From assembly GCF_038443385.1 (NCBI RefSeq), contig NZ_CP151726.1, positions 2,418,001 to 2,482,000 of the forward strand: a stretch of DNA of 64,000 nucleotides. The letters are read 5' to 3'. Below, in pieces: positions 1 to 64,000 of this stretch. Source of the DNA: Stieleria varia. GTDB lineage: Bacteria > Planctomycetota > Planctomycetia > Pirellulales > Pirellulaceae. A program made the position numbers and the translations under genes. The first letter of the stretch is position 1; every line of letters starts with the position of its first letter. The notes beneath the pieces were generated by a model. That model was given only the letters and a program-made list of their open reading frames with translations. It was not told the origin of the DNA and did not search any database.

Positions 1-406
1 GCTAGAATGGGACCGCGTCTCAATAAACCGGTGTTCCTGAAACCGATGCACACGCCGTGTTGCATTGAACAGGAATGCCTGAATCTTAACGCATTCACGC
101 GGGGGCGTGGTGGCTCGTGAATGATCCGGGCTAGCACCCAACAAGCATCTGGTCCAGTGTGCGTTACCCGTGGCCTGACGGCCAGTGGCTCAGGGCGCAT
201 GACACCACCAGACGCATTGGAGACGCGAGAATGCTAAACTGCCGCTCACTTTGGATCGCATCGTCAGTCAATGGTGCAGTGGATTTCGCCAGAAATCCAC
301 TGAGCAACGGAATTCTGGCGAATCCCACTACTGAGTGAACTGCACATGAACCATTCGGGATAGGATTGATCCCCGATATTGCTTGCCCCGAATCCATTTG
401 ATTTGA
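1..406. other. Intergenic region with hairpin repeat, upstream of S8 protease gene
   Basis: No convincing gene lies in these 406 bases. They hold a perfect hairpin at 277-302 (arms CAGTGGATTTC and GAAATCCACTG, loop GCCA). A second, diverged inverted copy of the same word follows at about 308-330 (GGAATTCTGGCGAATCCCAC). A short dyad, CATTCACG (92-99) and CGTGAATG (116-123), lies further upstream. The leftward ORFs that cross this region run antisense into the protease gene and do not look like proteins. Confidence 0.5.
277..330. repeat. Palindromic intergenic repeat (TTCGCCAGAA core)
   Basis: There is an 11-bp perfect inverted repeat around a GCCA loop at 277-302. It is followed by a degenerate copy in the opposite orientation, in which TTCTGGCGAA recurs. 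The arrangement looks like a small dispersed palindromic element rather than an operator of one gene. It lies about 80-130 bp upstream of the protease start, so a regulatory effect on that gene is possible but not shown. Confidence 0.55.
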
Positions 407-3400
407 ATGCCCCAGTCCCGACACTTGCGAACCGTGCTGCGTGGCGAACGCCTGGAGTCGCGACGTCTGCTTGCCGTGGCAGGCAGCGATGTGATGTCCC
501 GGGAACTCGGGCAGGCACCGTTTCTTGACAAGGGTATCCGCTACTACGATCTCGACACCCCCGTCTTGCTGTCCGTGATGCCGAATCGAATGGCGGTTCG
601 ATGGAATGAATCTCCGACAAGCTTGCCGTCGTCGGTGCGCCCTCTGCGAATCGTTGACGGTGACGTCAGAATCTTTGAGTTGCCCGAACCGGTGTCGGTC
701 GGTCCGAATCTGCAAGACTACGTCCGCAGCTTTCCTGGATATGACAGCGAAGTGCCTGTCTTTCACAATCCGGAAACCAATTCAGAAGTTGTCGTTTTCG
801 ACGAAGTCATCGTTGCGTTGAAGGAAGTTGTTGACGCAAGTGATTTCTTTGGCCAGCACGAGTTGGTCCAAAGCTATAAACCGTTGTCGGGAACGTCGGA
901 CCAATTCGTCGTTACCGTTGCGATTGGCGCAGGGATCGACGCGATCATTGCATCCAACACCCTTCGCAACGATGTGGCGGTCAGTTGGGCTGCCCCCAAC
1001 TTTTATCAGTCTTGGCAACGGACCGCGATTCCGAATGATCCACGGTTTGTCAATCAATGGCATGCCGAAAACAACGGTCAAGGCGGCGGTGTTATCGATG
1101 CCGATGTTGACTTGCCCACCGCATGGGACGTCAATTCGGGCGGTTCACCCGACATCGTGATCGGAATCATCGACGATGGAGTGGCAACGGATCATCCAGA
1201 CATTTTGAATCACGCCAATCCGGGCGAGATACCCGGTGACGGAATCGACAACGACGGCAACGGCTGGATCGATGACGTCCATGGATGGAACTTTGTCGCC
1301 GACAACAATCAATCCAGCTACACCCCGGTGGACGACCACGGGACTGCGGTCGCCGGTGTGGCGGCAGGACGCGGAGACAACGGGATCGGCATCGCCGGTG
1401 CGGCCTACCGATCGCCAGTGCTCAGCGCACGCATCTTTGACAATGGCGCGACGGCGAGCGACGCCAACATTGCCGCGGCCATTTATTACATGGCTGGCCG
1501 AACCAGGGACGGCAACGGCACTTGGCGATCAGCCGACATTGTCAACAACTCGTGGAGCGGCGGCAGTCCCAGCACGGTGATCCGTCAAGCGTTGCAATGG
1601 GGAACGACCCAAGGCCGGCTTGGTCAGGGTGCCATGTACCTGTTTGCGACGGGCAACGAGTTCGGCTCTGTCGACTTGCCGGCGTCCTTGTCATCGCTCA
1701 TTCCCGGCGTGGTTTCCGTGGGGGCGACGAACAATTTTGGCGAGCGATCCAACTACAGCAACTCGGGACCGCAAGTCGACTTGGTCGCGCCCAGCAACGA
1801 CACCCGTCCCGGTTATCTTGCCATTGACACGACAGACGTTCCCGGCAGCCAAGGCTATACGAGCAGCGACTACACCGGCACGGGCGGCACTGGATTCGGT
1901 GGAACGTCGGCGGCAACGCCGTTGGCAACCGGGATCGCCGCGTTGGCGATGGCGGAGCTGGCTGAGCAAAACATCGTGCTGTCGCCGGCACAGATGCGTC
2001 AGTGGATGCGGGCGAATACGGATCTGATCGGCGGTTCCTATGCCACCGACTCGGGGCACAACAATGACTTTGGCTACGGTCGAGTGAACGCAGGCAGCCT
2101 GCTACAGTCGATCGGCAAGCCCGAGATCTCCATCGTCACGGACCGTGATGAATTGGTCGATAGCGGCTCCCCGACATTCATAGGTGACGCTGGCGTTGCA
2201 TTAGCCACCTCCAAGACCTTTCGGGTGCGGAATCAGGGGACGTCGCCGTTGGAGTTGACCAGTCTGGAAATCGCCTCGGGACCGTTCACGATTCAGAATG
2301 TTTTTTCGCCATCGACTCTCGATGTGGGCGAATCGGCGACGTTCACGATTCGCTACACAGCGAGCCAGTTGGGCGTGGAGTCTGGGCTAGTCGTTGTCGG
2401 GTCATCGGACGCTGACGAAGCCTTGTTTGAAATCCCTGTGACAGGAAACGGATTGACCCCCGCGATCACCGGCATCGCCTTTGAAGATTTCAACGGTGAT
2501 GGCTTGCGTGGAATCGATGAGCCTGTGATCGACGATCGAGAAGTGTTCTTGGATTGGAATGAAGATGGATCATTGACGCCCGTTGACGCGACATTCACAT
2601 CCACCGGAACGGCTCCGATTCAAGACTTGCAAACCGCTTCGCTGCCCATCGTCGTCAGTGGCGTCCCATCCGCAACGAGCATTGAAGTCACCGTGGACTT
2701 GACGCATACGTATACCGGCGACTTGCACATTTCACTGATCAATCCTGATGGCGATCGTGTCGTGCTGGCCAACCATGTCGGCGAAGATGGCGACCATTTC
2801 ACAGGGACGATCTTTGCTGACGATGCGACGACTCCGATCAGCGCCGGAGCGCCGCCGTTCGTAGGACGTTTTTTGCCCAACGAAGCACTCTCGGGTGCGA
2901 TCAAATCCGATTTGAACGGCACTTGGACGTTAGAAGTACGTGATGATGCTGACATCGACGTCGGGACGTTGCATCAATGGTCGATCCGATTCTTGGGTTC
3001 GGAACCGGTCACCAAAACCAATTCAGCAGGGGTGTACGGTTTTCTGGATTTGACACCGGGAACGTATCACGTCACATCACTTGCTCCCGCCCAGTGGCAG
3101 GCTACTTCGCCGGAGTCGTCGGCAGTGACTCTGCTGATCCCAGGAGACTCTGGCGTTGTAGATTTCGGAACCGCAGTGCGAGATCGTGTTTACGGGCGTG
3201 TGTTTGACGACGCCAACGGCGATGGAGTGCAAGATGCTGGCGATGTCGGCTTGCCAGTTGAGACGGTGTTCCTGGACATCAACGGCAACGGTCTGCCCGA
3301 TGATGGCATCGTCGATCCGCTCGCGGCCGTCGAGCCGGCGGCGTTGACGGACAGCTTTGGAAATTATCAGTTGGATTTGTCCGCCGGTCTGAACGATGTT

Positions 3401-4303
3401 CGTCTCGTCGTGCCCAACGGTCGCAGTCACACCTTGCCCATCGCGGGATTGCACCAGGTGTCAACCGACGGCACAGCCCTGTTTGACAGAGACTTTGGGA
3501 CGGCAATCGCCATCAGCGAGGCTCACATCGTAGACCGCGGCCTGTTTTACGCCGGGGCGACGGGAGTCAACCTGTCGAGCGAGGGTGACGCGGAGGCGGC
3601 ACGCGATCCGGGAAAAATCGCTCTATTGCCGGAGGAAAGCTCCGGATTGCAGCACTACACCAACTACATTCATGGTCTCAACGGATTGTTGTTCGACATC
3701 GAGACGATGCCTGATGGAACGACCGATTCGGATTTAGAAGGTGTGCTGCAATTTGCTGTTTGGGATGGGATTGATCCGTCTGGGTTTCAGCCGATTGATT
3801 CGGCAATCGCATTTGCCGTCGAGTTGGTTACCATGACACCCTTGGCAACTCGCGTGAAGGTAACTTTTCCCAACAACGCCATTGAGAACACTTGGCTACG
3901 GACGACGATTCCCGCCGGGCCCGTCACTGGGCTATCAACCGATGACGTGTTCTACTTTGGCAATGTGATCGGTGACATTGGGATCGGGAACACGGCCACG
4001 CGACTGCGCGTCAATGCGTTGGACACGGTCAGTGTGCGTGCCAACCAATCCTTGTCACTCAACTCCGCAGCCGTCGACAATCCACATGACTTGAACCGAG
4101 ATGGGCGCGTCAACGCTTTGGACACGGTGTACGTGCGAGCCAATCAAGATTTGAGCGGCAGCGTGGCACCGATCACAGCGCCCGCGAAACAGTCACCGCC
4201 AACCAAAACGAACGAGACCCATGCGAACGACAGCTCGATCGAGTCCAACGGCCCAATCGACGCTTACTTTGCAGAGTTAGATCCTCAGCAAATCCAAGAA
4301 TGA
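407..4303 (+). CDS. Secreted kexin-like subtilase (S8) with P-domain and degenerate dockerin, LEPR-XLL type
   Basis: 1298 residues. The leader is short and basic, with LESRRLLA at residues 16-23, the N-terminal signature of giant exported planctomycete proteins. The peptidase S8 domain covers about residues 215-570 and has an intact catalytic triad: Asp256 (GIIDDG), His311 (DDHGTAVAG) and Ser501 (GGTSAATP). After it come a choice-of-anchor-D/ASPM-like beta domain (about 590-685), an SdrD-B-like segment, a proprotein-convertase P-domain (about 735-865, containing HTYTGDLHISLINPDG and GTWTLEVRDDA), further SdrB-like material (DDANGDGVQDAGD), and a C-terminal dockerin-like pair. In that pair RVNALDTVSVRANQ lacks a good calcium loop, while DLNRDGRVNALDTVYVRANQ has one. 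It is probably an extracellular or surface protease. The substrate is unknown. The ATG at 407 is chosen because it places the LESRRLLA motif next to the N-terminus. The next gene follows 30 bp downstream. Confidence 0.9.
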   Translation: MPQSRHLRTVLRGERLESRRLLAVAGSDVMSRELGQAPFLDKGIRYYDLDTPVLLSVMPNRMAVRWNESPTSLPSSVRPLRIVDGDVRIFELPEPVSVGPNLQDYVRSFPGYDSEVPVFHNPETNSEVVVFDEVIVALKEVVDASDFFGQHELVQSYKPLSGTSDQFVVTVAIGAGIDAIIASNTLRNDVAVSWAAPNFYQSWQRTAIPNDPRFVNQWHAENNGQGGGVIDADVDLPTAWDVNSGGSPDIVIGIIDDGVATDHPDILNHANPGEIPGDGIDNDGNGWIDDVHGWNFVADNNQSSYTPVDDHGTAVAGVAAGRGDNGIGIAGAAYRSPVLSARIFDNGATASDANIAAAIYYMAGRTRDGNGTWRSADIVNNSWSGGSPSTVIRQALQWGTTQGRLGQGAMYLFATGNEFGSVDLPASLSSLIPGVVSVGATNNFGERSNYSNSGPQVDLVAPSNDTRPGYLAIDTTDVPGSQGYTSSDYTGTGGTGFGGTSAATPLATGIAALAMAELAEQNIVLSPAQMRQWMRANTDLIGGSYATDSGHNNDFGYGRVNAGSLLQSIGKPEISIVTDRDELVDSGSPTFIGDAGVALATSKTFRVRNQGTSPLELTSLEIASGPFTIQNVFSPSTLDVGESATFTIRYTASQLGVESGLVVVGSSDADEALFEIPVTGNGLTPAITGIAFEDFNGDGLRGIDEPVIDDREVFLDWNEDGSLTPVDATFTSTGTAPIQDLQTASLPIVVSGVPSATSIEVTVDLTHTYTGDLHISLINPDGDRVVLANHVGEDGDHFTGTIFADDATTPISAGAPPFVGRFLPNEALSGAIKSDLNGTWTLEVRDDADIDVGTLHQWSIRFLGSEPVTKTNSAGVYGFLDLTPGTYHVTSLAPAQWQATSPESSAVTLLIPGDSGVVDFGTAVRDRVYGRVFDDANGDGVQDAGDVGLPVETVFLDINGNGLPDDGIVDPLAAVEPAALTDSFGNYQLDLSAGLNDVRLVVPNGRSHTLPIAGLHQVSTDGTALFDRDFGTAIAISEAHIVDRGLFYAGATGVNLSSEGDAEAARDPGKIALLPEESSGLQHYTNYIHGLNGLLFDIETMPDGTTDSDLEGVLQFAVWDGIDPSGFQPIDSAIAFAVELVTMTPLATRVKVTFPNNAIENTWLRTTIPAGPVTGLSTDDVFYFGNVIGDIGIGNTATRLRVNALDTVSVRANQSLSLNSAAVDNPHDLNRDGRVNALDTVYVRANQDLSGSVAPITAPAKQSPPTKTNETHANDSSIESNGPIDAYFAELDPQQIQE

Positions 4304-4333
4304 CAACCCGAATTAGCAGACCCGTTTGATTCC

Positions 4334-4957
4334 ATGATCCGATCTCATTCTCTCCGCCGATTGCCGGTCATTTGCGGATTCGCGTTACTCGCGATGGCTT
4401 CGCTGTCACTGCCCACGGCGGCTCACGCCGCGATCTCGTTGCGATTCAACAGCGTGACGATCAGTGAAGGTACCGCGACGACGCCGATCACGCTGTTGAT
4501 TTCGAGCGCATCGGGCGATGAGGTTTTTGGACTTTCGGCCGACGTACAAGGCCCGGCTGATTTTGAGGCCAGCGGTGACATCGGTTTGACGGGATTCTTT
4601 GCCAGCGGAAATTTGGACCCGTCGTCACAATTCATCCGCGACGCGGGCGACAACACCATTGCATTGTTGAGCTTGGACCTCAATGTTGCGATGGCTGTTC
4701 CCATGTTGGAAACGCCGGCGGCGCGGATCAATCTGGCAACCGGTTCATTGACCGAAGGCGTCTACAACGTGACGCTGAGCAACGTGACGTTTCTGGATCA
4801 GAATGCGATGATCATTCCGGCGATTGTACAGGGAGGTACCATCACAGTGTCTGCGGTACCCGAACCGACTGCTTGCGTGCTCATGTGGGTTGCGATTTGC
4901 GGATGGGCGTTGCCTCGGCGAAGTCGCTCGGTATGCGTTCAGGGCAAAGGAACCTGA
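4334..4957 (+). CDS. PEP-CTERM sorted exported protein, possibly cohesin-like
   Basis: 207 residues. An N-terminal signal peptide with a basic start and hydrophobic core ends near AHAA (residues 30-33). The body is a single beta-rich domain of about 140 residues. The C-terminus carries a PEP-CTERM sorting signal: VPEP, then a hydrophobic helix (ACVLMWVAICGWALP), then RRSR. Such proteins are processed by an exosortase and exported. The beta domain (SVTISEGTATTPITLLISSASGDEVFGLSADV...) has the length and alternating pattern of a cohesin-like fold, which would suit the dockerin-bearing protease encoded just upstream. That link is inference. The stop codon TGA is followed directly by the ATG of the next gene with no gap, so the two are very likely co-transcribed. 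Confidence 0.8.
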   Translation: MIRSHSLRRLPVICGFALLAMASLSLPTAAHAAISLRFNSVTISEGTATTPITLLISSASGDEVFGLSADVQGPADFEASGDIGLTGFFASGNLDPSSQFIRDAGDNTIALLSLDLNVAMAVPMLETPAARINLATGSLTEGVYNVTLSNVTFLDQNAMIIPAIVQGGTITVSAVPEPTACVLMWVAICGWALPRRSRSVCVQGKGT

Positions 4958-5950
4958 ATGGGGGCTTACTTGATCGCGACAGACGAAGCCGGGTATGGGC
5001 CGAAACTTGGTCCCCTGGTGGTGGCGGCAACCGCCTGGCATGTCGATTCGCAGGTTTTGAGTGATTGCACTTTGCAGGGATCATTAGAAGACGCTTTCGC
5101 GTTGCTTCGTCATCCGGTGATGCACCAGGGCGTCAAGTTGGTGATCGATGATTCCAAAGCCGTCTATCGGCCACGCTCCTCCGGACCAGAGGGCGGTTCA
5201 CTGTCCAAGTTGACAGCGGCGGTTGGCATTGCGATGAATTGGGTTTCGGATTCGCCATCGCTTCAAGTCACGCAGTGGATCGACTCAAGTGACAGGCGAG
5301 ATATCGACGCAACGGACTGGCTCGGAGAATCGTGTTTCGAAATGCATGCCGAATCAAGCGTGGCGGTACCCGAACCGTGGCGGACGTCCTCCGTGCGGTT
5401 ATTCAACGTCGCGACTCGTGTGATCACGGCCGGTCGCTTCAATCAAATGATTGCGTCGGGCATGAACAAATCCGACGTGCTTTCGGACGCAACGCTTGGT
5501 CTCGTTCGCCAGCTTTTGCCGAAACAGTCCTCCGAATCTCCGTTGCCTGCAGACGATCCGATCATCGTCTATTGCGATCGTCATGGCGGACGTCGTTACT
5601 ATGCGAGTGTCTTGCAGCACGTCTTTGGCGGTGAGCTTGTCCGTGTAATGTCCGAGTCCAAGCACGTGAGTGCGTACAGTGTTCCCTACCAAGGACGAGA
5701 GTTTCGGATTTGCTTTACCGTCAAAGGAGACCGATTCACGCCGGTCGCCTATTCATCCATGATCGCCAAGTACTTGCGTGAGCGGGCGATGGAGTCCTTC
5801 AACGCCTACTTTGCCGAGTATCACACCGGCAAGCAACCGCTTCTGCCGACTGCCGGCTACCCGGTCGACGCGGATCGATTTTTGGAGGACGTTGCCGCGA
5901 TCATCAAACGGCGAAAGATCAAGCCAGTCGATCTGGTTCGAGTCCGATGA
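4958..5950 (+). CDS. RNase HII-like protein with internal insertion
   Basis: 330 residues. The N-terminus (ATDEAGYGPKLGPLVVAA) matches the first motif of type 2 RNase H, in which DEAG carries two of the metal-binding carboxylates. DDSKAVY (64-70) matches the RNase HII DSK motif. CDRHGG (Asp207) and KGDRFTPVAYSSMIAKYLRERAM (Asp258) match the last two acidic motifs. A complete D9-E10-D207-D258 tetrad can therefore be proposed. Canonical RNase HII is about 200 residues. Here roughly 70-100 extra residues lie between the DSK motif and the third Asp. By family, such an enzyme would cut RNA in RNA-DNA hybrids, but the divergence makes the substrate uncertain. The gene starts on the base after the stop of the PEP-CTERM gene and is followed by palindromic repeats. 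Confidence 0.75.
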   Translation: MGAYLIATDEAGYGPKLGPLVVAATAWHVDSQVLSDCTLQGSLEDAFALLRHPVMHQGVKLVIDDSKAVYRPRSSGPEGGSLSKLTAAVGIAMNWVSDSPSLQVTQWIDSSDRRDIDATDWLGESCFEMHAESSVAVPEPWRTSSVRLFNVATRVITAGRFNQMIASGMNKSDVLSDATLGLVRQLLPKQSSESPLPADDPIIVYCDRHGGRRYYASVLQHVFGGELVRVMSESKHVSAYSVPYQGREFRICFTVKGDRFTPVAYSSMIAKYLRERAMESFNAYFAEYHTGKQPLLPTAGYPVDADRFLEDVAAIIKRRKIKPVDLVRVR

Positions 5951-6240
5951 GCGTCTCCTACGCCTTCGGCTACGGGTCAAACGACGTAAAGACCAGCCCC
6001 CGTTTGACCCGTAGCCGAAGGCGCAGGCGGCAGCGGCGTTTGGTTCTGCGGTGGGCCCCGTTTGGTAGCGACTCCTACGCCTTCGGCTGCGGGTCAAACG
6101 ATGTGAAGCCCAGCCCCCGTTTGACCCGTAGCCGAAGGCGTAGGCGGCAGCGGCGTTTGGTTCTGCGGGGCGACCCGTTTGGTAGCGTCTCCTACGCCTT
6201 CGGCTGCGGGTCAAACGATGTGAAGCCCAGCCCCGTTTTT
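5951..6240. repeat. Tandem palindromic repeat array, 117-bp period (family A)
   Basis: About 2.5 copies of a 117-bp unit lie here; the CTCCTACGCCTTCGGCT word starts at 5955, 6072 and 6189. Each unit holds an arm reading CCTTCGGCT[A/G]CGGGTCAAAC and its inverted counterpart GTTTGACCCGTAGCCGAAGG, so the array can fold into repeated large hairpins. It fills the gap between two convergent gene ends (RNase HII-like and lptB) and may act as a bidirectional terminator. The same core recurs at 20345-20590. The Arg-rich ORFs that cross it (RLTRSRRRRR) are artefacts of the palindrome. Confidence 0.85.
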
Positions 6241-6250
6241 CGTCCACTCG

Positions 6251-7213
6251 CTACACGTCTGTCACTCGGCGGTTGGGTCTTTGAATCGGGCGACGTGGTG
6301 GAGGTGGGTTTTCGGTGTGCTGCGGATCCACGCGCACACCGCCGGGCAATCGCACTTGCACCCGCGGTGAGGGCGGTGGCTGACGCATCGACTGCTGCGG
6401 TGTTGGCGACTGAGGTGCATGGGCACCCGCCGACGCACCGTCGAGGTCGCCCAAGTATTCTTCGCGGACCTTGGGATGCTGTTTGACTTCCTCCGGCGTC
6501 CCATCGATCAACACTTGGCCTTGATAGATCACGTAACAACGATCGACCGTCGCTAAGATTTCTCGGGCGGCATGGTCGGTGATTAAGACGCTGATTCCGC
6601 TGTCACGTAACTGCGTGATGACGCCTTGGATCTGCTGGACCGTGATGGGGTCGATGCCGGCAAAGGGCTCGTCGAGCATCACAATCTTGGGATCGGAAAC
6701 CAGACAACGCGCGATCTCCAAACGTCTGCGTTCGCCACCGCTCAGTCCGCCCGCTTTGTTCTTGCGAATATGCGTGATACTGAATTCCTCCAGCAACTCG
6801 TCCGTTCTGCGTTTTCTTGACTTGCGATCAAAGCCGAGCAGTTCCAACAGCGCCGAGATGTTTTGCTCGACCGTCAACTTTTTGAACACGCTGGGTTCTT
6901 GGGGCAAGTATCCCATTTGTCCGTCACGTGCGCGCCTGAACATGGGCCAGTCCGTGACGTCGCGGCCGCTCAAGTAAACGCGGCCACGATCGGGTTCGAC
7001 CAAACCGCAGATCATACGAAAGCTCGTGGATTTGCCGGCACCATTGGGGCCGAGCAGTCCAACGATTTCGTTTTGACCGACGTGCAAGTTGACACCATCG
7101 ACGACCCGCCGTCGTCCATAGGTCTTTTGCAAATCGACGGCTTCCAGAATCGGCTGATACAACGCCTCGTCGTCGGCAGCCGTTGGCATCAAAAACTGTG
7201 TTACTTTGTTCAT
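6251..7213 (-). CDS. lptB: LPS export ABC transporter ATP-binding protein LptB
   Basis: 320 residues. Residues 1-240 are an ABC ATPase of the LptB type: Walker A GPNGAGKS (55-62), Q-loop in MGYLPQEPSVFKKLTVEQNI, signature LSGGERRRLEIAR, Walker B IVMLDEPFAGIDP, and H-loop ITDHAAREIL. LptB powers extraction of LPS from the inner membrane together with LptF, LptG and LptC. A 70-80 residue tail rich in Pro, Gln and Arg follows the ATPase core and is absent from the usual protein of about 240 residues. The start ATG at 7213 is preceded by AAGGAT at good spacing. The gene lies 49 bp downstream of lepB on the same strand, with a terminator-like palindrome between them. Confidence 0.9.
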   Translation of the reverse strand: MNKVTQFLMPTAADDEALYQPILEAVDLQKTYGRRRVVDGVNLHVGQNEIVGLLGPNGAGKSTSFRMICGLVEPDRGRVYLSGRDVTDWPMFRRARDGQMGYLPQEPSVFKKLTVEQNISALLELLGFDRKSRKRRTDELLEEFSITHIRKNKAGGLSGGERRRLEIARCLVSDPKIVMLDEPFAGIDPITVQQIQGVITQLRDSGISVLITDHAAREILATVDRCYVIYQGQVLIDGTPEEVKQHPKVREEYLGDLDGASAGAHAPQSPTPQQSMRQPPPSPRVQVRLPGGVRVDPQHTENPPPPRRPIQRPNRRVTDV

Positions 7214-7231
7214 TCGAAATCCTTTTCAACG

Positions 7232-7254
7232 AAAAAGGTGTCTGACACCTTTTT
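7232..7254. terminator. Near-perfect palindrome between lepB and lptB
   Basis: An 11-bp arm AAAAAGGTGTC (7232-7242), one central T, and the matching arm GACACCTTTTT (7244-7254). On either strand the stem ends in a T-run, as in a bidirectional intrinsic terminator. It may instead be a copy of a dispersed repeat. It would limit read-through from lepB into lptB. Confidence 0.45.
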
Positions 7255-7262
7255 TACAAAGG

Positions 7263-9353
7263 TCAGCGGATCAAACGCATGCGTTTGAAGTTGGGGGTGA
7301 TCGGCAGTGGGGATCGCCAGTGGTGCGGCCAGAAAACAGCTAACGCTTTGCCCACGAGCAAGTCTCGGGGAACGTACTCGGCCTCAGAAAACGTGTAAGC
7401 TTTCTCGCGATACCGATCGGGCAACCCGCCGACTCGCTTGGCGTTGGCCCAAAGTCTCGCGTCCAAGCTTTCCGGGCTGTTGTCTCCCATCGGAAAGAAC
7501 TGATCGGCTTGCAAGTCAAACGCAATGCTGCGTCGTGATTTCCAAACGTCGATTTGGTCCCAAGTTTCCGGTTGGGACATCATGTCTTGGATGTCCCGAA
7601 CGGCTTGATAGGGGTGCAAGTTTTGACCGACGATTCCGCTGAGTTCATCAATGTCGTAGTCAAAGATGCCGCGTGAATCGACGTTGGCGGCGATGTAGTA
7701 CATGTCGCGAGACACACCGACGTGATGAACCGTGGCGCTGCCGCCGCGAACGGCAAGCCCCACCGGAGCTGCGTCCAGCGGATGAACGCCCGGCTGATAT
7801 CTCGGGGACGCTTCGTCGGCCGGACGATACCGAAGCGAGTCGAACGTGGTGGGTCCGTCAAATGAAACGAGTTTGTTGTCGACCCAGAGCAGGAGTTGAT
7901 CGTCACAGTTGCTCATGCGGACGTTGGCCGTTCGTCCGGCACGCAGGGAGGTGGCCGCGGTGGGCGAAGTGGACTCGGTGCCATCAGCGGCCGTGAACGG
8001 ACGCGTCTGACCGTCGTCGATCTTCAAGGTCGCCTTGCCCGTCGCCAAATCGACCGAACACTGATACTTGACGCCCGATTCGATCAACTCCAGCAACAGC
8101 TCTTTGCAGTCACTGCCCAGCTCGATCTCGCTGTCCATGATCAAGTCGCCGACCCAGTGCTGGCCAGTGTAGGCACGATCGCTTTCACCAAAGCTGGCTC
8201 GACCCTGCAGGGTATCCAAATCGCCACCGGATACGTAATCGTCACGGAACGTGCCATTGAATCCGCCGCCGATCAGGCCGGTCGAAGTCACCGGATATTC
8301 GGAGTAGATCGTGCTGCTGTGAACGTTGATGTAACAATCGTATGCATAGAAGTCCGTGATCGCGCCGCAGGAGTACGGCTCCACGTCACGAAGGTCGCCG
8401 TTTGCCTTGGCGGTCGCCCATTGTTCAGGACGAGGCCAGCGGTGAAAATATCGGAGCCAATGCAGTTCGTCGTCATTCGCTTTGAGCTGGGCAGTCAAAC
8501 CGTCCGCTGATTGTTTAACCGTCCATGAGTCCGTGGGTGGCTCACTGGTGTTTTCCGCCCATGGCTGAATGCGGCTGGGGTAGCCCGATTGAATCAGCAA
8601 CTCGGATTGGCGGTCGCTGTCGTAGACGTGATGCTGCATCGCGAGCAGTTTGTCGACTGGCTTGCGCAAAATGGTTTCGGTCGCCTGTTCGGCGTTGCCC
8701 GAGCTATCACCAAGAGGTCGTGCATACACGTCGCCGTGTTGGATGCGGAGAGTCTCACCGGGCAATCCGACCAAACGTTTGATGTAGTTTTGCTTGGGGT
8801 TGCCTGGGAATTTGAAAACGATCACATCCCAGCGCTCCGGATCGGCGATCGTGTAAGCGAACTTACTGACCAAGATGCGGTCGCCGTTGAACGTCCCGTG
8901 ATCCGGTGCGTCTTTGAGATCAAGACTGTTGACGTATCGACAGTTGGGGCACATGCCCGCCACGACCGTCGACACCTGCCGCTGTTCCCGGCGTTCCTTG
9001 CTCGCGCCGACTTGGAAAGATTGTCCGCACTGCTGGCACTCCAGATCCTTGTGCGCTCCCATCAACGTTGGTGCCATTGAGCCGGTGGGGATCACGAAGG
9101 CTTCTGCGATGAACGCGCGGAACAGCATCGCCAGGATAAAAGCGACCACGATCGCCTCGATCGTCTCACGCTGCCCACTCGTTCGGATCGCTTCGGCACG
9201 GATGACCGCAGGATCGCGAGTGTCTTTGACGGGCACGTCGCCGGCCTTGCGTTGATCGCGTTTTTCGGAGGATCCCGCCGCCTCGGACTGCGGCTGAGCA
9301 GACGTTTCGCCGGCGTTGGATGATGATTCAGAGCGTTTGGACTTGCGGCTCAT
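7263..9353 (-). CDS. lepB: Signal peptidase I with large extracytoplasmic insertion
   Basis: 696 residues, more than twice the usual length. One membrane helix (about 64-86) leads into IPTGSMAPTL with nucleophile Ser92. The general base is Lys192 in YIKRLVGLPGE. The C-terminal box is FFPMGDNSPESLDARLW (from residue 619), followed by LLVGKALAVFWP. A zinc-ribbon-like pair CQQC (106-109) and CPNC (135-138) sits shortly after the serine. About 415 residues lie between the Lys box and the C-terminal box and look like a beta-sandwich (LamG/concanavalin-like). The enzyme cleaves signal peptides outside the inner membrane. The open frame extends upstream to 9515, but the ATG at 9353 gives a clean basic start; the extra 54 residues have no family support. 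Confidence 0.88.
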   Translation of the reverse strand: MSRKSKRSESSSNAGETSAQPQSEAAGSSEKRDQRKAGDVPVKDTRDPAVIRAEAIRTSGQRETIEAIVVAFILAMLFRAFIAEAFVIPTGSMAPTLMGAHKDLECQQCGQSFQVGASKERREQRQVSTVVAGMCPNCRYVNSLDLKDAPDHGTFNGDRILVSKFAYTIADPERWDVIVFKFPGNPKQNYIKRLVGLPGETLRIQHGDVYARPLGDSSGNAEQATETILRKPVDKLLAMQHHVYDSDRQSELLIQSGYPSRIQPWAENTSEPPTDSWTVKQSADGLTAQLKANDDELHWLRYFHRWPRPEQWATAKANGDLRDVEPYSCGAITDFYAYDCYINVHSSTIYSEYPVTSTGLIGGGFNGTFRDDYVSGGDLDTLQGRASFGESDRAYTGQHWVGDLIMDSEIELGSDCKELLLELIESGVKYQCSVDLATGKATLKIDDGQTRPFTAADGTESTSPTAATSLRAGRTANVRMSNCDDQLLLWVDNKLVSFDGPTTFDSLRYRPADEASPRYQPGVHPLDAAPVGLAVRGGSATVHHVGVSRDMYYIAANVDSRGIFDYDIDELSGIVGQNLHPYQAVRDIQDMMSQPETWDQIDVWKSRRSIAFDLQADQFFPMGDNSPESLDARLWANAKRVGGLPDRYREKAYTFSEAEYVPRDLLVGKALAVFWPHHWRSPLPITPNFKRMRLIR

Positions 9354-9491
9354 GTTGCAATTGCAAGGGGGCGTGGAAAGGGAAGTACGGAATCCTAGCT
9401 GTTTTGCCCAGCTTATGAAACTTCGATTCTGAGTCGCTAATCTTGGCTTTCGGCAACAATCTGGCGAAAACGACCGAAAACCGATTACGCG

Positions 9492-11666
9492 GTGGCAAAC
9501 CAGCTTAGCAAGCAAACCATCAAACGGGCGATGTCACGGCTGTCCGGGGGCGATAAGATGGAGGAAAGTGAGAAGCCTTCGGCGGAGCATGGGGAGCCTG
9601 CCGCGATCCATCGGCTGACGTCCCTTCCGTCCGCGTTCCCCACTGATCATTCGCCCATGACCAAGCTGAAATCGCCAAACGTCGCGTCTCCGTTTTTTCG
9701 GCGTCCGAGCTGCCTGTTTCCGGGGACCGCCCAGCGTCAGGAAATCAACTCTGCGGTCCGGCGAGCTTCTTTTCCGATGCTGCTCGCGATCGGGACTTGT
9801 GTCGCCGTGTTGGTCGTCCTGCAGGCAGCCTCGCCAGTTCAGGTCTGGAGCCAAGACGCCACTGCTGACGGCGAATACTCTGACGGCGAATCAGAGACGA
9901 CCGATCAGCGTGTCCATGAGCTGATCGAAAAACTGGGCAGCGACAGCTACGCGACCCGGTTGCGAGCAAGGAATGAATTGCAGCGAATGGGGCTGGAAGC
10001 GTTTGATGCGTTGAGAGAAGCGCAGACGCACAGTGACAGTGAAATCTTGTCCGCCGCACGTTTCCTGATCAGCAGTTTGCATGTCGCTTGGGCCAAAGAA
10101 ACCGATCCTGCGGAAGTCCGCGAGGCATTGGCCGAGTACGGTGCACAGGACGCGTCGGAACGAGAGAGCCGCATCCATATCTTGGCAAGTTTGCCCGACC
10201 GCAAAGGCTTGCACGCGCTCGTGCGACTGGCTCGATTTGAGTCGAACATTGCGTTGAGTCGGTTGGCCGCTCTGTTGGCAATGAAGCAGAATGTGAGCGA
10301 GGATCGGGCGCGACAAATCAGCAATGCCGAACGTATTCGAGAAATGCTCAGGGGCAATCAGCGTCAGGCGTCGCAGTGGTTGTTGGCCTATGCCGACGAC
10401 TTGCGAGAGGGTCAGTATTCGGAAAGTCGCTGGCAAGATTTGATCCACAAACAACGCAGCGAGCTGGACAACGCCTTGTCGCAGACCACGCACGCCTCGT
10501 CCGTCTTGGAACTGGTTCGCGTCTCTGCCGCGAGAGCGGCAGAGCAAGGTCAAACCGCAGAAGCCTTGCGTTTGGCGATCGAGAACGCTGACTTGGTGCC
10601 CGCGCGGACGCGTGGTTTGATCGATGCGTGTGAGTGGGCGATCGATCATGAGCTGTTCCCCTTTGTCAGCGCGCTGCAACAACAGCATCAGCATGTCTTC
10701 GAGTCTCACGCCCTGCTGATGTACTCCGCCGCACACGCGCACTTGTCAGCCGGCGAGGTCGCCAAAGCGAATGAACTGGCAGAGCGGGCAGCAGCGATCC
10801 GCAAGTTGCCCGAAGATGAAACGCAGCGGACAAATCTGTCGGACAAAGAGTTTGAGGAGATGGCGTATGCCCACATGGCGATCGGTGAGCAACTGGAACA
10901 ACGCGGCTTGTTCGACTGGGCAGAGAAAGAATACCGACTGGTGATCGACTCGTCGGACTTGGAAATGAACGTCGGGGTTCAAGCACGCCAGAACATGAGC
11001 AAACTGTGCGAAGAATTACTTCGCCATGACGACGCGGTCAAATGGCTGGAGCCAGTCGTGGAGCGTGCGGAAAAGGACAACAAGTTTCAAAACAGAATCA
11101 GTATCTTGCTGCTCAGCGCTGCATCACTACGCAGCAAGGTCGAGTACCAGCGTGCGTTGAGCCAAATGAAGTCGGGTCAAATCGACGCGGCCAAGAAGAG
11201 CTTGGTCACCGCGATCAACGCAAATCCGACGGACATCAACATCATCATCACGATGATGCAGATTGACGATGAAAACGATCCAGCATGGACGGCTGTCATC
11301 TCTCGCTACTGGACGCAATCGATCGGCCGATTGAAATCGGACATCGCCAGTTACGAAGCCAGGATGCGGCGTGGTATCCCGATAGCCGCTCGAGATGATT
11401 TGGCCGAATCACTCAACCAGTACGCTTGGTTGGTCTCCAACACCAAGGGGGATTTTCAGGAAGCGTTGCGGGCAAGCCAGCGATCACTCGTGTTGAGCCC
11501 CGGCAGCCCTGAATTCTTGGACACCCTGGCACGTTGCCATTTCGCCGTGGGCGACGTGCGTGCGGCGGTGGCAACTCAAAAAGAGGCGTTGAAGGTCTGG
11601 CCGCATTCCCCTCCGCTGAAACGTCAGTTGAAGGAGTTCGAAGCGGCGTTGCAGGACACAGAATAA
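9492..11666 (+). CDS. Membrane-anchored or exported HEAT/TPR repeat protein
   Basis: 724 residues from the longest start. A hydrophobic stretch at about residues 94-113 (PMLLAIGTCVAVLVVLQAA) is a signal peptide or anchor. It is followed by a HEAT-like helical region (LGSDSYATRLRARNELQRMG and similar) and then TPR-type helices up to the C-terminus (LNQYAWLVSNTKGDFQEALRASQRSLVLSPGSPEFLDTLARCHFAVGD). The start is uncertain. The ATG at 9558 has a G-rich sequence 8 bp upstream, and the ATG at 9657 would shorten the odd N-terminal tail. By family it should be a scaffold in the periplasm or at the membrane; no enzyme motif is visible. It is divergent from lepB, so the two share the region from 9354. 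Confidence 0.75.
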   Translation: MANQLSKQTIKRAMSRLSGGDKMEESEKPSAEHGEPAAIHRLTSLPSAFPTDHSPMTKLKSPNVASPFFRRPSCLFPGTAQRQEINSAVRRASFPMLLAIGTCVAVLVVLQAASPVQVWSQDATADGEYSDGESETTDQRVHELIEKLGSDSYATRLRARNELQRMGLEAFDALREAQTHSDSEILSAARFLISSLHVAWAKETDPAEVREALAEYGAQDASERESRIHILASLPDRKGLHALVRLARFESNIALSRLAALLAMKQNVSEDRARQISNAERIREMLRGNQRQASQWLLAYADDLREGQYSESRWQDLIHKQRSELDNALSQTTHASSVLELVRVSAARAAEQGQTAEALRLAIENADLVPARTRGLIDACEWAIDHELFPFVSALQQQHQHVFESHALLMYSAAHAHLSAGEVAKANELAERAAAIRKLPEDETQRTNLSDKEFEEMAYAHMAIGEQLEQRGLFDWAEKEYRLVIDSSDLEMNVGVQARQNMSKLCEELLRHDDAVKWLEPVVERAEKDNKFQNRISILLLSAASLRSKVEYQRALSQMKSGQIDAAKKSLVTAINANPTDINIIITMMQIDDENDPAWTAVISRYWTQSIGRLKSDIASYEARMRRGIPIAARDDLAESLNQYAWLVSNTKGDFQEALRASQRSLVLSPGSPEFLDTLARCHFAVGDVRAAVATQKEALKVWPHSPPLKRQLKEFEAALQDTE

Positions 11667-11778
11667 CGATCATGCGGATCACTCGGCCAAGCCGACATCC
11701 AGTGATTTGCATGCATTCCAATGGACGATCATTCCCGGTGAATCCTCTTTGTATCCTCCCGTTTGGAGACACCTGGCC

Positions 11779-12042
11779 ATGTGGCGTTCACTGTTCATCG
11801 CTCTCGGCATCATGGCGATCATTGTCGGCATCGAATGTCTGTTGATCGACAGCGCCAGCTTCTATTCCCGCTCCTCCACGACCGCAGTGGATTTTTTGGA
11901 TCCCTCGGGAGCGCCGTCCAAATCGATCACGACTTGGAAACCAAAAGAGTGGTTCCCTTGGTTGGTGCTCAGTGTTGGCACATTGGTGGTGATCTATTCC
12001 TTCACCATCCCCAATCGAATCCGGCATTCGTCGTTCGACTGA
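11779..12042 (+). CDS. Small two-helix membrane protein
   Basis: 87 residues from the ATG at 11779 (MWRSLFIALG). Two hydrophobic helices, at about residues 3-22 (LFIALGIMAIIVGIECLLI) and 58-76 (WFPWLVLSVGTLVVIYSFTI), flank a polar loop containing SRSSTTAVDFLDPSGAPSK. The open frame extends to 11707, but those 24 extra residues are not membrane-protein-like. Function is unknown. It follows the TPR gene on the same strand after 112 bp. Confidence 0.7.
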   Translation: MWRSLFIALGIMAIIVGIECLLIDSASFYSRSSTTAVDFLDPSGAPSKSITTWKPKEWFPWLVLSVGTLVVIYSFTIPNRIRHSSFD

Positions 12043-12289
12043 GCCGTCGGGATGCTTTCTTGGGCTGTGTCGATGATTCAAGCCGGAGAATGCCGATCGG
12101 GCACCTTTCCCAATAGGGCCACAGACGTCTTTATTGTCGGATAAAGGCCAAGAAAGTCGCATTGCGGAGGGACTGGCCCGTCGGGAAGCGGAAACTATTG
12201 ACGGTGAAATTGTCGATGCTTACTTTGCATAAGCCGAAATCAACCAGCCGGCTGTCAATATAAGCCCTGTTAATAGTACATCCGCCGCT

Positions 12290-13252
12290 TTGCACTTCCG
12301 AAACTTCGAACTTTTCTGTGCCGTCGCCGACCTCCGCAGCTTTTCCAAAGCTGCGTCGATGTCTGATTTGACCCAGAGTGGGGTGAGCCAAGCGATTCAG
12401 CAACTGGAGGAATCGCTGGGAGTGATTTTGATCGATCGGTCCAAGCGACCATTGGGACTGACCGGTGCGGGCGAAGTGTACTACCGCGGCGTTCGCGATC
12501 TGTTGGGACGCTACCGTCGCTTGGAGCAAGAAGTTGTCAGTACGAGCAAGCAATTGGAGGGGCAAGTTTGCGTAGCGGCTATCTATTCAGTCGGCTTGAG
12601 CTACATGCCCGAAGCGACACAGGCGTTCAAGCGGTTGCATCCTGAGGTCGATTTGCGGTTGTCGTTCGGACGCAACGAACGGGTGATGCAAATGGTCGTG
12701 GATGGCATCGTTGACATCGGACTGGTCAGCTTTCCCAAGAACACGAAACAAGTGCAGTCGGTGCTTTGGCAGCAGGAACCCATTCGGCTTGTCTGTTCTC
12801 CGCAGCATCCTTTTGCGAGTCGACGCGACGTGTCGTTGAGCGATCTGCAAGGTCTGGAGATGGTGGGATTTGATCGCGAACTGGAACTGCGTCAATTGAT
12901 CGATCAAACCCTTCAGCGTCTGGGCATCACGGTCGATGTTCGGATGGAGTTTGACAACGCAGATTCGATCGTGCGAGCGATCCAAGCCAACCAGGGAATC
13001 GGGATTTTGCCGGAGGCGGTGGTTCGACGCGAGACCGCAGTGGGTTCGTTACAGGTGGTGGCGTGCCCGGAACTGAGGATCACTCGTCCGTTGGGGATCA
13101 TGTTCAAGCGTCCGGGCAGACTCAGCCGTGCGGCAAACGAGTTTGGCTCCCTGTTGCTCGGGCGACCGCTGGAACCTGATCGCCGTAGTAAACCGATAGC
13201 GGCTAAAGCCGCAGCCGTCGACTTGAAGCGTGAGTCGTCCGCGATCGCCTGA
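12290..13252 (+). CDS. LysR-type transcriptional regulator, candidate regulator of gltBD
   Basis: 320 residues starting at TTG 12290. The N-terminal 60 residues are a LysR winged helix-turn-helix (NFELFCAVADLRSFSKAAS...LTQSGVSQAIQQLEESLGVILIDRSKRPLGLTGAGEVYY). The remainder is a type 2 periplasmic-binding-like effector domain (VDIGLVSF, IRLVCSPQHPFA, GIGILPEAVV). The TTG is chosen because it places the helix-turn-helix at the usual distance from the N-terminus, and no ATG or GTG is available there. The gene sits 198 bp upstream of gltB on the same strand. GltC of Bacillus is a LysR regulator of glutamate synthase, so control of gltBD is a reasonable inference. The effector is not known. Confidence 0.88.
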   Translation: MHFRNFELFCAVADLRSFSKAASMSDLTQSGVSQAIQQLEESLGVILIDRSKRPLGLTGAGEVYYRGVRDLLGRYRRLEQEVVSTSKQLEGQVCVAAIYSVGLSYMPEATQAFKRLHPEVDLRLSFGRNERVMQMVVDGIVDIGLVSFPKNTKQVQSVLWQQEPIRLVCSPQHPFASRRDVSLSDLQGLEMVGFDRELELRQLIDQTLQRLGITVDVRMEFDNADSIVRAIQANQGIGILPEAVVRRETAVGSLQVVACPELRITRPLGIMFKRPGRLSRAANEFGSLLLGRPLEPDRRSKPIAAKAAAVDLKRESSAIA

Positions 13253-13450
13253 ATCGTGCACGACGCACCGTCGGCAAAGGAAGTTTTTGGCAGGCGAATG
13301 TGCCCTCTCTCTGGGCGGTCCGTGTGCCAGATTCGGGGAAAGGACTCTGCAGCAAGTCACCTACAAATCAACCATTCGCGTGACGCCATCAACGGCGACA
13401 GCGCGAGACAGAGTTTTTCGATTGGAAGCATCCGCGTGAAGAGTAAATCC

Positions 13451-16400
13451 ATGAACAAGCCCCTTCTACACTTGCCGACTGCCGACGGGTTGTATGATCC
13501 CGAGCAAGAAAAGGATTCATGTGGCGTTGGTTTCATCGCTCATGTCAAAGGCGTACCCAGTCATCAAAACGTGATTGATGCCGGTACGATTCTCGTTGCG
13601 ATGGACCACCGAGGCGCCTGTGGGTGCGAACCCAACACGGGTGATGGTTGCGGAATGCTGTGTGGATTGCCACATGAGTTTCTGCAAAAGGTCGCCAAGG
13701 AAGAGCTCGGTGTGGACCTGCCCGAGCCGGGACGATTCGCCGCCGGCCTGGTTTTCCTGCCCACCGATGAAGCCGAGCGAGCGCAATGCAAATCAACGAT
13801 GGAGCGTTTGATTGCCGAGCGTGGCCAGGTTCTATTCGGCTGGCGGAAAGTACCCCAAGACACGGATCTCGCCGACGTCGGGCCGACCGCACGTGCCGCC
13901 GAGCCCGTCATCGAGCAGCTTTTTGTGGGTGCGGCCGATGGCATCGAGGGCGACGCGTTTGAACGCGAGCTGTATCAGATTCGCAAACGCGCCAGTCACC
14001 TTTTGCGTGACAACGACGATCTATCGCAAGCCCTGATGTTTTACGTCTGCTCGCTCAGCACCAAGGTCATCATTTACAAAGGAATGCTGACGCCGGCTCA
14101 GTTGCTGCCTTACTACCCAGATCTTTGCGACGAGTCATTCAAAACGCACTTGGCGATGGTACACAGTCGATTCTCGACCAACACGTTCCCAAGTTGGGAC
14201 CGCGCCCAGCCGCTGCGTTTCATGAGCCACAACGGCGAAATCAACACGCTGCGTGGAAACCGAAACTGGATGCGTGCCCGTGAAGGCACCGCCCAAAGCG
14301 AATTGTTCGGCGATGATCTCCAAAATCTGTTTCCGGTCGTCGAGCCGCATTTGAGCGATAGTGGTACGTTCGACAACGTGCTCGAATTCTTGCTGATGAA
14401 CGGACGGACGCTGCAGGAAGCCATCATGATGATGGTTCCCGAAGCGTGGCAGAAACACGACACGATGTCCGAGGACAAACGAGCGTTCTACGAGTATTTT
14501 TCTTGCATGATGGAGCCTTGGGACGGCCCCGCCTCGATCGTTTTCACCGACGGCAAGTACATCGGCGCGACGCTGGACCGCAACGGCTTGCGACCAAGTC
14601 GTTACTACCTGACACACGATGATCGCGTGATCATGGCTAGTGAAGTCGGCGTGTTGCCGGTGGATCCAGAGATCGTCAAAGAGAAGGGACGCCTGCAACC
14701 CGGCAAGATGTTCTTGATCGATTTCAAGGCCGGACGCCTGATTCCAGACGAAGAACTCAAGAGCTCGTTCGCAAAGGCCATGCCGTACGGAGACTGGTTG
14801 CGTGAACAACGAATCCGCCTGAGCGACTTGCACCCCGAAGCAGAGCCGCATGGTTTTGACAGCGATACGTTGCTGCAGCGTATGCAGGCGTTCGGCTACA
14901 CGAGCGAAACGATGAACTTCATGCTGCGACCGCTGGTGCGTGAACTACGCGACCCGGTCGGCTCCATGGGCAACGACAGCGCGATCGCTTGTTTGAGTGA
15001 CAAGCCGCGGATGATCTACGACTACTTCAAGCAGCTCTTTGCACAGGTGACCAATCCTGCGATCGACTCGATTCGCGAAGAAGTCATCATGTCGCTGGAG
15101 TGCTACATCGGTCCAGAAAAGAATCTGTTGGCCGCGACCCCAGAGCACTGCCATCGGTTGTTGGTCGAGCACCCGATCTTGACCAACGAAGAACTCGCTG
15201 CCCTGTCTCACATCAATTTTGAGGGCTGGCACAGTCGGCTGATCGACATCACCTACGATCGTTCCGAAGGAACCGCCGGACTGCAGCGTTCGTTGGATCG
15301 TATCGCCGCGGAAGCAGAGGCTGCTGCGGACGAAGGCATCCAACTCGTGATCTTGACCGATCGCAACATCGGACATGACCGCGTACCGGTCAGCGCGCTG
15401 CTGGCGACCGGCGCGGTTCACCACCACTTGGTCAAACAAACCAAGCGGACTCAGATCGGCTTGGTCGTCGAAACAGGCGAAGCCCGAGAGGTTCATCACC
15501 ATTGTTTGCTGGTCGGTTACGGAGCCGATGCGATCAATCCTTACCTCGCGTTTGAATCCTTGTGGCAAGCCCGCCGTGACGGATTGATGGACTCGACACT
15601 CGATGATGACAAGATCGTTGCCGCCTATCGAAAAGGCGTAGCCAAGGGGATGCTGAAAGTAATGGCCAAGATGGGCATCAGCACCCTGCAGAGTTACAAG
15701 GGCGCGCAGATCTTTGAGGCTCTCGGCTTGAAAGACGAAGTCATCGACAAGTGTTTCGTCGGCACGGCAAGTCGAATCCAGGGTGTATCGTTCGACATCA
15801 TCGCCGAAGAATCCTTGCGACGTCACAAGCTCGGGTATCCCTCGCGTTCCTCGGACCGTTTGCCGGCCTTGCCCAACTTGGGCGAATATCACTGGCGAGC
15901 CGAAGGCGAAAAGCACACTTGGAGCCCCGATACGATCGCCAGCTTGCAAGCTGCCTCTAGGAATAACGACGAGTCGGCTTACTGGCGGTTTGCAAACCAC
16001 ATCAACTCCGACAACAAGAATCGCTGCACGTTGCGTGGGTTGCTCGGATTCAAATCCACGGGCAAATCAATCGACATCAGCGAAGTCCAATCGGCCAGCG
16101 AGATCGTCAAGCGGTTCTGCACCGGCGCGATGAGCTTCGGCAGCATCAGCGCCGAGTCTCACGAAACGCTGGCGATCGCCATGAACCGACTGGGCGGCAA
16201 AAGCAATACCGGCGAAGGCGGCGAGGACCCGGTTCGCTTTCAGCCCTTGGAGAATGGCGATTCGAAACGTTCCGCGATCAAACAAGTCGCCTCGGGACGA
16301 TTCGGTGTCACGATTGAATACTTGACCAACGCCGACGAAATCCAAATCAAGATTTCGCAGGGAGCCAAACCAGGTGAAGGCGGCGAGTTGCCCGGTCGAA

Positions 16401-18001
16401 AAGTTGACAACAACATCGCTCGAATTCGCTACAGCACACCAGGCGTCGGATTGATCAGCCCGCCGCCCCACCACGATATCTACTCGATCGAGGATTTGGC
16501 GCAACTGATCCACGATCTGAAGAACGCCAACCGAGCCGCACGCATCAGCGTCAAACTGGTCAGCGAAGTGGGCGTGGGTGTGATCGCGTCCGGCGTTGCT
16601 AAAGCACACGCGGACCACATTCTGATTTCCGGCGACACCGGGGGAACAGGTGCATCGCCGTTGACCAGCATCAAACATGCCGGCCTGCCGTGGGAACTCG
16701 GGATCGCCGAAACGCATCAGGTCTTGGTACTGAACGATCTGCGTAGCCGTGTCGTGTTGCAGACCGATGGTGGTCTCAAGACAGGTCGTGACGTCGTGAT
16801 CGCAGCATTGCTGGGCGCGGAGGAATTCGGGTTTTCGACCGCACCACTGATCACCCTGGGGTGCATCATGATGCGTAAATGTCACTTGAACACCTGCCCC
16901 GTCGGTATCGCAACACAGGATCCAGAACTGCGTGCCAAATTCAACGGCAAGCCTGAGTATGTCGTGAACTATCTATTCATGGTTGCCGAAGAAGCCCGTC
17001 AGTTGATGGCGAAACTCGGCTTCCGAACGATCGATGAGATGGTCGGACGCAGCGACATCTTGGAAACCGATGCCGCGATCAAGCACTGGAAATCCGACGG
17101 ATTGGATCTCACGAAAATGCTGAAACCTGCCACGCGTCCTCACGAAAACGTGGGTGTGATCTGCGGCCAAGCCCAAGATCACGGCTTGGAACTGTCACTC
17201 GATATGACGGTTCTGCTCGAAGCAGCACAACCGGCGCTAGAGAATCAGACGCCCGTCGTGATCGAGACACCGATCATCAATATCAACCGCACCGTTGGAA
17301 CGATCCTCAGCAATGAGGTCGCCAAAAAGTATGGACAACCCGGACTGCCGAACGACACGATCAAGATCAAGTTGACGGGATCGGCCGGGCAGAGCTTGGG
17401 TGCCTTCCTCGCACACGGCATCACGATCGATCTGGAGGGTGATGCAAACGACTATGTCGGGAAAGGACTCAGCGGCGGACGGGTCATTGTTTATCCGCCC
17501 AAGCAAAGTTCGTTCCAACCTGGCGAGAACATCCTGATCGGCAACGTATGCCTCTACGGTGCGACCAGCGGAGAAGCCTTTTTCCGTGGACGCGCGGCTG
17601 AACGCTTTGCCGTTCGTAATAGCGGTGCCCGAGCGGTTGTCGAAGGAGTAGGAGACCACGGTTGCGAATACATGACCGGTGGACGCGTCGTCGTGCTGGG
17701 ACCGACGGGGCGGAACTTTGCGGCAGGCATGTCAGGCGGCATCGCCTACGTTTGGGACCGCAAGGGTGACTTTAACCTCAATTGCAATCTGGCGCTGGTG
17801 GAACTGGAATCCATCGAACCCGGCGAAGAAGAAGCAGAGGTGAAGCAAATGATCACCGATCATCGCGACTTGACCGGCAGCGATGTCGCCGAGTCGGCAC
17901 TCGCGGACTGGAATGGATTCCTAAGCCAGTGCGTGAAGGTCATGCCGGTTGATTACAAACGCGTGTTGAAGCAAATGAAAGCCACCGCATCGGCAACCTA
18001 A
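13451..18001 (+). CDS. gltB: Glutamate synthase (NADPH) large subunit
   Basis: 1516 residues, the normal size for bacterial GltB. A 23-residue propeptide precedes Cys24 (KDSCGVGF), the catalytic N-terminal nucleophile of the class II amidotransferase domain. Then come the central domain, the FMN-binding synthase domain ([49 protein letters not shown]), and the 3Fe-4S cysteines 1138, 1144 and 1149 ([12 protein letters not shown]). The C-terminal GXGXG beta-helix follows ([39 protein letters not shown]). The enzyme converts glutamine and 2-oxoglutarate to two glutamates. The start at 13451 follows GAAGAG; the upstream extension to 13256 is not family-like. Confidence 0.97.
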
Positions 18002-18130
18002 GCCGCGACTCCTTACATGAGACATTGACGGGCGACTCGATGCCCAATCGGTCGAAGTTCGTTTTGACGGACTCGACCCTTCATCAACAAGTACGAATCA
18101 TCCACCAAAACACCGTAAAGAGATTTGATC

Positions 18131-19633
18131 ATGGGAAAGCCGACCGGATTCAAAGAGATCGATCGCAAAAAAGTGCCATGGCGACTGCCCGTTGTTCGCA
18201 TCAATGACTACGACGAAATCTATACCGAACACAAAATCGATCACCTGCAAGAACAGGGTGCCCGGTGCATGGACTGCGGTGTCCCATTTTGTCAGTCCGG
18301 CACCGGTTGCCCGATTGATAACCTGATCCCCGAATGGAACGACTTGGTTTACAACGGTCGCTGGAAAGAAGCCATCGAGCGGTTGCACAAGACCAATAAC
18401 TTCCCAGAGTTCACCGGACGAACCTGTCCGGCACCCTGTGAAGGTTCGTGCGTCCTTGGCATTACGAATCCGCCCGTGACGATCAAGAACATCGAGAACG
18501 CCATCGTCGACCGAGCCTGGGCCGAAGGATGGATCGTCCCCGAGCCACCGGAAACTCGCACTGGCAAGAAAGTCGCAATCGTTGGCAGCGGCCCCGCCGG
18601 ATTGTCAGCCGCCGACCAACTCAACAAAGCCGGCCACAGCGTTACCGTTTACGAGCGTGCCAGCCGTATCGGCGGCTTGCTACAGTACGGCATTCCGAAC
18701 ATGAAACTTTCTAAAGCCGCCGTTCAACGTCGCGTCGACAAAATGACGGCCGAAGGAGTCACGTTCGTCACCAATGCCAACGTCGGAAAGGAAATCGATC
18801 CCAAGGAATTGATCAACGCAAACGATGCTCTGCTGTTGGCGTGTGGAGCAACCAAGCCACGGGATCTGCCGATTCCCAATCGGGAATCCAAAGGCGTTCA
18901 CTTTGCCATGGAATTCTTGACCGCCAACACCAAGCAGATGGTGCATGGCGATGACATCGGTAACGAATTCATCAGCGCAGAAGGAAAAGACGTCATCGTA
19001 ATCGGAGGCGGAGACACCGGCACCGACTGCATCGCAACAAGCATTCGTCATGGCTGTCGAAGTCTGGTCAATTTTGAGTTGCTGCCCAAGCCACCAGAGG
19101 AACGAGCCGCTGACAACCCTTGGCCCGAATGGCCGCGCATTTTCCGCGTCGACTATGGACACGAAGAAGCCGATGCGAAATTCGGTCGCGATCCTCGTGA
19201 GTACCAAATCCTGAGCAAAGAATTCTTGGTCGATGATGCCGGCAACCTGCGTGGTATCAAGACCGTGGAAGTCCAGTGGACCAAGGATGAACAAGGTCAG
19301 TGGAAGATGGCCGAGGTCGAAGGGTCGGAAAAGGATTGGCCCGCGCAATTGATCCTGCTGTCGATGGGATTCCTTGGACCCGAGCAATATGTGCCAGAGT
19401 CTCTCGGATTGGAAACCGATCCACGAAGCAATTTCAAAGCCACCCACGGCGAATTCGCCACAAACATCGACAAAGTCTTTGCCGCTGGTGATTGCCGACG
19501 CGGACAAAGCTTGGTTGTATGGGCGATCAATGAAGGCCGTGGCGCCGCTCGTTCGATCGACATCTTCCTGCAAGGCTCCAGCAACTTGCCCGCCCCCGGC
19601 GTCACCTTGGGCACCAGCATGCAAGTAGGCTAG
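18131..19633 (+). CDS. gltD: Glutamate synthase (NADPH) small subunit
   Basis: 500 residues. The N-terminal 4Fe-4S region has [15 protein letters not shown] (Cys46, 49, 54, 60) and a second set in [13 protein letters not shown]. The FAD site is [18 protein letters not shown] and the NAD(P)H site is [13 protein letters not shown]. The C-terminus has [22 protein letters not shown], typical of the family. GltD takes electrons from NADPH and passes them to GltB. The ATG at 18131 ([10 protein letters not shown]) is preferred over the TTG two codons upstream and is preceded by AAGAG. The gene follows gltB by 129 bp on the same strand. Confidence 0.97.
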
Positions 19634-19661
19634 GGTCCTGCCGTACGTCGGGCTTTACCTT

Positions 19662-19723
19662 GTACGTCAGGCTTTCTAGCCTGACACCCACTGGACCATG
19701 TCAGCCTAGAAAGGCTGACGTAC
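19662..19723. repeat. Cruciform-type palindromic repeat
   Basis: Two 24-nt arms (19662-19685 and 19700-19723) are inverted copies with 22 of 24 matches and a 14-nt loop. Each arm is also a small hairpin in itself: GTCAGGCT-TTCT-AGCCTGAC on the left and GTCAGCCT-AGAA-AGGCTGAC on the right. It lies between gltD and the downstream kinase-like gene and could act as terminator or mobile palindrome. Confidence 0.75.
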
Positions 19724-19750
19724 GTTGATTCCTCACACTGGGCACGCCTT

Positions 19751-20320
19751 ATGCGTCGTGTGATCAAAGTCGGCGGAAGCCTGTTGCTCAGGCCCGACCT
19801 CGTCCCACTCGTCACACATTGGATCGAGTCGCAACCGACCGGCGAGAACTTGATCATCGTAGGCGGCGGCGAATTGATCGACGCGATTCGGCACCTGGAT
19901 GCCATTGAGCCGGCTGATGCGTCCGAAACTCATTGGCGTTGTGTCCGTTTGCTGGATCACACCTTTGAGCATTTGATCGCCAGAGCACCGACTTGGAATG
20001 TCGTCTCAGAGGGACCTCTGGAGCCGGACAAGGTGTTCTCGCAAGACACCCCAACACTCATTCGCGTGGGCGTCTTTTACAGCCCTGATGCCCAGGCTCC
20101 GATGCCACACGACTGGCGCACGACGACGGACGCCATCGCGGCCTTCCTGGCCCATCGACTTGGGGCAGACGAAGCCGTCTTGCTCAAGGCCTGCGAGATC
20201 CCAGCCTCCGCGTCTATCCCGGAACTGATCCAGCAGCGAATCGTGGACGAAGCAATCACGATGGCAGGCTACCCAATGTCACAGATACGATTCGAGCAAC
20301 TCTCGCCCAACCCCACTTAG
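19751..20320 (+). CDS. Amino-acid-kinase-fold protein, MfnE-like (COG2054)
   Basis: 189 residues. VIKVGGSLLLRPDL at the N-terminus and LIIVGGGELIDAIRHLD are the phosphate-binding glycine motifs of the aspartokinase/uridylate kinase superfamily. The motif HDWRTTTDAIAAFLAHRLGADEAVLLKACEI resembles the SxDSIA segment of the archaeal kinase MfnE, which phosphorylates aminomethylfuran-methyl phosphate in methanofuran synthesis. Planctomycetes are known to carry archaeal-type tetrahydromethanopterin C1 genes, so a role there is plausible. No other gene of that pathway is seen in the window. It follows gltD on the same strand after a palindrome. The fold is likely; the substrate is inferred. Confidence 0.65.
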   Translation: MRRVIKVGGSLLLRPDLVPLVTHWIESQPTGENLIIVGGGELIDAIRHLDAIEPADASETHWRCVRLLDHTFEHLIARAPTWNVVSEGPLEPDKVFSQDTPTLIRVGVFYSPDAQAPMPHDWRTTTDAIAAFLAHRLGADEAVLLKACEIPASASIPELIQQRIVDEAITMAGYPMSQIRFEQLSPNPT

Positions 20321-20337
20321 ACTGGGTTGTTCAATCT

Positions 20338-20600
20338 CCAACCCCGTTTGACCCGTAGCCGTAGCCGTAGGCGCAGGCGGAAGCGGCGTTCGTCTCTCCA
20401 CGGCAATCCGCTCGGTAGCGTCTCCTACGCCTGCGGCTACGGGTCAAACAACGTAAATGCCCCGCAGCCAAACGCGCAGGCGGAAACCCGTTTGACCCGT
20501 AGCCGTAGGCGCAGGCGGAAGCGGCGTTCGTCTCTCCAGGGCAATCCGCTCGGTGGCGTCTCCTACGCCTGCGGCTACGGGTCAAACAACGTAAATGCGA
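20338..20600. repeat. Palindromic repeat array, 144-bp period (family A)
   Basis: Two copies of the CGTTTGACCCGTAGCCGTAG word start at 20345 and 20489. Each is followed by the inverted word CCTACGCCTGCGGCTACGGG, with TCAAAC next to it. The core matches the array at 5951-6240 except that the spacer sequences and the period differ. It lies downstream of the kinase-like gene and contains no gene. Confidence 0.85.
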
Positions 20601-20721
20601 CCACCAAGCGAAACAAAGCGCAGTCATTTTGACTACACCCCGCTCCTTGTGACTGCACCCTCATGCATTGCTCGACATCACTTTGACGACACACGTTCTA
20701 GCGTCGCAAAAACGCTAAAAC

Positions 20722-20751
20722 CCGTGTTTCGCCGTGAAACACGGCATTTTT
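20722..20751 (+). terminator. Hairpin with T-tract
   Basis: A perfect 9-bp stem (CCGTGTTTC at 20722-20730, GAAACACGG at 20736-20744) with loop GCCGT, followed shortly by a run of five T. It fits an intrinsic terminator for rightward transcripts from the gltBD region and lies 113 bp before the next gene. Confidence 0.5.
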
Positions 20752-20863
20752 GTCACATTGGGCAGACTTGGAGGGTGTTTGGCATCTGCGATGCAATCAA
20801 GTAGCCCATCGGTCGGCGGGTAAGTCGACTCACCCATCACACAACTTCAAAAGGGATTTCGTC

Positions 20864-21508
20864 ATGGCACTCACTCGCTCCACTTTCGCTGCCGTCGGCC
20901 TGTTCTTTGCCACGTTGGCGACACCGTCGTTTGCGGATACTTACCACCACATTGACGAGGTGGCTGTGACCATCGAGCGGCAAGCCAGACTGATTGTCGA
21001 GGAAACCCGTCATTACATCCACACGCCCGAGTACCGGCACCTCGTCAGTGATGCTCAAGACATGTGTCGACTGGCCAGCCACATGCATGAAGTTGCCCAT
21101 CACCACGGCAGCCTCGCACACCTGGAATCCGACCTCCGTCAACTGGATGCGGAGTTCCATCACTTGGAAGGCCTGTTCGATCGCATTGAGATCCGCGCGG
21201 CTCATGGCCAAGGACACATTCACGGCGGCACGGGACACGTCCGATCGTTACTGGACTCCATCGAAGACAACATTCATCACCTGCAAGACGACGTCCGATC
21301 GCTTCGCAACCCACACTTCGTGGCACGGCCTGTGATCGTACCGCAGCCGATCGTTTACCCACGACACCGTTCGACTACGATCGACCGTTTTCACGATTCT
21401 CACGACCATGGTCATGGCCATCAAGGCTACCGTTCGCATCACAGCGGATCGTTCGGCCGTGGAATCACGATCGGCGGCGGCAGCTCACGCTTCACCATCC
21501 GGTTCTAG
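20864..21508 (+). CDS. Exported His-rich protein
   Basis: 214 residues from the ATG at 20864, preceded by AAAAGGGA at good spacing. The signal peptide is clear (MALTRSTFAAVGLFFATLATPSFA, cleavage about residue 24). The middle is predicted helical and full of His (HHLEGLFDRIEIRAAHGQGHIHGG). A short Pro/Val linker follows, then a His/Ser/Gly-rich C-terminus (HDSHDHGHGHQGYRSHHS). The His clusters could bind metal, but no known family is recognised. It stands alone after a probable terminator and converges with the Calx-beta gene. Confidence 0.75.
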   Translation: MALTRSTFAAVGLFFATLATPSFADTYHHIDEVAVTIERQARLIVEETRHYIHTPEYRHLVSDAQDMCRLASHMHEVAHHHGSLAHLESDLRQLDAEFHHLEGLFDRIEIRAAHGQGHIHGGTGHVRSLLDSIEDNIHHLQDDVRSLRNPHFVARPVIVPQPIVYPRHRSTTIDRFHDSHDHGHGHQGYRSHHSGSFGRGITIGGGSSRFTIRF

Positions 21509-21543
21509 TGAGCTATCGATTTCGTTGAAATTGGAAACGCAAG

Positions 21544-21611
21544 AGTGAGCCGTGGGCCGTATGGCACCGGGCAGTGCGGTAGGCCCGGCCGCTTACGCGT
21601 CACGGCTCACT
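21544..21611. repeat. Inverted repeat between convergent genes
   Basis: AGTGAGCCGTG (21544-21554) and CACGGCTCACT (21601-21611) form 11-bp perfect arms around 46 nt that themselves contain GGCCG and CGGCC words. It sits between the convergent ends of the His-rich gene and the Calx-beta gene, so it may be a terminator or a dispersed repeat copy. Confidence 0.55.
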
Positions 21612-21625
21612 AAATCAACCGCTTG

Positions 21626-24600
21626 CTAGTTGGCCTGATTGGCGAGTAATTCGATCGAGTCAGTGAGCTCGGTGGCTTCGCTGTACTCCGCCTCTGCGAT
21701 AACTTCGTCGACGCTGACCAAATGAACCGCATCAACGTTTTTGCTCAAGCCCACCAAAGCGACGTCGTGTTGCTCGACAGCATTGAGCAACACGTTCGAT
21801 TCCGATTCATCTCGAGTGATTCCTTCGCCCTCTGCACGGCCTGAAGAATTCGTCAGCGTTTGTGTCCCAAAGCTCGTGTTCCGCTGGCGGTAAAGCTCAT
21901 TGATCACTTCCAACGCGTCCAAAGCTGAGATGCGACCGTCGGCATTGACGTCGGGGAAGTTCTGAAGCATCGGGGCGGACTCACCCTCATGCCTGACCCC
22001 GAGTTGGTTGACGATTTGCAGCGCGTCCAAGGCAGTCGTGCGTCCGTCAGCGTTGACGTCTGTCGACCTGAGCAGATTGGTTTGAGCATTCTGCAAGGCG
22101 CCCGGCTCTGACGAACCAACGGAGTACAATCGCTCATTAAACTGGCCTGGGAAGATGATCGAATACAAGCTGCCGCTACTGATTTCTGCCGTCGTGATCC
22201 CATTCTGAATGGTTCCGATAGACTGCAGATCGCCGTCGAGCACTTGAACTTGATCCGTCAGAGACACACTGCCCACAGGGACCACTGTCAATGTCGTGTC
22301 AGCCGTCGCTCTAAAAATGATCGCTGTCGGAATCCCATCCGCGGGAATCAAGTACGGTTTGTCGACGACGGTGGGAACGATGATTCTGGTTTCCGAATTT
22401 TGCCCATCATCATCGATGATCTGTGCAGTCACCGATCCTTCGTTCGTCACGATGCTATAGCTCGCACTCGGATTGATCGTTACCACCAACGTTTCAGTGG
22501 TTTCAACGAGCGAATCATTCACCAGTTGGACGACGACATTTACCTCCGAGACGCCCGCCGCAAAATTCGCAACTCCGTTCGCAAGACCCGGTGACGTCAC
22601 ATCACCAGGCAAAGATGCAGAACCTGAAACCGTGAAGCTGACAGAAAGAGGGGCGTTCAGATTCCCGGTTCGTTGGAACGTGTAAACCAGATTCGATGTG
22701 GAGGCCTCGCTAATGAACTGCGTATTGGTCGATACGCTCACCGAGTTGAGTGCAATCGAATCATCATTGTTGATCGTACCAGTCGCCGAACCGTTGGTCG
22801 CGCTGACGTTGTAGACCGCTGCGTTGGGCGAAACGGTCAGGATCACTGTCTCATTGCTTTCCACTGTCGTGTCCGCCGTCGGATCGACTGTGACGGTCGC
22901 GGTTGCCGAATTGGCCGCGAACACCACATTGGCCGCCGTGCCGGTGAAGTCCGTTCCGGCCGTTGCATTTCCGCTGACCGCATAGTTCACCGTCAAAGGC
23001 TGTGTCAGATCTCCACCGGTTCGAGTGAAGGTGTAAACCAAGTTCGCCGCACCGTCTTCGGCCACACTCGACGGGTTCACCGCAACACTGACCGTTGGCA
23101 AGGCGGCAACCACATCGTCATCGTTGATCGTACCGGTCGCCGAACCGTTGGTCGCGTTGACGTTGTAGACCGCTGCGTTGGGCGAGACCGTCAGGATCAC
23201 CGTCTCGTTGCTCTCCACCATCGTGTCCGCCGTCGGATCGACTGTGACGGTCGCGGTTGCCGAATTGGCCGCGAACACCACATTGGCCGCGGTTCCGGTG
23301 AAGTCCGTTCCAGCCGTTGCATCGCCACTGACCGCGTAGCTCACCGTCAACGGTTGCGTCAGGTCTCCGCCGGCACGAGTGAAGGTGTAAAGCAGATTCG
23401 CCGCACCATCCTCCGCCACACTCGACGGGTTCACCGCAACGCTGACCGTTGGCAGGGCGGCAACCACATCGTCATTGTTGATCGTACCGGTCGCCGAACC
23501 GTTGGTCGCGCTGACGTTGTAGACCGCTGCGTTGGGCGAGACCGTCAGGATCACCGTCTCGTTGCTTTCCACTGTCGTGTCCGCCGTCGGATCGACTGTG
23601 ACGGTCGCGGTTGCCGAATTGGCTGCGAACACCACGTTGGCCGCCGTGCCGGTGAAGTCCGTTCCCGACGTTGCATCGCCACTGACCGCATAGTTCACCG
23701 TCAAAGGCTGGGTCAGATCTCCACCGGTTCGAGTGAAGGTGTATACCAAGTTCGCCGTACCGTCTTCAGCCACGCTCGCGGGATTCACCGCGACGCTGAC
23801 CGTTGGCAGGGCAGCGACCGCATCGTCATTGTTGATCGTTCCGGTCGCCGAACCGTTGGTCGCGCTGACGTTGTAGACCGCTGCGTTGGGCGAGACCGTC
23901 AGGATCACTGTCTCATTGCTTTCCACTGTCGTGTCCGCCGTCGGATCGACTGTGACGGTCGCGGTTGCCGAATTGGCTGCGAACACCACGTTGGCCGCCG
24001 TGCCGGTGAAGTCCGTTCCCGACGTTGCATCGCCACTGACCGCGTAGTTGACCGTCAACGGTTGCGTCAAGTCTCCGCCGGTTCGGGTGAAGGTGTAAAC
24101 CAAGTTCGCCGCACCGTCTTCGGCCACACTCGACGGGTTCACCGCAACGCTGACCGTTGAAAGGACCGCAACGACATCGTCATCGTTGATCGTTCCAGTT
24201 GCCGATGCGTTGGTCGCGCTGACGTTGTAGACCGCTGCGTTGAGCGAAATGGTCAAGATCACCGTCTCGTTGCTTTCCACCATCGTGTCCGCCGTCGGAT
24301 CGACCGTGACGGTCGCGGTTGCCGAATTGGCCGCGAACACCACGTTGGCCGCCGTGCCGGTGAAGTCCGTTCCCGACGTTGCATCGCCACTGACCGCGTA
24401 GTTGACCGTCAATGGTTGCGTCAAGTCTCCGCCGGTTCGAGTGAAGGTGTAAACCAAGTTCGCCGCACCGTCTTCGGCCACACTCGACGGGTTCACCGCA
24501 ACGCTGACCGTTGGCAGGACCGCAACGACATCGTCATCGTTGATCGTTCCAGTTGCCGATGCGTTGGTCGCGCTGACGTTGTAGACCGCTGCGTTGAGCG

Positions 24601-27600
24601 AAATGGTCAAGATCACCGTCTCGTTGCTTTCCACCATCGTGTCCGCCGTCGGATCGACCGTGACAGTCGCCGTTGCCGAGTTGGCTGCGAACACCACATT
24701 GGCCGCCGTGCCGGTGAAGTCCGTTCCCGCCGTTGCATCGCCACTGACCGCGTAGTTGACTGTCAATGGTTGCGTCAAGTCTCCACCGGATCGGGTGAAG
24801 GTGTAAACCAAGTTCGCCGTACCGTCTTCAGCGACACTTGCGGGATTCACCGCAACACCAACCGTCGGCAACCCAGCCGTGACATCGTCATTGGTGATCG
24901 TACCCATCGCCGAACCATTGGTCGCGCTGACATTGTAGACTGCCGCGTTGGGAGAAACAGTCAAGATCACCGTCTCGTTGTTTTCCACCGTCGTATCCGC
25001 TGTCGGATCGACGGTTACGGTCGCGGTCGCTGAATTGGCTGCGAACACCACATTGGCCGCCGTGCCGGTGAAGTCCGTTCCCGCCGTTGCATCGCCACTG
25101 ACCGCGTAGTTGACTGTCAATGGTTGCGTCAAGTCTCCACCGGATCGGGTGAAGGTGTAAACCAAGTTCGCTGCACCGTCTTCAGCCACACTCGTGGGAT
25201 TTACCGCGACACTGACCGTCGGCAAACCAGCGACCGCATCATCATCGGTGATCGTTCCGGTTGCTGTGGAGTTGGCTCCGACGATGTAGGTGGCGTTGGC
25301 TGAAATCGTCAGGATGACGGTTTCATCGGATTCGGCATCGTTGTCGGACGTTGGATCAACGGTGACCGTTGCAGTATCCGATCCAGCGGGAATCACGATC
25401 AAGTTACCCGTGCCGGCGTAGTCGGTCCCTAATGTCGCGTCGCCACTGACGGCGTAGGCGACCGTCAACGCGTTGGTCGTGTCACCGGTTCGAGTGAAGG
25501 TGTAAACCAAGTTCGCCGCACCGTCTTCGGTGACACTTGCCGGGGCCACGGAAACATTGACCGTCGGCAAACCAGCGACCGCATCATCATCAGTGATTGT
25601 TCCGGTTGCTGTGGAGTTGGCTCCGACGATGTAGGTGGCGTTGGCTGAAATCGTCAGGATGACGGTTTCATCGGATTCGGCATCGTTGTCGGACGTTGGA
25701 TCAACGGTGACCGTTGCGGTATCCGATCCTGCGGGAATCACAATCAAGTTACCCGTGCCGGTGTAGTCCGTCCCTAATGTCGCATCGCCACTGACGGCGT
25801 AGGCGACCGTCAACGCGTTGGTCGTGTCACCGGTTCGAGTGAAGGTGTAAACCAAGTTCGCCGCACCGTCTTCGATGACACTTGCCGGGGCCACGGAAAC
25901 ATTGACCGTCGGCAAACCAGCGACCGCATCATCATCGGTGATTGTTCCGGTTGCTGTGGAGTTGGCTCCGACGATGTAGGTGGCGTTGGCTGAAATCGTC
26001 AGGATGACGGTTTCATCCGGTTCGGCATCGTTGTCGGACGTTGGATCAACGGTGACCGTTGCGGTATCCGATCCAGCGGGAATCACGATCAAGTTACCCG
26101 TGCCGGTGTAGTCGGTCCCTAATGTCGCATCGCCACTGACGGCGTAGGCGACCGTCAACGCGTTGGTCGTGTCACCGGTTCGAGTGAAGGTGTAAACCAA
26201 GTTCGCCGCACCGTCTTCGATGACACTTGCCGGGGCCACGGAAACATTGACCGTCGGCAAACCAGCGACCGCATCATCATCAGTGATTGTTCCGGTTGCT
26301 GTGGAGTTGGCTCCGACGATGTAGGTGGCGTTGGCTGAAATCGTCAGGATGACGGTTTCATCGGATTCGGCATCGTTGTCGGACGTTGGATCAACGGTGA
26401 CCGTTGCGGTATCCGATCCTGCGGGAATCACAATCAAGTTACCCGTGCCGGTGTAGTCCGTCCCTAATGTCGCATCGCCACTGACGGCGTAGGCGACCGT
26501 CAACGCGTTGGTCGTGTCACCGGTTCGAGTGAAGGTGTAAACCAAGTTCGCCGCACCGTCTTCGGTGACACTTGCCGGGGCCACGGAAACATTGACCGTC
26601 GGCAAACCAGCGACCGCATCATCATCGGTGATTGTTCCGGTTGCTGTGGAGTTGGCTCCGACGATGTAGGTGGCGTTGGCTGAGATCGTCAGGATGACGG
26701 TTTCATCGGATTCGGCATCGTTGTCGGACGTTGGATCAACGGTGACCGTTGCGGTATCCGATCCTGCGGGAATCACAATCAAGTTCCCCGTGCCGGTGTA
26801 GTCGGTCCCTAATGTCGCATCGCCACTGACGGCGTAGGCGACCGTCAACGCGTTGGTCGTGTCACCGGTTCGAGTGAAGGTGTAAACCAAGTTCGCCGCA
26901 CCGTCTTCGATGACACTTGCCGGGGCCACGGAAACATTGACCGTCGGCAAACCAGCGACCGCATCATCATCGGTGATTGTTCCGGTTGCTGTGGAGTTGG
27001 CTCCGACGATGTAGGTGGCGTTGGCTGAGATCGTCAGGATGACGGTTTCATCGGATTCGGCATCGTTGTCGGACGTTGGATCAACGGTGACCGTTGCGGT
27101 ATCCGATCCTGCGGGAATCACAATCAAGTTCCCCGTGCCGGTGTAGTCGGTCCCTAATGTCGCATCGCCACTGACGGCGTAGGCGACCGTCAACGCGTTG
27201 GTCGTGTCACCGGTTCGAGTGAAGGTGTAAACCAAGTTCGCCGCACCGTCTTCGATGACACTTGCCGGGGCCACGGAAACATTGACCGTCGGCAAACCAG
27301 CGACCACATCGTCATCGTTGATCGTTCCGGTCGCTGATGCATTGGTCGCGCTAACGGTGTAGACCGCTGCATTTGGAGAAACCGTCAGGATCACCGTCTC
27401 GTTGCTTTCCACCGTCCCATCCGCCGTCGGATCGACTGTGACGGTCGCCGTCGCCGAGTTCGCCGCGAACACAACATTCGCTGCGGTCCCGGTGAAATCC
27501 GTCCCGGCCGTTGCATCGCCGCTAACGGCGTAGTTCACCGTCAATGGTTGCGTCAAGTCTCCGCCGGTTCGAGTGAAGGTGTAAACCAAGTTCGCCGCAC

Positions 27601-28231
27601 CGTCTTCGGCCACACTTGCCGGATTCACTGCAACACTGACGGTGGGTATCGCAGGGGCAGCGGCAACGATGATTGTTAGGTCACCGAATTCTGTGACGGG
27701 GACATCTGCGCCCGTGGTTGTCACTCGAGTCCGACCCCGTCCCTGATCGGCATTCGTGTCTTGCGACGTCAGCGTATAAGTACCTTCAGCCATCGGCGCG
27801 GTAACATCAAACGTGCCGATGACGCGAGCTGGAGGCACTGGTAGCAAAGCTCCTGTCCGGGCCAGAGAAACGAAATAGTCCCCGAGATCGGAGTCCATTT
27901 CTCCGTCCACTGCCAATGGAAATGCGACCGTTGGGCTATCGCCAGGGACAGCGGGGACGACAAAGTTATTGATCTTGAGCGCGGCATTGGAATTGGTGAG
28001 ATTGAGCTGTGCTCCCTGGACTCCCGATTCCGAAGTCTCGATTCGGCTGGTCACCGTAAACTTTGTCCCGGGGGCTACGGTGATCTGCGTTCCACCGCCA
28101 ACTTCCTGTACGACACCCGCCGTGGGGTCCGGCAGGAAGTCCAAGGTTGCCAAGAGTCGCCGAGACTCAAGTAGTTCTGAGATGAGGCTGCGTTTGGTCG
28201 GCGCGGGGTTTCGTTTCTTGCGGCGTTTCAT
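21626..28231 (-). CDS. LEPR-XLL surface protein with 15 Calx-beta modules and dockerin
   Basis: 2201 residues. The leader is Arg/Lys-rich with LESRRLLA at 21-28. A first beta domain (about 30-200; GTKFTVTSRIETSESGVQGAQLNLTN) has a cohesin-like pattern. Then 15 Calx-beta modules follow: one of the type VNPASVAEDG...DLTQPLT, six of the type APASV[I/T]EDG...TTNALT, seven more of the first type, and one divergent (STNTQFISEASTSNL). Each module ends in an acidic N/DDD loop likely to bind calcium. The C-terminus has two dockerin repeats, DVNADGRTTALDALQIVNQLG and DVNADGRISALDALEVINELY. It is probably a calcium-dependent surface or matrix protein. It starts 59 bp after the end of the 4854-residue gene on the same strand. 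Confidence 0.88.
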   Translation of the reverse strand: MKRRKKRNPAPTKRSLISELLESRRLLATLDFLPDPTAGVVQEVGGGTQITVAPGTKFTVTSRIETSESGVQGAQLNLTNSNAALKINNFVVPAVPGDSPTVAFPLAVDGEMDSDLGDYFVSLARTGALLPVPPARVIGTFDVTAPMAEGTYTLTSQDTNADQGRGRTRVTTTGADVPVTEFGDLTIIVAAAPAIPTVSVAVNPASVAEDGAANLVYTFTRTGGDLTQPLTVNYAVSGDATAGTDFTGTAANVVFAANSATATVTVDPTADGTVESNETVILTVSPNAAVYTVSATNASATGTINDDDVVAGLPTVNVSVAPASVIEDGAANLVYTFTRTGDTTNALTVAYAVSGDATLGTDYTGTGNLIVIPAGSDTATVTVDPTSDNDAESDETVILTISANATYIVGANSTATGTITDDDAVAGLPTVNVSVAPASVIEDGAANLVYTFTRTGDTTNALTVAYAVSGDATLGTDYTGTGNLIVIPAGSDTATVTVDPTSDNDAESDETVILTISANATYIVGANSTATGTITDDDAVAGLPTVNVSVAPASVTEDGAANLVYTFTRTGDTTNALTVAYAVSGDATLGTDYTGTGNLIVIPAGSDTATVTVDPTSDNDAESDETVILTISANATYIVGANSTATGTITDDDAVAGLPTVNVSVAPASVIEDGAANLVYTFTRTGDTTNALTVAYAVSGDATLGTDYTGTGNLIVIPAGSDTATVTVDPTSDNDAEPDETVILTISANATYIVGANSTATGTITDDDAVAGLPTVNVSVAPASVIEDGAANLVYTFTRTGDTTNALTVAYAVSGDATLGTDYTGTGNLIVIPAGSDTATVTVDPTSDNDAESDETVILTISANATYIVGANSTATGTITDDDAVAGLPTVNVSVAPASVTEDGAANLVYTFTRTGDTTNALTVAYAVSGDATLGTDYAGTGNLIVIPAGSDTATVTVDPTSDNDAESDETVILTISANATYIVGANSTATGTITDDDAVAGLPTVSVAVNPTSVAEDGAANLVYTFTRSGGDLTQPLTVNYAVSGDATAGTDFTGTAANVVFAANSATATVTVDPTADTTVENNETVILTVSPNAAVYNVSATNGSAMGTITNDDVTAGLPTVGVAVNPASVAEDGTANLVYTFTRSGGDLTQPLTVNYAVSGDATAGTDFTGTAANVVFAANSATATVTVDPTADTMVESNETVILTISLNAAVYNVSATNASATGTINDDDVVAVLPTVSVAVNPSSVAEDGAANLVYTFTRTGGDLTQPLTVNYAVSGDATSGTDFTGTAANVVFAANSATATVTVDPTADTMVESNETVILTISLNAAVYNVSATNASATGTINDDDVVAVLSTVSVAVNPSSVAEDGAANLVYTFTRTGGDLTQPLTVNYAVSGDATSGTDFTGTAANVVFAANSATATVTVDPTADTTVESNETVILTVSPNAAVYNVSATNGSATGTINNDDAVAALPTVSVAVNPASVAEDGTANLVYTFTRTGGDLTQPLTVNYAVSGDATSGTDFTGTAANVVFAANSATATVTVDPTADTTVESNETVILTVSPNAAVYNVSATNGSATGTINNDDVVAALPTVSVAVNPSSVAEDGAANLLYTFTRAGGDLTQPLTVSYAVSGDATAGTDFTGTAANVVFAANSATATVTVDPTADTMVESNETVILTVSPNAAVYNVNATNGSATGTINDDDVVAALPTVSVAVNPSSVAEDGAANLVYTFTRTGGDLTQPLTVNYAVSGNATAGTDFTGTAANVVFAANSATATVTVDPTADTTVESNETVILTVSPNAAVYNVSATNGSATGTINNDDSIALNSVSVSTNTQFISEASTSNLVYTFQRTGNLNAPLSVSFTVSGSASLPGDVTSPGLANGVANFAAGVSEVNVVVQLVNDSLVETTETLVVTINPSASYSIVTNEGSVTAQIIDDDGQNSETRIIVPTVVDKPYLIPADGIPTAIIFRATADTTLTVVPVGSVSLTDQVQVLDGDLQSIGTIQNGITTAEISSGSLYSIIFPGQFNERLYSVGSSEPGALQNAQTNLLRSTDVNADGRTTALDALQIVNQLGVRHEGESAPMLQNFPDVNADGRISALDALEVINELYRQRNTSFGTQTLTNSSGRAEGEGITRDESESNVLLNAVEQHDVALVGLSKNVDAVHLVSVDEVIAEAEYSEATELTDSIELLANQAN
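25216..27285. repeat. Six tandem 345-bp near-identical coding repeats
   Basis: The word CCGTCGGCAAACCAGCGACC recurs at 25216, 25561, 25906, 26251, 26596 and 26941, exactly 345 bp apart, with a diverged boundary at 27286. Each unit encodes one 115-residue Calx-beta module. Units differ by only a few bases (for instance GTAGTCCG/GTAGTCGG, TCGGATTC/TCCGGTTC), which suggests recent duplication or gene conversion. The flanking modules have a 354-bp period and are more diverged. Confidence 0.93.
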
Positions 28232-28290
28232 GATGCAATATCTGTGGTGGGTTAAGCGAGCGAATCCACAAAGGGACTGGTGAGTTCAGA

Positions 28291-31200
28291 CTAAAAAGCC
28301 AGTTCTTCCATCAAAAGGCTAATTGCCGAATCGACCGCTGACTCTGGATCTGTTGATTCGGAATTATCCGCGAGCGGCAAATCTTCCGAGCTGCGTGAGG
28401 GATTTTGGGCTTGGCCGGCCCCGGAAACCCGGAGGCTCTGTTCGGCTGCCAGAATCTCGGCCACTGGCAGGACCTCAGCATAAGCGTCATCCTGCTGCGA
28501 AGACATCGCCGCATCGATCAACGCCGACGAATTTCCAGATTGAGTTTGCGTAGGGCTGCCGACCGATTCTGACTCCAATGGGTCGTTCTGCGATCGACGA
28601 TCCGCCGCGATCTGGTTGATCACGACCAACGCATCCAAGGCTGAAACGCGATGGTCGCGATTTGCATCCCGACGCCATTCGTCGTACTGACCTGGATTCT
28701 TTTCGCCCAAATAGTTGACGATGTTCAACGCGTCGAGCGCGGAGACTCGTCCGTCGCCGTTGACATCTGTTGGTGAGGAGAGTGTCGTCACCGACGAGAT
28801 CAGCTCACCTTCGGGATCACTGCCGACGTTCAACTGATTCGACGCTCCGCCGCCAAGGTTGACTTCTTTGAGGAAGTTTTCAACGAAAGTCGAGAAGTCC
28901 AGCAGGTCCACACCGCCGTCGTTGTTCAAATCCAAATACGCCGGGCTCACCGGATCTTCTTGCAAGAACCAGTAGACAAAGCTTGAGAAGTCCAGCAGGT
29001 CGACGCCACCGTCACCATTCCAGTCGGCACGCAAGGAGTACAAACGGTTCTGTGCGTCGGGGGTGATCATTTGGACCAGTCCGCCGGCGGCTGCTGGTCT
29101 GAGTTCCAACTGGTAGACCCCATCCACAATTTCGCCGACGCCCAATTTGATTGTCAACTGTGCGCCATCAGGGCTGAGTTCCAAGTTGGCTTGGGTCAGG
29201 GGAACGACGGTCGAGTTTCCGTCGCTTGGATTGACACCCAAATTCGTCAGAATCACATCCGCCGGAGAGATGTTTGCCAGCGGTTTGTTGAAGTGAACCA
29301 CCAGTTCCCGAAGGCTACTTCGCTGGGTCGACCAAGTTGTCGGTGTTTCTGCCGATCCTGCAAGCGGTGGCGGATCAGCCGCACCGTTGGGACCGTTTGG
29401 CGAAACTTGAAAGAGCACCAGTAGGCTGCCCGTTTCGATGATGAACGGGCCGGTTTGCCCGACCGCAATCGACGTCGTCAACGTGCCGCCCTCGCCGAGA
29501 TCCAAATCGACCTCGTTTCCTGGAATGCCAATGGTTCCGAGCGTGGCAGTCAGTGTGATGTTGTTGCCAACAATATCGGTCCGCGGCAGCCCCTCGATGG
29601 CTTCCGCATCGACGGAGTCTCGTGCATACGCATTGACGACATCGGACGCGTCCAAGATCGATACATCGGCCAACAGATCGACGCTCCCTTTGATCGAAAG
29701 GACATGTCGAACACCCAGATTACCAGCGGTTTCAGCGACGAAGATGTCCCCGTCAGCAAATGCGGAGAATTGGCCTTCCCCGATGACGTCGACATCGAAA
29801 CGATTTCCTGGCAATCCAATTGCTGCACCGGCATCCAAAACGATTTCAGCCGCTCTCACATTTGTTTCGTCGCCTGGGAAAGCGTCCACGATAGAACCGT
29901 CCGCAGTCAGAATCGCAGCTCCCTGTCTCGCAAAGACCTGATTGATTTGCAAATCGCCTGCCGTTTGTGATGCATTGGTTTCATCAATCACGACATCCCC
30001 TGCGGCTCGCGCGATCACGTAGCCACCCGAAGCGGTGTCGATTCTGATCGGTTGATCGATCGTTCCGAGCGACCCTGACGATGCTTCCATGACCACTCGC
30101 TGTCCGGTGATGACCTCACTGTTGCCCCCACTCGCATTGGTGATGGAGCCCGCTACCTTGATCTGAACGCGTTCGTCGCTGGCGGCCTGCACACGCCCGA
30201 TCGCAAGGTCTGATTCGGAACCCAGGAAAATGTGCCGTGGCGAAGTAGCGAAGATCGGACCGTCACTCTTGACGTCTATGTCCTCACGTCGCAGCACACG
30301 AATGTAAGCTGCTTGGTCTTGCTGCGCCGGATTCGTGATCACGGGGGCGATGGTGATGTTTCGGGCAGCATCCGTCTGCAGGGTGCGACCTCCCGTGTCC
30401 AAAGTCATTGCAGCACCGTTGAGGGCGCTGATTTGATAGAACGTTCCGCTGTCCGTGGTGTCGCGGGTGCTGGTTTCCAGCGAGATCGACTGCCCGACGG
30501 AGAATCCGAGAGCGGCCCATGTTCCGGCGTTTCCACCACCAAGAGCCTCCAGCGTGATGGTGTTGCCACCGCCAATGGAGGCAATCACTTCTGACGGCTC
30601 TTGCGTTGCATAAATGATGTCGCCGGGTTCGGCGGCTGCAATCGCCGCAAGTTCGTCCAAGTCCAGCACGGCTGGATTCCCCGCATCGTCGGTGAGTCGA
30701 ATGCTGAATCCGTTTTGATACCTGCCGATCCCTCCGGCGGCATTGATTCGGATTTCACTGCCGACAAGATTTGGTTCTTCGATGACAAACTCCGTGTCGG
30801 TCACATTCAAGAAGTGAACTCCTCGCAGATTGAGCAGCTCCTCCGTTGTCCAGACTTTGTTCGAAGCGTCGATTTCTGCTTCTTCCGCAGCAGTCAACGT
30901 GTAGTCAAAGTCTGGGTTGTACGCGTCTCCCACAGCTCCCCATGTGGCGTGAAGAGCATGGTACTCCTGCGTCCGACCGTCTTCCAACTCCGTCATCTTG
31001 GTCGCGACGAACTGATCCAACTCCGCACCGGTGAGTGACTGCTCGGTTCCCTGCTGCGTGAACAGTGGCGTATAGAAGTCTCGTTCTGCATCCAATAGCG
31101 TCACCCGGAAAGCAGGGTCGTAGACGGACGGGTCTGCCTGACGACTACGGAATTTCCAGTAGGCGTCGTAAAGCTGGTTTTGCGTTTCCTTGATCGCCGC

Positions 31201-34200
31201 AACACGCTCGGTCCGCTTCAGGTCCGCTCCAAGATCTGCCGTCAATTGCAAATCACTCCAGACAGCCGACGTGATTTCGGCGATGGAGCGTTCATCTGTG
31301 ATGTCGATCAGATTGCCGTCAACAATTGCCGCGCTGCCGATGAGCAAGATGTCGACAACACCTCCCGCGATGATTTGATCCACGATCAAAGTGCTGAAGG
31401 GGTTGAGGTAAATGTCACCAGTGGCATGAGCCGACAGTTGGTGAGTAGGATCCTTCACCGCATTGAAGTACCCCGCATCGGCCGCAATACGCCCATCCAG
31501 AGAACCAATGTCTCCAGCGTCCGCAATCAAATCAATCGAATTGCCGTCCACCCCGATAAATCCTGGCCCTCCACCGGGTTGAATGCCACGTTCGGCTCGC
31601 AGTACGACGTCACCGTCTGCAACAGGTGATTGAGAGCCATTTGCGATCACTCGATTAAGCAAGAAATCACCACGAGTTTCAAAAACTCCGATATGGCCTT
31701 GCCGAGTATTGAGCGTGATTCCAGCATTTAATTCTATCTTTTGGAATCGGCCAGTCGTGTAGTCGGTTGTCACCAGATTCAGCGTTCGCGGCGTGGTATC
31801 AACGTACTCGTACACTGCGCCGGGAACTCCACCGGCCGTATGATCGGCCGCCACGCGAACTCGGTGTCCCTCGAAGAGTTGCACATTCTGTCCGGTTGCT
31901 GATTGAGTCGAGATGAAATCAAAGTCGATCTCGCCATTGACATCGGTCCCAAGCAGTTGTGTGGGCGTGCCGATCGATCCACCGGTCGCTGTTTCCGTTG
32001 CGATGTCGATGATACGACCGCCCACGACACCGCGGGATTCTCCGAAAACTGATTTGTCGGAACGGATCGTCGTTGTTCCGGAAGGATTCTCGATCTCATC
32101 CGTGATGTAGACATTGCCTTTGGACTGGATTTCAATCCGTCCTTCGTCATAGCCACTGAATTCAATCGAGATGGGGCGGTCGGCTTCGATGCTGTGGTTG
32201 TGAAGCGTTCGCTCGCCATTTTCGGTAATCGTCGTGGCGTAGTACGTTGTCGTGCCAATCCAATTGGTTTCGTTGTAGTTACAGCAAGTCCTCGTGTTCG
32301 AACTGATATTTTCAGTGCTTGTTGAGTAGCTGTAGCGTTCGCCGTTGGAGGGATCGACAAAGAAATAGACACCCGACTCGGTAATTCGCGGCACACCGAT
32401 CGGCTCGACGGTGCGGCTAATCTCATCTTCCGGATCGGGAGCAACGAAATCGATTCCCAACCAAGACGAGCTGCCATATTTGACGGTGGTTCGCTCCAGG
32501 TTTTCTTCGGCAATGGTCCAACCATAGCGGAGGCCGTTTTGAGGAAGGTGGTTGACTTGAAAGTTGGGAGACAACCGGTCGTTGAACTGCGGCGTGTTGC
32601 GATAGACGTAATCGCCTTGGCGCCGATAGGTTGAGACCACCGGATTGGCAGCCGATCCGCCATTGATGTCTTTGATGATCAGCGTTCCTTCGCCGCGTCG
32701 CGAAACATCCAATCGTTTGATCTCGATGTCGTAATCCTTGGGGTTGTTGATCGAGATTTTCGAGTAACCGCTCAATACACGGATGGCACCATTTTGTGTG
32801 TTCGAGATTCGTCCCGTGATATCGACATATCCACCGGTGGATTCGACTTCCTCAACCACGATGCGTTCGGCACTGAAGTCCCAGCGGACGCGGAAGTCTT
32901 CGTTGGTATTGGACTCCAGGAGTCGTTGCCCCGAGGCACCAAACTCGTTCCTGATCTGCTCGATTTCGGCTGCCATCGCGTCCGTGATAGTCAGGGCGTA
33001 ATCCTTCTTACCGCTCTGAATGACACCGTTGAGATTAACGAAGGCGGCGGAAAGGAAAATGCGAGCACCGGCGAGGTTGAAATCCGCCGGAGCGGGTTGA
33101 GCAAGATGGCTGGTGATCGCCGTGTTCAGCACGGGGGTGCTGGTTCCAAATGTCGAATTTATCTGCGCCGTTCCACGTGGTAGCTCATGCGGACCTGCAC
33201 CGTCGTTGGTTTGAAAAGAGAGCGGTACTCCCACGACATTAAACGTATAGGAAAAATCGAAATCGGTCCATGTCGGATACGCTTGCCCGCCCAATTCATA
33301 AACGCTGCCGACGCCGGGCAGGTTGATGGTGACCGAACCAGAGTTCCCCGCCTGGATGACTTGCTCTTTGGCTTCGACACGTGAGGTGATCGTGATTGAA
33401 CCGGCACCAGACGGCAAGTTTTTCAGGGTGACCTTTCCACTGGAGTTGTCGATGGCGCCAATCACGTTGATGGTCGGCCACGCGAATCGGAATTGTCCGT
33501 TCTGAGTGATCTGGGAACTGGTCACGTCCGCACGATTGTCCACCAGGATGAAGGGATCTTGAGCGGCTACATCCGAAATCAATTGACCGTTGAGGAATGT
33601 GCCTCCCGTTTGATCTGGGATAGTGATTCCCTCCAAACGCAAGAATGCTTGCGAATTATTAATGATTTCAACACTCGCATCGCTGGGCGAGTTCATGGTC
33701 CCATCGCCGTCAATCCGTTCTGCTCGAATGGAAATGGATCCTGCCTGCGCAATGATCGGATCGATCGACAACACCAAAGCGGTACGACGCACGACCTCTT
33801 GCGCGCCGGTCGTTGATCCATTGGGTACTTCCAGAAATCCTTGCTTGTTCAGTTCAGCCCGCAGGCGACTGACCTCGGATTCATAGAAGCTCTTCAGTTG
33901 CGGATTTCCGCTGTACTGAATCAATTGCCGCTGGGCTTCCTCAAGGGCAATGTCGAGTGACGTCTTGGCTACCTCGATCCGTTTGTCGTAGGTGATGTCA
34001 CCAGTGGACTGAGCCGACTCGTTAACGACAAAGGCGTTAGGATTGTTGGGCTGGCTGGGGTCCGTCTGTGTGATACTGTTGATGATCAGTTTTTGATTCC
34101 GAGCAATCCCGGTTTCGACAAGACCAGCGACATTCACAACCCCGCTGGATTGACTATTAGCGGTGCCGGCAAACTGCTCCACGCCCCCGGCTCCGGTCAG

Positions 34201-37200
34201 CGCGTTGATCCCGTTGGTGATTCCTGAGACCCAGTTGACCGCTTTGGCTTGAGCCAAAACGTTGTTGTCACCGAATCGATCGGTATGCAGCAGAATATCT
34301 CCGGCGCTACGTACGGACGACCCTGCCATGACGTCGATCAAATTGGTTTGGATGAAAGTCGCAGTGGCGTCCATCAAGTCGATTGGGATGGCACTTCCCG
34401 CAAAGGTGTCGACACGTGATTTGATGTCGTACTCGTCCTCGTTGAAATCCGTACCAGTACCGGCGGAGAGTTTGATGTCGCGTGTCGCTTCGAGTTTTGC
34501 GCCTGGGCGAACGATAACACTCTTGGTCGGGCGAATGTCAATGGTGGAGATTCCTTCCCCGATGGTTGCGGCACCAAACGTTTCCGAGTTCGCTTGGATA
34601 TCGATCTTGCCGCCACCGCGTGCCCAGGCGGCCAGCTCTCCCTTGACTTTGATGTCGATGTTGTCGCCAAAGATCACACGGGAATCATCCAGTATGGTTC
34701 GGATCGTGTTGTCGTTGATACCACCCGCGGCGAGTCCACCGCTGCGAAGTGTGATTTCATCTTTCGCGGTGATCTCACTGACCGCGTTGAGAACCATTCG
34801 GTCCCCGGCAATTCGTCCGATATTCATCGTCGCGCCGTCACCTACTTCGACCGTGGTGCGAAGCGTCAACTCGGTGTCGTTGTCGACCCCCACGCCCGCG
34901 ACGAGCCCACCAGCGGTCGCATCGACGCTTCCGTTCTCGCCCGGTGCCCGCTTGACGACTTGATTGAGTGCTTCACCACCCATCGCCTGGGCGGTGATGT
35001 TTGCTCCAGCACCTATGTATGAGATCACCGTGGAATCGATCTTGTTGTCCAAATCGCCACCACCACCAGAAATCACTCCGCCGCTGGTGGCTGTCAGGAC
35101 AGCATCATATCGAGTGCGATGCTGAGCGTTGACACGCATGAGGCCAGAAACATTGATGGTTGCCCCATCACCGATTTCTGCTTTCGACAGGCTCGTTGTG
35201 TTTGTGCTCGGAATCGCCACCGCGCCACTGATTCCACCAGCAGCGCCTGCTGCTGTTTCCGCAATGTTTTGGTCGTCGCCAAACGTTTTCACATTGAGAG
35301 TCCGTGCCGTTATGCGAGCGTTGTCACCAATCCTCGCAATCTTTTCGGTGTTGGACGTAGTGGTCGCTTGGGTCACCCCTGCAGCAATCAACCCTAGTGC
35401 CCAACTGCTGGACTCGGCGGTTTGTTCTGTGTAATTCAACGCGATCACATCGACAAAGCTGGTGACATCCACGACAGAATCGGCTGCGATATCCGCATAC
35501 ACCTTGATGTTGTTGGTCGCACTGGTCACGGTCGCATCCGTACCGATCAACAAGCCGCCAGCAGAGCCTTGAGCGAAAGCCAGCGATGGAGGCGCGACGC
35601 TTGGATCGGCGTTTGGATCGACGTCTGGATCAAACGGCAGGTAGAAGCCCATGGGAGGCGAGGCTTCGGCGTATACCTCCAGGCTACTGGCGGAAAATGT
35701 CTTCCCTTTGCTGTCCAGTTTCGCCGTGACGGTCCCGTCCAATGTGATGGTGGCGGTGGACACTCCGACGGCTGCGCCCGTACTGGCTGTCAGCCCGGCT
35801 GCCTTTGCCTTCGCATGGGGCGCCACATCGGTGATGATCCCGACGTAACCTGACGCTGTCACGTTGCTGCCAGATACCAGTGAGTTGGCATTGGATGTTA
35901 CCGTGCTGGTGGCAACGGACCCTGCGGCCGCCAAGCCGACAAGTCCAATGGACACGGCGATCGCAGATGTCTTGACAAGCGTTGTACCGCTGTGAGTCGC
36001 CAAGATCTCCATGTCACCGGTGGTAACCGTACTGTCCAGAACCCGGGCATCTGATGTAGAAGTGATGTCACCGATTGATTCCGCACCTCCACCCGACAGG
36101 GCAAATCCGATACCGATGCTGACAGAGGCCGCCGCAGCAAAGGCATCGGATGTCAACCTCGCCATCTCGCCCGACTCAAGATCAATCCGATCGCTACTGG
36201 TCACATTGGAACGCGCGATGTAGGCATCGATATCATTGTTGATCAAGTTTTCCGACAAAGCGACGGACACGGACACGGCCCCGGAAAACAAACCAGCGGC
36301 GCCGCTCAGCGTGGCCGCTCCGACCAACGAATTGATCGTGGCGTCATTGCAAGCGTGAACATGGATGTAACCGCCCGTGATCCCACTCCCCGTGGAGTCT
36401 TCGATATACGCCCGAATTTGATTCTGAATGGAATTGCTGACCGATGCTCCCGCCCCCGCGACTGCCGCTCCAACAGTTCCCAGTCCCGCTGCCACAGCCC
36501 CTGCTACCACCGTTGCATCAACGAAATCGGTTACCCGAGATTCTACGTTGATACTTCCTAGAACTTGAACGGAACTGTTGTCGATGTATGCGATGATTTG
36601 GGACGAACGATCACCGACACCGGGACCGCCTTCGTCCGTAGGTGTCCCAATCGTGTTCGTCGCGAGGGAAACACCGATTGCCGCTCCAACCCCTGCCGTG
36701 CTGCCACCTCCCACCGCTGCGCTGGCTGCAACGATGATCGCGTTGACCTGTGAAAAACTGAATGCCTGAACGTTCGCACTGCCGCCAGTAATCGTACTGC
36801 CTTCGATGAAAGCAAGCGTTTTGTTGGATAGTTGGTTGTCCGCCGTGGCGCCCGCACCACTGACCGCGACCCCGATCGTCCCCGCGACACCGGCAGACAG
36901 CGCCGCCGCGATCGATGACGCTGTGATGTTCGCGCCCTCATTGCTGGTCAACGAAAGGCCCGAGTTTGCCGCAACAACCGCGTTGGTGATGGACGTTTCG
37001 ACGTGGTTGTTGATTTGGTTGGTGGCAAGCGAGATTCCGATCGCGAGCGACACGCCGACCGAGCCGGACGCCACCAAGGCGACAGACACAGCCGCCGTAT
37101 CTGTCTTGATGGTCGAATTGTCACTTGATGTCATCGTCACGTCGGGAACGTTGATCCCCGCGCCACCACTGCCGCTGATCGTCGAGTTGACATGTTTGCT

Positions 37201-40200
37201 GATCAAGTTGCGTGACTCCGCTCCTGAGCCGGCAGCACCCAAACCGGGACCACCACCCGCAGCAATCGCCGCCGACCCGACCAGCACAACGGAGTTGATC
37301 GTTTGCCCAGCCTGCGAATTGATGTTGAGCCGATTCGACGTGATGCTCGAATTGGTCAAGGTCGCTAGTGCATCAGACGACTGGTGGTTTTCATCGATGT
37401 CATAGCCGATGAAGTTATTCGCGATCGCCGCACCAATCGCCGCCGCCCCGGCCGCTGATGCCGATGCGGCACCGCCGAGGAACAAACCATAGACCCCGGC
37501 ATCGATCGTGGACATCGAATCGGCACTGATCTTCACATCGCTGGTAGCAGTGACCGTCGAATCGGTAATCGATGCGTTGGCGTCCGTAAGAATCACATTG
37601 GATGCCACCGAACCACCGCCCGACAGGCTCAGGCCGGCACTTGCAGAGCCCGTCGCACTTAAGCTGGCTGCGACGGACAACGCATTAATGGTGGAACTGT
37701 CTTTTGTCTCCACCTTCACACTTCCAATATCAGCGTTGACCGTGGTGTTGGTGATCGCCGCACTGATTTGATTGGAGATCTCATTACGGGCGATCGATAC
37801 CCCCACTGCGATCGCAGCACCTTGTGAACCAGAGATCGACGCTGCCACCGATGCGCCGATGGACTGGCTATTGATCAGCGACGTATCGTTTGCGATCACG
37901 TTGATATCGCCGCCGGTTGACTTCACGGTGCCGCTACCTGTGATCAAGGCTGAGACCGTGTTGTTGATTTCGTTGTGTGTGCCCGCGCCAGCTGCGGCTA
38001 AAGAAGCACTCAACCCTCGCCCACCCGCAACGGCGAGGGTCGCCGCGACCGTCAGGGCATCGATCTTCGCAGTATCCGCACTGGCATCTACGGTCACGTT
38101 CCCCGCCGCATTGACCGGCGAATTCTGAATCTTTGCGGTGGTGGTGTTCTCGATGTCGTTGAACGCCAATCCGACACCGATTCCACCCGACAACGTCGTG
38201 CCACCCGAGACCGCGGCGCTGATGGCAAACCCGCCGGCGTCAGCGTTGATCTCTGTGCTATCGATCGCTTGCACCAGCAGATCGCCACTGGAAATCATGA
38301 CGTTGCCGTCGACGATGTCGGCCGTCACGGAATTGGTGACCGAGTTCAATGATAGAGCACCTCCGATGGCCAATGACCCTGTGGTGCTGCTTGTTCCTGC
38401 TCGTCCCGATACAGCACCGGCAATGGTGAGCGAGTCGATGTCGGTATCCGTCTTGGCTTTGACCGAGACATTTCCGCCCGCCACCACATCGACGTTTTCC
38501 AGCAATGCAGACACGTTACTGGTGATGTCGTTGATTCCTATGCTGGCCCCGAAAGAAATCGCAGCTCCCGCGCTACTGCTGGAGGCAGCGGTGATCGCGA
38601 AGCCGCCGCCATCGGCCATGATGATGGAACGATCCATTGCCGAAACGTCGATCGCTCCGGTGGAGGTCACATCACTGTCTTTGACGAAGGCTGCCGCACC
38701 GATTTGGATATCATTGATCGCGACGGCTCCCGCTCCGGCCAAATCCAGCTTGGATCCACCGCCGGTGCTGCTGGTCTGGAGAGCGAACGAGGCACCGATG
38801 ACGACGGATTGAATGTCCTGTGCCGAATCGGTCGAGACGTTCAGCGTTCCCACGCTCAGCTTGTATTGGTCGACGTACGCTTGAACGTTGGAGGTAACGT
38901 CGTTGTACGCCACGGGAACGGTCAGTGCGATCGCGCCCACCTTATTGGAATTGACCTTCGCCTTGGCCGCCCCGTCTTCCGCCGATGGTGTGTCCGCATC
39001 GGTTTTGAATCCCTGTGCCGCTCCCGACATCACAAAAGCAAAGATGTCGCCTGCGGAAGTCGCCGAGACAGTGACCGCGCCGGGAACATTGATGCCGGTC
39101 GCGGCCGGCGCGGCAAGGTCCGCCGTCGTGTCAGCGCGTCCGATGTACGCGCTGACCGTTTGGTCGATCAGGTTGACCCCGACCGAAGCGCCGATGCCGG
39201 CTTGCTCGCCTTTGAGGAAAGCCCCCGCGATGCTGATGCGATCCAGCACGTCCTTGGCCGTGACCGACAAGGTTCCCGCGTCGATCGTCACGCCGGTCCC
39301 GATGCTAGCCCGCGTGTCGCTCTCAAAATCAGCGGCCGAGATCGAAGCGGAGAATCCAAAGTCGGTGGACCCGGTGCCGGTCTGGACAACCGAGACATTA
39401 AAGAAATCACTGTCGGCATTCACCGTCACCCCGGCGGCATCGGCATGGACTTGCGCTCCCTGGCCGATTTGAGCAACAACGGTGTTGTCGGCCAAAGCGA
39501 GCAACATCGCTCCACCGGCCGCATTCTTTCCTGAGACGCCCAGTGGATTGACCAGCTCGGTAAAGAAATCCTTGACCTGTTTGGGATCAAAGGTTTCTCC
39601 GTCTGGTGTCTGGTTGTTTTGATAGGATTCCAGGAAACCGGGCGCGCTGAGGTTGATCGCCGATTGCTGTCCCACGTCGATCAGGATGGCATTGAGCTTT
39701 GCATCCACCAGCACGGACTGCTCATTGGAATTCAGCGTCGCATCTTGATTGATCTTGGCGTTGTCACCGACGCTTGCCAAAACATTGTTGGTGTAATCCG
39801 TGACGACAGCGCTCATCGCCAAAACGAACTTGTCTTCGGCACTTCCCGCCAGGGTCCTGGTTTGTGAAGTGAACAGCCCAGAGAGTCCGAGCAAGCCATC
39901 GTTGAGGGAGTCAAAGCCGCTGAGTCCATTTTCCTGCAAAGTCGTCAGCGGGTTGATCGCGGCACCGACGGAATCCGCTTTCATGGGATAGTCGACATCA
40001 GCCGTGATGGCAGTAGCACGGAATGCGTCGAGTTGGGCACCATTCTGGATAACGGCTTGGGCGTCGTTGTCATAGATCCCGACCCCCACAGCGACACTGA
40101 TTTCAATGTCGTTGCCGGTGGAGTCATCGGTGCCCTTGCGTGTGGCTTCGGATGTCGCCGTCATTCCGACTTCCTGGGTGATGTGCCCATTGACGGTGAT

Positions 40201-42855
40201 GTCCCCCATTGACCGGAGTATTGCCGTCGAGCCGACAATGGCGTGCACGTCGTGCTCGAAGTACGCAATCGAAACCGAGCCCGCCAAATCGAATCCCTTG
40301 CCAGGGTCTTTGTCCGACTCCGTCCCGGTTCTTTGCTCCGCTTGATCGACCGCGTCCATGCCCCGGAATTTTTCGAGCAGCATCTGGCCGGCGCCAAATA
40401 CCTTGTCGATGTCGCCACTGAGCGCCGCAGCCGTAACGGAAGGCCACGGCTGATCTTCTTTGTCGCTGAGCGTCATTCCGGCTTCCGCAGAATTCGACGC
40501 GTCCATGTGTGCTTTGACAACGATCCCTGAGGTGGCGGTCTGTCGGATCAGTTGGTGGGCCGCTCCCGTACCGGCGGTCAAGTCGACAATGCTTGCCGCG
40601 GCAGCTGCAAAGGCACTGGTCGCCAAGCGGATTTGATTGGGTGCGTGCGCATCGACGATGACGTGGTAGCCGAAATTGTCTTCGAGACCGCGAATCGGCG
40701 CGTCGGGCAGATTGATGGTCGCTCGCGTGGTCGGTGCAGCATTTCCACCTGCTCCGAAACTCGCAAACTCGCGCGCAATCGTCTTCGTGGGATCGGTTCC
40801 ATAGAAAACCAAATCGCCCGTTTGCAATCCGTGACCGGCTGGTAGCGTGATCGTATCTTTCGTGTGATCCACCGCTGTACGAGCGTCAAAGGTCTGGACT
40901 GCTTGCGTGTAGTAAAACCCGTGCTCGCCATTGGCCGGGGCCACGAAATCGATGAAGTCCGCCGCGCCAGGCAGCTTCAGCTTGACCTGATTACCGACGC
41001 GGGTGACGTCGTAAGTTTGATTCTGGGCCAGCCCGGCGATGGGAGCGAGTACCGTATCAGCGTCTTCTCCTGCCGCCAGTTTCGAACCCAAATAGGTCAA
41101 CTGAGTCACGCCGGCTGGCAATGTGGGCAGACTGATCAACCCGTCATTGGTTCCGGCTTCTGCGGTCACATCCGTGGCCGCAAACTTGATCGCCGCCAGC
41201 TTGGTCAAAGTGTGTTGGCTGCCGGTGGGAACCTGTCGAGCATCCAAATCGATGCTGTCCGCTGAGACCAAGCGAACCGTTTGTGAAATCAAACCGTTGC
41301 CTGGGGGAACCGCAGGAGGATCGCTGGCTTCGCGAACGATATACGTTCGTCCGTCGACCAGGCCGATGTCGGTTTTGGCACCTTCATTGCCTGGTCCAGC
41401 GTCGTAAGTAAACCTTTCGCCCACGCGGAGTGGATGAGTCGCGGGTATGTTGTTGAGCGTGATTTGATCATTGGCTGCGGAGACATCCGTCGCAGCGAAC
41501 GACAAGGCTTGGTTGGTTGCGTTCCCATTGGACGTGATCGTGCCGTGAACTTCCGCCTTGATCGTTGCGTCGTCGACCCCAACAGCCAGCGACGCGCCGC
41601 CAAAGCCGTCATCAAAAATGGACGTGCTGGCGGTCACTTCATTGACCACCTTGCCTTGCGCGTCAACCGTTACCGAACCGCCGGACGTGATGTTGGTGGT
41701 CTGGCTGACCATGATGGTCGAGTTTTCTGTGGTGTATGCCGCAGCCACATTGAACGCAGCCTCAACCGAGTTGCTGGAGCCCACGGCATTGGCATCAGCC
41801 CGCGCGGTCACAGCGGATTCGCTGCTTGCATTGGACGTGATGTCCACCGAGCCGCCCGCATTGATCACGGTGTTGCCCTGCAAGTTCACCGTGGCTGAAG
41901 ACTTGGATTGACTGTAGCCCAACGAAATCAAGACCACCGAGCCCAGTGTGGTCGCTCCGTTCATCGCAATCGTGTTGAAGGAAGCATCTGCCGACGCGGT
42001 CGAGCCAATGGTCACCGACGCGTCGCTATTGATCGTAACGTCGGTCAACGACACCGCTGCGGATGCATCATGGATTTTTACTTGACCGGAGATCGGTGAC
42101 AACGCACTGATCGCGAGTTGCGGAACTGCCTGCAGTTTGCCGATCAACTCTTGCCCAATGTCCTCTCCAAATCCACCGATTTCGTCCCATCGACTGCTCG
42201 TCTCACCTTCGGCGGTGATCGACACATCGTCTCCTCTCAGGGTTGCTCCCGAGAGCGTAATCTTTGCATCACGGGGAGCGTAGAGCGCTGGCGCGATCGT
42301 GTCGGCAAAGACAGACAAAGCAATCGGTGGCTTGTCCGTGGCGGTCAGCGTGATGTCGCCCGCGCTGAATGCGCCGCCGCCTACAATCACCGAGGAAAGT
42401 GTTGATGCGCCGAGAACAATCTCTCTCGCGGTCAGCGTGATGTCACCCGAGTTTCCTTCTGAGACCGGGCTCGGCGCGCTATTCAAATCTGCCGTATTGA
42501 GTGATCCACCCGTCTTGAACTCGATCTTGTTCGCCGTCACCTCCAGCGAGTCACCGTCTAAACCGACGGCCGAATCCACCAGCAGCGAGTTCGCTGTGAT
42601 CTGCACCTTGTCGCTGTCGATGTCTCCAACGGCAACCGTTCGAGAGAATGAGCCATCAGCAAGATCGATGACCCGAATTTCGTTGCCGGACACTTGCAGT
42701 TTCAGATCCCGGGCGGGCTCATCCACGATGAAGTCGGCAGCCAAAAGTTGTCGTGACTCAAGTTGTTCCATCAACATCCGCCGACGAAAGGTTCTCTGAC
42801 GGGGCCTGGATGGGCGGGGTCGACTAAGAACCTGGCGACGATGAGAGCGATGCAT
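28291..42855 (-). CDS. Giant LEPR-XLL repetitive surface protein with two dockerin pairs
   Basis: 4854 residues from the ATG at 42855 (MHRSHRRQ); the frame stays open to 42978 but the extra 41 residues precede the Arg-rich leader. LESRQLLA is at residues 32-39. The body is very rich in Ala, Ser, Thr, Gly, Val, Ile, Asp and Asn. It consists of many loosely repeated blocks (for example SSTINALSVAASLSATGSAS, then GGGSVASNVIL, then DANASITDSTVTATSDVKI), compatible with a long parallel beta-helix adhesin of filamentous-hemagglutinin type. Near the C-terminus lie DWNGDGGVDLLDFSSFVYWFL and DLNNDGGVDLLDFSTFVENFL, followed by DVNGDGRVSALDALNIVNYLG and DANRDHRVSALDALVVINQIA, giving two dockerin-like pairs. 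It is probably an exported fibre or adhesin. The partner is unknown. Confidence 0.88.
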   Translation of the reverse strand: MHRSHRRQVLSRPRPSRPRQRTFRRRMLMEQLESRQLLAADFIVDEPARDLKLQVSGNEIRVIDLADGSFSRTVAVGDIDSDKVQITANSLLVDSAVGLDGDSLEVTANKIEFKTGGSLNTADLNSAPSPVSEGNSGDITLTAREIVLGASTLSSVIVGGGAFSAGDITLTATDKPPIALSVFADTIAPALYAPRDAKITLSGATLRGDDVSITAEGETSSRWDEIGGFGEDIGQELIGKLQAVPQLAISALSPISGQVKIHDASAAVSLTDVTINSDASVTIGSTASADASFNTIAMNGATTLGSVVLISLGYSQSKSSATVNLQGNTVINAGGSVDITSNASSESAVTARADANAVGSSNSVEAAFNVAAAYTTENSTIMVSQTTNITSGGSVTVDAQGKVVNEVTASTSIFDDGFGGASLAVGVDDATIKAEVHGTITSNGNATNQALSFAATDVSAANDQITLNNIPATHPLRVGERFTYDAGPGNEGAKTDIGLVDGRTYIVREASDPPAVPPGNGLISQTVRLVSADSIDLDARQVPTGSQHTLTKLAAIKFAATDVTAEAGTNDGLISLPTLPAGVTQLTYLGSKLAAGEDADTVLAPIAGLAQNQTYDVTRVGNQVKLKLPGAADFIDFVAPANGEHGFYYTQAVQTFDARTAVDHTKDTITLPAGHGLQTGDLVFYGTDPTKTIAREFASFGAGGNAAPTTRATINLPDAPIRGLEDNFGYHVIVDAHAPNQIRLATSAFAAAAASIVDLTAGTGAAHQLIRQTATSGIVVKAHMDASNSAEAGMTLSDKEDQPWPSVTAAALSGDIDKVFGAGQMLLEKFRGMDAVDQAEQRTGTESDKDPGKGFDLAGSVSIAYFEHDVHAIVGSTAILRSMGDITVNGHITQEVGMTATSEATRKGTDDSTGNDIEISVAVGVGIYDNDAQAVIQNGAQLDAFRATAITADVDYPMKADSVGAAINPLTTLQENGLSGFDSLNDGLLGLSGLFTSQTRTLAGSAEDKFVLAMSAVVTDYTNNVLASVGDNAKINQDATLNSNEQSVLVDAKLNAILIDVGQQSAINLSAPGFLESYQNNQTPDGETFDPKQVKDFFTELVNPLGVSGKNAAGGAMLLALADNTVVAQIGQGAQVHADAAGVTVNADSDFFNVSVVQTGTGSTDFGFSASISAADFESDTRASIGTGVTIDAGTLSVTAKDVLDRISIAGAFLKGEQAGIGASVGVNLIDQTVSAYIGRADTTADLAAPAATGINVPGAVTVSATSAGDIFAFVMSGAAQGFKTDADTPSAEDGAAKAKVNSNKVGAIALTVPVAYNDVTSNVQAYVDQYKLSVGTLNVSTDSAQDIQSVVIGASFALQTSSTGGGSKLDLAGAGAVAINDIQIGAAAFVKDSDVTSTGAIDVSAMDRSIIMADGGGFAITAASSSSAGAAISFGASIGINDITSNVSALLENVDVVAGGNVSVKAKTDTDIDSLTIAGAVSGRAGTSSTTGSLAIGGALSLNSVTNSVTADIVDGNVMISSGDLLVQAIDSTEINADAGGFAISAAVSGGTTLSGGIGVGLAFNDIENTTTAKIQNSPVNAAGNVTVDASADTAKIDALTVAATLAVAGGRGLSASLAAAGAGTHNEINNTVSALITGSGTVKSTGGDINVIANDTSLINSQSIGASVAASISGSQGAAIAVGVSIARNEISNQISAAITNTTVNADIGSVKVETKDSSTINALSVAASLSATGSASAGLSLSGGGSVASNVILTDANASITDSTVTATSDVKISADSMSTIDAGVYGLFLGGAASASAAGAAAIGAAIANNFIGYDIDENHQSSDALATLTNSSITSNRLNINSQAGQTINSVVLVGSAAIAAGGGPGLGAAGSGAESRNLISKHVNSTISGSGGAGINVPDVTMTSSDNSTIKTDTAAVSVALVASGSVGVSLAIGISLATNQINNHVETSITNAVVAANSGLSLTSNEGANITASSIAAALSAGVAGTIGVAVSGAGATADNQLSNKTLAFIEGSTITGGSANVQAFSFSQVNAIIVAASAAVGGGSTAGVGAAIGVSLATNTIGTPTDEGGPGVGDRSSQIIAYIDNSSVQVLGSINVESRVTDFVDATVVAGAVAAGLGTVGAAVAGAGASVSNSIQNQIRAYIEDSTGSGITGGYIHVHACNDATINSLVGAATLSGAAGLFSGAVSVSVALSENLINNDIDAYIARSNVTSSDRIDLESGEMARLTSDAFAAAASVSIGIGFALSGGGAESIGDITSTSDARVLDSTVTTGDMEILATHSGTTLVKTSAIAVSIGLVGLAAAGSVATSTVTSNANSLVSGSNVTASGYVGIITDVAPHAKAKAAGLTASTGAAVGVSTATITLDGTVTAKLDSKGKTFSASSLEVYAEASPPMGFYLPFDPDVDPNADPSVAPPSLAFAQGSAGGLLIGTDATVTSATNNIKVYADIAADSVVDVTSFVDVIALNYTEQTAESSSWALGLIAAGVTQATTTSNTEKIARIGDNARITARTLNVKTFGDDQNIAETAAGAAGGISGAVAIPSTNTTSLSKAEIGDGATINVSGLMRVNAQHRTRYDAVLTATSGGVISGGGGDLDNKIDSTVISYIGAGANITAQAMGGEALNQVVKRAPGENGSVDATAGGLVAGVGVDNDTELTLRTTVEVGDGATMNIGRIAGDRMVLNAVSEITAKDEITLRSGGLAAGGINDNTIRTILDDSRVIFGDNIDIKVKGELAAWARGGGKIDIQANSETFGAATIGEGISTIDIRPTKSVIVRPGAKLEATRDIKLSAGTGTDFNEDEYDIKSRVDTFAGSAIPIDLMDATATFIQTNLIDVMAGSSVRSAGDILLHTDRFGDNNVLAQAKAVNWVSGITNGINALTGAGGVEQFAGTANSQSSGVVNVAGLVETGIARNQKLIINSITQTDPSQPNNPNAFVVNESAQSTGDITYDKRIEVAKTSLDIALEEAQRQLIQYSGNPQLKSFYESEVSRLRAELNKQGFLEVPNGSTTGAQEVVRRTALVLSIDPIIAQAGSISIRAERIDGDGTMNSPSDASVEIINNSQAFLRLEGITIPDQTGGTFLNGQLISDVAAQDPFILVDNRADVTSSQITQNGQFRFAWPTINVIGAIDNSSGKVTLKNLPSGAGSITITSRVEAKEQVIQAGNSGSVTINLPGVGSVYELGGQAYPTWTDFDFSYTFNVVGVPLSFQTNDGAGPHELPRGTAQINSTFGTSTPVLNTAITSHLAQPAPADFNLAGARIFLSAAFVNLNGVIQSGKKDYALTITDAMAAEIEQIRNEFGASGQRLLESNTNEDFRVRWDFSAERIVVEEVESTGGYVDITGRISNTQNGAIRVLSGYSKISINNPKDYDIEIKRLDVSRRGEGTLIIKDINGGSAANPVVSTYRRQGDYVYRNTPQFNDRLSPNFQVNHLPQNGLRYGWTIAEENLERTTVKYGSSSWLGIDFVAPDPEDEISRTVEPIGVPRITESGVYFFVDPSNGERYSYSTSTENISSNTRTCCNYNETNWIGTTTYYATTITENGERTLHNHSIEADRPISIEFSGYDEGRIEIQSKGNVYITDEIENPSGTTTIRSDKSVFGESRGVVGGRIIDIATETATGGSIGTPTQLLGTDVNGEIDFDFISTQSATGQNVQLFEGHRVRVAADHTAGGVPGAVYEYVDTTPRTLNLVTTDYTTGRFQKIELNAGITLNTRQGHIGVFETRGDFLLNRVIANGSQSPVADGDVVLRAERGIQPGGGPGFIGVDGNSIDLIADAGDIGSLDGRIAADAGYFNAVKDPTHQLSAHATGDIYLNPFSTLIVDQIIAGGVVDILLIGSAAIVDGNLIDITDERSIAEITSAVWSDLQLTADLGADLKRTERVAAIKETQNQLYDAYWKFRSRQADPSVYDPAFRVTLLDAERDFYTPLFTQQGTEQSLTGAELDQFVATKMTELEDGRTQEYHALHATWGAVGDAYNPDFDYTLTAAEEAEIDASNKVWTTEELLNLRGVHFLNVTDTEFVIEEPNLVGSEIRINAAGGIGRYQNGFSIRLTDDAGNPAVLDLDELAAIAAAEPGDIIYATQEPSEVIASIGGGNTITLEALGGGNAGTWAALGFSVGQSISLETSTRDTTDSGTFYQISALNGAAMTLDTGGRTLQTDAARNITIAPVITNPAQQDQAAYIRVLRREDIDVKSDGPIFATSPRHIFLGSESDLAIGRVQAASDERVQIKVAGSITNASGGNSEVITGQRVVMEASSGSLGTIDQPIRIDTASGGYVIARAAGDVVIDETNASQTAGDLQINQVFARQGAAILTADGSIVDAFPGDETNVRAAEIVLDAGAAIGLPGNRFDVDVIGEGQFSAFADGDIFVAETAGNLGVRHVLSIKGSVDLLADVSILDASDVVNAYARDSVDAEAIEGLPRTDIVGNNITLTATLGTIGIPGNEVDLDLGEGGTLTTSIAVGQTGPFIIETGSLLVLFQVSPNGPNGAADPPPLAGSAETPTTWSTQRSSLRELVVHFNKPLANISPADVILTNLGVNPSDGNSTVVPLTQANLELSPDGAQLTIKLGVGEIVDGVYQLELRPAAAGGLVQMITPDAQNRLYSLRADWNGDGGVDLLDFSSFVYWFLQEDPVSPAYLDLNNDGGVDLLDFSTFVENFLKEVNLGGGASNQLNVGSDPEGELISSVTTLSSPTDVNGDGRVSALDALNIVNYLGEKNPGQYDEWRRDANRDHRVSALDALVVINQIAADRRSQNDPLESESVGSPTQTQSGNSSALIDAAMSSQQDDAYAEVLPVAEILAAEQSLRVSGAGQAQNPSRSSEDLPLADNSESTDPESAVDSAISLLMEELAF

Positions 42856-43064
42856 GGGGGGGTAGCTTTCGAAGGGCGTAGGAAAAACGCGGGGGCGTAG
42901 GTTGTAGATCAACACACTGGCGACGCAACGGATGTACACGTGCACATCGTCACAAACCTTCGCCCCTTTACCTATCAATTCACGAATGCGTTACGCGGAA
43001 AATGTTTTCGGTTTCGCAGCCGTTGAACTGGCAAGAGCAGAGGAGAAGAAACGTGACGGAGAGG

Positions 43065-45491
43065 TCAGTCTTTGCTGACTTGGCGTGGCTCCGCCAACTT
43101 CTTTGAGAGATAATCCTGGGTAGACCGATCCAGCCCATCCCATTGCGTGACTAACGGCTGCCCCAATGCCTGACGCATTGCGTTGTGCATCAGAAAACGC
43201 CCTGATTCGATTTTCATATGAATCGCGTCGCGGTACAGATCGCTGAGTTTCTCGATCGGGGCGATTCCCGCGTCAATGTCCTTGGCAATCGATGCCAATA
43301 ATCTTGTACACTGGGTGCAACGGAACTCGCGCTCGGGGAACTCTGCTCGCAGCCTTTCTAATAACGCATCAACGTGTGCATTGCTGTGAGTCAGCAAACC
43401 GGACGGGTCGTCGTCGGCCCATTCTTCGGCGAACTGTTCGTGCTTGGCCCACCCCGTGTGAATGACAAAGATCGCAGAGGGTTGTTGCCGAACCCAATCA
43501 CTGATCACGTCATAGTCTTCGTCGACGGTCGTGCCGTAATGTGGCTGGACAGTGACAAAGTCATACTGCGTCGTCGCCATCGCGGTGGGCCACAGACGTG
43601 ACGTGGCCACGCAAGGGGACTCGGGGTGCAACTGGATGAACTGCAGGCTCTTTCCGCAATCGACATGCCAGTGAACGTTGCCGTCCAAGCTTGGTGGCTT
43701 GGTGTCCCAAGTCAGCGAGTTGCCGATCGTCAGGATCGAGATTTCACGCTCCAACTCAACGTTGTCGACGATCTCGATGTTCTCAGGCGGAGTGTTGTTG
43801 AATCGCACCGGCGGCGTCGCTTCGGTTGCAAGCTGCCAACGGTTTTTTGAAACAATGTTTTTGCCGGCCTTGTGGAAACGCACCGGCGATCGATCGATAC
43901 GACGAAACGTATTGCCGGTGATGGTGAACCCCGTGGTACCTTCGTCGGCAAACACGCCATTGGACTCGGCGCGTCCCGCGTTCAATGGCACATCGGTGAA
44001 AACATTGTTTTCAATTCTGGAATCGGGCTGACGACCGAGCGTGTAGACGCCGGCGCCGTCGCTGAGCACTTGCATGACGAAGCGGATGTCGTTGTCTCGC
44101 ACAACGTTTTGCTCTGCGGGCGTCACGCTGTCGTTCCAAACCCAACCCAATGAAACTCCGGTGTAAGGACAATCGCGAATCGTGTTCTCCGCAATCTCAA
44201 GTTGTTTGTTCAGGCCCGCCCAGATGGCGACGGCGCCGGGCAGCATTACGCCGCACCTGCTTATCTCGCACTTCGTGATTTGATTACCGGTTGCAATTTG
44301 CTCCGGCGCCGACTCCGTCCATACTTCCCCGTCCACCCTCCGCTCGCGTCCTTCGCCGACATTGATCGCGTTGCCGCCAATGCTTTGAAACGTGCAGTGC
44401 GTGACCAGACAATTCTGACTGCGACGTCCGATCCACAGCGCGGTTGCTCCCAGATCCCGAAATTCGCAGCGCAGCACGCGACAATGTCGGCAGTCTCGCA
44501 AGTTCACGGCAGCCGTTAAGAGTTCACGACCCGGACCGTTACGGCTGCCGTCTGCGTTTCGTGCTTCATGCATCGTCGCTTGGCCGCCAGCCAGCCCGCC
44601 CGGTGGCATCGGAAACGATGTGCCGGTGAATACCAAACCGTCGAGTGTCAATCCATCGATGGTGCCTTCTAGTGCCTCAGCCTGCAGCAACGTTTCCACG
44701 ACCGGCAATTCGATCCGCGGCGGATCGCCCAGTGTGTCCGCCGCCACGACAACGATTTGTTTGTTTACCCGATCGACGTACCAATCGCCCGGTTCGTCGG
44801 CAAAGTCGGGATGCCCTTCCAACCAGTACCGAGGCTGCTTTTCAAAATGATCGATGGCGTAGTGATCGGCGGCACATCCGATCGGACCAAGCGACCGCAA
44901 GGTGCGCGACGCCGCGTCGTAGGAGGCAACGGGCATGCGACTGCTGGACCAATCGTGCAACAAGACAACGTCACACGCGTGCTCAGCGAGTTGCCAAGAA
45001 TCTGGCAAATCCGACTTGCCGACAATGAATCCACTGCGTCGATCGGACAGCGCGCTCTCGATGCGAGGGTAACCTTCCTCGGGAAATCTCGCTGCGGTCG
45101 ACAATCTGCCGTCGATCAAGATTGAACGCGGTTGCTGGTCCAGCGATTCAGGTAGCGGATAACGCCAGCGATTTGCCTCAGAGTCACTTTGTCCCTCCAA
45201 GACAACAGCACCATTGAAAATGACGTTGCCCGGCGACTCGGCCTTGAGCGTTAGACCGTCGCCGACGATTTCTCGCGACAACGCCAGAGGTTTTGAAATC
45301 CGATACGTGCCGTCGGGAAGCGTGATCACCGCACGATCAAGCTCTCCCTTTCCACGTCGCCCAGCCAAACCATCCAGTGTCTCTGCCAGCGCGGAGGCAG
45401 ACGCATCCGGCAATGTGAGGTTGATTTCCGCTTGTCCCGTGGCGTTCCAAGCAAAGGCAACAAAAACTATCAGAGCATGACGCATCGGCAT
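43065..45491 (-). CDS. Exported right-handed beta-helix protein fused to SGNH-like domain
   Basis: 808 residues from the ATG at 45491. A short signal peptide (MPMRHALIVFVAFAWNATGQA) is followed by a beta-helix region to about residue 575, with ladder-like segments such as NCLVTHCTFQSIGGNAINVG, QITKCEISRCGVMLPGAVAI and NVVRDNDIRFVMQVLSDGAGVYTLG. From residue 584 a second domain begins with ILTIGNSLTWDT (candidate nucleophile Ser in GNSL), has a middle block VTVQPHYGTTVDED and a late DAIHMKIESGRFL that could supply Asp and His, as in SGNH hydrolases. A polysaccharide-directed lyase or esterase activity is plausible but not proven. The open frame upstream to 45887 crosses a palindromic repeat and is not coding. 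Confidence 0.8.
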   Translation of the reverse strand: MPMRHALIVFVAFAWNATGQAEINLTLPDASASALAETLDGLAGRRGKGELDRAVITLPDGTYRISKPLALSREIVGDGLTLKAESPGNVIFNGAVVLEGQSDSEANRWRYPLPESLDQQPRSILIDGRLSTAARFPEEGYPRIESALSDRRSGFIVGKSDLPDSWQLAEHACDVVLLHDWSSSRMPVASYDAASRTLRSLGPIGCAADHYAIDHFEKQPRYWLEGHPDFADEPGDWYVDRVNKQIVVVAADTLGDPPRIELPVVETLLQAEALEGTIDGLTLDGLVFTGTSFPMPPGGLAGGQATMHEARNADGSRNGPGRELLTAAVNLRDCRHCRVLRCEFRDLGATALWIGRRSQNCLVTHCTFQSIGGNAINVGEGRERRVDGEVWTESAPEQIATGNQITKCEISRCGVMLPGAVAIWAGLNKQLEIAENTIRDCPYTGVSLGWVWNDSVTPAEQNVVRDNDIRFVMQVLSDGAGVYTLGRQPDSRIENNVFTDVPLNAGRAESNGVFADEGTTGFTITGNTFRRIDRSPVRFHKAGKNIVSKNRWQLATEATPPVRFNNTPPENIEIVDNVELEREISILTIGNSLTWDTKPPSLDGNVHWHVDCGKSLQFIQLHPESPCVATSRLWPTAMATTQYDFVTVQPHYGTTVDEDYDVISDWVRQQPSAIFVIHTGWAKHEQFAEEWADDDPSGLLTHSNAHVDALLERLRAEFPEREFRCTQCTRLLASIAKDIDAGIAPIEKLSDLYRDAIHMKIESGRFLMHNAMRQALGQPLVTQWDGLDRSTQDYLSKKLAEPRQVSKD

Positions 45492-45630
45492 GGGAATCTG
45501 GGCAGTGGTAAGAGGCGGGGCTGCTGCAATCGCAGAGCCCCCCAGTTTACACACTTCTGTGGCGTCAAAGAGGAATTGCTGAGCATTTGATGATGCCCAA
45601 GTCCGATAGGATTGCGTGCCGGGACAGATA

Positions 45631-45700
45631 GCCACGAAGAACACAAAGAGACACAAAAAATCAGTGCTCTCTTTTTGTGGCTTCTCGTGTTTTTCGTGGC
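45631..45700. repeat. Inverted repeat, CACGAA...TTCGTG element
   Basis: A 29-30 nt arm starting GCCACGAAGAACAC (45631-45660) and its inverted copy ending GTGTTTTTCGTGGC (45672-45700) match at about 24 of 29 positions around an 11-nt loop. It fills most of the 325-bp space between the beta-helix gene start and the small helical gene; nothing else was seen there. It looks like a dispersed palindromic element. Confidence 0.7.
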
Positions 45701-45816
45701 CGCGATCTGCTTCCTTGCCGGTGGCAGCGAACGGTGCCCGCGACCGATGTCGGTGGTCGCTCGGGCCCGCTCTCGAAAATGTTCTCGTTGCCGACGATAC
45801 AGTCGGCGTGCTGTGA

Positions 45817-46110
45817 CTACAGCAAGCCGTCCTTTTCCAGCATCTCTTTGTACTGGTCTCGCTCACGGCGGGTCGCTTCCAGGTCAAATACCAAGTACTT
45901 CATGTCCAATCGCAATTGCGAGAGGGCTTCTTGGACCAAGTTCAGGATGCGTTTGCGTCGGGTGCTGCATTCGACCACTCGGGTCATCGCGGGGGCGACG
46001 ACATCGCGGTAACGAGCGGGCAACGCATCGATCGCTTTGGCAAGCTCTTGCAGCTCGCTGGGGGTCTCGTCATTGAACTTGTCAGTCGAATCGATGGACG
46101 TCTTTTGCAT
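45817..46110 (-). CDS. Small helical protein of unknown function
   Basis: 97 residues from the ATG at 46110, which has GGAG 9 nt upstream; the frame is open to 46263 without support. The sequence is predicted almost wholly helical (ELQELAKAIDALPARYRDVVAPAMTRVVECSTRRKRILNLVQEALSQLRLDMKYLVFDLEATRRERDQYKEMLEKDG). The C-terminal half has a heptad-like pattern suggesting a coiled coil. No catalytic or DNA-binding motif is recognised. Coding is supported by the non-random amino-acid pattern. It is divergent from the 938-residue gene. Confidence 0.6.
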   Translation of the reverse strand: MQKTSIDSTDKFNDETPSELQELAKAIDALPARYRDVVAPAMTRVVECSTRRKRILNLVQEALSQLRLDMKYLVFDLEATRRERDQYKEMLEKDGLL

Positions 46111-46494
46111 TCGAAGGGGCTCCGAGGAAATCGTGGGGTTGCTTTGCACTGACTCCATTGCATTGCGGATGCCAGATCCGCACGGACTCCCTTCCTGTCG
46201 AGCAAAACCTGTTGTCAGCAAAGGACTTACGTTGATCACAAATTTTGTGATGTCAAAAGCCAACGGTGAAAAAAAACAACACCACTTCGGCTTGGCCTGA
46301 GGCCCTAAATCTTGCTACACAAAGGTCTTACGGCTGCGGTGGCGGGTTGCGATGGGATGAGGTTTTTTTTCAACACTCTGTCGCGTCAGCCGCACACACC
46401 TTGTTTCACGATCCGGTGAGCAACGTTCTACCGAAGCCACTTCCCCCGTCGTGCGGCTGATTGTTTCGGGACTCAAGCTCCAAGTCAACGATTG
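46111..46494. other. Divergent intergenic region
   Basis: 384 bases separate two divergent genes. The region is richer in A and T than its surroundings, with an A-run near 46269 and a T-run near 46365. It presumably holds the promoters of both genes, but no clear promoter or operator motif was identified. Confidence 0.35.
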
Positions 46495-49311
46495 ATGAGC
46501 ACCTGTAAATCATTGAATCGAGAATCGCCGTCGAACGCTCCGCCCAGGCAATCCGTGCGCTTTGGCGGGTGGATGGCCGGTTATGCCGTCGTTGCCTGCC
46601 TGTTTTTGCTCGACCTGACTGCGTCGACGGCACACGCACAGTTGCACGACTCTTTAGACGCCTATCCGCCCCGTTGGCAACTGGACACCTCCGATTGCGA
46701 CGCCCGCGTCGTGGACCATCGCAACTTGGCAGATCAGGGGATCGATGGCGGTGGCTGTGAAACCGTGACCGTTGTGGCTGGCAACGGCAGTGAAGCGCTG
46801 CTGGCGTATCGTATCGAACCGGTCATGGTGGTGGATGATTTGACGGCAACCGTTGCCGTGATGAGTGCCAAGCAAGGCCTGCGAGTAGGCTTGCGTGTCC
46901 GCTTTCCCTACGAACGAGACGACTTGACCAATCGGCCTCTGTCCACCGTCGTGTTCGGTGCTTCGTATACCCATCCAGGCGAGTTCACCACGTTGGGCGT
47001 AGGCCGCATTGGTGGCGATTTGAATCTCAAGATCATCGCGCTTCGCCAGCAATTCAATCGACCGCTCGACCTGCGAGATCCCTACGTCGATGCGATCATC
47101 GTCAATGCGTACGGCGGTGCAGGAGCGACGACCGTGCGACTGGATGAAATCAAAGTCCAGGGAATGCTATCGATCGGCGACGCTGCTTCGATGGGTTACG
47201 GGAATTTCAGCGGAATTGAACTCGATCGTAATCAGCAGTTTCGTATCGGCTCAGCCGACGGCGAACTGGGGCAAAGCATTCTGACGCAGCCGACGAATCG
47301 CACGGTGAGCCAAACCGCGTTTCCGACGGACACAGTGATCCGCATCCTGCAACACAACGGTGAGCCATTGTCGTGGGTCCGCTCGCTCGGGTTTGACGCT
47401 GTACTGCTTTCTGCACCACCGGATGCTGAGATCCTGCGCGAAGCCATCCAAGCACAGTTGCTCGTCTATGCCCCACCGCCCACCGCGCCGGATCCATCGC
47501 TGGAACCCTTGCTCGATCCCGTCGCCGGTTGGTTCATCGGTTCTGGCCTGTCGTTGGACTCCAGTCGCGTCGGGCAAGCGACGGTGTCATCCAACCGCCT
47601 GAGAAACTTCCCCGGCAGATGGCAACGTCCGGTGATCGCTGCACCGGCGGAAGCATGGCGAGACTATGCCGCAATCGCGGACGCATTGGTCGACGACCAG
47701 CCGATTCGAGAACGCGATCTTTCGGCTGTGGAAGAAGTCGCGGAGACATCAGAAAAGCGAGTCCAAGTCGGTGACCGGGTACAATTTGCCGTCGGCATCG
47801 CATCCATGCCATCTCACCGCGCGATGGAACAGAATGATGCGATCAGCTTGGCGATCGGCGCACCGCCCTCGGGAATGTTTCGTTGGCATTCGATGTTGCT
47901 GCAAACGGTTCGAAGTATCGAGAACGCGCCCGCCGCGATCCTGTTTCGTTCCTCGCGATCCTTGGCCAGTGGAACGGAGATGGCAGCCCATCGTTCGATG
48001 GCGCTCGGCTACACCAATCGACTGGTCGCGATGTTGGGGCCATGGATCGCTGGCTCGCAACAAGCGGCTCCGCTGCCTTTGTCGGGCGCACGCTACCGTT
48101 GCGGTCACCTAACCACGGCCGACGGAGCTGACCTGTTGCTGTTGACGTCAGAGATGACGCGGGGCAGCGAAGTACTGGCGGGGGACGGGCAAAGTATTGA
48201 GATTGTCTTGCCACCGGATTTAGCCAACCGAACGGTCTGGCGCATGACTCACTTCTCTGCCGAACGGATTGAAGTCATTCCGACGGCGGATGGTGCTCGC
48301 ATTCCGATCGTTTCGCCCGATGTGGCGGAAATCATCATCATCAGCGACGACCCGGCATTGGGCAGCAAGTTGTCCGCATCCGCCAAACGTTTTGTCCGCC
48401 AAGCATCGTTGGACCGTTGGCAATTGACCACGGATTGCGTCCGCATCACCCGCGAGCTCTGGAATCAAGCTGTTGCGATGCGTGCTGCTGAAGCTGCGAT
48501 CCCAATCGATTTGCTCACCGCGGCAGCCAACACGATTGCTGAGGGTGAGTCCACTTATCGCGCCGGAGATGCAGAGGCAACGTTGCGAATCGCACGCCGC
48601 GCCGATGCTTGGGGCATTCGATGCAGTTGGCAGCTCAGCCAAGCACTGATGTCCGACTGGCCTCATCCAACAAGCTGTCCGCCTATCGACAGCGGTTTGG
48701 CCGCCGTGCAAATCGCATGGAGTCCTTTGATGGAGGACGTTGGCTGGGGCCTGGACCGGTTGACCAGCGGAGGACTTGATTCACCAACGGTCTTGGCGCC
48801 TGGCAGTTGGACCTTTGGGCAAAGACGCGTCGCCCGCGCGACCAGCGAAGTCTACTGGACCGACCGAGGACATTTTGACGGCGTGGGCGCGTTGCGTCTG
48901 ATCGCTTCGTCACAGTCGGACACCGAACTGCCCGGCGGCTACGCGGGAACGGTCGCCCAATTACAAAGTCCGCCTGTGCGGATACCGACCGGCAAGGCGT
49001 ATCGAATCGATGCGATGGTTCGCACCATGGGATTCGGCAATCCCCATCAAGGTCTACTGGTCTACGACTCACTGGGTGGTCAGGAGATGGGTGTGCTGGT
49101 CCGCGGGCGAACAGAGTGGACGCCCGTGCGTTTGTATCGACAAGCCACGGAAGAAACGCAGGTCAGGGTCATGTTCGAACTGCTGGGTGGTGGTGAAGCC
49201 GTGATCGACGAAGTCCGCGTTCAACTCTGGGAACCCAAAGCCGCCCCACCGCTTCCATTTGTTCCGCTGCGAGCTGCCGAAGAAAACGATTTGCCGAACA
49301 GTCGGTTTTAG
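46495..49311 (+). CDS. Large exported protein of unknown function, C-terminal carbohydrate-binding-like fold
   Basis: 938 residues from the ATG at 46495, one codon after a TTG. The signal segment is residues 26-49 (WMAGYAVVACLFLLDLTASTAHAQ). The N-terminal part (about 50-225) is beta-rich and ends in ATTVRLDEIKVQG, typical of a jelly roll. A middle region of alternating strands and helices follows (VIRILQHNGEPLSWVRSLGFDAVLLSAPP). The last 130 residues form another jelly-roll pattern (VRIPTGKAYRIDAMVRTMGF...VRVMFELLGGGEAVIDEVRVQLWEP), as in family 4/9 carbohydrate-binding modules. The architecture recalls glycoside hydrolases, but no catalytic acid pair could be assigned. The F1-beta-like gene lies 229 bp downstream on the same strand. 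Confidence 0.7.
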   Translation: MSTCKSLNRESPSNAPPRQSVRFGGWMAGYAVVACLFLLDLTASTAHAQLHDSLDAYPPRWQLDTSDCDARVVDHRNLADQGIDGGGCETVTVVAGNGSEALLAYRIEPVMVVDDLTATVAVMSAKQGLRVGLRVRFPYERDDLTNRPLSTVVFGASYTHPGEFTTLGVGRIGGDLNLKIIALRQQFNRPLDLRDPYVDAIIVNAYGGAGATTVRLDEIKVQGMLSIGDAASMGYGNFSGIELDRNQQFRIGSADGELGQSILTQPTNRTVSQTAFPTDTVIRILQHNGEPLSWVRSLGFDAVLLSAPPDAEILREAIQAQLLVYAPPPTAPDPSLEPLLDPVAGWFIGSGLSLDSSRVGQATVSSNRLRNFPGRWQRPVIAAPAEAWRDYAAIADALVDDQPIRERDLSAVEEVAETSEKRVQVGDRVQFAVGIASMPSHRAMEQNDAISLAIGAPPSGMFRWHSMLLQTVRSIENAPAAILFRSSRSLASGTEMAAHRSMALGYTNRLVAMLGPWIAGSQQAAPLPLSGARYRCGHLTTADGADLLLLTSEMTRGSEVLAGDGQSIEIVLPPDLANRTVWRMTHFSAERIEVIPTADGARIPIVSPDVAEIIIISDDPALGSKLSASAKRFVRQASLDRWQLTTDCVRITRELWNQAVAMRAAEAAIPIDLLTAAANTIAEGESTYRAGDAEATLRIARRADAWGIRCSWQLSQALMSDWPHPTSCPPIDSGLAAVQIAWSPLMEDVGWGLDRLTSGGLDSPTVLAPGSWTFGQRRVARATSEVYWTDRGHFDGVGALRLIASSQSDTELPGGYAGTVAQLQSPPVRIPTGKAYRIDAMVRTMGFGNPHQGLLVYDSLGGQEMGVLVRGRTEWTPVRLYRQATEETQVRVMFELLGGGEAVIDEVRVQLWEPKAAPPLPFVPLRAAEENDLPNSRF

Positions 49312-49540
49312 CCAACCGTGACACGTGATTGTTAAGCGGGACGCTCTCGATCGCGCCGCAGCCGATTTGGAAGAGTGAAATATCTGTTCCCACGGGACAG
49401 AAAGAATGGAAGCCAGGAGAAAAAGAAGTCAGGAAGCTTGAGATCCCCATCATCGGTAGCGATATTTCTGTTCGTACGCCCCGCTCCGTGTTCCTGACGC
49501 CCCTTTTTCCTATCACTTTCCATCCTCATTGGTCGTCACC

Positions 49541-50515
49541 ATGTTCCCGCTGATTATCGGAATCGTCTTCGTTGCGTTGGTTGTCATCGCTTTGTTTGCG
49601 GTCATGCGGTCGCGAACCAGTCCAACGCAAGCGAAATCGTATCCGGCGAATTTGCCAGTTCTGGACACTGGGCTCAAAGCGATCGATCTATTGGCACCGC
49701 TGCCGCGAAGCGGAGATGTATTGATTTCTGGTGATCCAGGAGCGGGTGCAAAGACCATTGCCGGTGAGATGATGTACCGGTTACAGAACCATCCGTCATT
49801 GCCATATCAAACACTCTGCCTGTTGGACGCCGGATCGAAAGATGCCGAGGTCATGTCGGCAGAGTTTTCGGAGACTCTGCCAGATTCGATTCAACGGCGA
49901 ATGGTGCAATCAATTGCAACGCGAGATGTGATGGACTTGGTTCAACAGTCATCTCGGGAATCTCGTTGTGCAATTGTGGTCTTCAGTCAAGATGAACGTT
50001 TTATTCATCTGTTCCGCGACGCGATCCGCGAAATGCGAACAGAGATTCCTGCATCATCCCGTCTGTTGGCGATCATCGTCACCGAGTCGATGCATTGGAC
50101 GACTTGTGACGCAACGGTTTACTTTTCACAGTCGGTTGCCGAGTCGGGTGTGTATCCAGCGTTGGATCCTCAACGCTCCTCCTCTCGACTGAGCGACGAT
50201 CCCCGAGTGCCTGCGCATCGACGTGAGATAGCCGCACGGCTAAGACGCTTGCTCGCTGACGTCGTCGAGAGCCTATACCCGGACGCTCTGGGCGACCCGC
50301 AGTGGATGTTTAATCAACGCGGTGCCAACAAAGCACAGGGGCAAGCGTTTCGATTCCTCAGTCAACTTCTGTTTACGGCTGAGCCCTACACGGGAAAGAA
50401 GGCGGCGTGCATTGCTGCCGACGACGCGGCGATTTGGTTCCGGCAAATCCTTGACGGACAATTCGAGCAGCTGCCCCCGCAAAGCTTTCTCTATCAAAAC
50501 AAATTGCCCCACTGA
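49541..50515 (+). CDS. Membrane-anchored F1-ATPase beta-like P-loop protein with altered Walker A
   Basis: 324 residues from the ATG at 49541 (a TTG lies four codons upstream). Residues 2-22 form one transmembrane helix (FPLIIGIVFVALVVIALFAVM). Then comes VLDTGLKAIDLLAPLPRSG, nearly the classic lead-in to the P-loop of the F1 beta subunit. The loop itself reads GDPGAGAKT (64-72), with one extra residue between the last Gly and Lys compared with GxxxxGKT. Later ESGVYPALDPQRSSSRL (201-217) matches the beta-subunit segment that precedes the arginine-finger region. The catalytic GERxxE motif is absent. It is likely a degenerate, membrane-tethered paralogue of the rotary ATPase catalytic subunit. 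Whether it binds nucleotide is uncertain. No other ATP synthase gene is in the window. Confidence 0.75.
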   Translation: MFPLIIGIVFVALVVIALFAVMRSRTSPTQAKSYPANLPVLDTGLKAIDLLAPLPRSGDVLISGDPGAGAKTIAGEMMYRLQNHPSLPYQTLCLLDAGSKDAEVMSAEFSETLPDSIQRRMVQSIATRDVMDLVQQSSRESRCAIVVFSQDERFIHLFRDAIREMRTEIPASSRLLAIIVTESMHWTTCDATVYFSQSVAESGVYPALDPQRSSSRLSDDPRVPAHRREIAARLRRLLADVVESLYPDALGDPQWMFNQRGANKAQGQAFRFLSQLLFTAEPYTGKKAACIAADDAAIWFRQILDGQFEQLPPQSFLYQNKLPH

Positions 50516-50569
50516 CGCGTTTGCGACAATGAGGCAATGTCTGGAATTCATGCTACGCTTGGCGGCCGA

Positions 50570-50866
50570 TCACCAGCCGATGTAGTACGCCGGACGGGCG
50601 ACGACGACCGGCGGCGCGAAGACGGGACGATACGGCAATACCGGTGCCACGCGATAGGCTTCTACTCGAACCACAGGTGCAGGTGCGTAATAGCTGTGAA
50701 CCTCAACTGCGGGTGCCGGCGCGTAGTAGGCGGCGGTAGGCACCGGCACCGCTACCGGATGATAGGCGGCATACCGGCGAAACCGCCATCCGCCAGCCTC
50801 TGCGTCGGACGCGAAGGTGAATGCCATCACAGCCACGACCGCTGCTACAAAAACTCGACGAAACAT
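50570..50866 (-). CDS. Small exported Tyr/Pro/Val-rich protein
   Basis: 98 residues from the ATG at 50866, which has GGAGAG upstream at good spacing. A signal peptide (MFRRVFVAAVVAVMAFTFASDAEA) precedes a low-complexity mature part made of repeats such as YYAPAPAVEVHS/YYAPAPVVRVEA and VPVPTAAYYAPAP. Short proteins of this kind are common in planctomycetes and may be envelope components. No function is known. Confidence 0.75.
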   Translation of the reverse strand: MFRRVFVAAVVAVMAFTFASDAEAGGWRFRRYAAYHPVAVPVPTAAYYAPAPAVEVHSYYAPAPVVRVEAYRVAPVLPYRPVFAPPVVVARPAYYIGW

Positions 50867-51039
50867 TTGACTCTCCAGATGTGGACGTTCCAACCACCGA
50901 TCGCCCGAACCGCGAATCACGATGTCGTGTGACGTGACTCCGGAAACCCCGGAAACACGTCCGCTGCCTCCTCATGGCGGATCAGCTTCGCGTCGACGCT
51001 CAGCGGCTTTTGACCATGCAGTCTACGCAAAAAAAATCG

Positions 51040-52917
51040 TCAGGGAACACCTGGCGTCTCGGTTATCGGAAACAACTGCGGATCCAGGTCGTGGAGCTTT
51101 TGTCGCAGGGAAGGCAGGATCCGCTCGGCGGCCGCCATTCCAAGCTGTGCGGTTTGTCTCGTGTCTTCGAACGCCGCGATGTCGACGTCCGCAACATCCG
51201 GGGTGATCGTTACGTCCGCGGACAAGGAACCGATGCGGCAGAGATTGCGGTCCTGGACCTGACGCACCCGCCGAATCACCTGGGTAATGCTGGGTTTTCT
51301 CATCTGCCCGGTCGGCGTATCAGGCTTGTTTCCGGCAAACTCTCGCTCCATCCTCGACGCCACGTCCACGCCGATGACGAAGTTTGCCCCGCGGCGGATC
51401 AGTGCGTCGGCGGGAATCACATTCAGAATTCCGCCGTCCACCAGAACTTTTCCGTCTCGCAGATACGGAGGGGACAGTTGGGGCAAATTGATGCTTTCGG
51501 TGATCGCATCGACGCAATCGAACTGAGACCGGATGACTTCCTCGCCGCTGACCAGATCCGCGCTGACGGTTTCGATCGGGATCGGTAACTGCTCCAGACG
51601 CCAGCGTTGAAAGTATCGTCGCAGCATGGGATCCCATCCACGCGTTCGATACTTCCAAATCAAATACCACTTACCGCCACCCGGCAGCATCCTAAAGAAA
51701 CGCGGCAGTTTCAGATCCGACGGATAGGATCCCAGGGCAAACTCGGCGGAAAACCCCGCACAGTAGGTCACTCCCAACATTGCCCCGACACTTGTGCCGG
51801 CCATCAAGTCCACCACGATCCCGGCGCGTTCCAAAGCTTGAAAGACTCCCAGATGAGCCATTCCACGCGCGGCACCTCCACCGAGCGCTAAACCGATCTG
51901 CACGCCACGCAGCGCGTGGACGATGCGTTCGGTTCCCGCGTTCAGACCGTCGGGTAAATCACCATAGTGCAGAAGTTCGTCGTCGCCATGGTGGACAACA
52001 AAATGACGCGTGATCATCTTCTGCAGTTCAGGTGCCAAGGGGATCACGCGTTCAGCGGCGGACACCACCCAGATCACGTTCAACTTGTCACGAAAGGCAC
52101 GCGTCTGGGCGACCAAATCGGACAGCATGGTTTCCAGTTTGGCATGGTTCTCCGGGGTGACGACAAAGAACGCTTGCTGAACGTATTGCAGCAAAGGGGA
52201 CAGGCGTTGCGGGTCGGCAGTCTTGGTTTCCGATTCAAACTCCAACACCACACGATCCATCTTGGTCCACTTTCCCAACTGAGCCCGGATCTCCGCCGTC
52301 TCCTCGCCGCTGAACCGAAACGTTGTCTCACTTGGGATTTGGTCGGGATCATCGGTGATCCTGCCGATGGACTCACCCAGATCGATCAGTCGATCCACCA
52401 CGGCGTTAGTGACCTGCCGGGTGTGTTGAGAGACGTGAATGATCGCCAGTGATTTGGCCCACTCACGTTTTTGGGACGAGTCCAAAAACTCCGACATCGG
52501 AACGGCCGCGTCACGCAGTAGATTGCGTGCGAGAACGGGCAAGGACTCCATGAGGGAAACCGCCAAGTCGTGCGGGATTTCCAAAGCCCAGGTCGGCTCC
52601 TCCGCGATCAGGTCCACCGTCGCGGGTTCTCCACGCACCAATTCGATCACACCGACTTGATCGTGAGTCCCGAATCGTGCGATAGGGATTCGGGGTTGAT
52701 CCCGATGAGACGCGAGGCACAATCGCCCGCTGACGATCAGCCAAATCGCCGCAGGGATCTCGCCTGCGGAATAGACGATCTCGTCTTGCGCAAAGCTGCG
52801 GATCCGGACACCCGACGCGGCGACTTTGCGGCACTCCTCCTCGGCCAATCCACGACTGGCCGGGTGCAGCAATAGGAACGACAGGATTTCCTCGACAGAT
52901 TCGGCCATCGGCAACAT
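51040..52917 (-). CDS. Patatin-like phospholipase with cyclic-nucleotide-binding-like domain (NTE type)
   Basis: 625 residues (an in-frame ATG three codons downstream, at 52908, is also possible). Residues 15-135 resemble a CRP/cNMP-binding beta roll (IRSFAQDEIVYSAGEIPAAIWLIVSGRLCLAS). After a helical linker, the patatin domain starts at about 340: oxyanion hole GGGAARG (346-352), nucleophile Ser376 in GTSVG, and catalytic Asp in the VDGGILNVIPADAL motif. This is the bacterial relative of neuropathy target esterase and acts as a serine phospholipase or lysophospholipase at the membrane. The phosphate-binding FGExALL-type cassette of true cAMP binders is not evident, so ligand binding may be lost. 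Confidence 0.9.
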   Translation of the reverse strand: MLPMAESVEEILSFLLLHPASRGLAEEECRKVAASGVRIRSFAQDEIVYSAGEIPAAIWLIVSGRLCLASHRDQPRIPIARFGTHDQVGVIELVRGEPATVDLIAEEPTWALEIPHDLAVSLMESLPVLARNLLRDAAVPMSEFLDSSQKREWAKSLAIIHVSQHTRQVTNAVVDRLIDLGESIGRITDDPDQIPSETTFRFSGEETAEIRAQLGKWTKMDRVVLEFESETKTADPQRLSPLLQYVQQAFFVVTPENHAKLETMLSDLVAQTRAFRDKLNVIWVVSAAERVIPLAPELQKMITRHFVVHHGDDELLHYGDLPDGLNAGTERIVHALRGVQIGLALGGGAARGMAHLGVFQALERAGIVVDLMAGTSVGAMLGVTYCAGFSAEFALGSYPSDLKLPRFFRMLPGGGKWYLIWKYRTRGWDPMLRRYFQRWRLEQLPIPIETVSADLVSGEEVIRSQFDCVDAITESINLPQLSPPYLRDGKVLVDGGILNVIPADALIRRGANFVIGVDVASRMEREFAGNKPDTPTGQMRKPSITQVIRRVRQVQDRNLCRIGSLSADVTITPDVADVDIAAFEDTRQTAQLGMAAAERILPSLRQKLHDLDPQLFPITETPGVP

Positions 52918-52975
52918 TCCATCCGTGCGATTCTCTGATCAGTCACGCGGATCGCCGACGGATCCAGTCGTCTCA

Positions 52976-54568
52976 CTACAGCGGGAATTCTTCCTCTGCG
53001 GCGGCTTCCGCGTACAACGGCATGTGCCGATAGTAGACTTCCAAGATCATCGTTGCAAACGAGGTGATGCACAAGCGACCCGCGTCGGACATGTGCGGCG
53101 AGCCATCAAAGTACCAGCTTCCTTTGGCTCCCGGTTCCTGGGCTTGTGTTTCAACAAGGTAATCTCGCAATTCTGCATTGAACTTGTCCCATTCTGGGCC
53201 ACCCGCGTGTCGCAGGACCTGCGCGGCGTAGTAATCGTAGTACAAGTCTTTTTTGCTGACGCCTGTTTTCGACAAGTGCTGGACGCCTTTGACGATCCCC
53301 GGATGCGTCTTGTCCCAACCGCTGTACATACGACACAGCAAGCCGACAGCAGTGGTTGCCGGACGGACTTTGGTTTCTTTCTTGGTGTAACCGTAAATGG
53401 AACCGCCGTCCGACCCGACGCGATCCAGGAACAGCATGGAACCCTTGATGGTTGCCGGTGGAACGGCCAAGTGTCCCATGTATCCACTTTTGAGCGCCAT
53501 CACTTGCCAGCCGACAACCGACGTATCACCTTGATTGTCACGCACGCCGTAGCGCCAGCCGCCATCGTTGCCTTGTGCGGCAACGATGAAATTGATCGCC
53601 GCTTGTGCCGGTCCAGCGATGTCAGGATCACCGGTCATCGCGTAAGCTTCGCATAAAGTGATGGCCGCAAGTCCGTGATCGTACATGTTGCCACCGCCCC
53701 GGTAATCGATCACCGGCAAACCGTTTTGCTTTCCAGGTTTACCGTTCTGAATCAAGAACTTCAGCCCTTGCCAGACGACTTGCTTGTACTCGCCTTTGAG
53801 GTGCGTTTGTCCGGCGCCCATGAAAGGCAGCAGGGCTAGTGCGGTTGCCGCGTTCACTTGCTTGGCACGTTTCTCGTCGCACTGATTACCGCACGCGTTT
53901 CGACAGACCTCGCTGTGGGCAAAGGTCCAAGCGCCTTGAAACGCCCCCGCTTTGATCTGGTGTCGAGAAAACCATTTCAACGCTTCGGTGACCGCCGCTT
54001 CACTGCTTTCGGTTCCGCCGTACTCACGCAGCAGTTTTTTCTTCATGTCCGCGCTGCGACTGCCCATCGGTTTCATCGACATCGTCGACAGAGTCTGCAA
54101 GGCAGAGGACGTGGGTGCCATTTCGGAAGCGAAGTCCGACATTTCGATGGGGACGGCCGCCATGTCCATCACGGGGACTTCCACCGCAGTGGGCTCGACC
54201 ATCTCGACCGGTTCGGTGATCTCCACCGGCTCGGTGACTTCCTCGGTCTCTTCGATCTCGCCCGGATCGATCTCGTCCATCGTCAACTCTTCGATCTCCG
54301 GACCGTCGTCCGAGTTGGCCGATGCCGTCAACACATTGATGATGTCGATCGGGTTGGCAATGGAGATCAACCCCAGCACCAACAGAATCAGAGCGTGAAC
54401 CAGTGTGCTGACCAGCCATGCCGGAGTCGCTTGCCAGAACAGAAACCGGCGTTGGATCTGCTCCTGCATGTCCTCCTGATCGCCTTCCTCGGCTTGCAAT
54501 TCCTCATCCGTCACGGGAACCGCGTCAAAGACATCGTCGACTTGATCGGGGTCTATTCCTGCTGACAT
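52976..54568 (-). CDS. Membrane-anchored alpha/alpha-toroid (prenyltransferase/squalene-oxidase-like) protein
   Basis: 530 residues from the ATG at 54568, preceded by GAGG. Residues 1-45 are acidic and cytoplasmic-like, and a transmembrane helix lies at 50-70 (AWLVSTLVHALILLVLGLI). Then comes a strongly acidic Pro/Glu linker (EELTMDEIDPGEIEETEEVTEPVEITEP). From about 185 there are repeated helical segments typical of the alpha/alpha toroid fold (EALKWFSRHQ, GLKFLIQNGKPGKQNGLPVIDYRGGGNMYDHGLAAITLCEAYAM, AAINFIVAAQGNDGGWRYGVRDNQGDTSVVGWQVMALKSG). The DxDD acid of squalene cyclases is not present, so a binding or scaffolding role is more likely than catalysis. A Cys cluster CRNACGNQC sits in the first repeat. 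Confidence 0.8.
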   Translation of the reverse strand: MSAGIDPDQVDDVFDAVPVTDEELQAEEGDQEDMQEQIQRRFLFWQATPAWLVSTLVHALILLVLGLISIANPIDIINVLTASANSDDGPEIEELTMDEIDPGEIEETEEVTEPVEITEPVEMVEPTAVEVPVMDMAAVPIEMSDFASEMAPTSSALQTLSTMSMKPMGSRSADMKKKLLREYGGTESSEAAVTEALKWFSRHQIKAGAFQGAWTFAHSEVCRNACGNQCDEKRAKQVNAATALALLPFMGAGQTHLKGEYKQVVWQGLKFLIQNGKPGKQNGLPVIDYRGGGNMYDHGLAAITLCEAYAMTGDPDIAGPAQAAINFIVAAQGNDGGWRYGVRDNQGDTSVVGWQVMALKSGYMGHLAVPPATIKGSMLFLDRVGSDGGSIYGYTKKETKVRPATTAVGLLCRMYSGWDKTHPGIVKGVQHLSKTGVSKKDLYYDYYAAQVLRHAGGPEWDKFNAELRDYLVETQAQEPGAKGSWYFDGSPHMSDAGRLCITSFATMILEVYYRHMPLYAEAAAEEEFPL

Positions 54569-54856
54569 GCTTGATCCTCGCATCACGACGCCGGGAAACG
54601 GGCCGCAAAAAGAACTGGAATGAAGAAAAGGTGTTGACGCGTCTGTCGGCTGAAAAACCTGTTGGCCGAAAAACTCATTATATGCGAATTTCGTTCCACC
54701 GCGAGATTTTCAGCCCAAAGCGAGTGCTGGCGGGAAAAAACGATTGCCAGTCAACACGATTAGAACACCATGAAACCCCCAAAGGTACTCAGGTTGTCCC
54801 CATGGTTTCGCGATTCCAGCGGCCGGAAACCGATCCAAAACCACCCCGCAGGGTGG

Positions 54857-55465
54857 TCAGTTTCGCTGGTCGTAGCTCTTCTGTTGAACGTTGATGAGGG
54901 TCTCCAAGAACTTCCTCAGTGCCGGACGGACTCGCTCAATCAGTTGGACCCGCTGCTCCACCGCCGGGATACGCTTCTCCGCTGCCGAATTCTCAGCCAA
55001 AACGAGGCCCACCCAGCCGTCATTCATGTCCAGTTGAATTCCCCGCTCAGCGAAGCGGTGTTCGGTGGGGTCTGAAAACCGCAACTCCACAACATAGGAA
55101 TCTGCGGCTGCGGAGAGCGAAGTGACCGGATTGTCCTTGGTCGAGTCCCACAGGTAACTTCGTTCATCCAGCAACGAGTGCCTGAGGTGCCCCAAGCCGG
55201 GCGTTCCGCTCAAGTTCACCGGTTCAAATTCTTTGCCGCTGATCGAAACCAGCTCGACCCGTTCGGCCAACTGCAGGGCGGTGATGGTGTCGTCACCCCA
55301 GTACGCTCGCGATTTCTCCAGCCTCGTGCGTCGGGCATAGATGCTGCCGATCGCACCCAGAACGCCCAGCACCAGAATCGCGACGCCAATCAGGATGCCG
55401 CGACGAGTGACGGAAACGCGTGGATCATTGAATTTGTCGTCGTGAGGGTTGTCGATTTCATTCAT
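54857..55465 (-). CDS. Bitopic membrane protein of unknown function
   Basis: 202 residues. A hydrophilic N-terminus is followed by one transmembrane helix (about 23-44, RGILIGVAILVLGVLGAIGSIYA) and a periplasmic-like domain of about 155 residues with no recognised family. The gene ends 288 bp before the start of the toroid gene, upstream of it in the same direction, so shared transcription is possible. It is divergent from aroB with 84 bp between the two starts. Confidence 0.7.
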   Translation of the reverse strand: MNEIDNPHDDKFNDPRVSVTRRGILIGVAILVLGVLGAIGSIYARRTRLEKSRAYWGDDTITALQLAERVELVSISGKEFEPVNLSGTPGLGHLRHSLLDERSYLWDSTKDNPVTSLSAAADSYVVELRFSDPTEHRFAERGIQLDMNDGWVGLVLAENSAAEKRIPAVEQRVQLIERVRPALRKFLETLINVQQKSYDQRN

Positions 55466-55549
55466 CGGTTATGCTGTCGCGTCAAAAAGTCGTCCGTGGT
55501 CCATCAACCGGACCGGCACCTTGTTTAGATCATTTATCGATACATCACT

Positions 55550-56716
55550 ATGGCCCCTGAATCCTCCGCGAACACCCCATCGACGACCGAGAATCGTGGA
55601 AACATTGCCGCAGCCTCAGGTCGACGGGCCTCCATCACCGTCGAATTGGCCGAACGCAGTTACCCGATCGAAATCGGAACAGGAATCACAGGCGAACTGG
55701 CCGATGTGCTGAGACAAGAGGTCGGTGACCTATCGCATGCGTTGGTGATCGCGGACGAGTCCATCCAAACCCACTGGGCGGACCCGATCATTGAGTGTCT
55801 GTCGTCGATCGATAACGTTCGTGTCAACAACACAAACGTTCCGTCTGGCGAAACCACAAAAAGCGTCGAACACCTGTCGCGTTTGTGGGACTGGTTGCTC
55901 AGCAGCGGCGCGGATCGGCGAAGCGTCTTGTTCGCCATCGGCGGAGGCGTGGTCGGCGACTTGGCAGGGTTTGCCGCAGCGTCCTTCACCCGTGGGATTC
56001 GCTTTGTCCAAATCCCCACGACGCTGCTCGCGATGGTCGATAGTAGTGTCGGTGGAAAAACCGGAATCAACCTTTCCGGTGGCAAGAACATGGTCGGCGC
56101 GTTCTGGCAGCCCGAGTTGGTCTGGATCGACACGGCGTGTCTGCAAACAATGGGCGAGCGAGATTACCTCAGTGGATTGGCCGAGGTCGTGAAATACGGT
56201 GTGATCGAAGACGCCGAGTTTTTTGATTGGCTGTGCAAGAACGCAGCGTCGTTGCTCGCACGCGACCACGCCGCATTGCAACATGCTGTTACCCGGAGTT
56301 GCCAGTCCAAAGCCAGAGTCGTTCGCGACGATGAACGTGAAACCAGCGGACGCCGTGCGATCTTGAATTACGGCCACACATTCGCCCACGCGATCGAAGC
56401 GACTGCGGGCTACGGTGCCATCCTGCACGGCGAAGCGGTCTCGATCGGCATGCAGATGGCCGCCAGCCTCGCGATCGACATGGGACTCTGCGACGAAAGT
56501 CTGCTGACACGCCAAACCGAACTCTTGACCGCATGCGGATTACCGGTGCAGTTCGCCGATGCCGATGCCGACAAGATGTTGCCCGTGATGATGCGAGACA
56601 AAAAAGTCGCGCACGGAAAACTACGTTTCATCCTGCCAACAGATATCGGAAACGTGCAACTCGTCGGCGATGTCGATCCCGCTCAAGTCCGCTCGGCAAT
56701 CCAGGCCCATCGCTAA
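55550..56716 (+). CDS. aroB: 3-dehydroquinate synthase
   Basis: 388 residues with the full set of AroB motifs: VIADESIQTHW, PSGETTKSVEHLSRLWDWLLSSGADR, the NAD-binding FAIGGGVVGDLAGFAAASFTRGIRFVQIPTTLLAMVDSSVGGKTGIN, GLAEVVKYGVI, and metal ligands in LNYGHTFAHAIEA and LHGEAVSIGMQMA. It catalyses the second step of the shikimate pathway, cyclising DAHP to 3-dehydroquinate. The N-terminal 30 residues before the conserved part are extra and polar. The start ATG at 55550 is close to the divergent gene start, so the two share a short promoter region. Confidence 0.96.
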   Translation: MAPESSANTPSTTENRGNIAAASGRRASITVELAERSYPIEIGTGITGELADVLRQEVGDLSHALVIADESIQTHWADPIIECLSSIDNVRVNNTNVPSGETTKSVEHLSRLWDWLLSSGADRRSVLFAIGGGVVGDLAGFAAASFTRGIRFVQIPTTLLAMVDSSVGGKTGINLSGGKNMVGAFWQPELVWIDTACLQTMGERDYLSGLAEVVKYGVIEDAEFFDWLCKNAASLLARDHAALQHAVTRSCQSKARVVRDDERETSGRRAILNYGHTFAHAIEATAGYGAILHGEAVSIGMQMAASLAIDMGLCDESLLTRQTELLTACGLPVQFADADADKMLPVMMRDKKVAHGKLRFILPTDIGNVQLVGDVDPAQVRSAIQAHR

Positions 56717-56806
56717 CCCAACTCGTCGTTTCCCGATCGCCCGAAACGCGGACATTCTGGCTGAAGTACACTGGTCCGATGACTTCCCACCGGAGCTTGA
56801 ATACGT

Positions 56807-57565
56807 ATGACGCTTGCCGGACGACTTCCCACCACGCGATGGAGCCTTGTCATTCAGGCGGGCGACCGATTGACAGATCCTGTTGCTCGCCAGTCCCTGG
56901 AGGAACTGTGCCAGATGTACTGGCCCGCGTTGTATGGATACCTGCGGCGACGCGGGCGGTCGCGACAGGATGCCGAAGATTTGATCCAAGGTTTTTTCAC
57001 CGATCTGCTGGAACGTGATTCCATCGCCGAGGCAGACTCCAGCCGCGGCCGATTTCGCGCCTTTCTCTATGCGTCTCTGGATCGATTCGTGGCCAACGCA
57101 CATCGACACGATCACGCGATCAAACGTGGCGGCGGGACGTTGACGTTTTCGATCGATCAAAATCGCATCGATCAAACGGACTCGCGGTACGGCGTCGACC
57201 AAATCGCTGCAGATGACGAAGATCCGACGGTGACCTTTGATCGCCAATGGGCCCAGTGTTTGATCGACCAAACCCTGCAAGAACTGCGTCAAGAGTACGC
57301 GGGGCAGGGCAAGGCGGATTGGCTGGAGACGTTGATGCCCACGTTGATCTCCAACGATTCGGATCCCAAATCGCGGGAACAAATGGCGAAACGTTTGGGG
57401 CTTTCGGCTACGGCGCTCAAGGTCGCCATTCATCGATTGAGGGCGTGTTACCGAACACGACTGCTCAACGCCGTGGCTCAGACGGTCGATGACCCAGGCG
57501 ATTGCGGCAGCGAACGCCAATGGCTTTTCGAGGCGATGGGCAAAAAAACGAGAAAAAGCCTGTAA
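56807..57565 (+). CDS. ECF-family RNA polymerase sigma factor, kinase-associated
   Basis: 252 residues. Sigma region 2 lies at about 30-110 (YWPALYGYLRRRGRSRQDAEDLIQGFFTDLLERDSI...GRFRAFLYASLDRFVANAHRH), and region 4 at about 185-235 (REQMAKRLGLSATALKVAIHRLRACYR). The long interval between them (RGGGTLTFSIDQNRIDQTD...) is typical of the planctomycete ECF group found next to Ser/Thr kinases. It should direct RNA polymerase to a small regulon. The kinase gene starts 73 bp downstream on the same strand, so the two are likely co-expressed and the kinase may control the sigma factor in place of an anti-sigma factor. Confidence 0.9.
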   Translation: MTLAGRLPTTRWSLVIQAGDRLTDPVARQSLEELCQMYWPALYGYLRRRGRSRQDAEDLIQGFFTDLLERDSIAEADSSRGRFRAFLYASLDRFVANAHRHDHAIKRGGGTLTFSIDQNRIDQTDSRYGVDQIAADDEDPTVTFDRQWAQCLIDQTLQELRQEYAGQGKADWLETLMPTLISNDSDPKSREQMAKRLGLSATALKVAIHRLRACYRTRLLNAVAQTVDDPGDCGSERQWLFEAMGKKTRKSL

Positions 57566-57638
57566 CCAATTTTCGTGGTGCGTGTAGGAGATGCCAGAAG
57601 CGAATGCCCCGTGCGGTCTGCCTACCAACGAGACGACC

Positions 57639-59534
57639 ATGTCCGAAAAACTGTGTCCCCGCTGTCAAACTCCGATTCCAGAGTCCCAGATTCCAGAGTC
57701 CCGCGAATCCCGGCCCGAAAATGCATCCGACGATGCGGAAATGGTTCTCCCGGGCCAATGCCCTCGTTGTTTACTGCGGCCCGACTGGGACAAGCCGCAT
57801 CCGGTGGCAATCACGTTGGGGCCGGGGCAGAGCTTTATCCCTCCATCGATCGAGGAATTGGCACAGCACATCACCGGCTATGAAGTGCTCTCGCGAATCG
57901 GCCAAGGCGGCATGGGCGCGGTTTACTTGGGCCGACAGCTTTCATTGGATCGTCCGGTCGCGATCAAAATCTTGCCGCCGCAAATCGCACAGCGACCAGG
58001 CTTTCGAGAGCGTTTCGCAAGGGAAGGCCGCGCTCTGGCGAGACTGAATCATCCCAACATCGTCGCCGTGCATGATTTTGGTCAGGCCGGACCGTACGCC
58101 ATGTTGGTGATGGAACTCGTCGAAGGTGCCAACTTGCGCGAAGTGCTTGCTCAGGGTCGACTCTCCCAGATGGAAGCACTCGAAATCATTCCGCAACTTT
58201 GCGATGCCCTTTCCTACGCCCACGGTGAAGGCGTCGTGCATCGCGACATCAAGCCTGAAAACCTGCTGTTCGACGCGCGAGGACGGTTGAAGATCACGGA
58301 TTTTGGCTTGGCCAAACTGTTGTCGAGCAAGTCACTCAGCGATGGTCATCAACAGCCATCGGACGAGGAAGTATCCTCCGCACCGGATCCCACGCAGGGC
58401 ATTGTGGGGACTCTGCATTACATGGCTCCAGAACAGTTGGAGAATCCAGGGTCGGTCGATCACCGCGCAGATATCTATGCGATCGGTGTGGTGTTCTACG
58501 AAATGTTGACCGGTGAGTTGCCGATCGGTCGATTTCAACCCCCGAGCCAAGTGCGAGCCAAAGGACAATCGGAGGGACCGCCAACCGTGACAATCGATGT
58601 GCGTTTAGACGAAGTTGTCTTACGCTCACTGGAAAAGAAACCCGAACGACGGTACGCATCCGCATCGGACGTTCGACATGATATCGACGAAATAGGCAAA
58701 AACCCATCGCCGGACGAACGCTCCACCGAATCAACTCATCGCCGACGTGTTCAAGAAACCATTCATCAAACCAGTGAAGTGGTGAGTGGCTTGGCGGCAT
58801 CCTCCTACGACGCAACAAGTAGTTGGGTGCGCAGTGCCAAGGAAAGTTGGTTGCAGAACCCGCGAGTCGATGGGCCAGCGTACTGCGCAATGGGCGTGGC
58901 CACGGTCGGTGGATTGATCGCTCTGATGTTCTCAACGCAACGCTTCGGCGAAGTGCCCGCCATGTTCACCCTATTGCTCTCAGGGTTGATTGCGTTGATC
59001 TTTGCAAGAGTCGCGCTATCAAGAGAATCGCTGACGACAGAATCGCGAGAAAACTGGACAGCGGGGCGCATCGGAACTCGTATCGTGCTGGCGATCGTGT
59101 ACCTGATGCTTGCCGCGCCATTGGTGCTGGTTCCGATGATAGGAACCTTTGCCGGATGGAGCGAATTCTACGGTTTCCCGCGAGACATCGGTGACGTCGG
59201 ATGGCTTCGCGATTGGGGTCAAGCAGTCTCCATCACGACGTGTGTCGCCAGTGGTTTCTGGTTGGTGATTCTGCTGGTACATCTCTTCTTCCCCTCCTTG
59301 CTGTCGTTCATTTTCAAACCCTTCGTGAAACCATTTTCGGCACGCGTCGCAATTCCATTGACGATCACGCTGGCCATGCTGATGACAGCGGGAGTCGTGA
59401 CCTTTCAGCAATCGGCCTACCGTAGCTATGTGCCGGGCGAAGACGTGCCGCGGGAACAGTGGGATGAGCTGTCACGCGAAGATCTGATGACCTTGCAACA
59501 GGAACTCAAACGAACTGCCAAATCAGCATCGTGA
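57639..59534 (+). CDS. Membrane Ser/Thr protein kinase (PknB-type) with N-terminal zinc ribbon
   Basis: 631 residues from the ATG at 57639. Cys6/Cys9 (CPRC) and Cys41/Cys44 (CPRC) form a zinc-ribbon-like N-terminus. The kinase domain (about 80-350) has the glycine loop IGQGGMGAVYLG, Lys110 in VAIKIL, catalytic HRDIKPENLL, DFG in KITDFGLAKL, and the activation end GTLHYMAPEQ. After a linker there are four hydrophobic helices (YCAMGVATVGGLIALMFS, VPAMFTLLLSGLIALIFA, IVLAIVYLMLAAPLVLVPMIG, FWLVILLVHLFFPSLLSFIF) and one more near the C-terminus. The frame is open to 57591, but zinc-ribbon proteins of this family start close to the first CPRC. Its 3' end overlaps gntP on the opposite strand by 29 bp. 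Confidence 0.92.
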   Translation: MSEKLCPRCQTPIPESQIPESRESRPENASDDAEMVLPGQCPRCLLRPDWDKPHPVAITLGPGQSFIPPSIEELAQHITGYEVLSRIGQGGMGAVYLGRQLSLDRPVAIKILPPQIAQRPGFRERFAREGRALARLNHPNIVAVHDFGQAGPYAMLVMELVEGANLREVLAQGRLSQMEALEIIPQLCDALSYAHGEGVVHRDIKPENLLFDARGRLKITDFGLAKLLSSKSLSDGHQQPSDEEVSSAPDPTQGIVGTLHYMAPEQLENPGSVDHRADIYAIGVVFYEMLTGELPIGRFQPPSQVRAKGQSEGPPTVTIDVRLDEVVLRSLEKKPERRYASASDVRHDIDEIGKNPSPDERSTESTHRRRVQETIHQTSEVVSGLAASSYDATSSWVRSAKESWLQNPRVDGPAYCAMGVATVGGLIALMFSTQRFGEVPAMFTLLLSGLIALIFARVALSRESLTTESRENWTAGRIGTRIVLAIVYLMLAAPLVLVPMIGTFAGWSEFYGFPRDIGDVGWLRDWGQAVSITTCVASGFWLVILLVHLFFPSLLSFIFKPFVKPFSARVAIPLTITLAMLMTAGVVTFQQSAYRSYVPGEDVPREQWDELSREDLMTLQQELKRTAKSAS

Positions 59535-61170
59535 TGCAGAAACCGACCACGGAAATCACGGTCGAGAGAACTCCCCAGGATCGCAACGTCTGAGCTTCGC
59601 TCATGCGGAAATAGCGGGAGATCATCCAGAACCCCGAATCATTCACGTGCGAGAAACCGGTCGCCCCCGCCGCGATCGCGATCGTGATCAATGCCAACTG
59701 AGGTTGGCTCAGTCCGTTGACAAAGGTTGCCATCAAGCCCGCTGCGGTGACCATCGCTACCGTCGCTGAACCTTGAGCAATGCGGATCAGCACGGCAAAT
59801 AAATACGCTAACACGAGCACCGAGATCCCCGAATCACGAAACACTTCTTCCAAAGCCGTCGTGATCCCGGTCTCTTTCAAAACACCCTTGAACACTCCGC
59901 CCGCTCCGGTGATCAAGATGATGATCCCGGCCGGCCCCAGTGCTTTGGTCGATACCTCCAACAACGTCGCACGATCCACACCACGCCGCGTTCCCAGGAA
60001 ATACAACGCGATCAGGGTCGATATCAGCAACGCAATCACCGGGTGCCCCAAGAAAAACATCACTTGCTTGGGCCAAGGAGCTGCGGCGAGTGCGGACTGC
60101 AACTGGGCTTGCCGCGTATCGCGATCCAATCCTTCGGCCAAGCTGGCTGCCGCCATCTGCTCGATGACCGTGTTGCAAAGGATCAATCCGATCGGCAAGG
60201 CGATCAGCAATAGGATCAGTTTGAAGCTCGGCAGACCGACACCGTCGACCGCAGCCGGCGGAGCTTCTTCCAACGGCGGCAACTCAATTCCCTTAGCCAA
60301 CCGCTCGCATAGCCATGGTCCGCAAATCAATGCGGTGGGCAGTCCGACGATGATTCCAAATCCTATGACCCAACCGAGGTTCACACCCAACATGTAAGCG
60401 ACCACGACCGGCCCCGGAGTCGGAGGCACGAAGGCGTGTGTGACCGCCATGCCGGCGACCAATGGCAATCCGAAATGCAGGAAAGGTCGCTTGGTGTCTC
60501 GCGCTAACGCAACCAGCAAAGGCGCCAGAATGACCAAGGCGACATCCAAGAACACGGGAATCGAAATGATGAATCCCGTCAGCAACATCGCCCAGGGCGC
60601 ACGTTTTGCCCCAAACATTTTGACCAGAGAATTGGCTAACGCCTGGGTGCCGCCTGAATGTTCCAGGATCGCGCCAAAGATTGCTCCGATGCCGATGATC
60701 GTCGCAATGAAACCCAGCGAGCTGCCCATGCTGTTGACGATCGTTTGAGCGACCTCCGTCAATGGCACGGCATCAGGATTCACGGCCTTGCTCGATGCGG
60801 CGACCACGACAGAGACAACGATCAAGGACAAGAACGCCTGCAGCTTCAACGACAGAATCAGAACCAGTAGCAGGGCGATGCCGAAAACGAGCAACGCGAT
60901 CAGAGGTCCGACGGCGGGCGTTTGCTGCGTCAGGGCGTCGGTTGCGCCCGAGGCGTCCGCCTGGGCGATCAAAGATGCTGAAAAAGTCACTGGCAAGCTG
61001 TGGGATGAAAAGGCGGTGAGAGGCAACGTGTCAGAATCGCTCGTTGCAGGCTGGGGTAAGGGCCGGAGTCTATGCGTCACGCCGCGGCAGGTCAAGAAAT
61101 CAGCGAGTGGTCCGTCAAGGTCTCGTTTTCGGGTCAACCAGCGAAAAGCATCTCGCAGCCCGCCTTTCAT
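59506..61170 (-). CDS. GntP-family permease (gluconate/organic acid:H+ symporter)
   Basis: 554 residues from the longest ATG start. From about residue 90 it is a GntP permease with some 12-14 hydrophobic helices. Typical segments include IIGIGAIFGAILEHSGGTQALANSLVKMFG, GFIISIPVFLDVALVILAPLLVALA, and FVPPTPGPVVVAYMLGVNLGWVIGFGIIVGLP. The first 85-90 residues are not family-like and lie antisense to a transposase remnant, so the true start is probably a TTG or GTG at 61026, 60990 or 60972. No ATG is available just before the first helix. The family imports gluconate or related sugar acids. The substrate here is not known. It overlaps the kinase 3' end tail to tail. Confidence 0.88.
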   Translation of the reverse strand: MKGGLRDAFRWLTRKRDLDGPLADFLTCRGVTHRLRPLPQPATSDSDTLPLTAFSSHSLPVTFSASLIAQADASGATDALTQQTPAVGPLIALLVFGIALLLVLILSLKLQAFLSLIVVSVVVAASSKAVNPDAVPLTEVAQTIVNSMGSSLGFIATIIGIGAIFGAILEHSGGTQALANSLVKMFGAKRAPWAMLLTGFIISIPVFLDVALVILAPLLVALARDTKRPFLHFGLPLVAGMAVTHAFVPPTPGPVVVAYMLGVNLGWVIGFGIIVGLPTALICGPWLCERLAKGIELPPLEEAPPAAVDGVGLPSFKLILLLIALPIGLILCNTVIEQMAAASLAEGLDRDTRQAQLQSALAAAPWPKQVMFFLGHPVIALLISTLIALYFLGTRRGVDRATLLEVSTKALGPAGIIILITGAGGVFKGVLKETGITTALEEVFRDSGISVLVLAYLFAVLIRIAQGSATVAMVTAAGLMATFVNGLSQPQLALITIAIAAGATGFSHVNDSGFWMISRYFRMSEAQTLRSWGVLSTVISVVGFCITMLIWQFV

Positions 61171-61184
61171 GGATTCTAAACCGT

Positions 61185-61421
61185 ACCGACGAACTGTTTT
61201 ACGCCAAAACGCAACGGAGCGTCAAAAAGGACAACACGTTCCGCTTCAGCGGGGCACGTTACGAAACCCCGATCGACCTGCGTGGCCGAAAGATCGTGCT
61301 GCGTCACGAACGTCATCGCGATGGCGACGTGATCGTCTACGAAGGTGGACGCCGGATCGGTAAGGCCCGCCTGCTGGACGCCGTGGCCAACGGCATGATG
61401 CGCCGGAAAGAAACCTCGTGA
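61185..61421 (+). pseudogene. Remnant of a transposase, Mu-type C-terminal domain
   Basis: About 78 residues (TDELFYAKTQRSVKKDNTFRFSGARYETPIDLRGRKIVLRHERHRDGDVIVYEGGRRIGKARLLDA...) match the small beta-barrel C-terminal domain of DDE integrase/transposases of the IS481/Mu type. No catalytic domain precedes it: upstream on this strand the DNA is antisense to the start of gntP. It is therefore the 3' tail of a decayed element. The frame itself is intact to its stop at 61421. Confidence 0.7.
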
Positions 61422-61480
61422 GCCTCAGGCGCTAGCCGTGGGCCCCGAACCACAATCCGCACCACTCGTCCACTCTGGCT

Positions 61481-61514
61481 CCCTTCTCCCCCAGCTTTTC
61501 TGGGGGAGAAGGGC
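61481..61514. repeat. 14-bp perfect hairpin (CCCTTCTCCCCCAG arm)
   Basis: The arms CCCTTCTCCCCCAG and CTGGGGGAGAAGGG pair perfectly around the loop CTTTT. No T-tract follows, so it resembles a dispersed palindromic element more than a terminator. Confidence 0.7.
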
Positions 61515-61728
61515 TGGGGATGAGGGGGCTGATCGCTGAAACGTTGCTTCACCCAACACGCATCCATCCCAAGCGACTTCGCGCACGAAAAGCCAACTAC
61601 CAACTTCACTCCTCCCATTTCTAACTTCCACCCATGATCCGATCCTACTTTCTCTGATTAGCAGCTCCTTCCGTCGAGCTTGTCTCGGCGGAGGAAACAA
61701 CTGACGGCTACTCGCCCAGGCCAACAAA

Positions 61729-61781
61729 ACTTCCCCACCGCCCGCGAATCGCCTTTGGCGATTCGCGGGCGGTGGGGAAGT
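61729..61781. repeat. 25-bp perfect palindrome with TTT loop
   Basis: The left arm 61729-61753 and right arm 61757-61781 are exact inverse complements (core CCGCCCGCGAATCGCC / GGCGATTCGCGGGCGG), separated by only three bases. It lies in non-coding accessory DNA. Such an intact long stem suggests recent arrival or selection. Confidence 0.85.
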
Positions 61782-62147
61782 GAATGCGATTACGTTACCG
61801 GGTAGCTGCCAGTTGTTGCTCCGAACCGGGGCAAGCCCGGCGGAAGCAAAGAATCCATCTTACGTAGACTGTGAACAAAGAGTCACAGCCGGTCAATGAA
61901 ACCATCCGATCTCAATTCGGCCAAGACCATCCAAAGAGAGTCGGTTGCAAAATCACCATCGAGAGGTCTCTCCAATCTTCGCAACAATTCGGCCACGCAA
62001 ACCTCAAGAGAACCAAAAATCCACCCAGTCTCAATTCGGCCAAAAACGCGACATCAAAAAGGCCGGTAACATCTAAATCTGCAAGACGGTTGGCGACGTG
62101 CTTAGGTCCCGTAATGCGAAATCAAAATAAAGACGGGAAAAAGTAGC

Positions 62148-62483
62148 TCATTCGTCAAACCGTTTTGAATGTTTAAACAATGGCAGTAACAGTTCATCAT
62201 CCCAGCCACAAATCTCGAAATACTCACTTGCCGCGAAAAAACGCTGGTCCCAAAGTTCTCTCACTACCTTCTCGACGTTCTTCTCGTCAACTTCCCACAA
62301 GTAATTTATTCTATTTGCACTCGAGAGCCCTCCTCTAGCGGAGCTCTCGTTTATCCAGTCCCGAAGCGTAGTTCTTTTATCAACTCGCAAATTGAGATGA
62401 CACTCAGACAAAACGAGTGTGACCGGCAACCCGCGAGGCTTCTGCGGAGCATTGCGGAATCTGGGTAAACAAAAAGCGGCCAA
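62148..62483 (-). pseudogene. ORF possibly truncated at its 5' end by the adjacent insertion sequence
   Basis: The frame encodes up to 111 residues. The last 75 or so (LRDWINESSARGGLSSANRINYLWEVDEKNVEKVVRELWDQRFFAASEYFEICGWDDELLLPLFKHSKRF) look like real protein with helical segments. The first 30 (MAAFCLPRFRNAPQKPRGLP...) are Pro/Arg-rich and fall in the likely left end of the transposon. The simplest reading is a 3' gene fragment cut by the insertion. No family is recognised, and the base composition is lower in GC than neighbouring genes. Confidence 0.35.
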
Positions 62484-62534
62484 CCTGCCATGATTTGGGT
62501 TCTAACTTCCAGGTATCAAAGGCAGGAGGCCGCT
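62475..62534 (+). promoter_or_regulatory. Hairpin sequestering the transposase ribosome-binding site
   Basis: AGCGGCCAACCTGCC (62475-62489) pairs with GGCAGGAGGCCGCT (62521-62534) through 13 base pairs with a small bulge and a 31-nt loop. The 3' arm contains the AGGAGG that would serve as ribosome-binding site for the ATG at 62538. Transcripts reading in from outside would hide the site, a strategy known from other insertion sequences. Confidence 0.55.
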
Positions 62535-62537
62535 GAA

Positions 62538-64000
62538 ATGAGCGTCGAACATTCAAGCGATATTGACAACCCCACTTCGTCTTCTTTTCCGCAGTCGCCC
62601 GAGCAAATCGCCGAGAAACTGCAGCAGTGCGGCGACACCATCCGAGAACACGTCGTCAATGCTTCTAAATGCGGCCAGTCTTTCGATGAAACCGAGCGTG
62701 CCGTGTGGAATCTTGTCTTGAAAACCGGCTTTCTGGCGATGGAGCTCTTCACCAAACTCCAAGGCAAGGGGGACCTTGGTGATCAAGCGGTCAGCGAATC
62801 AGGCAAAACACTGCGACGCAGCGAGAAACCGACCGACACGGTGGTTCGGTCGATTTTCGGTGAACACGCCTTTCAACAGTACACCTACAGCCCGGGAAAG
62901 AACAAGAGAATCGAACTGCATCCGATCAGCGCCCGCATGCAACTGCCGGAGCACCGCTGGTCGTACCTGCTCCAAGAGTTCTCCCAAATGTTCTGCGTCG
63001 AATCCGCATTCAACCAGGCCGCTGATAATCTCGAACTCGTTTTCGGAGCGAAATTCTCGATCGACACGCTCGAACAGACCAGCCAGAGAATGGGGGTCCA
63101 GGCCGATGCCTTTCTGGACGACTTGCCCACGCCCAAAAAGAAGGATGAAGCCGAGCTTCTCGTCGCTTCGGCCGACTGCAAGGGCGTTCCCTTGATCAAA
63201 GACGATGCCGCCAAAGTTGCTGCTTTTGAGACAGCAAAGAAACGGCCCGGAAACCGTCGCATGGCAACGGTCACGAGTGCTTACACCGTCGATCCCTATG
63301 TTCGCACAGCCGAGCAAATTGTCGCTGCCTTGTTCCGTGATGACAAAGAACCCGGCACGCAATCACGCAAGAGCAAAAAGAAACGACCGCGGCCAAAGCA
63401 CAAGCATACATCGGCTCACTTTCCCGCGACCTTCGTGGACGACGATACGGAGGTTCCCATCAGCGGTATCCACGAGGGGATCGCATGGCTCGCAGATCAA
63501 GTCAGTGTCCGCCGAAAGAAACTCCAAGTGATCATTCTGTTAATGGACGGTCAGCAGAGCCTCTGGGAAGTCGCGCAGTTACACTTAGGCGACGATCCAT
63601 TAGTGGTGCCAATCTTGGACATCATTCACGTAGCGACTTACGTGTGGGAGGCTTCGTCATTGTTCGAGAAATCCAGCGAAAAGCGAGCAGCGTTTACGCG
63701 GGAGCGATTGCTGAAAATCCTGCGTGGTGAGGTCAACGGGGTGATCCGAGGGCTACGTCGAATGGGTTCGCTTGGGAAACTCAAGGGCGATAAACTCAAA
63801 GACCTTCGACGCATCTGTGGTTACTTCGAGAAACACAAGGATCGGATGCGTTACGACGAATATCTTGCTGCAGGCTACCCGATTGCCTCGGGTGTGATCG
63901 AAGGCGCGTGCGGGCACTTGGTAAAGGACCGCATGGAACGAAGCGGGATGCGTTGGACGCTGGAAGCTGCACGGAGCATGCTCAACGTGCGGGCGGTATT
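62538..64000 (+). CDS. ISKra4-like family transposase, 3' end beyond window
   Basis: At least 487 codons run from the ATG at 62538 to the window end without a stop. AGGAGG lies 8 nt before the start. The N-terminal half is helical (IAEKLQQCGDTIREHVVNASKCGQSFDETERAVWNLVLKTGF). The catalytic half contains ADCKGVPL, LMDGQQSLWEVAQ, VVPILDIIHVATYVWEA and YPIASGVIEGACGHLVKDRMERSGMRW, which match the DDE segments of ISKra4 transposases and related unnamed planctomycete elements. No frameshift or stop is seen, so the copy may be active. The C-terminus and right end lie outside the window. Confidence 0.88.
   Translation, partial: MSVEHSSDIDNPTSSSFPQSPEQIAEKLQQCGDTIREHVVNASKCGQSFDETERAVWNLVLKTGFLAMELFTKLQGKGDLGDQAVSESGKTLRRSEKPTDTVVRSIFGEHAFQQYTYSPGKNKRIELHPISARMQLPEHRWSYLLQEFSQMFCVESAFNQAADNLELVFGAKFSIDTLEQTSQRMGVQADAFLDDLPTPKKKDEAELLVASADCKGVPLIKDDAAKVAAFETAKKRPGNRRMATVTSAYTVDPYVRTAEQIVAALFRDDKEPGTQSRKSKKKRPRPKHKHTSAHFPATFVDDDTEVPISGIHEGIAWLADQVSVRRKKLQVIILLMDGQQSLWEVAQLHLGDDPLVVPILDIIHVATYVWEASSLFEKSSEKRAAFTRERLLKILRGEVNGVIRGLRRMGSLGKLKGDKLKDLRRICGYFEKHKDRMRYDEYLAAGYPIASGVIEGACGHLVKDRMERSGMRWTLEAARSMLNVRAV

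Follow-up and report, generated by a model that had tools for sequence, protein, structure and literature searches.

The window analysed here is a stretch of 64,000 nucleotides, at 2.418–2.482 Mb of the single-contig, 9.72 Mb genome of the marine bacterium Stieleria varia. On its plus strand, an ORF at window positions 49541–50515 (stop codon included) encodes a putative F1-beta-like pseudo-ATPase of 324 aa, and both the ORF and the motifs quoted for it in the original prediction were present in the sequence. A 939-aa ORF on that strand ends 229 bases ahead of its start. Downstream, on the opposite strand, are a 116-aa ORF and then a gene for a patatin phospholipase with a cNMP-binding domain (51040–52917). 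The intergenic segment at 49333–49370, ahead of the 324-aa gene, has three further copies of approximately 35 bases elsewhere in the genome, 86–88 % identical. The window also holds a repeat-rich minus-strand ORF of 4895 aa (28291–42978), with DxNxDGxVxxxD stretches near its end that we take to be dockerin-like.

The relationship of the 324-aa protein to the beta subunit of F1 was assessed by profile, sequence and structure comparison. It matched the Pfam family PF00006 at E=2e-7 and the NCBIfam atpD model TIGR01039 at E=4e-20, the latter with 72 bits and therefore below the AtpD cut-off of 462.85. The second-best NCBIfam match, to the N-ATPase beta model TIGR03305, reached 60.7 bits against a cut-off of 752, and the profiles for Mycoplasma F1-like beta proteins reached 49.3 (NF045858, cut-off 850) and 38.9 bits (NF045934, cut-off 570). 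Matches to FliI/SctN families were at most 25.2 bits, below the family cut-offs. In a six-frame search of the genome at E 0.001, the gene itself was absent from the five places found. A phmmer search of PDB chains reached E=8e-23 with a hybrid F1 and 6e-18 with the highest-scoring natural beta, the best match covering two stretches of the protein (residues 37–79 and 186–317), and HHalign gave a probability of 99.2 against F1 beta. Two AlphaFold2 models (mean pLDDT 62.4 and 61.8) contained an N-terminal helix (residues 2–24 or 2–25) and a six-strand alpha/beta core; for each, the top 50 Foldseek rows were F1 or ATP synthase, with low TM-scores of 0.2–0.4 by query length. The C-terminal domain was poorly placed in these models, and in the first much of this domain had pLDDT below 50. 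The similarity is far beyond chance, and the protein is homologous to F1 beta over the nucleotide-binding core and the C-terminal domain. The F1 beta origin that had been proposed holds.

In the alignments, the motif that precedes the P-loop in beta, PVLDTGLKAIDLLAPL, lies at residues 39–54 (49655..49702, plus strand), and the best-conserved beta segment, DATVYFSQSVAESGVYPALDPQRSSSR, at residues 190–216 (50108..50188, plus strand). Residues 217–324 (50189..50512, plus strand) correspond to the C-terminal helical domain of beta, with RFLSQ, EPYTG, ILDG and QSF. This domain and the YPA segment are the parts of beta that have been kept best.

The catalytic features of beta were largely degenerate. 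Where AtpD has the Walker A motif GGAGxGKT, the protein reads GDPGAGAK (residues 64–71; 49730..49753, plus strand). The loop had been predicted to contain an extra residue; phmmer, MAFFT and HHalign each placed GDPGAGAKTIAGEMMYRL on the GGAGxGKT region without gaps, with E76, five residues past the loop, still paired with the Glu of true beta, and an insertion was rejected. Instead, substitution has put Ala in the Lys place (A70) and Lys in the Thr place (K71). The catalytic glutamate of GER is absent, residues 95–101 (49823..49843, plus strand) reading LDAGSKD where beta has GERTREG. A probable Walker B remnant, VVFSQDER, lies at residues 146–153 (49976..49999, plus strand) in the place of LLFIDNIF, a register set by hand from the strand order, as automatic aligners put the stretch elsewhere and disagree. 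On this register the Walker B Asp (FIDN) has probably been lost to Ser, its place likely reading FSQD. The place of DELSEED reads DALGDPQ in both MAFFT and HHalign alignments.

The overall architecture is also reduced. The N-terminal beta barrel is absent, with the helix and a loop preceding the core; the absence of both barrel and GERxxE is as predicted. The distance from P-loop to GxYPA is 139 residues, compared with 177–191 in 68 beta-type rows (which count the organism’s own AtpD twice and include one FliI-like protein); a second distance among the close relatives is 137 residues. Approximately 49 residues of beta are missing between the two motifs.

A single transmembrane helix was predicted by hydropathy and in the models at residues 2–24 (49544..49612, plus strand), in agreement with the original prediction. 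The best 19-residue Kyte–Doolittle mean, at the N-terminus, is 3.3. The hydrophobic run extends to M22 and is followed by RSR, so under the positive-inside rule the remainder of the protein is predicted to be cytoplasmic.

The gene stands alone, outside any atp operon, as had been predicted. The true beta gene lies at genome position 8,008,982, compared with 2,467,541 for the 324-aa gene, 5.5 Mb apart along the contig. The genome thus carries a true AtpD besides the 324-aa protein, and a lack of true AtpD in carriers does not hold for this genome.

Conservation of the locus was compared across the genus. The 939-aa neighbour was found in 14/14 Stieleria genomes, including S. varia itself; one of its orthologues has an in-frame TAA (genome G009). 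A 148-aa gene adjoins it in all 13 other genomes. No orthologue of the 324-aa gene was found at the equivalent place in these 13 at E 0.001 (best 0.013), and none of them carries the gene. When longer stretches from the same 13 genomes were compared, reporting queries with matches in two or more stretches, no window ORF downstream of the 324-aa gene recurred past the 939-aa gene. Three of the 13 stretches contain a 31–34 % match to the 536-aa ORF that flanks the 939-aa gene on its opposite side. The best matches of the patatin gene lie elsewhere in Stieleria genomes, the best within the genus being 46 % identical. Codon adaptation of the 324-aa gene is 0.70, the lowest among the 12 genes compared (0.73–0.81 for the 11 other window genes; 0.60 for random synonymous choice), and a recent acquisition is therefore possible.

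Relatives were sought at increasing taxonomic breadth. The first contig scan, with the single protein as query, found nothing. Among 40 genomes including S. varia, 39 had a match, and among the matches listed none but its own spanned more than approximately 135 residues. Searching the 241 family genomes with the full-length protein gave two matches whose length and coverage set them apart from true beta; weaker matches in the 241-genome searches, and in a further search with the N-terminal 196 residues, were taken collectively as true beta-type by frame length and match position, among the matches listed. A profile of the window protein and these two relatives scored 435.8, 425.9 and 267 bits on the three sequences from which it was built, and the evidence lies in the gap to the next best at 38.7 bits rather than in the scores themselves. 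This gives three carriers among the 241 family genomes, S. varia included. With the same profile, the window gene alone was found in 396 genomes of the order and 392 of the phylum, which were drawn evenly from the larger groups and had 6–7 candidates scored per genome at E 1e-10 and 1e-9. Finally, patterns matched 164 stretches in 84,980 species genomes, of which 11 encode a relative; two are the family relatives above, while eight of the other nine resemble ordinary beta and one a FliI-type protein. The three-protein family is very rare.

Both relatives come from uncultured planctomycetes of the same family as Stieleria. The first (G488; JAGQPD010000962.1, Planctomycetales MAG HKST-UBA31) is truncated by a contig end, has at least 285 aa and carries a helix at the equivalent place. 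The second (G618; DMPQ01000436.1, Planctomycetaceae MAG UBA11682) contains an NN gap, with its last part homologous too, and has no helix; membrane tethering is thus not universal among the three proteins. The corresponding Walker A sequences are GQPRTGMW and GEPRSGVR, so that the Lys is absent in all three proteins, with A in the window protein and M and V in the relatives. The helix is thus shared with one of the two relatives, and GDPGAGAKT itself is not conserved. The GER Glu is likewise absent in all three (MAFFT), and they share EALP-like and DERF..LFRD-like stretches beyond the beta motifs. The window protein scored 112 bits with the G488 protein and 104 with the G618 protein, whereas no true-beta row in the comparison exceeded 81. 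In a tree the three formed one clade with support 100/99, on branches of 6–8 changes per column; match scores, taken apart from the tree, also rank them closer to one another than to true beta, except that the second-best match of the G618 protein is the Paenibacillus protein described below. The absence of the same residues from these two distant relatives suggests that ‘dead’ motor parts, put to some other use, form a rare family.

The three loci showed no common neighbour gene. The G488 relative is preceded by formylmethanofuran dehydrogenase subunits B, A and C and a 249-aa protein, and the G618 relative has a 496-aa uncharacterised gene on one side and a pirin on the other, an FAD oxidoreductase lying at a greater distance. 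As contexts differ across the three genomes, a conserved operon partner was rejected. The dehydrogenase genes adjoining the G488 relative (contig C902, 1635–5534) include a subunit B split into two ORFs in different frames, the larger of which was the one matched to the family. PF00006 matches numbered five in G488 and four in G618, one of the latter being the relative itself, the two MAGs being 78–80 % complete. Phage or plasmid cargo was also rejected: viral contigs held no relative with either the three-protein profile or the Paenibacillus protein as query, PHROGs and PADLOC gave no match at E 0.01, and the G488 protein had no plasmid match. Several records labelled as phage or plasmid hold an ordinary bacterial atpD and are probably host DNA or whole chromosomes.

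The tblastn search of plasmids matched 36 records, and among the best 10 of these was a hypothetical protein, WP_152404100.1, from the Paenibacillus cellulositrophicus megaplasmid NZ_CP045296.1 (5794–6852 of the extracted stretch), which lies outside atp genes in the stretch examined. Like the window protein, this 352-aa protein has no barrel, no Walker A Lys and a shortened distance from P-loop to GxYPA: its Walker A reads ARPNMGQL, with Gln in the Lys place and Q-L in the K-T places, GIYPA lies 130 residues on, and a C-terminal domain follows. Its match to TIGR01039 has E=3e-35. Unlike it, a weakly predicted Cro/C1-type HTH at residues 18–67 (PF13443 E=0.002, below cut-off) replaces the membrane helix, and the protein is nearer to true beta, its best match being a true beta at 123 bits versus 70 for the window protein. 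As a query it matched 110 plasmid records, and among the 45 listed all annotated features besides itself were ATP synthase subunit beta. A common origin with the planctomycete proteins is favoured by the tree, in which it groups with the three on one side of a branch with support 97/97, and by its place as second-best match of the G618 protein (70.5 bits, with true beta at 50). However, the end branches are saturated at 9–10 changes per column and its own best match is a true beta, so a common origin is not claimed; since it is nearer to true beta than to the window protein, the Walker A Lys may have been lost twice. We raise only tentatively the broader idea of a portable, barrel-less dead F1-beta domain, fused to an anchor in planctomycetes and to an HTH in Paenibacillus, and used in regulation to bind or to sense, perhaps nucleotides, which would make a pseudo-ATPase class derived from the rotary motor itself.

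Taken together, we consider it probable that the 324-aa protein is a catalytically dead, membrane-anchored descendant of F1 beta with a binding, adaptor or regulatory role rather than a motor role. It would be expected not to hydrolyse ATP and, because the barrel is missing, would be unable to stand in for beta in an alpha3beta3 ring. Held by the helix, the RecA-like core would sit on the cytoplasmic side of a membrane and, as an adaptor or regulator, would bind a partner or a ligand there. The earlier idea of a repurposed catalytic subunit holds, and a regulator or scaffold role would fit the predicted features.

Among the alternatives, the protein could be a dominant-negative or assembly regulator of the cell’s own F1Fo, its C-terminal domain binding alpha, gamma, delta or epsilon at the membrane. 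Retention of the C-terminal domain and YPA segment as the best-kept parts, together with an anchor that puts the protein where Fo is, would suit such a role, but the true beta gene is unlinked, the rotor contact DELSEED is lost, the 13 other Stieleria genomes manage without the gene and the G618 protein lacks the anchor; we regard this as unlikely. An active, divergent ATPase using the Lys one position later (GAGAKT) is less likely again. The window protein does retain K-T in the loop, and K71 could conceivably reach a phosphate, but the K-T places of true beta read M-W and V-R in the relatives and Q-L in the Paenibacillus protein, and the GER Glu is lost in all three planctomycete proteins.

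The extent of the N-terminus depends on the start codon. The reading frame is open from 49460, with alternative starts at TTG 49529, four codons upstream, which keeps the helix, and at ATG codon 22 (49604), the only one that drops it. A soluble protein made from codon 22, with the helix untranslated, would be in keeping with the lack of a clear ribosome-binding site ahead of 49541 on inspection of the sequence and with the helix-free G618 protein. It is as improbable as an active enzyme, given that the codon score, above zero in the annotated frame only, peaks in the first 54 codons and that G488 has a helix at the equivalent place.

Selection on the gene was examined from nucleotide identity at codon positions 1, 2 and 3, for which random expectation is approximately 0.26 and alignment on the protein favours positions 1 and 2. 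Identities were 0.47/0.61/0.28 for the window gene and G488 (218 codons), 0.47/0.54/0.28 for the window gene and the first part of G618 (162 codons) and 0.42/0.56/0.30 for G488 and G618 (144 codons). The last part of G618 (56 codons) gave 0.54/0.52/0.38 with the window gene, not significant alone (p=0.18). In the three long comparisons, second positions were 54–61 % identical and third positions 28–30 %; third positions have thus almost reached saturation, with second positions still conserved, a pattern that speaks against decay of an atpD copy. A non-functional pseudogene, open by chance, would account for the lost catalytic residues, the low codon adaptation and the sparse distribution (3/241 family genomes, S. 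varia included, and 0/13 other Stieleria genomes), but is the least likely reading and is disfavoured by these identities, by the frame being kept in three genera and by the EALP-like and DERF..LFRD-like stretches common to the three beyond the beta motifs. On these comparisons, the gene encodes a maintained protein, a putative pseudoenzyme of F1 beta in which the catalytic residues are lost and the protein is kept.

The beta subunit belongs to the most highly conserved of all proteins. FliI is a repurposed relative of beta that keeps the Walker motifs and, to our knowledge, the known repurposed beta relatives (FliI and the Mycoplasma F1-like proteins) keep these motifs. The 324-aa protein shares with AtpD (TIGR01039, PF00006) the TGxKxIDLLAP motif, the RecA-like core, the GVYPALDP segment and the C-terminal helical domain; it differs in lacking the barrel, Walker A Lys, GER Glu and DELSEED, in the probable loss of the Walker B Asp, in the deletion of approximately 49 residues, in the added helix and in its stand-alone gene. 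An N-ATPase is reported in Rhodopirellula baltica (PMC4154653); compared with N-ATPase beta (TIGR03305), the 324-aa gene is stand-alone and short and its product is without catalytic residues. The Mycoplasma F1-like ATPases of types 2 and 3 and the gliding subunit (NF045934, NF045858) are a precedent for reuse of F1 beta in another complex; as reported in PMC3369863, types 2 and 3 have Walker A and B motifs, and their genes sit beside those for alpha-, gamma- and epsilon-like partners. Among the titles listed in searches of the open-access literature, none concerned a catalytically dead or membrane-anchored F1 beta.

The three proteins constitute a conserved line without Walker A Lys or catalytic Glu and without the barrel that forms the ring, in which the fold is kept and two of three members have gained an anchor, as would be expected of a motor part turned into something else. 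The genus Stieleria has cultured strains, in which a partner of the protein could be sought by ordinary pull-down.
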